64,000 nt of DNA from Tribonema minus (Eukaryota; Sar; Xanthophyceae; Tribonematales; Tribonemataceae), in NCBI GenBank assembly GCA_017506865.1, contig JAFCMP010000135.1, forward strand, positions 1,116,001 to 1,180,000, given 5' to 3'. The notes beneath the pieces were generated by a model, which was given only the letters and a program-made list of their open reading frames with translations, did no database searches and was not told where the DNA came from. Below, piece by piece: positions 1 to 64,000 of the stretch (its first letter is position 1; every line of letters begins with the position of its first letter). The translations under genes were made by a program, and so were the position numbers.

Positions 1-1785
1 GGGGATTTTCACCCCCCAACGGCGCCCAGAGGGGGGGGTCCTATGGGCCTTCAAATGGCGCCCCAAAGGGGTCCAGTGGCTCTGGAAAGGGCAAGGGGTT
101 ATTGGGCAGGCTTTTTGGGCGATAGGCTCTGCTGGCCCTCTACGCTCCTGTGCTGGTCTTCCGTTGTGTGTCGAGTGCCTCACGCAGGGGCGCACAGTTC
201 CAACAAGTGTCGGGGGGGGGCTTGAGACCGCGCAACGGGGCGGGGGGCAGGGGGCGGGCTTGGTGAGAGGTATTTCCATCGGGGTGGGGGTTGTACAGAG
301 GGGGGGGGTGGATAGTTGGTCGCCCTGTAACATGTTGCTGATCAGTGTGGCCATTTCAAGTTGAAGTTGCAACTCCTAGTTGTCGCCGCGCGCTTGGGCG
401 GGGGCGCCGGCACTTATCACGTAGAGCGCGAGACGCGCGCCTCTCTCGCGGCATATAATAAATGTACAGCGACTTGGCAGCTGACGCCGCCGCATGTGGT
501 GGCAATCGCGCGGTGGCGCTGGCCCGAGCCAAGTGAAGTTTTCTGTGCGTGTACAAACTGCAACCGCCTTGCTGTCTCGCTGTTGCAATCTGCGGGACGT
601 GGTGGTCGGTCATTGTGCTCATCATCAGCAGCATCTGCTGTGAAGTGTATGATTGACTGTTGAAGCATCAAGCACCTTGCAACATGAATGTGCACCATTG
701 TTCATGCCAGATGAGGATTCTTCCGCGCATACATGCAGGCATCCTTCACGTAGCAAGTCAGTGCCCGAGCACACATACTGAGAATCAGAAACGGCACAGC
801 TACACGCCACGCGAGGCAGAGCGCGACAGTCGGCGCAGCGACGCCACTATTCAGCCCAGTCAGAGACGTCCTGCCCTCTATATCAAAACCATTGCGAGAG
901 CTCCACATCAAACAAGTGCAAGAGCAAGATTGCGACTACAGTAAAAACTTGTCCACGAGGTCTCATGCGTCGCAACCAGCAGACAGGCGTGTAATCAGGC
1001 AGAGCAGAACGACGCCAACGTCAAGCCAGGGCGGAAAGTAGAAAATTTGAGTTTAGGCGACCAACACACTCAGCGTGCGTGACCCTTTTGCGTGGGCACT
1101 CTAAAATCATCTTCAAAGGTAGTGGGAGCCTAGCTGTGCCAGACTGCGCAGCGCAAACTTCTCGTGCCACTGCAAACTGCAATTGCGCGGCGGGGGACTA
1201 GCCAGTGCAGGGCGTTGCTCGCACTGACGTGACATATAGAAGTATAGTAACTGCCAGGAATGGGGGCGCAGGGCGCCAGAAATCCGCTCATTGCCTCTGA
1301 AACTCGATGCTTCGCAAAGACGGCAATGGCGTCGCGGGCCGGCTAAAGTTGAAGTTGAACTTGCGATGCGAGCACTGTGTGCCCGTGGGAAAAGGGGGCG
1401 CTCACAGCGCGCACGGCTGTACACGGGGGCAGCTACGGACATGACAGTTGCGCCGTCGCCGCAGCGACGATGTACGCATCGCGCGGCAGCGGCCGCAGCG
1501 GGCGCTATACACACGGAGGCAAAGTCCGGGCGCGGCGGGCAGGCCGGCCGGTGTCATGGCTCAGCTACAGGCGGGCCGCTGCCAGGAAGGACAGAAGCGC
1601 AAGCGGCAAATCAACGGCGGGGGGCGGAGTGTAAGGGGTTGGGGTGGGGGGGGCAGGGCCTGTTGTGAGGGGGCAGGGGAGGGGTGGCTTCGTCCCCAGG
1701 CCTTGTTGTCACCGCACTCTGTGTGGGGGGCCTGTATCGGGGGGTGAGGGGTAGGTAGGTAGCTGTAGTGACGCTGAGCGCTGCC
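1..1785. other. Non-coding flank downstream of the SulP gene
   Basis: No gene is supported here. The first 360 bases are G-rich with several runs of seven or more G. Tracts with the TTGAAGTTGAAGT motif found in many introns of the window occur near 358-372 and 1344-1360. Open frames on both strands are short, overlap each other and show no recognisable protein. The stretch would hold the 3' untranslated region of the minus-strand transporter that ends at 1786. Confidence 0.6.
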
Positions 1786-4700
1786 TCACACTTCGTCCAG
1801 TGCGGACGCGCTGCTGCTGCTGCCGCCCGCGTCGGCGCTGCCGCTGCTGAGCTCCACCGTGTTGACGCTGACCCCAGCCTCCGCATCCGCCGCCGCCGCC
1901 GCCGCCACCGGCGTCGGCGGCAGCTCCGCCGCCTCTATGTCCTCCCCCACGTCGCCCGCCTCACTGCTGCTGCTGCTGCTGCTGCTGCTGCGGTCGTCGC
2001 TGGTCACGCTGCCGCCCTCCGCCGTGAAGTACTGGTGCCCGTTGGCGTCCGTGACGGTCGCGACGGCCACGAGCCCGGACGCGGCGACGCTGTGCGCGGC
2101 GACGGCGGCGGCGCCCTTGCCCGTCGCGCCGGGGCGGTGGTGGTGGCGGTGGTGGTGGCGGTGGTGCACGGTGTCCAGCGGAGGCAGGACGTCGGGGGCG
2201 TTGGCGGCGGCGGCGGCGCGCGCGCGCGCAAACGTGACGGCGTCGTTGATGTGCAGGAAGAGCGTGTCGGGTGTGACGCGGTCGTAGAAGCCCGTGCGCT
2301 CGAGCAGCTTGCGCTGCGGCGCGCCCCAGTGGCACATGAGCAGCTTGACGCCCTTGTCCTCCAGCGCCTGCGGCGGGGGGGGGGGGGGCAGGGGCAGGCG
2401 GTTGAGGGGCCTGGGGGGGGGAGGGGGGCGGTAATGCCCCTGGGGGAGGCTGGGGGGGGGGTAAACCCCCCCACTACCCTACTCAAGGGAAACTCATGAC
2501 AGCAATTCAGGCAGTTGTGACAGCCGGAGTGACACCTGCCTGCAGAGGTCGGGTCGTTCCGCTGGTTGTGCGGCCTGTATTTCGCCCTTCTGGTGCCTGT
2601 CAGGGGGATGTTGACCACCCAGCAAGCCTCGCTGTACCCATGTATGCCTCACCGTGCATACTGTTCTGTCTGCCCCGTGCCGCGATGCATTCACTTGCGC
2701 AATCAAACGGCGCAATCCGAAGGCATGTGCGCAGCCCAACAGCTCTCATTCAGCGCCTGCCGTCATGGGGCACTTGAGAAAGAATGGCACTGGCTGTCCA
2801 TCGAACGCGTGCAACAAATCACGGCCGCACCTGCTGCTGTAGTATTTCGTTCTGCTAGCGTGAGTGGCACTGGTTGTGCATCAAACGTGCAACAGTGAAT
2901 CACCGCCGCACCTGTATGAGCTCCAGCAGCGCGCGCAGCGCGCTGATGTCTATGGCGGTGATGGCGCCAGCGTCCAGTATCACCGTCACGATGCCCTTCT
3001 CCGCCGCCGCCTCCTTAACGCGCGCGCACAGGGCGTGGCTGTTGGCAAAGTTCAAGGCGCCCATGAACTTGAGGATCTTGATGCCCGTGTGCTCGCGCCC
3101 ATCGGGGAAGTCGCTCAGGGGGCGGTAGATGTTGGTGTTGGCCAGCCTGCATGAGGGGGGGGGGGGGGCAGGGTCAGTACTGCATGTTCAGGTCATAAAC
3201 AGTATTTACATGATGGCGGAAAGGAGCGAAGAGAACGGAAGTTGTGATCATTTCAAGGTCAAAAGACTAGATGTGACGGCAGCAGGAGCTACAAACAGAG
3301 GTTGTGATCACTGCGCGATGTCAGGGCGACCACAGTGCCGGCAAGCGGCGCTCGTGCGGCGCGCATATGTTGAGCACTGCCGGTGTGACAGGTAGCGCGG
3401 CTCAACACGACGCGCCGCAGGACAGGAACCGTGTCCGCGCTGCTGAAAGCTCTGCAGCTTTGACGCGCGGCCTGCCAAAGCAGCCACGGCGAGAGTGTGC
3501 TGTGCGTACACTCTCAGGATGAGGAGTAACTGGTAGAGAGACCTGCAAAACGCGGGCAACGCGCGACGCCTTCCAAGCAGCCACGGCGCACGCCTCTGTG
3601 CACTCGTGAGCGTCGTGTCATGCATTCCAACTTGGCGAGCTGTGCGTGCCTTTCAAACAGCCGCAGCATGCGCGGTGCGCACTCATGAGCATCACATGGT
3701 GCATTCCAACGGTGGCGCAGCGGCGAGCTGCCGCGCGCGCACGCCTACCTGCCGAGCGTGGACACCTGCTTATGCCATGTATTCCAGAATGGCAAGCTGC
3801 GCGTGCCGTTCTGAGCAGCTACGGCGCGCACGCTGCGCACTCGCGAGCCTTACTCCGTGCATTCCGAAACAAATGGCGAGCTGCGTGCGCACCTGCCGAG
3901 CGTGGACACCTGCGCCGTCGCGGAGCGCCAGACAAGCAGCAGCAGCGACAGCGCGACGCCGCCGTAGATGCCGTACATGGCGCCCGCAAAGATGCACAGC
4001 GCGAAGGTCGCGAGCCACGCGAGGCAGTCCGGCTTGCTCACGCGAAAGTACTCGGCGCCCTGGCGGAACTCGACGAGCGGCGCCAGCGCGGCGAGTATGA
4101 TCGACGCGAGGATGCACTTGGGCAGGTAGTACAGCTGCGCGGTGACGAGCGTGAGGGCGAGCACCGTCACGAGGACGGCGGCGGCGCCGTGCAGCGCGGT
4201 GCGCGCGCCGAGCGCTGCCACGACGGCCGTGCGCGAGAACGACGCGCCGGAGACGAAGGCGCCGAAGAAGGAGGACAGGGTTGTGGCTGCGCCTAGCGCG
4301 AATAGCTCGCGGTCGGGCTGGACGGTGTAGCCGTTGCTGCGCGCGCGCGGGGGGGGAGAGGGGGAAGGGGAGGGGGAGTGAGTGTGAACGCTGCTGAGTG
4401 GGATCGGAATGTGCGAGAGACGCAACGCAAAAGTGTGAGAGGGCATCAAGACAAAGGGGAGGGGGTGCAACAAGGAGAGGGGGTGCGCTGGTGGCAGCGC
4501 TCAGAGCTGGGGAGACCAGCGGTTGAGCGGCCACCTCTGCAGGAGGGGTGGGCGCGCTGCGGAGTGTAAACGCGTGGTGGTGGCGGCCTGCTTTTGTAGC
4601 GCCGTGCTGTTGTCGGCTTCCGCCGTTGACGCAGCAGACAAGCGCAAGGGTTCCAATGTGTGCTCGAGATGGCCACCACCGCTGTCACGGCTTCCAGGGC

Positions 4701-7700
4701 AGGAGCGTGCAGCCGCACCGCACGAATCAGCGGCCGCTTCGCAGGGCAGCTGAGCACTGAGCTGCAGCCACTGCTGCCGCGCACCGCGCAAAGTGAGACG
4801 GGTGACTCAGTTGCTCAAACGTGCTTCATGATGTGTGACCGCATGCCCGAGTGATCTCCATTTTTTCATTAAATAAAAGAGCGGCTCGCTGAAGTGCGGA
4901 GCACTGGGACGGCGACGCACCGCCTGGGGCTGATTCCGACAGCGCGCCGCCGTGCACCTTGCGCCTGCAACGCCTTGCACGCCAATCATACTTGGAATCC
5001 AGTATCAATAACGCTGCTGATGTTTGACGATAAAAAACATGGGATTTAAAAACAAGGCTTTCGCTGATGTATCAATTGTGGGTTTTCAGCTGAGTCCTGG
5101 TTGTTTCCTGTGTGTGGCAGCGCTCACGCGCCCTCTCACCGGTCCGCGAATGACGTCGTGAGCGACAGGAAGACGGCGAAGACGAAGAGCGCGATGAAGA
5201 GGCTGTTGAGCAACGACGCGGCCAGCACGTCGTCCCTGTTCTTCCCGGGGATGTCGGGCAGCGACGGCACGGCCACGGGCGGGAAGCCCGATGTGATGTG
5301 TCCCACCACCTGACGAGGAAGGGCACCAGGGGGGGGGGGGGGCGCGGGGACGTGTCACAGTTGAAGTTGTGAAGGCCGCTTTTGAAGTTGTGTGTGCAGC
5401 ACGCCAAACGGTTGACTTGATGCATCAGACTTCAACTCCGCGCTCCAGGTCTCGCGTTACGCAGGGGGTGCCACTTGACCCCTCGCCGCTTTACCCCTGA
5501 CTCTAAACCTGTCCTTGACCTAACCCTTTTCCTGACTTCACGGTTCAAGGTTCGCAGCTGCCTCCAGTGCCTGCGATTCGTTGGCCCATCTCAGAGGTGA
5601 CTTGGGGTTGAAGGGTTAGGGTAAGGGTTACCGCGGTAACCCTTTGCACGATCACCTTGTTCTACCTACATGTAGCCCAAGACGTTAGCGCTTGCCTTGG
5701 GGTTCTGTCCTGACCTCACGATGAGAGATTCGCATCCGCCTTCAGTGCCTGCGATCTATCCACGCCCATCTCTTGAGTTACGACGATCTTTGCCGTACTT
5801 CTGACACATCTACTGCTGCGCTTGCCTTAAGGTTCTGTGGTTCGTCAACGCCCATCCTGGAGGTGACTCAGGGTGAGGGGTGAAGGCTAGGGTTAGGGCT
5901 TTGATGATAAGCTTGCCCTACCTCTGACCCTAACACGTCCGCACTTGCCTTCAGGTTTTGCGATTCGTCTAGGCCCATCTTAGGGTTAGCGGCTAGGGTT
6001 AGGGTTAGGGTTTTGACAATCATCTTGCCCTGCTTCTACATGAGTTAAGCACGTTTGCACTTGCCTTGAGGTTCTGCGATTCATCCAGTCCCATCTGCGA
6101 GGTGACGACGATGGACAGCACCACCAGCAGGATCTGCCACGGGAGCGGCTGCTTCGGCAGGAACCGCCTGTTGAGGTACTATGGAAGGAGAGTACGGCGC
6201 ATCGCAATACGTGAGGCGCTGAGCACGATCGTGTGCTGTGTAGGCATTGCACGTCACAGCGGGCAGAACGCGCAGTCAGCGGCTTCGTTTGACCAGAAGA
6301 GCGTGATGGTCAACAGACCAGAACCGCTTTCTGGAAACGGTCATTTGAACACCCGCGGTACGCGATGAGCTTCTGTGCGCATATCCTAGCGAGCTGTTTG
6401 CATGCACGATGCTGACACCTGCGCGCAGCAAGCAGCTCTGCAAATGCGAATCACGGGCTGGCGCGGCGGCGAGGCGTAACCAGTGAGTGTAACTAGGGCT
6501 AGGGCTGGCTCACCTTGGTCGCAAAGAGGAACACGAGGCCGCTGAGGCCCATGCCTATGGCGCACCAGTTCCAATTGTCAAACTCCTGTAAAAGCAGTAC
6601 AGCAGTGCTCAGAGTGAGAGCCAGCAGTTACAGTGAAACCGCCAACAGGCATGCGCAGCGGCAGTGTGGACTGCCTGTGTACTGCTGTCGACAGGAGCGT
6701 GTTGCGGGAGTGCCAGGACCCCGGTTACGCAGTGAGACCGCCGACGCTCCTCACAGCAGGCAGATGCGGCGGCAGCGTGCACTGGCGGTGTACTGCTGCC
6801 GACCAGAGCATGTGACAAAAGGCCCCGGAACCACGAACGCCACAGAATCTCAATATGCCACTTCAAAGCACTGGCAGCAACAGCGGTCTTGAGCGCGATG
6901 AACTGCTCTTGCAGGTCATGGCACAAGCCTCTCACCGCAGCATGTCAAATTGTTTTCAAACCTTGGAGCACAATACTGCAGGCAGAGGATCGCGCACATT
7001 TTAACGTGTGCAGGTGCGCAGCCAGAGTGCCAACAATCCGCAACAGTACCACCGACCACGCAAACGGCCACAGAAGCATCGTGGTCCTTACATTGATGGC
7101 TTTTGCCCACAGCGCTGGCAGGAAATTGTTGTTGCCGAGGCTGACGCCCAGCAGGGAGCTCAGCTGCAATTGAAGCGCGGAGGGGCAGACGTCAGCGCTC
7201 AGAAGAAGTGCTCAGGTGCAGGGCAGTTGGCAACTGCAAGTCACGCAGCAGCAGCAGCAGCTGCTGCTGCTCAACACGCTAAGCGGGCAGCGGTGCCAGC
7301 GGATGGCAGTCGAGGTGCTCGAAAGCAGCGACAATGCCTAGCTTGTCAACTCCTGCTGATAACTGCTTTCTGCAGTACCGCAGCTGTTGTCCGCATGACA
7401 GCGGTAACTTTGGCTCCCTCGATGCAATGCGACAGTTGCTGCCGTGTGCAGTGACACAGGTAGGGCAGTGTTGATGCCGTGTGAAGCAGCGCGCTGAGCG
7501 CTGCCACCAGAGTCAGAGTGCGCACCGCGCGTCACCACACCCGCAGTCATTGACCACATGCAGTTGCAATCATCTCAGTGCTCAACAGAGTCTACCACCT
7601 TACCGTAGTGTGCCTGATCAGGCCAATGTGGCAAGAATTCGGCATGTACCGGGCAAAGCGTCCACCTGGGTGCAAAATTCTATGTTTCGTCATCCTTGTC

Positions 7701-10700
7701 CAGTTGATCTGATCGGGCACAATAAGGTATGCAACAGCGCAGCACGGCTACATAGCTCGCACACATAAGTTCGAGCATTGCAGCACCCACAGCACAATGA
7801 ACGTGCTGTTCACCATCGCGCGGCGGCGCGAGACGAGCATGCCACTTACAGGTAAACCTGCGTTCCCAACAGCCAACCTCAACTCTGAGCATCCCTATTT
7901 CACCTGTGACGTGCCGATGACAAATGCGCCGCCGGTGCAGAAGCCAGAGAGCACAGGGTCCGACAGCAGTATTGACACGAAGCTCAGGCGGAAGATCCAG
8001 AATACCAGTTGCCAGACACCGACGAGGCAGCTGCACGCCGCCAACGGTTGATTGGGGGGAGGGGGGGGGGGGGGCATGAGTGTCAGTGCACAGGTGCAAC
8101 GTGTGCAATGGAATGGAGCGCAGAAATTGTGTGGTGAGGGTATGCATGCTTGCTGTGGTGATAGAATCAGCTGGCATGTGTATCAGGCATGCGATGTCGG
8201 GCCGCACAGTGCAGGCCTGTCATTGATAACGCCGAGAGTGTTGTGCAGCAACAGCTGGAGGAAAGTACGGCTCTAGCGTATCCGTGCGTATTGGCTTTGT
8301 TTGGAACTGCAGGCTCTGCCCTGTGTGTGTGTGTCTGATTGCCAGTAGGCGTGACATGCCTCAGCTGTAGGTGCATTCTCCACAGAATGCAGTGCTCAAC
8401 ACACAGAGAGTACACATGCAGCGCTCAACAATTGACCATTACTTCAAGTAATTGAAGTGTCGTGCTCCGCTGCCCCCAGAGACTCATGAATAATGACTCT
8501 GAGGCATACAAATATGCTTCATAGCACCAATGCTACATACGGTATGTAACATACCTCATGTAGAGCGTGTACTGCACCGTGATGGCGATGTTTGCGGGGT
8601 CTGTGCTGGTGGCAATCTCATCGCCCAGGGTGGCGCGCACTGACTCGCCCAGCTGCGCGAGTCAGAGTCAAAGTAAGAGGACGCGGCGACAGTGTCAGCG
8701 ACACACGTGAGCTTCGCCGCCTGTACGCACAACGCACGCCAGGCCAGACTGGCGGCAAGCACCTTTATAAGCTTGTTTGGCGAAGTGCGCTGGTCTGCAT
8801 TGCAGGCACTGCTGTAATGTCATCTGGTGCGTCGGAAGCCACAGTGGTTGCAGCAGTGCGGCGGCAGCAGCGGCCGCGCGGCAGCAGCAGCACCGCTAAT
8901 AACACGGTGACTGCTGCAGGCCCTTATATGCTGCATAGGCACAGTATGGTACACACAGACCGCGCTCCAATGCATATCCACAGAGCGTCCCTCGCTGGCG
9001 CACTGACAAATAGCGCTTCAGTTGCGTACAGGACTGACAAAGAGTGCATCGATGGCCTCAACGGCGCAGCTGCAATGAGCGCCTCAGAGGCAAACTCACA
9101 CAACAACGTCTGAACAACGCATTGTTCAACAAGATGTACCGCCAACTTTACATGATAAAATAGTTATTGTTTTAGATGTTGGTTTATTACTTGCTGGAAC
9201 TAAATATCGAGGTGAGTTTGAAGAACGTTTAAAAAGAATTGTTGAAGAAATTCAAGCATCAAACAATAGTGACTCTCAATGGCGAAGCTGAAGCGAGAGC
9301 CTCGTGTACCAGTTGTACTCACAAAGAGCGCCTCGATAGCGCTGGAGCCCAGGCTGAGCTGCTTGCACTTGCCGAGTAGCAAGTAAATGATGGGCGGCAT
9401 GAGACACGTGTGTACAGGACATACTGCGCCGTCTGAAGTTGACTCTCATTGGGGTACTAACGAACAGTGCTTCGGTGGCCTCAGTGGCGAAGCTGCAATG
9501 AGCGCCTGATTTGCAACTTGTGTACTCACAAATAGGGCCTCGATGGCGCTGGAGCCCAGGCTGAGCTGCTTGCATGTGCCGAGTAGCATGTAGATGATGG
9601 GCGGCATGAGACATGTGTACAGGCCGTACTGCGCCGGCAGATAAGCCAGCAGCGCGTACGCCAGCCCTGAGAGCAGCAGTTGGGTTGACAGGCATGTGAA
9701 TGATGTGTGAGCGTGGCATAAGAAGGAGGATCGGTGATGTAAGGCTAGGTAAGCCACACGTGCATGCCAGTTTTGAGGGCAGCAGGTAATGTTGCTGGCG
9801 CGTGAGCTCTGGCGGGACAAAAGCAGCATTGTTGTTGCAGTGCTGAAGGGACAACAGCAGGGGTGTTGTTGTAAGATGCGACAAGACACAATTTTCAAAA
9901 TACTGCGCAGGCATACTTTTAGCCGGAACAGTATGAAAGTAGGCCAGCTCTGCGTTCATGCGTGTTCTAAACCTCACCCATGAAAACAACTGCATTCCCC
10001 AGACATGCAACTGAACACTACATACCGCGCGGCCCCACCTGTTGGCACAGTGAGGATGCCCTCTACGAGCCCCGCTGCGGCGTCGGGAATTGCGTACTCC
10101 GGCTTGTACGTGGCGAGCGAACCGACAATGGGAAACGGCACTAGGGCCAGCTTCGCGACGTCCTTGGCAGACTTCACGTGGGCGGTCCTGGTCGTAGGCG
10201 CAAGTGGCGGCAGTGTCCAATGCAGCAGGGGGGTGGGTCGCAGGCAGATGGATGCGGGGCAAGGGGATGGTGCTGAAGATGGTGCTGACCATAGGAGAGT
10301 CACAGTGGGCGATGAAAAACTTCAAGTGGAAGTGCGCGCTTCAAGGTCTCTTTCCGACATGTAATTCAAGGCTGTTGACATGGGTGTCTTTGCATATCCC
10401 CAGCAGCAGTATTCACATGGGCATACCTGGTGTTGTTAGGCGTGCAGCGCTCGCGGTACAAGTGCAGGTCTGCACTTCAATAGCGTCAGGTAATTCCTTT
10501 GATGCACTTATTTCTGAACTTGAACATGGGAGGAATCACACTCATGCGCCGCCGTGGCGCATGCAACAATTCGCTCTGAGGACCCGTCATTCCATGCTTT
10601 CAGTAGACTCCCAATTGGCTTTGGGCGGGAGGCTGTATGGTCCCTGGCATGCCGGCTGATTGCCATTGCGCTTGCCGAGCTTCGAAATAAAGGCACCAAG

Positions 10701-10931
10701 CGGGCATATGAAATGCTGCAAGCATTTGTCAAAAGCATGTCGGGGTTCCCGCAATGTAAGAGCAGCAACTCACTCTTTCTTGACGTTCTTGACCTTCTGC
10801 GCTAGGTATGTCCCAAATTTGGCGAGATCATGCTTGGCCACCTCCGCCAGAGATTGCTTGCTGCACAACCATAAGTTTGCAAGAGCCAGAAACAGATCAG
10901 ATGCGTTGTTTAGATTGCATAAGACGATCAT
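1786..10931 (-). CDS. SulP/SLC26 family anion (sulfate-type) transporter with C-terminal STAS domain
   Basis: Integral membrane anion transporter of the SulP/SLC26 family, probably sulfate or bicarbonate; substrate cannot be read from sequence. Exons in gene order: 10931-10774 (start uncertain), 10187-10039, 9666-9530, 8652-8555, 8030-7904, 7163-7092, one unresolved near 6925-6880, 6585-6514, 6178-6065, 5309-5140, 4336-3893, 3146-2912, 2367-1786. Phases agree at every junction except around the unresolved exon. The N-terminal family signature is visible as [16 protein letters not shown] across 10039/9666. [18 protein letters not shown] and [20 protein letters not shown] follow, then hydrophobic helices in 4336-3893. 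The STAS domain contains [16 protein letters not shown]. The C-terminus is a low-complexity tail with His-rich, Ser-run and Ala-rich segments. The intron after 6065 begins GCAAGT, a GC donor. The first methionine is a guess: the frame is open well upstream of 10860. Confidence 0.92.
1964..1990 (-). repeat. (CTG)9 microsatellite encoding a serine run
   Basis: Nine CTG units on the plus strand read as AGC codons on the minus strand, giving a serine run in the tail after the STAS domain of the transporter. It lies in coding sequence, so length changes would alter only the run. Confidence 0.9.
3560..3900. repeat. Degenerate tandem repeat in a SulP intron that includes a copied exon end
   Basis: Units of roughly 75-110 bases recur, each with a form of GTGCATTCCAA followed by a GGCGAGCTG block and a GCGCACTC block. 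The unit at 3750-3770 repeats CTGCCGAGCGTGGACACCTG, which is the end of the real exon and its donor at 3887-3912. The array therefore extends from an exon-intron boundary into the intron. Confidence 0.65.
5505..6110. repeat. Five-copy array derived from a SulP exon end and its GC donor
   Basis: The real exon end at 6065 reads, on the plus strand, CTTGCCTTGAGGTTCTGCGATTC followed by a CCCATC block. Degenerate copies of the same order of blocks occur at about 5940, 5817, 5688 and 5515, spaced 120-170 bases apart, some with TTAGGG tracts between them. The copy at 5940 keeps the codons for ESQNLK and the GCAAGT donor, so it is a plausible cryptic splice donor. The rest of 4337-6064 outside exon 5309-5140 shows no further gene. 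Confidence 0.75.
8940..9530. repeat. 207-base tandem duplication of a SulP exon 3' half in its own intron
   Basis: The exon 9666-9530 ends [10 protein letters not shown] before a GTGAGT donor at 9529-9524. A second copy of the exon's second half with an intact GTGAGT donor ends at about 9323, offset by 207 bases. It has a two-base insertion relative to the exon (TGTACACACGTGTCTC against TGTACACATGTCTC), so the copy cannot replace the full exon. A more decayed third copy (EALFVS still readable on the minus strand) lies near 8990-9100. Confidence 0.82.
9115..9268 (+). pseudogene. clpC: Plastid clpC fragment inserted in a nuclear intron (NUPT)
   Basis: An AT-rich block in otherwise GC-rich sequence reads without a stop for about 51 codons: QRIVQQDVP, then [12 protein letters not shown], then [18 protein letters not shown] and [10 protein letters not shown]. 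This is the first AAA+ module region of ClpC, the Hsp100 chaperone of the Clp protease, where [13 protein letters not shown] is nearly invariant. Codons are strongly A/T-ending, as in organelle genomes and unlike every other exon here. It lies inside the SulP intron between 9530 and 8652, on the opposite strand from that gene, has no start or stop and is a fragment of an approximately 800-residue protein. I infer a nuclear integrant of plastid DNA. Contamination is unlikely because both flanks are copies of the SulP repeat. Confidence 0.88.
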
Positions 10932-11731
10932 GCACACAGTGGCGACGGTCACAGGTGCCAACAACAAAACATCGGCCGTTTGATGTGATGTGACAGCAGC
11001 CAGGAGGCACATGGTAACTTGCTGATGTATGTGTTGACACAGAAGGCTGAACAGTTGCAGCAACAGAAAATGACTGTTTGGAGCACCAGAAGTGCAAAAA
11101 CCGGTGCATAGGTTGCACGTGTGCAAGAAGCGGCGCAAGAAGCGACGCATTTCCAAATCGACGCATCTCCGGAGGCAAGGCCCGCGCGCACGCTTAACAT
11201 GCAAGCATACGAATGAGCTTGCCCTTGAAGCTGGTCCACAAAAGTAAGGCTCGATGTTCGCTGCTCGCCATGCTCGCGCTGTTCGCGCTGCGCTTACTCA
11301 CGCGCGTTGCACTTATTTCAGACATGACCTTCAACAAGACCCTGGAGAAGGGCACACACTAGCGCTGTTGCCGACAGCTGCTCGACCGGCTGCGACAATT
11401 GCGAGCTGTGCCATCCAGAGCTGCTGTCTGCTGCTCACCTGCTGTGGGTGCCGTATCCCAAGCCTTGAAAGCGATGCAACAACTCTTGTTCAGTATGGTA
11501 TGCCGCCGCTACGAAGGGCGTCGCATCATCCGCGGTCGCGGTAGCTTTGCTGTCCGATTGAGAGCGGTAAGTGCGCCCGGCTGGAGCGTCCATCGGCGCA
11601 CCCCCCTGAACCAAGCCTGCGCGAGCACGAGTGCCTGGCAAGATCTCCTTTGCGAAAGGGTCGACAGTTGGGGCGCGCGTTGTTGAAGTTGAGTTGGATG
11701 AAAAAGGCACACTGTGGCTGCTGTAGAGCGC
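10932..11731. promoter_or_regulatory. Divergent intergenic region between the SulP and lipase genes
   Basis: About 800 bases separate the presumed starts of two head-to-head genes, so promoters for both should lie here. No TATA box or other named element can be assigned. The minus-strand frame of the first SulP exon stays open to 11204, so the transporter may begin earlier than annotated. A plus-strand open segment ending at a GTAAGT near 11569 could be an untranslated or additional first exon of the lipase gene. Confidence 0.45.
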
Positions 11732-14700
11732 ATGTGGATTGAGCCGCGTACAGCTGCACTGCTGCTGCTGTGTTTCGGCTGCTGCCTCTGTGCAGCCCTG
11801 CTGCCAAGCTCAACCCACGTGAAACATGTCACATGCGCGAGACCTGCATCATGCGAAGTACCATCGCTGGCACGGCGGCGCTGCCGATATGCAGTGCTTT
11901 TTGCTAGCTCAGAGCCATCAGACACAGGAAATGCCAGAGATTCGTTTGAATTAGTCGTGCGATTGCCATCGGTGCTGTCTGCCTTAGCCAAGCCTTTCAA
12001 CCTCACCAGCAGCCTCAGAGTGCCTTCCGTCGCTGTGGGCTTACAGCAGCAGGCGAACGCAACAGCTGCCATCGTCGATGCTGCGACGCAAGCCTATCAG
12101 GTGCGCGATGATTGATTGTAGTTATTGTGCATGATAGATACAATAATGTTTTAAGTGCGAGCACAGCGAACATCGTGACGCCACTGGCAAAACATGTCAG
12201 CATTTGGTGGAAGTTGCAAACCATTGCTGTCTTGCAGCACGGCTGAATGCCATGGCCTTGTTGCATGCCGTCGACATTGTACTCTCTGCCAGGCGCTGAC
12301 GCGGCCATGGCAAGATGCCATGGCACTGCTCAACGGCACCCTGACGGAGGAATCGTTCATCAGAGGAGGGGCCTTGCAGCAATCGACGGGGCAGCAGCTG
12401 CCGGTGCTGCAGGCGGCGTATGCAAGGGCAGCGGCGGACTTGGGGGACCTTGCGGTGAAAGCGGGCGTTGATCCCAAGCTGAGGTGTGTGCGCACGGAAG
12501 TCAATGTTGGTATCCACAATGCTGAGCAGCTGCGTTGGCCAACGTAGCGACTGCAGCCGTTGGAATGTTGCGCGCTCTCTAAGCCACGCATCTGACAACT
12601 TAAGTGCACAAGTCAGGTACACCGCTTTTGTGGTTGTGATGAAGGGCTACACACAGGCAAAAACCCACTGTGGCACCATCGGTGCTGTGTGGCGAGGTCT
12701 GAGGGCGACGTGTCAGTGCACTCGACGCAGCGCAGCTGCTCAGCGCACGGCGTAGCATTTGCGCAGCGCATCCCACACATGTGGAGCTGCAGCCCGCATA
12801 TGGAACTGCAGTAAGCGCAATGGCCGCGTCGCACGCATAGGCTAAGCGCACTGACAGTACGTGGTCACGTTAACTGGCGTTGCTTAATCATCACCAACGC
12901 CCCCTGCTCTTGACTCCATGCTCGGGTCTACGTGACAAGTGTGGTTGCACGAGAGCGGCGGGCTTCGGGCTGGGTGCACAACGTTCCTGCTGATGAAAGG
13001 CGCTTCCATGCCAGTTTCTGACTGCCTGACTCATGTTAACAACGCTCGCGCCTGTTGCGCGCTAGCTCACGCCGCTGCAAGCGTACACTTGCTTTGGGGC
13101 ACAATGACAGCTGGCGTCATCTTCAGCGCAATGCAGATATGCCAGTTGAGCGATGGGAATAGCGTTTCAGCCCCTGGTGCCACGAAAACGACTGGGGACT
13201 CACTCAGAGTTGTGAGTCTGACACCTTTGTTCGTGCGTGGGGTTTCAGAGTGTTGTCGTCGCCGTGTGTCTATACTGGTACTCTGGAATCCAGAAATGCA
13301 TTCCGCGCAACAATCTGGTGACCTGTGCTGCTTGCTGACACTTGCCGCTCAACTGCTCAACAGCGGTGCTGGCAACCGCGACTGGCATTGCTCCCAGACC
13401 CCCTGCCCCCCACACTACTCACAGCGACGCGCTCACAGCGTCTCAGTCCCCATGTCGCTCACATCGGCTCATCCCCGCTGTGTGGCGCTTGCAGCGCGGC
13501 GCTGCAGCGGCCGCTGGCGCGGGCAGCGCCCCCCACACCACTGCAATGCGCACACAACATCTCAACCCCATGTCGCTCACAACAATGCAACCCCAATGTG
13601 GCACCTGCAGCGCGGCGCTGCAACGGCTGCTGGCAGGCAGCGATGGCGAAGAGGACGGCGGCGCCAGCGCGCGCGCTGCGGTTCTGGACGCTCTGGGAAT
13701 ACCCCCGGGCACGCTGTGAGTGCGCGCGCATTTGTTTTCACTACGGGGTAGGGTTAGGGTCAGGCCGATGTGAATGCACTACAGGCAGGGCTAGGGTCAG
13801 GTCGATGTCAAAGGTGCTGCTGTGCACCGGAGCAGGGAGTGCGTACCTAGACACGTAGCATCGCACTGCAGCGACAGCAGTTTGCAAGTGCGGGTGCGTG
13901 CGAATGCGGGCGGCGCGCGCGACGGCGGCAGCTGCGCACTGCAGCAGCCTTATACATAGAGAGTCTACATGTAGGACCGACTGCGGCGTCAGAGCACGCG
14001 CTTGCCAGCAAAGCCCGCTTCCCCTGCGAAAGGTATGTAGGTATACGGGCATGCAGCGCTCCACCTCCCGTGCTCCACTGCTGCCGGTCTGTTCTACTCT
14101 GACACTGATACCACCACTCGCTTGCTTCCTTCGCTCGCACCGCAGCCTTACGCCCGATGCAGTGGACGCCGCTGCGCAGCGCGCGCGCGCCGCCGCCGCG
14201 CGGTTCGTCGGCAGAAACGTTGCGGCGCGGCTACGGTGAGCGCTGCAGCGTCACCTGTTGAAGTGTTGTGGCCTTGAAGTTCACCAGTTTTTGTGGTTGA
14301 AGTAGGCGGTTGATCGGTCGTTTGCGGCGTGCGGATCAGGCCCGTTCGAGCATGGCCTTTGAGCCCTGCTGTGTGTGCAGGCCAGTCGTGTGTTGTTGAT
14401 GTATGCTGTGAGTATGACAATGCACGCCTGTTGTTGGCGCTCACAACCTGGTGTAGCCGATTCGCCTTGTGGCAAGTGGCGGACAGAAGTATTCATCTGC
14501 TACAGAGTGCAAGATCGCGAGAGAAGCTATGGCTTTTAGGAAACCCTTGTACTTCAAGTTGAAGTACATTCAACGCACGATGCAGAAGGTTGCTATTGCC
14601 AGCGCTCCTGGAACATCACCACGCGACCACAGGAAACTCCACGTGGCGCACCGTTTGATGCAACTTCAACTTCAACTTGTCGTGCACGCAACGCCTCTCT

Positions 14701-17700
14701 GGCCTCAAGTACCACACATGCGTGGCACCAGAGGCTGCGTCAAAGCACTCATCTGTCGCCTCGACCCCATCTCTCAAGCGACAGCGTCCACGGAGGCGTT
14801 GAAGGCACGGCTGCACTCGAGCGCTGCCGCACCCACGCTTCTCAGCGCTTCTCCACGTGATCAACCTCCACACTGATTGAAGTTGTGCTGCAAAAAGTCG
14901 AAATTGAAAGTACAGGCATACATACCCACAGTCGCATGACGCGGCGCCGCGCGGCACGCTGACCGCGCACCGCGCGCAGGATGGCACAGCGCGACCTGAG
15001 CAGCGCCACGGATGTGCTGCTGCAAGTTCAAGTTCAACTTCAAGTGCAAGCATCACATACACAGTCATATGACACCGCACAGGATGGCGCGGCGCGACCT
15101 GAGCAGCGCCGTGGACGTGCTGCTGAAACTTCAAGTGCATTCAAGTGAAACTTCAAGTGCAAGCATTACATGCCCATCTCATGACACCGTGCAGGATGGC
15201 GCGGCGCGACCTGAGCAGCGCCACGGACGTGCTGCTGGACCTGCAGGGGGCGCAGGCGCCGCCGGCGGCGCGCGCGCTCGGCGCCGCCATCGCCGCGCGC
15301 CTGGCTGATCTGGACAGGTGTGTGTGTGTGTGTGTGTGTGCTGGATTATTGCTGAGCGCTGATGCATGCACTCGAGGGGGGTGCACTCGAGAGGGGTGTA
15401 GAAAGCGCGTGGGACGGCGCACGCGACAGTGGCGTGCTGGGCTGAAGCGCAGGTGCACGCGAGAGGGGTGCGGAAAGCGCACGGGGGACTGTGCACACGC
15501 GGCTCGTGGCACGCTGGGCTGACGCAGAGCTGCGCGCAGGCGACAACAGATGCGCTTCGGAATGTCGGTGTATGGGGCGGTTACAGCTTCGCTGTGCCTT
15601 CAGAAGCGTGCGTCGTGCAGGGCCTTCTTCTTGGAGCCACACACCCATCCGAAGACAGGAACAGGTTTGCCCATTGCCAGCACAGCAACGCCAGTCGCAG
15701 GGGCTAACGAAGCACCTTCGAGGGGTGAGGTAGCAGCACAACACACGAGTACCGGCAAGCGCGGTGAGCATATGCTGGCAAGCAGCTGGCCCGAGGGGGG
15801 GTCATTTCTTTGTTCGTGAGCGCCATGCCACTGTTGTTTGGCGTGCACGAGCCAGACCAGTGAGGGTCACATTCGCAGTGTTGCACGCTGGGTGCCCCTG
15901 CCCCCCCATGCTCTGCGCCTGCAACTGCGAGAGTGCAAGAGCATTCTTTTCTACACCGCCTCAGGTGCAAGTCTACGTGTATTGATACCTCGAACGTCCC
16001 TGCCCTGCTTGCGCCGTGTTCCAGGCACTCAATGCCACCAGCCTTTTTGTTGGCATTCATCACCTCCCAAAGTATCTCAAACCCGACGTTCACAGCACAG
16101 TTGCTTCAACTTTCCAGCAACGGCTCAGCCGCGTGTTGCCCTTTCCCATGAAGGTATACGCCTTCAGACATGCTGTTCTACAACTCCCCGCCAACGGCAC
16201 TGGCAGAGGTGCCAGGGGAATTCCCCTTCCCCCTGCCAGCGGATGCAGATGGCTACTGCATGGACCCCGGGCTGCACGGGCCGCTGGCCCCTCGGAGCCG
16301 GGTGAGCCGTCCACTTCAACTTGAAGTACATGTTAAACTTCATGAATGTGCACTTCTGAAGTACTGCATATATTCCGTCAACTGGATCAAAGCTGGTGAG
16401 CGACTGCAAGCTCTGTATCAGCCTCGGAGGAGCGCTGCTGCTGGCCACGCCGCGCAGAGCGCTGTAGCAATGCGCCGCGGAACGCTTTCACATGCGCCGG
16501 TTTTCCGGTCTGATGCGTCACGGCCACTGGAATTGACTCATTGCACACGTCGCCAGCAAGCGGCGGCGTCGCCAGCAAGCGGCGGCGTCGCCAGCAAGCG
16601 GCGCCGCCGCTTGCTGACCAAGCAGATGGTAGGCGCATGTCGCTGCGGGGCGATACGTAACAGGCTACACACGTCAGCCTTCTCCGCCACTTCATTGCGC
16701 GGCGCCGCTGCCCGCCATCTGGAAGGACTGAGCGATGACAACCCTAACCCTAGCCCTAACCCTGGCGCGCTAATCCTAACTTCAACTCTATTACTTTGTG
16801 CGATGGTCTCTAGCTCTAATGCGGTCCCCGCTGCTCGTGTCGTGTCCAGATTCGCTGACTCTTACCCTTTGTCTCCCCATAGCATGCTTTGGCTCCGCAT
16901 TGTCACGCAGCGCTGAGCAATGACACCTGCCGCGCGCCGCCTCGCAGGGAGGGCTCTTTGCGGCCGTCAACGAGGGCGCGCCAGCTCTGCAAGCCAAGCA
17001 GCGCCGTTGGTCCATGGTGCTTGCCACAGAGGTCGGTCAGCAGCGCTCAATTTCGGTGGTGCCCACCAGCGCTGGGATTGAGCGATACTTCAACTTGCGG
17101 AATGCGGAACCTGTTCAGCGCGTCACATGGCCCCCGGCGTGCATACCGTATACTGCTGCATCGCGTGCACGCCTTCAGGTGTGGCGGGGTTCGTCAGGCT
17201 TGGCTGGCGGTGCGTGCCGCGGGCGACAGTTGCTTTGAAAGGGGGCCATGTGACAAACAGCAGCTGCGCATGCGTCAGTGCTCATGCTTGCACGCAAGGG
17301 CACGTCCGAGCGCTGCGCCCAATGCCTGCACTCACCTGTTGTTTTATCGTTGTCCAGTGCCGTGCACGCCATCAATCATGTAGGCACGGGCACTAGAAAA
17401 GCCCCACAGCTCGGGCACTGATTGAAATTGCAAGCGCTCGCACGCCCACTGCCACATGAGAACAAAGTCATTTGTCGAGCGCGCTTCCTCCCGGTGTTGT
17501 GTCCTCGCAGGTGGCTCTGGCCTGTGCGCCACCGCAGCATCGGGCGGCGCTCGACAGGCGTCGCCGAGGACGCGAACCAAGCGCCAGCGCTGCGGTGAGA
17601 CAGGCTTGTGCTGAGCATCTCCACATGGCCTGAGGACGCTGCGGTTGTAGCGATGACGTGCTGTGAGATGAGACCGCATAGCTGCGCGTGCGGTGGCAAA

Positions 17701-20700
17701 GACGCATACCCTTGTGAGCGCGCGCCTGCAGCACACTGCAGCTGCATCCTCTGCAGGCCCTTTGGAGCGTGAAGTCATGAGTACAACGGTTTGGAAGTTG
17801 GAATGTGTTTTTTTGTCCGTTGATTCTCGCTGAGGTCGCGAAACACGTTGTTGGGTGCCGCCAAGCTTGCTACCAGAACCTACATGCATCGTGTGACAAA
17901 AGTGATGATCACAATGTACTACCCTCCTGCGTATTACCACCGTGAATCAGCCATGGTTCTGGCTTGTGGTGCGCCCTCAGTGGTGCAGTGTGACTCCGTT
18001 TACCAAGTCTCCAGACCCTGCTGCCTCCCCGGATGGCAGCACGTTGACTGCACCGTCGCCTTCGCCTGTTACAGCGGTAAATTGGAATGTGTAGAAGCAG
18101 CTCTTTATGAGTTTTCGCTTAGAGCGCGAAAAAGCGCAGTTGAATGCTGCCAAACCTGCTATCTAAAGCTACACGTATATTGTAATGCCGTATCTCGATG
18201 TACTTCGACGCAATCACAGTGTGTACTACCCTCTGCATACCACCACCACAAGTCAGCCATGTTGCGGCGTGTGGTGCGCTCTGAGTGGTGCCGCCTGACT
18301 CTACTGCAAAGTCCACAGATCCCACTGCCTCCCCGCATGGCAGCACGTTGACGGCATCGTCGCCGTCACCTGTTACAGCACTGCAAGTGGTTCAACAATG
18401 CACCCACGTTCGCGTCAAACCTGCACGCCACAATCACCTCTTGGAATCGTCCGCAGCTACGGTCACTGATCTTGGCGCTGCAGCTGGTGTAGGGTTAACG
18501 TTAGGTTGAGTAGGGTCAGGGTTAGGGTCAGGGTTGCCTGCGTGACGCGGCACCGCACCGGCCTACTGGCAGGTTCCGCCCTGCTCAATCGTCATCGTAC
18601 CGCCAACCTGATGCCGCAGGGACGCTTCAAAGCAGTGCTCAGCAGCGACACGCCCGCGACACCGTCGCTGCTGCCGCTGACCGACGTCACGCGGCTGCAA
18701 GCGCGGCTGCGGCAGGGGGTGCAGCAGTGGCGCCAGCGGTGGCGTCGACGTTTCACGAAAGCTGGTGAAGGCACCGATGAAGCGGCGGCCGACGCGACAC
18801 GCGATGCTGCGAGCGGCAGCAGCGCTGCTGACGGCATCAGCGACAGCGCTGCGATAGCAGAGGGGGTACGCGACGCTGATCAAGACGGCAGCGTCGATGG
18901 CGGCAGCAGCGGCAGCTCCACCGCTGGCAAAAGTGGCAGCAGCAGCACCTACGGTGAAGATCAAACAACGAGGGACGAAAGTGGCAGTGTTGGCGCTGGC
19001 ACCGCGGCCAGCATGGTGGAGGAAGTGGAGACCATCTTTGCGCTGGCGGCGAATGCGCTCACCGGTGATGCGGACGCGGCAGGTGAGCAGCCTCGCGCAG
19101 CGCTGCGCAGCTGCGTTCTCCAGAGATTGAGCATCACTGCACATGCCCTCACTGTAGTTTTCCAGCATGCGGCGGCGGTCTCAAGGCTCTCGACATCCCT
19201 CCCTGAGAAGGCAGTAGTTGCATGAGAGCACACGCCATCACCCACATCATGCGCTCCAGCCGGATCGGCCGCACGCTCTGCTGCCTCGCCGCGTATCGCG
19301 CAAACGCACAGCATCTCTCAGCACAGGCTTTGTTGCATCACACTGTCCCCCGCTACCACAATGCTGCCACAGGGCGCGAGCGACTGGAGCAGCAGCGGCG
19401 CCGGCGCAGACCGACGGCACGGCGGCGCGCGGCGCGCACGCTGCACTGGCCCGACTCGCTGTGCCTGCTGCAGCGCTCGGCGCGCGTGGGGAGCGTCAAC
19501 CCGGCGCTGCTGGTGCACTGCGCCATCGCCCTGTGTATGGCGCCGTACAACGTTGATCGGCCCCCGCTGGCGCTGCTGCCGTCGCTCCCGCTCGCGCCCC
19601 TGACGGGGGCCGGCTTGCTGGGCGCTGCTGCCGCTGGCTCGCCGTCCGCAGCAGCGCTCGGCCCCAAACAGGTGCGTCTGCACAGCTGCGTGCGCCTTTT
19701 TAGGGTGCTTGTTGGGGGTGAGAGCTGTGACCTTGCTACAGGCAGATTCTATACACTTAAGTCACTTAGGTGATAAGTGCCCCTGCAGCAGCAGCAGGCA
19801 CTTGGCAGATGCATATGCCATCAACAAAGCACACAGGTGTCTCGTGGGCTTTGTTGGGTGCTCTGCATGCTATAGCACCGATGAGCACTCGAGAGCAACA
19901 TCGTGCTTTGACGCTTCCCCCAGATTTTCACCAGTACACGCGCCAGATCTATCACAGACAAAGCGGCCCCGACAGACAGCACACCAAGGCCTGGCCGCGG
20001 TGAAGGCACAAACGCCCAACAACGTTGGGCACTCCTGGCCATGCAGAAGCCTCATGTCAGTGCAATGTCAGGTCTGCTGCGCAGACCGCAAGTGGCAGTG
20101 CCTCATCGCCTTCGCGTTTGTGCAAGCGCCCAGTGCAGCCGGGCAGCTGATACTGCTGCCGACCTCACACTGATATATGATTGATGTCATGCGTGTATGC
20201 TTCACTGCCCGAACCGCAGACCCCTGCACAGGAGGGCGTGCAGATGCTGGTGCGCAGAGCTCTGGGCCTCAGCGAGCAAGACTCTCTTCAGGTGACCCAT
20301 GGTGCATGCGCTGCTGATATGTATGGGGGCACAGTCATCACCCAGTCCAATAAATTCGAAGGTGCAACATGAATGAGCCTACAAAAACTAAGAGGACAAA
20401 TGCGGTGTGCTTCAGCGCTGTTTGCACCAGGAGTACCAGCTGCATGTGCTTGCGGCCCAATCGACAAGCCGTCGTTACCGACTCGCTGCCATGCGTGCCG
20501 GGGCACAGCACACAGCGACATCAACAGCGCGCGGCAGCTGACAAGCGACGCCTCTCCGCTGCCGCGTGTGTGCCGTTTACATTCTGCAGGTCCTGGAGAT
20601 TGTGACCGACAGGGCCTGCGCCGTCGCCGCGCACGCGCCCGCCCTCAACCTGACCGTCGTGTCCTTCCGTGGGACGAAGGTGAGCCGCTTTGCTGAGCGC

Positions 20701-23700
20701 CGCACTCCTGCGCTCTGATTGGGCCTGCAACGCTGGAGCTGAGCGCTGTGGCGTTCTGTGGGTTAGGGTTAGGGTTAGGGTTTGGCGAAGGCGCGGCGCT
20801 GCACCTGAGCAGTGCGCTGCTTGCGCGGTGGCTGCGCCCTGACCGTTACGGTCGCGACATCCCGCTGGATGGACACAAAGGGCCACTGCACTGGTCACGC
20901 TCAGGTTGGCTATCGGTGCGGGGGGTGAGGGGGGGTTATAAACGGCGGCTCTTACTGCACGCAACCTTAACGCGGCGTGTCTGACGCTCTCGCGTGAAGC
21001 GCGCGTGCCGCGGCATGATGTGCTCTTCTGCGGGGACAGAGGCGAGCGCTGCTGCGCGCATGCGGTGAAGCTTGGCTGACGCAGCTGGCTGCCGGCCTGC
21101 TGATGAAGCAATTGCCTGATTGCGTGTGCCGCTTTTTCTGCGTTTGTCGCAGCGTGCGGAATGGGGAGGCTGCGAAGAACATGCGCTTGCAGCGGTGGAG
21201 CAGTGATTCTACGTCCATGTATTCTCGTCTATGGTCCACTCTTGATGTTTCTATGTTTATGAAGTACATATCTGTGACATCGTGGGCGGTTGGTGTTCGC
21301 CTGCTCATCGGTGCTGGTTCGACGGTACAGGGCCACCACCAGCTGCAGCAGCTCGTTACCCACCAGCCCTCACACGATTGAGCTCTCACTTGCTGACTGA
21401 ACAAACTGCAAGCCCATAGGTCAACTGTCCGCGCCACGCCGCGTTGTCTGACAGCAGCCAGCGCCACGTCACGCCGCCTTGTCTGACGGTCGCCGGCGAC
21501 ACCATTTTTGTACTGCCGGCTGTACTGTTGTAACTGCTGTAACCGTTGCAACTGCAGGACGCGACGGACGTCCTGACGGACATAACATTCACGCCCGCGG
21601 CCTTCCAAGCGCGCCAGGACGACGGTGGCAGCACGGCTCAGGACGCGCCGGCCGGCATGGCCGTCCACGCCGGCTTTGCGCTAGCCTTCGACTCCATTCG
21701 GCCGCTGGTGCGTCTCGCGGTGCCCCCACCTTAGGGGTAGGGTTAGGGTTAGCTCTGAGTTCAAGATGGAACGGGGTGCATTTGTTGCGCTTGGTTCGTG
21801 TTGTTTATGATGACGCGCCTGTGCTCCCCTATCCTGATCTGCGCGACCCCGGGTGCACGGACCTGTGCATTGTGCCTGTGCCGCCGTTTTTTCAAGCTGC
21901 ACTCTGCATGCGTGTGACGTTGGTGGCAGCTGCTCACGGTAGAGGGCTTCTGGCGCTTTCGCCGCTAGGGTGGGACGAAATGACCGAGACCCAGAGACGT
22001 GCCGAATGTTGTTGGAACGAGAGATTCATGAGAGCGTACCGTGACTTTGTGTTTTTCCTGGTTTTGAGTGCACAGGTGGACGCCCTCGTGGTTCCGGAAC
22101 GAGATGGACCATTCCCTGCCGCGGCGCGCATTCTGTTTACCGGTATGTCATTATTAGTTGGATGCGTACATGGTGCACAGTTGTGTTCATGTATGCGTTA
22201 GATATGCTGCCAGTCATGAGAGCCTCCGGATCAGCAGTGCATGATCCACCAGTGGTTGCATGCTCATCATGTTGTCATTCCAGGAAATGTCTCCGTGTGC
22301 TTCTAGCCTAGCAATGCCTTGCGAACATCACGGCGATATGCTCGAATGCCATCATGGGCACTGTGCCAGCACTGATACCGACACCGCAGCGCATGGTGCA
22401 GCACCCGATGGTTGCGCAACGGTGACAACAGCAGCGCAGCGTAGAGTGTTCAGGCAGTGGTGGCACTGTTGCTGTGAGTGTTGTTTAACAGTCGGCTTGT
22501 GACAGTGCGCAGGTAGCTGCGCTGCACAACAGCCAGCCTCAAAGGCCTACTGGGCAGTGCGGCATCACTGTGACTGGTGTTGCGTGTTGTTGCAGCTCCT
22601 TGACATCATTCTCTTTGACACGACAGCACATCATCTACAGCCGTGCGTAGATGATGATGAGCATCACAGCACCGCAATGACTCATACTCATGGTGCCACT
22701 GAGCCTCACCACTGCACCGTCACTCCATGCGCTCCACTGTGACTCAGCTAGCTACGTGTGCTGGCACACCCTACTGCAACAGATCAGCACTCCCCATTCA
22801 ACAGCCTGCACAGCAGCTCAACAAGTACCACAACCCCCCCCCCCCGCCCGTCCCCTCTCACCCTTGCGACCCCAATCGACAGGGCACTGTGTGACCCCTT
22901 GTCCCGAACCCCCCCCCCCACCACCACCTCCCTCCAATCTCAACAAGTACCACTACCCCCCCCCCCCTTCAAACTCGCGTCCAATTGCCAGGGCACTCCA
23001 TGGGCGGCGCCCTCGCGCAGCTGGCCGCGGCGCACTGGCACGCCCTCAACCCCCATCTTGTAACGGTCGCGTCGCCCGCCGCCGGCAACGCGCCCTTCTG
23101 CCGCCACCTAGAGGCGACGGCGCTGCCGCACGGCGGCCTGCGCGTGTGGAACGAGGCTGATGCCGTGCCATTGCTGGCGCAGCTGGTGAGAATCACACAC
23201 TGGCTAGCAGCGCTCACGGTACTGTAGCTGCGTGCGGGCCAGGCACCACCGGGCGCCTGCTTGACGTGCGCCTAACCTTATGATGTGGCGGGGACAGAAT
23301 TGTGGCACGGGGGCCTGCGCGTGTGGAACGAGGCAACTGGTAAGCGTCGCACTGGGTGGCAGTGCGCAGGGCACTGAAGCTGCGCACAGTCAGGCACCAC
23401 CGGGCACCTGCGTTTCGTTGATGCGCGCCTAACCTTGTGATGAGAACAAATCAGCAGATAACCTTGTGATGTTGGCGGGGGCGGAATTGATGGCACGGCG
23501 GACTGCGCTTGCGAACAAGGCCGATGCTCTGCTGCTGCCAGCGCAGCTGGTGAGAATCGCGCTGGTGGCAGCGCTCAGAGTACTGTAGCTGAGTGCGGGC
23601 CGGGCACCACTGCGCGCGTGTATGACGTGCGCCTGACCCTAGCCGTAGGTCTGGCGCGGCGGATCTGTTAATGAGGTCGAGGGTGCGCGGCTCTGCTTGC

Positions 23701-24203
23701 GCGGCAGTAAATTCGGCCAGCTCGCGGCAGTGGCCTCATATGGTTGGCACGTGCGCGGATGCACAACTTAACGTATCTCAAATACTTAGGAGTTCTCAGA
23801 GGAACAAACATTCAGCGGCGCACTGCCTCTTCCGGTGTCGCGCTGGCAACAGAGGCCGGGCAGCCCTGACCGATAGCACGCCGCTTACACCAGCCAGCCT
23901 TGACCCCACCCGCACCTTTGCCCTCTACGCCCCCTCGCTCAGGCTGGCTACCGCCACGCGGGAGTGCCCGTGCGCCGCCGAGTGAGTGCCGCAGCGGTGG
24001 CGCTGTACGACTCAATGAACATCAACGCGCCGCTGCCGCCGGCGCTGGGGGCGGCCACCGCCATCGCGCCGCACATTGTGTACCAGGTTGGGCCGTGCGT
24101 GTACGCGTTCCCTGTGCTGGGGCTGGAGCTCCCGCAGGGGCAGTCACAGCAGCAGCAGCAGCAGCAGCAGCAGGGCCCCGGCACAACTGCAGACGCTGGA
24201 TGA
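11732..24203 (+). CDS. Large secreted or membrane-linked protein with C-terminal class 3 lipase domain
   Basis: Predicted triacylglycerol/acylglycerol hydrolase of the lipase class 3 fold. Supported exons: 11732-12100, 12293-12483, 13611-13715, 14146-14235, 15195-15317, about 16025-16301 (splicing unclear), 16948-17031, 17511-17594 (weak), 18573-19082, 19373-19671, 20220-20291, 20590-20679, 21558-21707, 22076-22142, 22992-23185, 23943-24203. The start gives MWIEPR followed by a hydrophobic stretch, a likely signal peptide. The lipase domain holds LTVVSFRGTK, VHAGFALAF, the nucleophile elbow FTGHSMGGALAQ split between two exons, NEADAVPLL with the likely catalytic Asp, and GYRHAGVPV. Phases agree from 19082 to the stop. 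The roughly 600-residue N-terminal part is Ala/Ser/Arg-rich with no family I recognise. The protein ends in a glutamine run. An extra exon could lie at 24575-24829. Confidence 0.85.
13481..13640. repeat. Duplicated acceptor and exon start in the lipase gene
   Basis: The real exon starts after TGTGGCACCTGCAG at 13610. A near copy, TGTGGCGCTTGCAG followed by CGCGGCGCTGCAGCGG, lies 116 bases upstream with its own AG at 13494. The preceding CCCATGTCGCTCACA block is duplicated as well. The copy is a cryptic acceptor whose following frame differs from the true exon after about 15 bases. Confidence 0.8.
14975..15317 (+). repeat. Triplicated acceptor and exon start in the lipase gene
   Basis: The real exon starts at 15195 and reads MARRDLSSATDVLLDLQ. 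Copies of the AG and the first 45 bases or so start at 14980 (MAQRDLSSATDVLLQ) and 15083 (MARRDLSSAVDVLLK), spaced 103 and 112 bases apart. Each copy runs straight into ACTTCAAGTTGAAGT-type repeats. All three keep an AG acceptor and an open frame, but only the third is followed by a full exon and a GT donor. Confidence 0.85.
16552..16622. repeat. 20-base triple repeat ending in an inverted repeat
   Basis: CGTCGCCAGCAAGCGGCGG occurs three times in a row. The last unit is followed directly by its complement (GCCGCCGCTTGCTGAC), so the 3' end can fold into a GC-rich hairpin with a stem of about 12 pairs. It lies in an intron of the lipase gene between 16301 and 16948. Confidence 0.8.
17878..18380. 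repeat. Two diverged copies of a 200-base segment in a lipase intron
   Basis: The segments at about 17880-18075 and 18185-18380 share an ordered series of blocks: TACTACCCTC, then TCAGCCATG, then GTGGTGCGC, then CTGCCTCCCCG, then ATGGCAGCACGTTGAC, and finally CCTGTTACAGC. Spacing is about 305 bases. Neither copy shows a clear conserved reading frame. Confidence 0.75.
20760..20783. repeat. Interstitial TTAGGG-type tract
   Basis: Four units of the telomere-type hexamer lie in the lipase intron about 80 bases after the donor at 20680. Similar two- to four-unit tracts occur in the same gene near 13745, 16740, 18490-18535 and 21733. Confidence 0.85.
22838..23570. repeat. Duplicated boundaries around the lipase nucleophile exon
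   Basis: Upstream of exon 22992-23185, the block CAACAAGTACCAC plus a C run plus CCAAT..CAG|GGCACT is present twice (decoy AG at 22882, true AG at 22991, 109 bases apart). Downstream, the exon end and donor recur twice: GCGTGTGGAACGAGGC with CTG|GTAAGC near 23340, and GCGCAGCTG|GTGAGAATC near 23549. The exon carrying the catalytic serine is thus flanked by copies of both of its own edges. Confidence 0.82.
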
Positions 24204-26514
24204 GAGAGAGGATGCCGTTGGTGCAGCGGCAGCAGCCACAGCAGCAGCAGCAGCACCGGCGGAAGCAGCAGCAGCAACAGCGGCAGCAGCAGCAACGGCG
24301 GTAGCAGCAGCAGCAACAGCGGCAGCAGGAGCAGCAACAAGCAGCAACGGCAGCAGCAGCAGCAGCGTGCTGATGCGGCTGCAACCGCTGCAAAGGCACC
24401 AGTGGTGACAGGCATCGATGTTGTGCGCTCCCCAAGCTGGATTTCGCGCAAGGGCATAGCGAATGGCCACCATGGCAGCAGTCGCGAGTCGAAGAGTCTG
24501 CAAGGTCAGCAAGGGCATGCGGCTTACCACTAATAGCAGCCGCACGTATGCTCTCTTGGTGTGAAACACATCTACCCCCCAGCAGCAGCGGCCGCAGCCC
24601 ACAGCGAGCTGCCCCTGCCGCCTGCGGCAGCAACTGGTCTCAAATGCACTCGCGCCGGTGCAGCAAGGGCATCCCGATGCTGCGCCCGGCGAAGAAGGCT
24701 TGGCGCTGTCAAAGCAGAAGGCAGGGCACACCCGACCGCAGCTTCCGGGAGGAGCTAGTGCTGCGGCAGCACTGCACATCTGCCACGGCCGCATCAGATC
24801 GAAGCCGCACGCGGCGCTGATTTTCCAATGGTGATCAACACACCGCTACCCTGTCCTGAGCCTGCGCCTGCACGCCCGCTGCAGCACCGCTGCGTTTGAA
24901 TGTGCGCATGCAGCGCTGCTGGCACAGATGCCGTCAGATCGGCAGGGCGCGGCGTGGCCAGGCATCGGCTGCTGCACGCAGGGGAGCTGCAGGGGTTTCT
25001 GGTGCACATTTAAAAAAAAAAAGTGCTCTGTACACGTAAGACGAGCTTGTGTCGTGCTCAGATTGGCACAATGACATTGCATCGTAGACGGGCTGGCACC
25101 TTTCTCAGGGAAGACAAGCAGCTCGCTGTGAATGCTGACAGCTGGCATTCTCCACTAGACTGATGGTATACGCTGGGTTCACGTGGTGGACTTGATAGCC
25201 TGACATCTGCCATACAAACTATCTCGCTGCCATTAGGCAGCTTTTACAGGCATTTCCTTCCCGCGACAATATGCAAGGTTCAGCACTGAGCACAGGTGCC
25301 ACCATAGCATAGCACATCACAGCACAGACTGGATCACACAGCGATTTGAAGAAAAAACATCTTCTGCATCACTGCCAGGCATCACGAAGCATGTTCCGCC
25401 GCTGCTGCTGTATTGCTTTGCCTGAGGGTGTGTCAGTTCCACGCGGGCGTGTACACCTTGAATTTTGAAAGTAAATCAGCGAGGTATATGATGATCATTG
25501 TAGATTACAGACCGGTTAATCAGCCGCTTTTGAGTGCCTGAAGTGTATCTTCATTGGCACGGCTTGGCTCTTGTGCAAAACACTTCAGAGGACTGTGCAG
25601 TCAGCTGTGTGCAGCAGCCCCTTCAGGTGTACTTTGTCAAAGGTCTGGCCGAGCACTGATGTGATGACACAGAGCACTGACGCAATAGCAATCGTGACAC
25701 ACGCCCCTCGCCTGATGCTGATGCAGCGCTCAGGCTACCGCAGATTAACAGCGCCCGCTGCTTGCACGCAGCCGCCAATGACTACAGCACATCATGCTCA
25801 TCAGAAAATGCTTTGAAGTCGGGTTTTGCATGTGAGTTGTTGAGAACTGGTGCTGCACCCTTCTGTGCTGGCAGCACCACCTGTCACCCTGATGATTCGT
25901 GTTCAACAGGGTGTGCTCACTCAGCGCGTGCATGTGCGCCCCCCCCTAGGAGTGCCTCGCGGAGGGCACATGCTTCGTGCCGTTGCCATGCTGAGATGCC
26001 ACCTTGGTCCTGCAGCGCATGCAAGTCATCAGAGTATGCAGTCTTGTCCGCGCAGCCAATGGTGATAAATGCTACATTGCATGGATGGCTGTCGCTATCA
26101 GCAGCTACCCTGTCGCCCCAGGGTTCCCGGTGCTTCGGCCACAATAGGTAGCCATTCTGAACAGCAGTGCCAGGCAGTTCCCTGAGAGACTTGCTCCAGC
26201 TTCCAGTGGCTTGTGTACTTGTTATCACTGCTGCTGCTGCACATGTGCTCAGAGCATCTGTGTTTGCAGGGGCAGCTGCGCATGTTGAATTTCAAGTCAC
26301 AACTGATTGACGGGCTCGTATATGCATCCAGCATGTAGGCTAGAACGAACAGCAGCAACAGGCAGGCAAAAGCTGGGCGCTTATAGTGCCACATGGACCA
26401 TAGCGAATTTTGAATTGTGATTTCTTGACGCCGCAAGCTCTGGCCTGCCTCGCTCCCACGCCCCCTTATCCCCCCGCCACTCCAAAAAGAGGCCTCCGTT
26501 TGACGCCTCCCTGT
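24204..26514. other. Convergent intergenic region with CAG/CAA-rich low-complexity sequence
   Basis: This separates the lipase stop from the stop of the SOD-like gene. The first 180 bases are dominated by CAG and CAA triplets and read as Ala-, Gln- or Ser-rich in the three plus frames. The plus frame ending at 24829 (…HICHGRIRSKPHAALIFQW then stop) could be an alternative last lipase exon. From 24830 to 26514 I see no recognisable protein, no structural RNA and no strong repeat. A ten-base A run is at 25011-25021. Confidence 0.5.
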
Positions 26515-29500
26515 CTACTTGGAGGGAGCAATGCCAATGACGCCGCCCGCGACGCGCGCGCCGCTGTTGCCGGTGGAGAGGCTCAGCTCGTGTCCGCCGC
26601 GCCCCAGGTCGTCTTCGTTGGCTTTGACGATGATCGAGCGGCCGATGACGGAGTGCGGCCCGATGAGTTTCACCAGGCTGTCCTCAATGGCAATCTGCGC
26701 AGGCGTGCATGAGAGGGTGGCAAGCAGGCATCGTGAGCGGCTGCGGCGGTGCGCTGTGGGGCAACTGCAACGGCAATGATGGTGACGCTGAGCACTACAG
26801 AGTGTATGTGCCGGTGCAAACAGGCGGCAGGGGGGGGGGCAGTGGGGTGCTTGCCCTCCGCCACTGTGTGTGCCGGGGGGGAACACACATTGAGGGTGCT
26901 GATGATCATCCGCAACGGTAACCAGAGAGCAGCAGCGACTTGATCGCCGTCTATGGGTGTTCACGAGCAAACCCAGCAGTAACTCTGTGTGATATCGGTT
27001 GACGCGCCCGGCCTTACGTGGCGCAGCAGCAGCAGATGTCTACTTCGAAGTATATATAGAGTGTGGCGCGCCGCACCGGTTCCTGAATTCAGCAAAGTAG
27101 TCATTGCCACAGTAGCATTCTTGCTGCGGTCATCTTGGGAGGGACTGCGCAGCACCTTCTCAACACTTGAAGTTGACCAATGATCAAGATGAGGCACTTT
27201 GATGGCCCATGCTCAACTCGGGGAGGTACACTGAGACCGGGCAGGTACCAAGGACCTCATACACAGGGGCATTCTCAGGCGCAGTGACACGACAGTTTTG
27301 GAACTTCAGGCGCGGTGACATGACAGCGCTGTACTTTGCATACCCCACGTTAATAAGGCAGTATCGGAATCTAAAGCACCGTGACATGGCAGTGTGATCG
27401 GTGTGTGCTATACATACCTTGCATACCCCCTCCTCGTCTGCTTCCACGTTGCCCAGGTCGCCGACCATGCGTTCCTCGTCATCTGGTGCGCCTGCAGTTT
27501 CGACAGTTACAGCAGTTGCAAGCAGCAGAGGGTCCCATCTTTCAGCAGAGCTATTGCGGTTTGTGTCAGCTGTGCTGACCGCGCAAACAACACACTTGGT
27601 ACACTGCGCACAAGTTGGCTGCGCACTCGTGGCAGTCTACACTGGTGACAGTTGGCATCGCACTGCCATGTTGTGACAATGACTTGCTGCACTTTGACTG
27701 AAAGAAAAACTTCAGCCTCAGACAGCCAACAGACGTTGCACGGAGGCGCACACGGCAAGTGCCCTTCATGGTGCAGCGACAGGCCATGCAGAGTGACTGG
27801 CGGACGTGGATCCAAGCATAACAGACATGGGCCTTGTAAGACGCATTTGCTTCCTGGCCAGAATGGCGTAGCCGTTGGTGGCACAGAGCCCGCAAGAGCA
27901 TGTCATTTGTGCTTGGTCACGGTGTGGTGCGCGCAGCAGGCCACACAATGCATGGCTTTTCCCAAAACTCACTGCAGCCCCGAGTGCACTCGTACCAATA
28001 CATAGCTACCACAGGCTGTCATAAAACCTCAGGGGCCAATGCGCAGAAGCACTTGTGCTGACACTCATGGCCACGCATGTTGTCAGCAGCAACACGTTAT
28101 GTTGGAGGCTATAGCCGGTTACACAAGACGATGTCACGCCTAAACATAGCCGGTGACACAAGACGATGTCACGCCTAAACAAGGTGGGAAAATCACCATG
28201 CGTCCAGGATCTCGTGACAGCCATGTACAGTATTATCATCAAAAGGAGTCGGTGGCCAGGAGTTTTTGCTGCAGTCCAGTTGCTGAATGCGCGTTTAACA
28301 TTCAGCAGCATCGCGGCAGCTTTCCAGCGAGTGACCATCTGTCTCTTGAAACATTTTGCTTGCGACAGCCTGCCAGCCACACGTGCAAGTGCAGCAGCCT
28401 TGGGCCTGCATAGAGGATGCCTAGGCATTCTGCGATGAGCGACTGGTGTCTGGCAGCATTGCCTCACCTTCGATACCCACACCAGCAAGGTCTGTTGCAA
28501 CAGCTAGGCCTCGTGTGTCGAAGTAGTATTCGTTGCTTGAAACCTCTTCCCTACACCTGCTGACCCTGACCTGATGCTGGGACCAAGTATGTGTACTCCA
28601 GTATTTGAGTTGTAGGTACATGCGTGCAATTTTTAAATTATTGCCCGGATCTGACGGTGCCTGGTGCAACCGCATTTCCATTGCTTGCGTCTGACTGTGT
28701 GCGTATCATCTTGCATGGACCTTTCTTGGCAGTCAAGCGAGCCCTACAGCTGGAGCTCACCGTGGTTCTTTCCAAAGGGATTGAAGATCCCGCCAGCACT
28801 TGTCAGCCCCTCCGAAAAGTCCCCAAATATATGTACATGCAATCCATGCCTCCCTGGCCGCAATCCGCTGATCTGTCCCTCAATTATTGTTGATGCATCT
28901 TCCTGTGCCTATCATCCAGGTGGAAGGTGAGTGTGTAGGCGGAAGGCAGAAGGCCGACAGAAAGGTCAACATTCTGGCAAGGGGGGCTGGGTACAGTGCA
29001 GCCAAGATCACATGGTGGCATGCTTTTCAAATGCAGCCAACTCAACTTGAATGCACAATATGTCCCACGCAGATACACTGGCTGTCAAGCAACAGCCAGC
29101 AAGACAGCTGCGGGCTCCTCGCGTTCAGATAACCGGCAGAACAAGCAATCATCATTCAGACGTATGGCGATCAATGTATTTTCCTGAAGACTTGTGGACT
29201 GGACCTAAGGCGATGACCAGGCACTTCTATCACAAGGGGCACAACAGCATCATGCTCCCGACTGCAGAGACAAGGTCGAGTCGAGGGCAGCAGCTGTATA
29301 TCTGCACCTCGTACCTCTCTACAGCAGCGTCTGACGCCACCAGTCACCCTCAGCACATGTTCACACCGTATCGTGCAGGTTAACCGGATCAGCGAAACTT
29401 GTAGCAGCAGCGTCAGCACGCTGCAAGGTGCATCAAGCGCGCCGCTGCCAGCACCACCGAAAATCCAGCTTAGAAGCCGCAAGTTCCGCTTTCTCTCACC

Positions 29501-29565
29501 TGTGAAAAAGTCAGCAGGCCCTTCACGCCCTCCTCCCCTGCGAACGTGCAAGATGCTTTTGCCAT
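26515..29565 (-). CDS. Cu/Zn superoxide dismutase-like protein lacking key metal ligands (probable pseudoenzyme)
   Basis: Four exons, 29565-29500, 28902-28761, 27491-27418 and 26694-26515, splice in matching phase into a 153-residue protein, the length of a standard cytosolic Cu/Zn SOD (human SOD1 is 154), with no leader and no Atx1-like domain. Family landmarks are clear: [59 protein letters not shown] and a GVIGI C-terminus. By human SOD1 numbering His46, His48, His71, Asp83 and Arg143 are kept. The bridging ligand His63 is Ile, zinc ligand His80 is Met and copper ligand His120 is Lys. Both disulfide cysteines are gone (Cys57 to Leu, Cys146 to Gly). Normal dismutase chemistry is therefore unlikely. 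Frames and splice sites are intact, so this looks like a maintained gene, not a decayed one. A structural, chaperone or altered-metal role is possible. Confidence 0.92.
28098..28182. repeat. 37-base direct duplication in an SOD-like gene intron
   Basis: ATAGCCGGTTACACAAGACG followed by ATGTCACGCCTAAAC occurs twice back to back with one changed base (GGTTACAC against GGTGACAC). It lies within the intron between 28761 and 27491 and away from any splice site. Confidence 0.85.
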
Positions 29566-30000
29566 TGCTCACGGTCCTCTTGTCAGCTAAATTTAGCTAA
29601 ACGATCTGCACAAGGTTTGGTGCCCGAAGTTCAAGTCTAAGCTGAAGTTTGCTTGGCGACAGAAAGAGCTCACTTGAGGCGTGGTCAGGCCAGTGAAGGT
29701 GCGTGTGAGGTGATTGCTACCGCAGTTGCCTCTTCCATCGCGCGCACTTGATTGGTGGCGCGCCTGGTGACTGTGCTTTGCATCACGAGCATGCACACCA
29801 AGTTTGGGGCACACGACCGCCACAGCAGGCACAGAGCGCTGCAGTGGCGTGCAGTCAACAGCGCATCAATGAGCAGCCGCGTCGTGTATGCTTATGCTCT
29901 ATAGTTCACGAGTCTTATGGCTCTCCGGATGCTGCACATGTCACGCCCGTGGCGCCGGACACAAAGTGACAGTTGCCCCTATCGTTTTGCTGCTCTACAG
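29566..30000. promoter_or_regulatory. Bidirectional promoter region between the SOD-like gene and a small membrane protein gene
   Basis: The ATG of the SOD-like gene at 29565 (minus) and the ATG at 30001 (plus) face away from each other with 435 bases between them. Promoters for both should be here, but no core element can be named. The plus-strand ATG directly follows CTACAG, so an upstream non-coding exon with its acceptor at 30000 is also possible. Confidence 0.45.
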
Positions 30001-31156
30001 ATGGCGCCGTGGGGGAAGAAGCCGGCCGCTCCTGTGCAGCCGCCTCCGCCGCCGCCGCCCCCAGCTCCTTCGAGCCCTGGAGAACTGGCGCAGCAGGTAC
30101 GTTTCTCAGCAAGCTGGCATGCATGCACGCAGCACAATATTCGGCGCGCTGCTACATACACGGCTTCCGCATAAGGCAGGACAACATGAAGGGCATATTG
30201 TAATTGCAGATCTCGTTGACACATTTTGCAACGCTGCTGCACTCACCCCTTCAATCCCAAATCTCCTTCGTGCTACCACCCGGAAACATGAAAATGCGGG
30301 CTGCACCTGCCCGTGAACTGGTTGTAAATCGTGTGCTGCTGCAATGATGCTGCAAATGCAGGTGGCACATGTGCTTGGGCCGGTTCTGCTGGTAGTGCTG
30401 GGCATGGCAGCTGTGAGTTGGCTAAGTGGGCTGGTGTTCCGGGGGAAGAGCCGGGAGGGCTTCCTGGCACTATACTTCGGTGAGTTCCCGTCTATAAATG
30501 ATGTCAAGGGTGCATTGGTGTGCTGCACCTGGTGCAAGAGCCACCGCAAATGATGCGTGGCTCATAATGTGGCAAGCAGCAGTATAACTCGTTGCTGCAG
30601 CAGGCCAGTAACACCGCAGCCAATACGCGGACAACGGTGTTGTGCATGGTGCCATTGCAGTCTTGCAGTTCATGGAGCGTTCGCGTTCGTCACACAGTCC
30701 ATGGAGCGCATCGGAGACTCGATGCTGCGCAAGGAACGCAAGCATCTTCTCAGCCCAGCGGCATGCCGCCAGCGCTTGACAGCAATTCAGCAGAGATCAA
30801 CTTGAGGCGGTGACTGCTGCTCTGCCCCTGGACCTCAGCTTCGCGGCCAAACCACTCCACCAGTGCTGCTCTTTCAATCCGCTGCTCGTGCACTCACAAC
30901 ACTCAAGTCCACGCGATCGCCGCGCGGCGCAGCGGCGGCAGTGGCGGTGGCGGCGCAGCTGCTGGTGGCCAGCGGCGACGCTGCGGAGGCGTGGCGGATG
31001 CTCAGCGCGCTGCCGGCGTCGGCGCGGTGCGCTGTTGGAGCGCTGCTGTCATCGCTGTCGTACGCGGCTTCGCGGGCGGTGTTTGCGAGCGGGGGCGCTG
31101 GCGATGGTGACGCAGCCGCAGCGGTGGCACCTGTGCCAGGTGATTTTGCCCTTTGA
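30001..31156 (+). CDS. Small proline-rich protein with one predicted membrane segment, function unknown
   Basis: Three exons, 30001-30096, 30362-30479 and 30864-31156, join in matching phase (0, 1) to give about 168 residues. The first exon encodes a basic start, MAPWGKKPAAP, followed by an eight-proline run. The second carries a hydrophobic stretch, VLGPVLLVVLGMAAVSWLSG, consistent with one membrane helix, then a basic patch FRGKSREGF. The third is Ala-rich and ends PVPGDFAL before a TGA. I do not recognise a family. A short, single-span protein with a Pro-rich head could sit in an organelle or endomembrane, but nothing in the sequence decides this. The ATG follows a CTACAG that could be an acceptor, so the true start may be upstream. 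Confidence 0.55.
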
Positions 31157-32173
31157 GATGTACAAGATGTGATATGGGCACACTGCGTCCGCATGATTTC
31201 ATGCACTGCCGGACCGTCCTGCGCCCAATATTCAATCATTTTTTTGACTTGGTCACGCCATGGGTGCAGCAGAGTCACATTGCAGCCAGCTTAGCAAGCA
31301 GCAACTAGCAAGCAGCAGAGTGTGAGCCGGCACCTGTACATTGTCAATGAGTCATCATACAGAGCCACAGTGTGGCAAAGGCTGGCTGGCAGGCTGCAAG
31401 GTGCACTAAGACTTGGCGAGTCTGCGCATGCAGTTCCAGTGCATAATTGGACCGCACGCAGCATGTGACACCAGTTTGAGACGCTCTGCCACTGACGTTT
31501 CAATTGGGAATCTGCTCGTCGTCATCAGTAAATGTATGTACTTCTACTAAATATGCTGAGCTGACTGTACTCCCCTTTTCACCTGGCTGCAGAGCGCGTG
31601 TGACAGAGTTTATGCTTGAGCGGTTCTGCTCACTCGCATGTACACTGAGCGTTCACATTATATTGTACGTTACAGCGCATTGCGGCAAGTCAGCTTGGGG
31701 GGGCACTTTACATACCGCACTGCCATTCTTGGGGTTAGGATTAGGGTTCGCCGCCATTGAGTCAGACAGCATCGCCTACCATCATGTGAACTGAAAGCAG
31801 CACCCACTCTGTTATTGCATCGGTGCTCAGAGATTGGAGCCAGCGCAGGAGCACCAGGCTTGAGGGGGCTTGTGTCACTCGGGGAGGCCAGTGTGGGTGT
31901 TGCGTACCCTGAAGGCCTGGTGAGACCAAATTCATTGCATACTTCAAGTCGTCTGTGCATCAAATTGCGGTGTACCTCAAGTGTAAGTGATGCCATGCTG
32001 CATGTCGCTCTTGCATCAGATGTGTGGGTATGCTTTGAGGTGAAAATGGCCGCAAAAAAAAATGTTGTAAATGGCCGTAAATGGTCCTTGAGGTCTGTCG
32101 AAGCTCCAAGCCTGCCGTCCGTCTCAAAATCTAGTGCGTGTCTCTACAGAATGTGTTTACATTCCACTGCTAC
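31157..32173. other. Intergenic region upstream of farnesyl diphosphate synthase
   Basis: No gene recognised. It contains a TTAGGATTAGGGTT tract near 31736. It should hold the 3' end of the small membrane protein transcript and the promoter of the following gene. Confidence 0.5.
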
Positions 32174-35100
32174 ATGTATTCCACACTTAAGAAGGTACGC
32201 TGTGTACGAGCGCGACTTGAAATGTGCGACGTTGCCCATCTCATATGCTGGCAGTGCGTGCGCTCTCGTGCCATCTGCGCATATGTTTGTGCCGACGCGC
32301 GACTCACTCTTTCACACATCGTATGGCTGTCTATCGATAAGTGTTGGTGGTGACGCACATGCGCAGCTGCTTTGTTGAGGACTGAGCGCTGCTGCGGCAC
32401 ATGATGCGTGCACACCTGTGCAGGACATGTGACGTGCAACAATGGACCATTGTAATGGCGCTAAGTTGCCGACGACCAGACCTTGCATGCGTTTCACATA
32501 GCAGCCGGCCTGCATAAGGTCATTTGCCAGAAGGCTTCATTGGCCATGATGACCATAATGGCCTGTTCTCCCCTTCACCAGCTGTACGCTTCTCCCGTGC
32601 AGCTACACTGAGAGCTGGCCTGTCCACATTGATCTGTTGGCTTGTCATTTGTGTGCGTGCCTTCTATTACAGGGTCCTCCAGCCCTTATGGGGGGTGTGA
32701 GCGCCCTGACCTAAGCCTGATCTTACTTTCGCGGGCGGCAATGCATGTGTACGATTCTCCCGTACGGCTACATTGTGAGCTATCATATCAGATGCACGTG
32801 AGAGCGATTGGTTCAGCAACTGCGTGCGCGCGCTGAATCCCACCCCAGGACTGAACTTTGACCTCAAGGGCAGCTTGCGAGCTATTGTACTTCAAGTATT
32901 AGATGCACGGTAATATAAATAAATACACGTGTGAGTGATTGGTTCATGACTGCGTGCGCGCGCTGCATCCCACCCTAGGACTGGGAGGGCGACGCCAAGG
33001 GCAGCTTCGCGGCGATATGCGACGGCCTCATTGAGGAGGCGCTGGAGGAGCTCAAGACGGGATACGACGCCATACCTGAGCAGCTGCAGTGGGTGCGCGC
33101 CATGCTGGAGTACAACGTCAAGGGGGGCAAGGCAAGTCACCGCTTGAAGTTGGCAGTTCCATCACACCGCGACGCTCCGTCGGCGGCCAGGCCGGTGGCG
33201 CGTCTCGCGTGGCGCTGCTAGTGCGGCGTGCGCAGAGCAAAGCTGTTAGGTGTACTGTAGGAGCAGCAGTTAATGGTACATAGGAGCAGTAGCTGCAGTG
33301 GGTACGCGCCATGCTGGAGTACAACGTCAAGGGGGGCAAGACAAGTCACCGCTTGAAGTTGGCCGTTCCATCACCACGTGCTGTTCCTTGTGAACTATAG
33401 AGACATTCTTATGCAGGGTATCAATGAAGGGCTTGCGGTCACATGGCGTTTGCATCAGGCCCCTCATAATACTCTGTCATGGAATGCAGCGGCCGATAGC
33501 ATCGCTTGCCGTCTGGAGCTGGCTGTAACAGCGCAGGCTCTCGCACTGACAGTGTTCTGCAACTTGCCCTGCTCGCCTTGCAGATGAACCGGGGCCTTGG
33601 GGTGATCGACGTGCAGAAAGCCTTTGCCACAAAGTCAGGTCAGACCTTTGGACAAAAAATGTGAAGCACAAATTTGCAGGCCCGCAGGCCAAATCTCACA
33701 CGGCTGTGATGCCCATCTGTGATGCATACTTGTTACATGACCGATTGATTTGCGTTGGTTGTTGGTGTGCTCTGCGGTATGCTGGTGAGGGCATGCATGC
33801 CCTAGAAGAGAGCGTTCCTTGTTTTGTTTTGTTCCACCTGCTGACAGTGCGTTGGCAGACTGTAACATGGCCAGCAATGGCGGACCAAGCTGGCGCACAC
33901 CTATAAAGCAGCATGTTTCTTCGGCTTCGATGCGTTGTAGAATCAATTGCTCCTCTGAATGACACACTTGTTTTAAGTTTTATGTTATTTGAACAACACT
34001 ACATGTGTATATATATACAATGTATTGATGCGCTGCATTTTTCACATCATCCTGCCGCTGCCGCCGTCACCGCTCTGTCATGCAGGACGCACGCTCAGCA
34101 ACCTGGAGCACTGCCGCGCAGCAGTCCTGGGATGGTGCATCGAATGGCTGCAGGTGCGCAACGCCCCCCAGCCTAACCCTAGCCCCAACCCTAGTTGTCG
34201 TAGATCGCATGCCTCAGTGGTACATGCGGCCAGTGAGGCCAGTGTGGTCAAGATGCTCGGATGGTGCATCGAGTGGCTGCAGGTGCGTGGCGCCCCACAG
34301 CCCAACCCTAACCCCCACCCTAGTTGTCATCAGTCGCCTGCCTTGCATGCGGCCAGCGAGGCCAGTGTGCTCGAGACCACCTGCAAAGGCATCGCCGCCG
34401 CAGATTTACCTGATTCAAATGGGCTCTTATTGTGTTGCACGCGCAAGTCTGCATGCCGGCAACTGCGACCCCTCCATGTCAGCAGTTGCACCTCCTCGCA
34501 AAATGTCCTCATCTCGATGCCGCAACGCGAGCGTGCCGTACGCACGATGCGCGGCGGCACTCGCGCACTTCACCTCTGTAAAACACGCCGCGTAGTCCAC
34601 CATGACACACCGCCACACCCTGTCAAGGGGGCACGTACGGTATGCATCGCCCATACATTAGTACCCATACATACTATTGCAATGTAGAGAGCGGTTACTC
34701 ACTACCCTGTTGCTCCACACCGGCAGAGGTAGACATCGAGGCGACCAATGCAACAGCAGACCGACGCCAGTCGTGTGCTGCTAGAAGTGAACGTAATTGT
34801 GGTCTGTATTCCGGCAAGTGTAACTGCCGTAACCGTCAAGCGTGCAAACGGCAATGAGCATGTAACTGCCATATGCTCCAACGCATGCATACATACTTCC
34901 GTACAGTCCTCCGTGCCCTTCTGAGCAGTGCGCGCAATCTATTCTCCCTCTTCTTTGCAGGCATTTTTCCTGGTCGCTGATGACGTGATGGACGACTCAC
35001 ACACGCGCCGCGGCCAGCCGTGCTGGTACCGCGTGCCGCACGTCAAGCAGGTGACGCGCCGCGCGATAGGCGCATCAGTGCTCAGCCAAAGTTTGAACTG

Positions 35101-46000: not shown

Positions 46001-49000
46001 GTATGGACTTTGGATGTGAATTGTGCTATGCTCGAATTGCCCTTTCATGTGCGTACAGGTTGACGACAGTATGTGTGCAAATTTTAGTAAGTATGGACAA
46101 GGGATGCACATTGTGCTATGCTCGACTTGCCCTGTCATATGTGTGCAGTGTGACAACAGTATGAGTATGATACTGTCAGGTAATTCAGGTACAGTTCAAG
46201 TGAACAATCACTATGGATTGTGTTGGCTGCTGTGGCTGGCTTTTGGCAGCCGACTTTGAGTGTCAATGCCCCATCATTGTTTGTATGAGTTCAGCTCACC
46301 TTGACCCTTCAGCAACCGAGAATCCATCGCAGAATCTGACACCTGGTACAGTGATCATTCCGCTGCAAGCACGACCAGTAATGGCGCTGCAAGCACGGTC
46401 AGTCATGATGATCATGCAAGCACAGCCAGTAATGGCGCTGCAAGCACGGTCAGTAATGATGATAATCATGGCATACAGATGTTGGGTTAATCAGTCAGGC
46501 AACTTGAAATTTCATTGAACTGTTTCATTTACCGTTGGTGAGGAGCTACTTGAAGTCGTCAACTTACCGCCGTGTGCTCACACAATGGTGACATTGGTGC
46601 ACTTGAAGCATTTCAAGGTTTAATGGTTGAGGCTTTCATACCTGGCCTTCAGGGCCATTGAATGGCTGACTGGGTCATGAAGGGCGAGGGTCAGGGTAAG
46701 GGTTCGTGTTAGGACGATGGCAGGCGGTCGCCACAGTAGAGCCAAGGTCAGATACATTGACATTATACAGAGATGAAGGCAAAAACGAGTCGCCAGCACA
46801 CATTCCAGAAACATACAGTGTACAAGACACTACTGCATCATGTACCACCATTCACTGACATGCTCGAGCGCTGCTGCGCACTGATGGCGGCAGGCACTGG
46901 CAGCGATAGCCGCCGCGGCCAGTCACAAGAGCATCGTTGCGGAGACGGCAGCTGCAGTGGCGGGCGGCGACGCACGCGCGGAGGTGGCGGCGGCGGCCGC
47001 CGTCAAGGTGGCGCAGCATAGTATCACAGAGGTGAGGATTGAGATATTGAAGTTGGCTCCACAAGCTGAAGTTGCAGAAGTTGAAGTTGGGTTAGAGTTG
47101 CACCATAATTGTGACCAAATCGATGTATGCTCAACGCGTCGCTGGCGCAGGGTCTGCTCGCTGATCTCAACGTGCTCTGGTTGTCATTGCACTACGGTAT
47201 GTGTGACCAGCTCTCATATGCCACACCTGCAGTACTTCATTGTCGTGTAGTGATTCATCTGGTATTACTTCATTGTCGTGTAGAAATTCATCTGATTGAA
47301 GACATCAAGATGGTTTGAGCGCACAAAGACTGACCCACCCCGCATGTTTTTGCCTCTCAAACGGGTCATATATACGCGTGTGTGCCTGACTGACAGCTAA
47401 TGCTCTTTTCACACGCGCACCCATGCACTGGCGCTCACGCTGTTGCACCCACGACCGTACCACTGCATGACCATGAGTGAACCATGTGTGAGTACATCAC
47501 ACTAGGGAGTATTGTAGTGAGAGCTACCCAATACCTCAAAAACGCAAATCGCCATAAGTTGGACGTATGAAGGCTGACCTACCGTGCATTGTGTCTGTCA
47601 AACAGGTCATACGCGACGACACCAAGCGCCTGCTGCTGCTGCGAGCGCTGGAGCAGGCGGAGGTGGCGGCCTGGCAGCGGGCAAGCGCGGAGGCTGTCGC
47701 TGCAACTGAGGTCCGTCCTATTGGCCCACCCTTAGCCCTAGCGATAGGTCCAGGAGGGTGTAATGACGCATAATATGCAGCCACCCGTGTAAGTCAATAC
47801 GGGTTGCACTGGCTGTATTGACAAAACCGGTCAAGGTGAGAGTCGCCAGCCACCTGTATCATTGCCGCCCCATCCTAGCATGGCGCAGACAAGTTCCTGT
47901 CAGGCAGTCAGACCACCCTCTACTTGTCAAGGGTACAGTGGCAGGGGGGCGCCTTTGACATTCGGCACACTTGAGCTGCATGAGGTCGTACTGATTGTAA
48001 AGCAGCGGGCGAGGTTTAGATGTTGCAATGCAGACGGGCGCTGGTTGCGGTGAGGACTAGTACATGGACAACTTTATGAGGGAACGCCGCCAATGAGCAG
48101 TTTGCTGTGGAATGTATGACATGTCTGATGGCACTCGTGCCATCCGAATGCATCTTTGACCACAATGCGGCTGTTGCACTGCATCGCAGTTAGAGTCAGA
48201 GACAGTGGCGCTACCCTGGGTTTACAAAGCTGATGCGCCGTAGAGGCACCTGCCTCACCCACAGGCACGATGACTCTCCTGTTGTCGCCGTCGCTGCTGC
48301 GACTGCCGCTCGTGCTCCTGCTGCCGCCACCGCCATTGCTACCGCCGCCACCACTGCCAGCGCCCTGCACTGTTAGAATTCACAGAATCAGCCAGCGCTG
48401 ATGTTGGCGGTCATGTTGTGTGCCCCCCCGTCCCCCCCCCCTCAAAACTGCCACCACGCTCAGTTACTGGGCAATGACACTGCTCCGTGCTGCGCCGCGC
48501 CCGACAGGCCGCGGCGGCGGAGGGCCAGGCGTCGCGCAACGAGATCCGGCGCGCCCTCGCAGAGGTCACGGCAGCGCAAGAGCGCCGGCTGGCAGCAGCG
48601 CAGCAGCGCTCGACTAATGGCGCCGGTGGCGACGGCAGCGGCGGCGGCGGCGGCAGCGGCGGCGGCGGCAGCAGTAAAGTGGCAGCGGTGGGGATGCTGG
48701 GCCCTCTGGTGACGCAGGGGGCGGGTGAGGGGGGGGAGAAGGCCAAGCGGCGCCAGGGCAAGAAGGAGGAGCTGGCGAAGCGGCGGAAGGAGATGGTGAG
48801 CTCTGAGCGCTGCTGCTGCTGCTGAGCCGTGTCACCGCTGACGTGCATGCGGACGACGCAAGCTAATTTTGACCCTAACTAGCCCTCGGAGCTGGGCATG
48901 AGTGACGCAGGCGGACTTTGCCAGGCAAACGAGCGGTCGACAGCGAAAAAGTTTGGAGGCTGGGCTGCGGCGGAGTTCCCAGCATGACCACGTGAACCGG

Positions 49001-52000
49001 CACAGCGGCAGGTGTAGCCTGGAAAGATGTAGCGCGCATGGTTAGCCTCGAAGTCTTGCCGTCCAGCACTGGAAATTGCAAAGAGTAGGTACATGGTGCA
49101 TGGTTTTTACAGGGCTGCAGCCTTTCTGTCCACATGCGTCGGTTCTATCTGAGATCATTGGGGTGCAGTTGAAGTTGAAGTATAATCCTGCGCTTCTGTT
49201 GAATAGGTCATGTAGCCATAACACGAAGCACATTCAGTCATACCTGACGTCAGCATTCATGCTCATCCATCACAAGGCTCGTGATGTGCGCCTACTGTCT
49301 CTCGCAAACCCCAGGAGGACCGCCTGCGAGCAGAGGAGGACCACCTGTCTAAGCTGACCGCCACGTTCAAGCAGCAGGTGCAGCAGAGCAGCGCTGCTGA
49401 CGTCGCCAAGAGGGATGCAGAGGCGAGTTCAGCTTTTGGATCGCGCTGTGTGCTCTGTTGAAGCGTGTAGCAAAGCCCCTCTCATGCCATCTTCAATTTC
49501 AACGCGCTGTGCCAACTCGACGCGTCTTACTGTTGCTCCACCATTGCTGTCATGTGCTTTCACATTCAATTTGACCTCAACATACAGTTCTGTATGTCTC
49601 TGATGTATGCTCGCTCGACGCTCATGCTCAGGGGTCGCCGAAGTCTGCATGCACAGTCTGCGCATGCACAGCGTACACGGTGGTGTTGCGGCGCTGCTTG
49701 CCCAGTCACTGGTCCAACAGCTGTCAGAGATAAGCGTGCAAGGAATATGCAGTAGCTGCCTGTGAAAGTGCGCGCCTCCTGCTGCTATTGGACGATGCTC
49801 AATTGCTGGTGTCATTGGAACCTCTGTCCATTGGCCCTGCTGTGGTCTCACCGTGTATTGCAGCTGCTGCTGTGCAAGGTATCTGCGCATCACCGCGAAA
49901 GGCCATGCTGCCTGCCTCACCACCCCGTCGCTGGCAAATAAAGAGAAATCCAGAAAATGCCAGCGCTGCTCCAGCCCTTGGCAAACGCCTGTGTGCCACT
50001 GCCACTCGCACTGCAGCAGCAGCAGCTGCTAAAGTTGAGCACTGCTGCTCCCTCGCCGCCGCTGCCGCCACGCTGCCCGCCCGTCACTAGCCCCTGTAAC
50101 CAACTGTCCTTTAAAACAGTACGTACCCACCTGCTCCTCGATTGAGCCGTGCTGCAGGCGCGCCTCAAGCGCGAAGCCGACGCGGTCGCCGCGCTGGAGG
50201 CCGAGGCGGCAGCGCTGGCGGCGCGGCGCGAGGCAGAGCTGCGGAACGTGAAGGAGGTGAGCGCTGCCCCCCATTGGCACCCACTGGCACCTCAAGCATC
50301 TCATTTTCAACGCTCTCTGAATGGCAGCTGGGCACCTGGCACCTCAAGCATATAGCCATTAACGCTCTGTGAATGGCTGATGCGGAGGAACAAGGGAGGG
50401 GGGGGGGGGGGGGGGGGGTCGGGGAGTGGAGGGTGCACTGCCGCAATGTGGTTCTTGTCATTCGTTATGTGGCGGCCCTCGCTGCATTGCACAGCGGTAC
50501 TTCCAAGTATGAAGTGGGGTTTCATCCTGTATGCTGCGCAGCGTCACCGCAGAGGCGCACGCAGCAGGACAGCACATGCGAGGCCCCAGGGGGTGGGAAT
50601 TGTGTTTTGAAGGAAAAATTGCGGAACCATAAAGGCGAAGCCACCCACGATAGACAGCGTTCGTTCGTCCCTTGGTACCCCCATGACGCGGTCTGATTCC
50701 GCGCTGCGTGTCTGGTCGCAGGCAGAGGCCGCGCGGAGGGCTGCGGAAGACGCAGCGGCGGCAGCGCTCAGCGAGAGGCGCGCCGCGCTGGAGGCCAGGC
50801 TGGCACAGGAAGAGCGAGAGCTCGCGCGCATCGAGCGCGAAGCCCACAGCAAGGTATGTAGGTATAGTGGTTAGGATCAGGGTTAGGGTTAGGGTTGGGC
50901 TAAGCTAATTCTGTCTTTCACTTAGCTATGATCCCGAACCTGCGTTGTGGAGAATGCATGACGGCGCTGCAGTGGCTGTTACCATCTTGCGTTGACTGAC
51001 CCGTCAAGCGCTGCCAAACCTCGAATAAGCATGTTCAAGTCACAAGAACTGCCGCTGGCAAGAGGGACAACTGCCTCTTACCTCAGCCCTTTGATGCCCC
51101 CCCCCCCCCCCCCCCCCCCGGGATGCTGGCTGCGCACTGCAGGTCAAGCAGGAGGAGGCGGCGCTGGCAGAGGCGGAGGCGCGTGCGGCCGCGGCTGCAG
51201 CCAAGCGCGCGGAACTTGAGAGCGCCCTCGCACTTGCCAAAGCGCAGGCGGCGCCGCAAGAGTCGGATGTCGCCAAACTTCAAGAGCAGGTGAGCCCCCC
51301 CCCCCCCGCCCCTCCGCCCCCGCCCCCACCCACACATCCACACCTTCTCTTTGCTGGATTTCTGCTGCGTGGTCGCTTGTGGAATAATCGTTGAGGTGAG
51401 AGTGCAATTGCGCTAGCAGTGCCAGGCGCACGTGCTGTAGAAGTTCAATGTCGAACTCTGGGAGCAGGACCTCTCAGGAAGGCGACGTTGCGAGCGTCCT
51501 CCCAGTCTACCAGCTTCCCTGCTCAAACTGGTCCATGAGGCCGAACAAAAGTTCATGACAGCAAAGTCGGTTGCGGCTGTAGTGCAGTACGAAGGCTGAA
51601 CAGGAGTTGGCCCGGTACTTTGTCCCTAAACCTACCCCAGCCAGGGGTTGCTCAATGTTTGCACTGATCCCAAAACTGTGTGTTTTGCACTTCATCTACT
51701 TTGTGCTCACAGAGGTAATCACCTGGTGACGAGTAGTCGAGATACGAGTGTTGCACAGGCAGAGGCGCTTGCGTTTGCAACACGCAACAAGGAAGTGAAG
51801 TGACAAGGGCGTTGAAGTTATCTTCATGGAGCGTCATAGGCTGTCGAGTTGCATCACATAGCAACATCATAGAACAAAACTGTGACCCGAAGCTTTGGTG
51901 CCGTGTGCATCACCCTGCCTAGTTCCATGAACCTACCCAATGTCCACGGTACCACGCACGCACAGATTTGGGTATATAGTGCACTCATTGAAGCGCTCGT

Positions 52001-55000
52001 GACATACAGATCTCATAGCGACCACAGAACTGAGTCGACTGGTCTCAACTGCATGCACTGTTGTTTTGCAGGCCGCCGAGTTGCAGCGGCGTCGCGCGCA
52101 ACTGGAGGAGGCGATGAAGAAGGAGGAGGAAGACCTGGCGCGCATGGCCAGTGAGGCCAGAGCGAAGGTGGGGCACCCCTGCTGAACAGGGTCCACTTTG
52201 GGTACACTTGGGGGTATGACCAAGTCCGATGTTCAAGGCGATGAGCTTGCACACAGTTACAGGGTCTGCCGTTGCACAACAATGTACTTCAGAAGTATGA
52301 AATGGACAAGTACTGCTGTTGCCTCAGTTACCAACAAGTGTGCTACTAATAGGTGGCATGCTGCCGCAATGGCTGCGGAAACAGACAGGGCATGGGAAGC
52401 AGGAGCCGCTGGGGAGACTCTTGTCCTCAAGTCGCTACCGCAATTCAGTCATGGGTGCAAACGCACTGAAGCGCATGTCAGGAGTGGGCCCAAGCGCAGG
52501 CGCACAAAAAAACTCAACTCGATATACACATGCCGGGCCAACACCAAGATGGGGGACAGATGGGGCGGGTTTGCAACGAGGTCTGGATGACACACTCTAC
52601 CGTGCATGCTGAACCACGCCACCAAATGACTCAAGTTCACCGCGACACCGCGCGCTACGAGTGCAGGTGGAGAGCCGGATGCGCGCTGAGCAAGAGGCCA
52701 TCGCGGCCATGGAGGCGCAGGCCGCTGAGCTGGCGGCCCGACGCGATGCCCTCAACGCTCAGGTGACCGCTGCTCAGGCCCTACTTGTGCTAACCCTAGC
52801 TCTAGAGTTGGGGTAAGACTCAGGTTACTGCTGCCAGACCCTACTTGTGCTAACCCTAGCTCTAGAGTTGAGGTAAGACTCAGGTGACCGCTACCCGTAC
52901 CCTACTTGTGCTAACCCTAGCTGCAGTCAGGTGACCGCTGCTTGTACCCCACTTGTGCTAACCCTAGCTCTGCAGTCAGGAGGGCTCGGGTAGGAGTAGT
53001 TTTAGGGTTGGAACACGACCCTAGCTGCAGTCAGGAGGGGTTGGATAAGTGTAGGGTTGGGGTCAGAACACGACGAACCGTGGCTGAGCACACGGCAAAC
53101 CCTGGCTGTGCCTCGCCGGCGCTAATACTCAACCTGGAGCTGAAAAGCGTTTTATCCTGGCTATTGGCCCTGATGCACACGTAGCTCGCATGCCAGCACC
53201 TGCACTACAGTCAGCGCCCTTTGTTGACACTGTGCACTGCCGTTGCGCAAATCCTCGCCAAAGTTAAGCAGCAGACGCAGCAGCTGCATCCTGACTCGGC
53301 CCCTCTAAGTAAGAGCTGTCGGCCGCCACTTTAGATAGCTGCTGGTGCAATTATGATCCAGACACCCGCCATACCATGGCCACTTCGCAGTCGCAAACGC
53401 AACACTGACTTGACGCTTGTCCCCCGGCACCCCCCTCTACATAGCCTCCAGGGGCTAAAAAGGGGGAAAGGGGAGGGGCATGGGGGACAAACTGGCGCCA
53501 GTGCTCGTGGAAACGCATCAAAAAGATCGTAGAGCTCTAGGTGACAAGGTATGGAGAGCCGCAAGTGCCTTCCACCAATAACCGTGGTCGCCGCTGCTGC
53601 AGTCATTGGCCACGAGTCAAACAGTGCCATCATGTCCATGCTGTCGTACTGAGATCAGTAATATGAGTGATATGCTCAATACAGATACTGAACTCATAGT
53701 GACAATTTGCCTATGTGCTCTTTGCGCCACAAATGAACGAATGCGCAGGTCGCTGCAGCTCAGCAGCAGCAATGGCTGGAGGACGAGTCTGCATTTACTG
53801 CGGGTATTTACGAGTACAACGGAGATACACAAGAGTACAACGAGGACACACAACAGGTCAGCACGCTGAATGTGAAGCTTGCAAACGATGGTGGGTTGCG
53901 CTCACCATCTGGCCATGAGTGCACACTTCAGGAACACTCATCGACTGTGCAGTACAACTACAGCACCTGCATCGGGACGTGCTGCGGTCTCAGCCATAGC
54001 AGACCATGATCTGGAGACCCTGCTGCCCACAAGTCAAGTGTGTCAATGATGCTAGTTCGTGTGGCAGTGATGGCCTCATCACAACACAGCATGGCGGCCA
54101 CAGTCTGGCCATCTGAACTACCCAGAATCTTCATCGCTCTGTGGTTGAGCTGAGGACACGACACGAAGCTTGGTAAGGTATATGAGCAGCTAACCCTGCT
54201 GGTCTCACTACGTCCATGCGATGGATACTGCTGTGCTTGCGCGCCTACGCAAAGCTTCGCAGCTGCTCAGCATGTCGCAACAGACACGAAGAGCGCACGG
54301 CAAAGTGGCATATACGTGACAAGGGTATCAAGGGCCGCCAGCTTCTGCTCTGCGTGCAACGCCTAACCCTAACCCCAACCTCAAACGTGACCATTAGCTG
54401 AGCCCTAACCTGACCCTGACCCTAACCCTACCCTAACTACGCTGCATGTGAAGCTTGCAAACACTTGCTTCCACGATTTTCACATAAGTCAGAGTACATG
54501 CCTCAAACAATTATTCAACTGTGCACTATAACATCAGCACCATATGCATCGGGCCGTGCTGTGGTGTCAGCCACATCAAGCCATGAGATGAGAATCTGCT
54601 GCCCCCAAGCACTGTGCATCGATGATTATACTTCTAGTTTGAATAGCAGAGGTAGCCTCATTGTAGTACAGCACGTTGGCCACAGTCGGGCCATCTGAAC
54701 TACTCAGGACTTGCATCACTCTGTGGTTGAGCTGAGGACATGACACGAAGCTTGGGAATATAAATTTACCAGCTATCTCTGCTGGGCGCACTACGTCAAA
54801 GGCGATGCGCATGACTGCTGTGGTTGTGCGCCTACGCAAAACTTTGCAGCCACTCGGCATGTTGCAGCAGTCACAAAGATCGCATGGCAAAAGCATACAC
54901 GTGACAAGGACGCCAAGGCAGCCCGCTGATGCATTCATCGCCTTACCCTAACCCAACCATAATCTCGACCTTTACTCTCATCATGCATGCGTGCATATCA

Positions 55001-55064
55001 ATTGATGCAGCTGCTTACACTGCACGTGCCAGCGCCGCATGTGAAGACACTCGGCCGCAGCAGT

Positions 55065-55109
<45 letters not shown>

Positions 55110-55311
55110 TTGACTCCCTCCAGGGGACCTAATGGCATGTGCACATGTCAGCACTCCGGCATTGCCCCCTCTCACCCCTTGGTGCTGATGGTTCCAGCAG
55201 CACCAGCTTTGACACTGGCGCTCTCCTTGCACAGCCCGCTTGCTGCCTCAACGCAGCAGACAGACTACCGCCAAGAACGTCAATCGTTAAGACTCGTACA
55301 TGGCCTGGCAA

Positions 55312-55354
<43 letters not shown>

Positions 55355-58300
55355 TGAGTAATGATGGAGGACTCGGCAGCAGTTAAAGTTTTGACAACTT
55401 GTGCAACACACTAAGCGGAGCAGTTGTGTAACAGCTAAGTTTGAAGTTGTGTGACAGCTAAGTTGAAGTTGTGTGACAGCACTCAGTAGTCGCATGGCGG
55501 TGGCCACGCCTTCCGGGAAAGCGTCATCATCTGACACGGCGCTCTGCTCTCTGCGCTCATCTTTCCCCCGCACCTGCAGAGCACTGCCGCATGGGACGGC
55601 GCATTCGACGGCGGTGCTTCAGACCCAGCCGACGCCTGGCAGCACGCCGCCGAGCAGCAGCAGCAGCAGCAGCAGCGCGCAGCGCACCACCTAACGTCCC
55701 ACCACTCCCTGTACGACGTCTTCACCAAAGCGGGCCACGTCGATGCGGGACCATCGGACGCCTACCAATCCGCCGATCGTGACGACGAAGCGTGGCTGCG
55801 CGTGGACGCCGCGCAGGGCGTCTGCGGCGAGTGCGCGCGCGGCGGCGGCGACGACGACGACGGCGCACTGCCGCTGGCGCACCGCGCCGCCGCCGCGGGG
55901 CACGCGGCGTGCCTGACTGCGCTGTACGAAGGTGAGCGCTGCTGCCGCTGCAAAAGTGCGAAGCGCATTAGTGGCACACGCAACGCAGTGCAGTGTCTGC
56001 TGTGAAGGACTACCGGGGCTGCATCCATGGCTGCTGGTGACCGTCGTGTGGTCGGCGGCGTTGTAACGAGCTGAGCACAGCTGCTGCACAGCATACCTAT
56101 GAGTCGACCTACCCCACTGCGCTCGAATATTGGTTCACCTGAGAATGCATGCGGGCATTGCAACGAGTGCCCTCACAGGGTACCGACAAACCACGCCTTT
56201 GCTGACGTGTCCTCACAACGAGAACCCTTGTCAACCGGCGCCTGGGCAACGACTCACGGCAATTCCATTCCCAAAGGTTTGGCATCTCCATTGCGCCATT
56301 GCGACGCGCGCCGCCTCACGCCGTGAATGACACTCGCTGCCTGCTGCGACAGGCGGAGCTGCGGATGCGCTATCCGCTTTGGATGCGGCCGCACGGCCGC
56401 CCCTCTTTTACGCGTGCGCGCACGGTCATGCGCGCTGCGCGCAGCTGCTGATCGCTGCCGCCGCGGGCTGCGTTGAGCTCGCGGACACCAGCGGCGGCGA
56501 CCGGTGAGCGCTGCCACTGCAACTGATGCCATCACGTCGGTCGGTGGCGGTGTGTCATGTGTGCTGGGTCTATGATGAAAACGCTGGTGTTTGAAGGCGG
56601 GCAATGAGCCCGCGTGGACCAATCCGCGACGCGTTGCCAAGCTAGCGCTGCTGCAAAAGAGCACAGGAATTTGATTCTTCACACAATCGCAACAGCATGT
56701 GTGAAGATGCTGCACGGCGCACATGCGTGCATGTGAGAGGTAAATGCTAAGTGCTGACAAGCTTATCTGAGCAACGACACAGGGACACCTACTCTGCAAT
56801 TGTGGCTGGGGATCCTACAACGGGGATTTCGAAGTAACCGGATTCAGCAGAAGTCGTTTGACCTGCACCGCTTTTGTCATCTGCGCTGCGCCCTGACTGC
56901 TTGCTGCGCTCAAGAGCTGTTGTGAACTGCGGTCACCAACCATCTTCTGTAAGCTCTGACTGTGTCCAGACTTTGTAGACTGGTACATGGGCGATGCATC
57001 GCGCATATGTACACAGTGCGTCCTGGTCCAGAGAGAGGCCTCTCCCGGCAGCTGTTACAGGTGAGGCAGCATTTGCGCGCGCCCGAACATAGGCACTGAG
57101 TGATGCATGTCGTTGCATTCTCTTCTGCAGGTGTTTACATGCGGCGGCCGCCGCCGGCAGCGCAGAGTGCACGCGCCTGCTGATCGATGCTGGCGCCGAC
57201 GCTACGGCCCTCAACACCAGGTGACCAATGAGACCAGCAGGACATGCCTCACACTGGTCAGGGACTTCAAAGTGTACCTCAGGGTGTACTGTGTACTTCA
57301 GAGTGTACTGTCCGCAGCCAACATACATGGGCATATCTGCCACGCATGCGCCAGACGCGCACGTCGCATGCATTGCGCAGCCCCCCCCCCCCCCCCCCCC
57401 CCCCCCCGTGCGGCGTACTGTCACGCTGCGCCGTTGCGGAGGCCCTGGCTGCCAAGTTACCGGCAGCGACGGCAGTGCTCAAGCATGTCGCCTGCTCCGT
57501 GTGCCTTCAACGCTGTCATTGCGCCATCTGCTTTGATAGCCATAGCATGTTGTGTACTTGATTGTGCAACTTCACACGTGTCCTATTTCAACTGTGTAAT
57601 GCCGCAGAGGAATGGCGCCTGCGCACCTAGCGGCCAGCAGGGAGACCCTAGAAGCGCTGCTGGCGGCAGGCGCCGACCTGAACGCCGCCGACGCGGAGGG
57701 GCGCACGCCCCTATTTATTGCCTGCGCCACGGTGAGCATTACACTTGCATCCGCTTGTCATGATGTGCGCACGATAAATAAAGTGTGCTTCTGTAGTGCA
57801 ATATGAAGTACAACTTGATGTGCACATGATGACTATAGTCTACAATGCGTGCTTCTGAAGTACAACATGAAGTACAAGTTGAAGTTTTGCTGCTGCGTAG
57901 TCCAGGCACTGGCCAACACATACCACTTGCAGCGAGTGCACATGAGATGATGACGTGCAGTGTCAGGGCAGACCTCGCTGGAGGTCAGACAGCCATGAAG
58001 GTAGTTGATACAAAAGACTTGACGGGATCCAATCATTGGGGCATGACGTGCTGGTCCACACACAGCAATGCCATGCTCACCCTGGCTAGTATGAGTTTCA
58101 GTTGCTTCAGGCAGTTTTGTGTTGAGCTCTGCAAGAGTGCCTGGAACGGCACTGTCGACTGGATCTGCTACATACATGGCTTAAGGGACTGTCACCTGTT
58201 GAGGGGCCTCTGCACAATGTAACTGATGACACAGTGGTGGTGTACATGATGTGCATCGTATGCTTACTCTTGCTTGACTGGTAGTGCCGTCCTCTGACTG

Positions 58301-61300
58301 GCTGCTCTGTTGCTGTGCGTGTCAGGACCGCGTGGAGGTGGCAGACTTTTTATGCGAACTGCTCGACTGCGAAGGGCAGGATCTGGCACAGGTATGCGCG
58401 TTGCCAATTTGCACTGGAGGAAAGGCTTTCTTGCAGATGTTGTCGTGATTGCCAACAGGCAGCTGTCATGTAAAGTGGGCAAGCATCACGATACACGTGC
58501 ATTCGCTGACCGCTGTGTGAGGCATCCAAACAGAGGTGCCGCGGCGGTGTCGAATTGCATGCGGTGGCCTGTGCTACGAGAGCGTGCGGGCCGTACTCCA
58601 CAGCAACTGTATGCTATGCTCAAATTAGCACGAGTAGCGCACGCAGAAGGGGCAGCGTTGTCGACGCGCACCCTCCAAGCCTGTGCATGCGCTGCAGTGT
58701 GGGACGTCCTCTTCAAGTTGAAGTTAATGCGTAGGTATGCTGCCACTGCCATACCAACCTCCTCACACCCGGGCCCCGGCTGAGCCGGGCCATCGACCTC
58801 AGCGCGCGAGTTGTCCCATGCTGCAGCGTTTTTAGCTTTACCTCAGTCTTGCAGCCGTTACCCTCGCCTTCACCTTCATCTGCTCCCGCCCTCGGTTAGG
58901 GTTAGGGTTAGGGTTAGGGTTAGGGTTAGGGCCTGCGCACGCTCACCTCGAACCCGCTGCAGCTGAAACTGCCTCAGAAGCTCAGACGAAAGTGTGTGTT
59001 TGAGTGATGCGCTTCAACTCTGCGCGTCCGCTTGAGTGAACTTCAACTGTGTCCCTACCGCATCAATCGCGCCAGCCGGATCAGCGCGGCGACACTCCTC
59101 TGCACGCCGCCGCGTGCAACGGCGCGACGGCGTGCCTCATGCTGCTGCTGCAGTACGGCTGCGTGCCGGACATCCGGAACAAGCGGGGGCTGCGGCCGAT
59201 AGACCTGGCGTCGCGGCGGCATCACGGCGCAGCAGAAAAGGTAGAAGCAACCCTTAACTCGCAGTTGGGTGTAGTACTTAGTTTGCAATTCTTAGCTTCA
59301 AGTTAGGCACGTATGCGTGCGTAACAGGGGGAGCGGAGAATCGTGTAAGATCTGTCAGGAAAGCCTGGGGCTCATACCTAGGCGTACGCTGCGGTGATAT
59401 CACCTCTCAGCCACGCACACATTACGTAACAGTTGTCATCGGAGGTCATCTGAATGCACTTGCCTCAGCAAGCAACTTCAACTTCAACTTCCCTGCCATG
59501 CACAAAGACAAGCGCATCATCATGCAGTCCAGACGACCCAAGGAAGAGCACGCCGTGCTGCGCACACAAACACACCGGCATCTAACCTGCTACATTTATG
59601 TGGCAAGCCAGCGACTCTGGCCTGCCTCCCTGATGACCAATTTCAGCATTCTAGGTCAACATCAACTTCATGCAGTACTTGCACGTGTCTGCTTCCACAC
59701 GGCGCAGGTTTTACTGGAGTACCAGCTGCACCACGCGGTGTCCGACTCCTACTTTGATTCCGTGCTTTTCCTGGCAACACTGGAAGGACACAGGTGCGAT
59801 TTTCGCCTGTACAACCCAGCCTGTTTTGCACACAGCATACAGGATCACTGTTGCACATGAAACGTGCCGGTGGTACATAGCGGGGCACTGATATTGTTGT
59901 AGTCAGGTGCGCTCAGCATGCCTGTACACGAGCGAGGCAAAGCAATAGATTTGAAAGTCAGACATCGGGTGAGCATGAGGAAGGGGTAGGGTCAGCACCT
60001 ACAGTTGTGAGCTTGGTGTGCGCCTCTGAGCCGCAGCTTGCAAGTTCAGCCGGACCTCCTGCAAAGCTGAGCCGACGTTGCCTGTGCTGGGCGCGTGCAA
60101 CGCCAACATCACAAACACCCATGTACGAGGCCTTTGCTTTCACTGCATGCAGCCCAAACCCGGCTGAGGCACATTGCCCTCGAGGTCTTGGCTTTCAATG
60201 CACGTAACCTGCGCCGTGCTGATTCACAGTGCGCCCGGGGCGTGTGCATTCGAAGCACGCAACCCGCGCCCTGCTGAGTCACACCGCTGCCCCTGTGTAG
60301 TATGGCAACTGTGGCAGATCGCGGGTCTGCATGACACCTGACCGACACCGTTGCTGCGCTCGTGGCCTGTCACGCTGAGCCGCAGGAAAGCGAAAGAAGC
60401 GCTGCGCGCGGCGCAGGGGCAGGGGCCAGAGGAGGACGACAACTACGAAATCGTCCGCGCAGCGTCAGACGGTGCGCATCAACTCTGTGTCAAGAGTCAG
60501 GGTTAGAGTCAGGGTCCTACCTACCACCCTGAACCCAACGGTCGGCATGAGCGACAGGCGTAGGGTTAGGGTTAGGCTGACCCAAGCCCAAGTTGAAGTC
60601 GACGCCCTCAGTGTGGCGTCACAGTAGTTGTGCAAGCGGCAAGAGGGCATGTACGTGTATGCACTCACTGGCACGTAGGGTTAGGGTTTAGGTTACGGTG
60701 AGGAGCATGAGCATGCCGACAAGTCCTGATCAACATGAGCAGCCCTTCTTCCAGGAAAACAGATTGCGCTCACTGAGAGCATTACTCATAGCAGCTGCCG
60801 ACTCCTACTGCAACGCATCTGAGTCATTGCACCCCTTAGGGTTAGGGTCAGGGTTTAATTCAGCAGTGGCCACGGACAGTTCGCGAGGGCACTCGCCGTG
60901 CAGCAGCGAAGGTTCCTCTGGGTGCTCGCCTACCAGCTTTCTGATACTCTGCTGCAGCTGCGTGCCTGCGCTTGAGGTCGGTGCCGACAAGTAGCGATGC
61001 ACGCGCTGCTGCCTCTCCCCCGGAGTCTTGCGCAGAAACCTGAACACAGTCAAGGCCTGTTGCTCTTGCGCAGGGCACTCGCCGCACGCTGCTGCGAAGC
61101 GCGGGACGCCAGCGACCTAGGGTTAGGGTTTACCCCTACTCACCGCCGCCGAGCCAGGACACCAGCAGACTAGGCTAGCAGAATCCACTCAGCACGTGTA
61201 CAATACACCAGGCCCCATCATTCGCACCGACGTCCGGCGCAGGCGCTGAGACGTGCTGTCATCGACAGTGTCTGTTTCGCACGCCTGGCCATGCTGCAAC

Positions 61301-64000
61301 AAGCCCTCACGTGTACACCCCACCGCTGGCGCAGGGCGCTCGTCGCGCGGCAGCGATGTGCGCGACGCCGCCGACAACGATGATGACTACTCGCCACGCC
61401 TGAGCGCTGACGCGAGCGGCGGGCGGCGCCGCGGCTCGCTGTGGTCACTGCGGCGCGAGCGCTCCGTGCGGCTGCAGCAGTATGGCGACTGGATCGCGTA
61501 CGAGGACCAGGAGTCGCGCCGCCTCTTCTGGTACAACCTGGCGACCAAGGCCACGGAGTGGGAGCAGCCGCCCGAGGTCGGCGCGCTCGTCACCAAGCAG
61601 AAGGAGAGGTGAGCACAGCGCAGCCCTACATGTGGTGGAACCAAGAAGAACAACACCAACTCGGGCTGAGAGCAAGAGGCATGGGACGTGGGGATGTAGG
61701 GTGGTGGTGGGTGGTTTAGGTTTAGGGGTGGGTTGAGGGTTAGGTATAGGTTATCTTAGGTAAACAAATACTATAGTCGGGCCTTGGGGCCTGGCCCCCT
61801 TCCATACCCGTTCCGAACATACTTGGTATGTCTATGTTTCAGACGGACGGGAGACCGACAGAGGTGTTGTTAAGTCTCGCATGACTCATCTGCTGGCACC
61901 CTCCCCCCCAGGGGCGCACATTGTGTTTGACGCAAAGTGCATACGTCAGGTAACGACGAGGGCTGGACAGTTTTGGCTGCGAGGAGGAAGCTGGGGCGAC
62001 GATGGGCGGGGCCATTGCTGTGTGGGCGGACTTGAAGTTGAAGTTGGAACACAGCAAGTCAAAGTTGAAGGACCTTCTGCTGCCTTACATGCGAAGTGCT
62101 GCCAGCCATAGCCGTCGTATTACGCCTTGAAGTGGCAGCGCTCAACCCTGCCTGCCCTAGTCGTGCGCCGATGCCACATCGCTCGCCATACTTCACTTTA
62201 CTCACTGCTCACGCTTCTGGTGCGTATAACAACAGACCTCGCAGAGCGCGCACCTCTAGTTGCCGCTGACCGTGTTCAGCCGCAGAAGCAGAGGATCCAC
62301 CGCCACACAGAATACGGAAAAGACTTTGTTAGTAATTGCAAACAAGTGTGCGCTGCACCGCATCACTTGAAGTTTGCTACTGTCAAATCCCTTGCAATGG
62401 TGTCCACCGCCACACAGGAGGCAGAAAATGAGTTTTTCAGCAAGCAATTCCATCACTCGAAAATTTGGTATTGTCGATCCTTTGTGCGTCATGGTGCATC
62501 TGCAGCATGGGCATGCTGGGCGGCGCCGTAATGGCCGCGTCAATGCGGCTGAAGCGGGAGGGCGACTGGCTGCAGTACACCGTCGCCAATGGCAAGGTCT
62601 TCTACTACAAGTGAGAGGGATCTACGCAAACCATCAGAGACAGTTTAAAGTAGAAGTACACAATTTGAGATTTCCCAGCGAGAGTGCTGAGTTGTTGTGC
62701 AATGGCCTGCAGCTGCACACAGACTGTAGCTCGGTCAATTGTGATTCGCAAAGTGAACAATTGCGAATAGCAAGCTTAAGGTCCTCCACTGCAAACGCGC
62801 AGAAGTGCATGCCGAGAATGCAGTCACAGATGGCGGTGATGTGGAGAGTGCCATGCGTAAACATAGTGTGTAGCGCCCTGTACAATTGTAGCTGCATGTT
62901 TACCTACTGTAGATGATCAGGAGGTACTGTTGTTGTGGATTATCAACGTGGACAAATACATACTTCAAGTAGTACTGCTGAAGTCATGTCTACTTCCAAA
63001 CTTGAAGTGTTCACTAGTCATCTGTACTCACTACATCATGCATACTGCAAGTGGGAGCTATGCCACCCCAACGCTCAAAGTCGTGAGGCAAGGATTGCAT
63101 TTCTTCACTAGCGTTGTGATACCACATTCTTTTAGCGCATGAACTGGCATGCGAGCAACAGCTTGGCAGCGGGAAGAGAAAGTTGTTCAGTGCCCTGTCA
63201 GGACACCCCAGCACGACAGCACATGCGCCGCCGGTCTCATCACTGCATTGGCACTGCGTTTTGGCAGTTTGATGCTGGCACCTTGATCGCATCTGCCCCC
63301 CCCCCCCCCCACACCCACACCCACACACACGCACATACATACACACATACACTCACTTATCGCAACCGTTTTGCTGCGGGCTGCAGTGACCGTACCAACA
63401 ACTTCCAGTGGGAACGGCCAGCAGACCTGCCTGCCACACCTGCGTTCCGATCACTCGATACAGGCGGCACTCCAGAGGTGCGTCACACGTCATGAACTTC
63501 AAGTCGGTCGTCAGCACAATGACACTTGCTGCTGTCACTGCATGCGCAACTTCTATAGCGTTTTCTGCAGTTATGGACTCTACCGTGACAAACCAGAGCG
63601 TGTGCAGAACCTCTTTGGCCACCTTTGCGCCATGCGTAGCCAAACCGCCTGCAGCAGTCGCAGTGAGAGGCCGTGTGCAACGTACTTGTCACTGGTCCTC
63701 GCTAAGGGCGCGAAAAAGCTCAGATGGCAGATGTCCAGCTTGCTACCAGAATCCACATGCGTCCTCTGAACACTTGAAAGTGTCTCAAAGCGCATGGACG
63801 ATCACTTTCAAACGACATCGCCAAATGGCATTGTACTCGCGCCACTAGCGAAGCATCTATACTTGTTACTCTCAGCATGCGGCACCAACAATCGCCCCAG
63901 CAGCACTGCTCCGTAGGGTACGTCACTTAAGCCACCCTCGCTCTACCCGGCCAATGAGCTGGCCATGGCTTTCGTCGCGCCAACAGCATATACTTGAAGT
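43006..64000 (+). CDS. Coiled-coil, ankyrin-repeat and WW-domain protein (runs past the right edge)
   Basis: Exons: 43006-43168, 44834-44904, 45889-45996, 46894-47031, 47606-47710, 48508-48795, 49315-49422, 50158-50256, 50722-50853, 51143-51289, 52072-52167, 52667-52762, 53749-53856, 55580-55931, 56353-56503, 57131-57220, 57608-57731, 58326-58391, 59085-59240, 59708-59793, 60386-60471, 61335-61608, 62506-62610, 63387-63477. Every junction is phase-compatible. The first exon gives a Pro/Ser-rich head (MPTPRLSRDNSHNAGGGG). Exons 45889-53856 are all phase 0-0 and encode an Ala/Glu/Arg/Lys coiled coil. Ankyrin repeats follow (PLFYACAHGHARCAQLL, LHAAAAAGSAECTRLL, DTPLHAAACNGATACLML), then two WW domains (GDWIAYEDQ…LFWYN…WEQPP; GDWLQYTVANGKVFYYNDRT…WERP). 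A scaffold binding proline-rich partners is the inferred role. Whether coiled coil and ankyrin parts are one gene rests on phase agreement and lack of an intervening stop or start signal. Exon 49315-49422 implies a GC donor. Confidence 0.75.
45496..45548. repeat. Interstitial telomere-type (CCCTAA)n tract
   Basis: About nine CCCTAA-type units with one CCCTGA variant, in the intron between 44904 and 45889. It is the longest such tract in the window besides that at 58894-58931. Confidence 0.92.
45990..46170. repeat. Duplicated donor region after a coiled-coil exon
   Basis: The donor AGTAAGTATGGAC at 45996 and the following TTGTGCTATGCTCGA..TTGCCCT..CAT.TG block recur with an offset of about 90 bases, again with AGTAAGTATGGAC. 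A second, separate pair of about 53-base units (GGCGCTGCAAGCACGGTCAGT) lies at 46365-46470. Confidence 0.82.
50398..50418. repeat. 21-base poly-G run
   Basis: Uninterrupted G run in the intron between 50256 and 50722, on the coding strand. Most other homopolymer runs in this gene are C on the coding strand. Confidence 0.9.
51097..51119. repeat. 23-base poly-C run upstream of an acceptor
   Basis: Uninterrupted C run ending 23 bases before the AG at 51141-51142, where a polypyrimidine tract is expected. Confidence 0.9.
52750..53095. repeat. Minisatellite built from an exon end and its donor
   Basis: The exon end and donor GCTCAG|GTGACCGCTGC at 52756-52772 start a tandem series of about 65-base units (CCTACTTGTGCTAACCCTAGCTCTAGAGTTG). 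CAG|GTGACCGCT recurs near 52881 and 52928, and a weaker CAGGTTACTGCT near 52822. Two further CAGTCAGGAGGG units follow. Several units keep a usable GT donor. Confidence 0.83.
53865..54955. repeat. Tandem duplication of about 570 bases in an intron
   Basis: 53870-54400 and 54445-54950 share an ordered set of blocks: ATGTGAAGCTTGCAAAC, then GTGCTG.GGT.TCAGCCA, then GGCCATCTGAACTAC, then TCTGTGGTTGAGCTGAGGAC, then GACACGAAGCTTGG, then GCGCCTACGCAAA, and finally ACGTGACAAGG. No open frame is conserved between copies, so this is non-coding. Both copies end near CCCTAA-type tracts. Confidence 0.82.
55067..55105. repeat. (CAG)13 microsatellite
   Basis: Thirteen CAG units after a possible acceptor at 55058-55060. 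In phase 0 the frame would read a glutamine run and then stop at TAA (…HIDSLQGT), so I treat it as intronic, though it could be an alternative last exon of the coiled-coil part. Confidence 0.88.
55314..55352. repeat. (AGC)13 microsatellite
   Basis: Thirteen AGC units in the intron before exon 55580-55931, only 208 bases after the previous CAG tract. The same triplet also forms a seven-unit coding glutamine run at 55655-55675. Confidence 0.9.
57381..57407. repeat. 27-base poly-C run
   Basis: Longest homopolymer in the window, in the intron between 57220 and 57608 of the ankyrin part, about 200 bases before the acceptor. Confidence 0.9.
58894..58931. repeat. Interstitial TTAGGG tract
   Basis: Six consecutive TTAGGG units in the intron between 58391 and 59085. 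It has the opposite orientation to the tract at 45496-45548. Confidence 0.92.

Follow-up and report, generated by a model that had tools for sequence, protein, structure and literature searches.

Copper/zinc superoxide dismutase (SOD1) is a textbook metalloenzyme; deprived of its metals and its disulfide, it is unstable and has been tied to protein aggregation in human disease. What, then, is to be made of a gene of SOD1 length that is intact from start to stop codon and has lost metal ligands at both sites together with both disulfide cysteines? We analysed such a gene in an algal sequence of 64,000 nucleotides (the whole stretch, hereafter the window). A preliminary description had proposed that the gene is intact, that its active site is broken and that the rest is maintained, and this proposal stood up to alignment, a Fisher test and drift simulation.

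Gene structure and coding signal

The SOD1-like gene lies on the minus strand of the window (26515-29565), and its four exons join in phase to give a product of 153 amino acids. Exon 1 (29500..29565) begins with the A of the ATG at 29565, with an in-frame stop two codons upstream, and ends at the donor GTGAGAGA. Exon 2 (28761..28902; acceptor ...GCACAG, donor GTGAGC) and exon 4 with the stop codon (26515..26694; acceptor ...GCGCAG) match the Pfam profile Sod_Cu on their own, with 53.4 and 43.3 bits, respectively; exon 3 (27418..27491) lies between the acceptor ...CTGCAG and the donor GTATGT. The three introns, all GT...AG and on the same strand, measure 597 nt (intron 1, 28903..29499), 1269 nt (intron 2, 27492..28760, phase 1) and 723 nt (intron 3, 26695..27417). 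Splice sites, phases and frame are thus intact across 462 nt, and on joining and translating the exons the sole stop is the one at the end, which bears out what had been claimed for splice sites and frame. The window slice agrees with the same loci re-fetched from the genome assembly and contains no N, a check made within one assembly and therefore not independent. When the open reading frames of the locus were inspected by eye, no alternative frame or splice site restoring the lost histidines/cysteines was seen.

The product matches Sod_Cu with 147.5 bits (cut-off 28.9) and covers profile positions 1-133 of 133, in keeping with its earlier description as a full-length Cu/Zn SOD homologue. Its N terminus aligns with the start of SOD1; that is, it is a single domain without a leader. 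The closest single-domain PDB sequence match is 3mnd (57% identity), which we take to be the SOD of Taenia solium. Identities are 57% to the Taenia SOD, 56-57% to a eukaryotic-type SOD from a metagenomic contig (L081, see below), 52% to human SOD1, 50% to spinach SOD and 47% to human CCS, the copper chaperone.

The coding signal is intermediate. GC3 is 0.64, 0.49, 0.71 and 0.85 in exons 1-4, and the signal of exon 2 is weak, its GC3 being close to the intron GC of 0.54. The codon score beats synonymous recoding at intron composition (0/3000 recodings as good) and falls below that of 18 reference coding stretches of the genome, drawn from 24 loci (L007-L030; 0/3000 as poor). It lies between the two, outside the simulated range of both, and usage of this kind agrees with modest expression or with some relaxation.

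Lost and retained active-site residues

In human numbering, exon 2 encodes Ile in place of His63 (codon ATC) and Leu in place of Cys57 (CTG), exon 3 encodes Met in place of His80 (ATG), and exon 4 encodes Lys in place of His120 (AAA) and Gly in place of Cys146 (GGC), leaving the protein without the Cys57-Cys146 disulfide. Two of the four copper ligands (46, 48, 63, 120) are therefore replaced, namely 63 and 120, as are two of the four zinc ligands (His63, His71, His80, Asp83), namely 63 and 80. Retained are His46, His48 and His71 in exon 2 (CAT, CAT, CAC), Asp83 in exon 3 (GAC) and Arg143 in exon 4 (CGC), the last along with Asp124 and the C-terminal strand. Compared with CAY/TGY, the five changes amount to at least 11 of 15 nucleotide differences, with at least two changes per histidine loss. 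Because so many differences are needed, the histidine losses are not explained by single base errors. Codons and alignment confirm all five substitutions and all five retained residues of the preliminary description; the alignment adds two further changes that it had missed, Phe45 to Leu and Glu49 to Ile, both in exon 2 and at near-invariant positions. Judged by these residues, SOD activity of the protein is very improbable.

Conservation and drift

The alignment comprises the SOD1-like protein and 104 SODs (Taenia, human, 24 viral and 78 from a genome collection). The search patterns required the HVH motif, or allowed H/I at position 63 and H/M at position 80; 80 of 117 relatives were retained, and 28 of 130 loci were left out as duplicates or as shorter than 120 amino acids. 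Because the patterns favour the HVH motif (His46/His48), the 104 are no fair census of all SODs. Of 35 columns common to at least 90% of them, 30 are kept in the SOD1-like protein, and the five changed ones are F45, E49, H63, H80 and H120, three of which are metal ligands. A narrower set of 27 eukaryotic-type/viral rows (Taenia, human, L081 and the 24 viral SODs) shares 57 columns at the 95% level or above, 46 of them kept.

The changes are concentrated at the active site. Metal, disulfide and Arg143 sites are changed at 5 of 10 positions as against 6 of 47 other conserved sites (one-sided Fisher p 0.017); the same comparison on the 35-column set points the same way and is weak alone (3/8 vs 2/27, p 0.067). 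Among the 104 aligned SODs, which were gathered with patterns favouring intact sites, no row lacks two or more of the seven metal ligands, and the 24 distinct viral rows show no ligand loss at all. A single zinc-side ligand is replaced in each of two bacterial rows (H63N in L132, H80N in L154), and the disulfide cysteines vary widely across the bacterial rows. Seven rows with an apparent H63A were treated as alignment artefacts because the change disappears in the multiple alignment. A search for the H80M pattern in viral contigs gave 0 stretches; the H63I pattern gave 46, none of which proved related at a threshold of E 1e-3 (the best tblastn value being E 0.036).

Could drift have produced this combination? 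Drift over the gene's whole history was simulated at eight distances, with 4000 runs for each. Under a strict demand, all five named losses had to occur while 41 or more of the 47 other conserved residues survived and no stop appeared; 0 of 4000 runs reached it at any distance. A looser demand (any five of the ten sites lost, 41 or more of the 47 residues retained, stops disregarded) was reached in at most 34 of 4000 runs: 15, 34 and 3 at distances of 0.05, 0.1 and 0.2, and none at larger distances. Neutral drift is a poor account of the pattern. Given these simulations and the kept framework, constraint therefore most likely acted on the rest of the gene and not on its active site. The simulations bear on drift over the whole history and not on a very recent death of the gene.

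Family placement

Our trees place the SOD1-like gene with the eukaryotic-type SOD1s; they resolve no neighbour for it, and its terminal branch is long (0.65-0.73, vs 0.23-0.42 for the human, Taenia, L081 and 8jd8 SODs). The approximately unbiased test gave p-AU values of 0.44 for a clade with Taenia, 0.28 with plant SODs, 0.27 with human CCS (one CCS row) and 0.18 with L081; none of the four groupings is rejected. L081 itself (1001-1459) is an intronless eukaryotic-type SOD with all ligands intact on a 'cyanobacterial' MAG contig (QS_4_48_99), possibly through eukaryotic contamination or transfer.

A viral origin was considered and rejected: the 8 of 50 viral SOD loci that were used in the trees form a clade of their own (100/100) without the SOD1-like gene, and the viral rows keep all their metal ligands. 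A fungal-type Cu-only SOD/CSRP fits poorly, as the copper site is also broken here and the electrostatic loop is ungapped relative to human and Taenia SOD; published accounts of fungal Cu-only SODs describe a kept copper site and a shortened electrostatic loop (PMC13017621).

The accessory domains of CCS were sought around the gene. At E 0.1, HMA/Atx1 has 12 matches in the genome, none on the contig of the SOD1-like gene, and the 6.4 kb upstream of the gene contain no MxCxxC on the minus strand; the earlier statement that an Atx1 domain is absent thus holds. The stop follows directly after GVIGIAPSK, leaving no C-terminal CxC domain, and matches to C[SAT]C in 24001-26514 lie only in low-complexity frames 2.2-2.3 kb downstream.

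Other superoxide dismutases and the plastid lineage

The genome assembly searched holds 158 Mb in 554 contigs. With the Sod_Cu profile, the protein itself, a plant SOD and human CCS as queries, no second SOD1 or CCS domain II was found genome-wide; the best matches outside the locus have E 1.45 and 2.93. A CCS that is strongly diverged and split over exons could escape these searches. Fe/Mn SODs gave eight matches on five contigs, two of the eight with an internal stop, and the one locus compared with the PDB matches Mn and Mn/Fe SODs.

The plastid of the source alga looks to be of the red lineage, judging from two kinds of marker. An rbcL fragment with an internal stop lies within a large contig (L211, G000:C334:714136-714324, minus strand); it is likely a plastid DNA insertion, and we take it to be of the red type. 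Three light-harvesting complex (LHC) stretches match PDB light-harvesting chains, first the multi-domain LHCI chains of 9vfj and then mostly non-green ones, presumably from cryptophytes, eustigmatophytes and other non-green hosts. A green-algal context, considered in view of the many LHC matches, was rejected on these non-green PDB matches and the red-type rbcL fragment. Cu/Zn SOD is described as thought to be absent from green algae outside the charophytes (PMC8873139), and a trebouxiophyte Cu/Zn SOD isoform has nevertheless been reported (PMC10421774). The LHC genes occur in near-identical pairs on separate contigs (C79/C1, C296/C490 and C70/C489), which may be haplotigs or recent duplicates. 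Two of the pairs were read (L016/L017 and L019/L020) and the third is known from matching scores only; the SOD-like gene was found once.

Competing explanations

The gene might have died recently, its function shifted or lost, and be decaying with as yet no stop or broken splice site. Low codon bias, the intron-like GC3 of exon 2 and the long terminal branch would agree with this, and Fe/Mn SODs could take over superoxide removal; the lenient simulation, too, is nonzero at short distances. However, a frame and splice sites intact over 462 nt and 46 of 57 conserved columns kept speak against such decay, the strict simulation never reached the pattern, and 11 of 15 nucleotide changes at five codons are hard to reach by short drift. 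Moreover, diatom homologues with similar losses are transcribed according to their published survey (PMC4460010). We consider a dead gene unlikely.

Two further readings keep the protein at work, and we give little credence to either. It could be a CCS domain II stripped of its Atx1 and CxC domains and acting as a folding chaperone, similar to what has been proposed for insect CCS without the Atx1 copper site. The SOD1-like protein and human CCS share Leu45, Ser140 and the absence of His120, and the p-AU of their clade has been given above. Arabidopsis CCS presumably also lacks His63, His80, His120 and both cysteines, which counts for this reading. Yet the three-residue gap before D(V/L)IGR, present in both CCS rows, is absent here; identity is higher to SOD1s (50-57%) than to human CCS; the C terminus is SOD1-like; neither an HMA match on the contig nor an upstream MxCxxC was seen; and the genome search found no SOD1 client. 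Equally improbable, to our minds, is a metalloprotein with altered sites, in which His46/His48 and a new donor would bind Cu(I) or another ion for residual redox activity or metal buffering. Two copper-side histidines and the zinc-side His71/Asp83 do remain, Met80 might serve as a soft donor, and some SODs function without the zinc site or without the disulfide. Against it, the bridging His63 and His120 are both lost, human CCS domain II without the fourth histidine is described as unable to bind copper, and YojM, with a disrupted copper site, binds no copper and is inactive.

A proposed maintained, metal-poor pseudoenzyme

The explanation towards which we lean, with some reserve, is a pseudoenzyme of the SOD1 lineage, poor in metal and maintained in a red-lineage alga, akin to the ligand-poor homologues of diatoms. 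Retention of the C-terminal strand GVIGIA, of Phe50-Gly51 and of Ile113-Gly114-Arg115 suggests that the protein would fold as the SOD1 beta-barrel and probably pair into a homodimer; the N-terminal dimer residues Val5 and Val7 are changed. No catalytic copper is expected. Instead, the metal-free barrel may be stabilized by the bridge His46-Asp124-His71, which we take to be the hydrogen-bonded secondary bridge of SOD1 and of which all three residues are kept here, and by hydrophobic filling of the old sites by Leu, Ile and Met. Lys120 would put a permanent positive charge beside the former copper site and, together with Arg143, could form a positive pocket. Since the channel mouth retains Arg143 and Thr137, an anion or a small ligand may be bound in this pocket. 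Alternatively, the dimer could work in docking or as a chaperone in the manner of CCS domain II. Of the possible functions, we rate ligand binding and protein docking highest. Superoxide removal would pass to Fe/Mn SODs.

More tentatively, and as a possibility we would not yet lean on, red-lineage algae might share an ancient family of metal-free dimers with the SOD1 fold, in which the His46-Asp124-His71 bridge is kept and, in the present case, Lys120 stands in for the copper charge.

Relatives and significance

The closest parallel comes from a 2015 diatom survey, which describes only His71 and Asp83 as fully conserved in the majority of transcribed 'CuZnSOD' homologues; these are 42-52% identical to spinach SOD and are classed there as Cu-ZnSODs (PMC4460010). 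By that published description, on which the whole comparison is based, the likeness extends to the red plastid lineage, the SOD1 homology, the loss of canonical histidines and the retention of His71 and Asp83; the gene studied here differs in also keeping His46 and His48. The preliminary view that known non-enzymatic relatives lose other sets of residues is not supported by the diatom homologues so described. Since His71 and Asp83 are kept and identity to spinach SOD is 50%, we think that the gene lies in, or parallel to, a transcribed ligand-poor SOD1-like group of red-lineage algae, and on residue pattern it most likely belongs with the diatom homologues.

SOD-fold proteins without a working site are known from the literature elsewhere, among them YojM, dominin, Sodesque and CCS domain II. 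CCS domain II (human, insect) shares the SOD1 fold, the lack of a usable copper site, the replaced His120, Leu45 and Ser140. Human CCS nevertheless keeps three copper histidines, the zinc site and the disulfide, and has Atx1 and C-terminal domains; the SOD1-like gene has neither these domains nor the CCS gap. YojM of Bacillus subtilis is described as a SOD fold with a disrupted copper site and no activity (PMC10432803); it is bacterial, and the likeness is one of description and not residue by residue. Oyster dominin, mussel pernin, Cu-less CSRP and Drosophila Sodesque are SOD-related and described as lacking the copper site, catalytic residues or activity, but they are animal proteins, described as extracellular or as having several SOD domains, whereas ours has a single domain. 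The cysteine-less CuZnSOD of Paenibacillus (PaSOD) likewise has a SOD domain without the conserved disulfide; in contrast, it is enzymatically active and homodimerizes via an extra N-terminal domain. In the literature searched at title/abstract level, we found no algal ligand-poor SOD1-like protein described as a pseudoenzyme.

If the pseudoenzyme reading is right, this otherwise conserved barrel, with ligands missing from each metal site and no disulfide, would be a natural example of how the SOD1 fold gains stability without metal. In addition, algal 'Cu/Zn SOD' annotations, a basis for the argument about metal substitution in the ocean, may partly include proteins unable to dismutate superoxide. 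If the ancient family is real, its members were counted as Cu/Zn SODs in surveys, and the idea that derived diatoms transcribe CuZnSOD instead of FeSOD would therefore need revision.

Genomic neighbourhood

A Pfam scan of 20 of the 177 open reading frames of at least 110 amino acids in the window gave one match, an exon of a sulfate permease family gene at 3853-4500 (minus strand; Sulfate_transp, 92.6 bits). No Pfam family matches the open reading frame at 30806-31153. At about 30001 on the plus strand, about 436 bases from the ATG of the SOD-like gene, a divergent gene may begin, with MAPWGKKPAAPVQ..., followed by a hydrophobic stretch in another frame; perhaps the two genes share a promoter. 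On the other side, at about 23950-24850, the window contains a CAG/CTG-rich low-complexity stretch with poly-Cys, -Ala, -Leu and -Ser frames.
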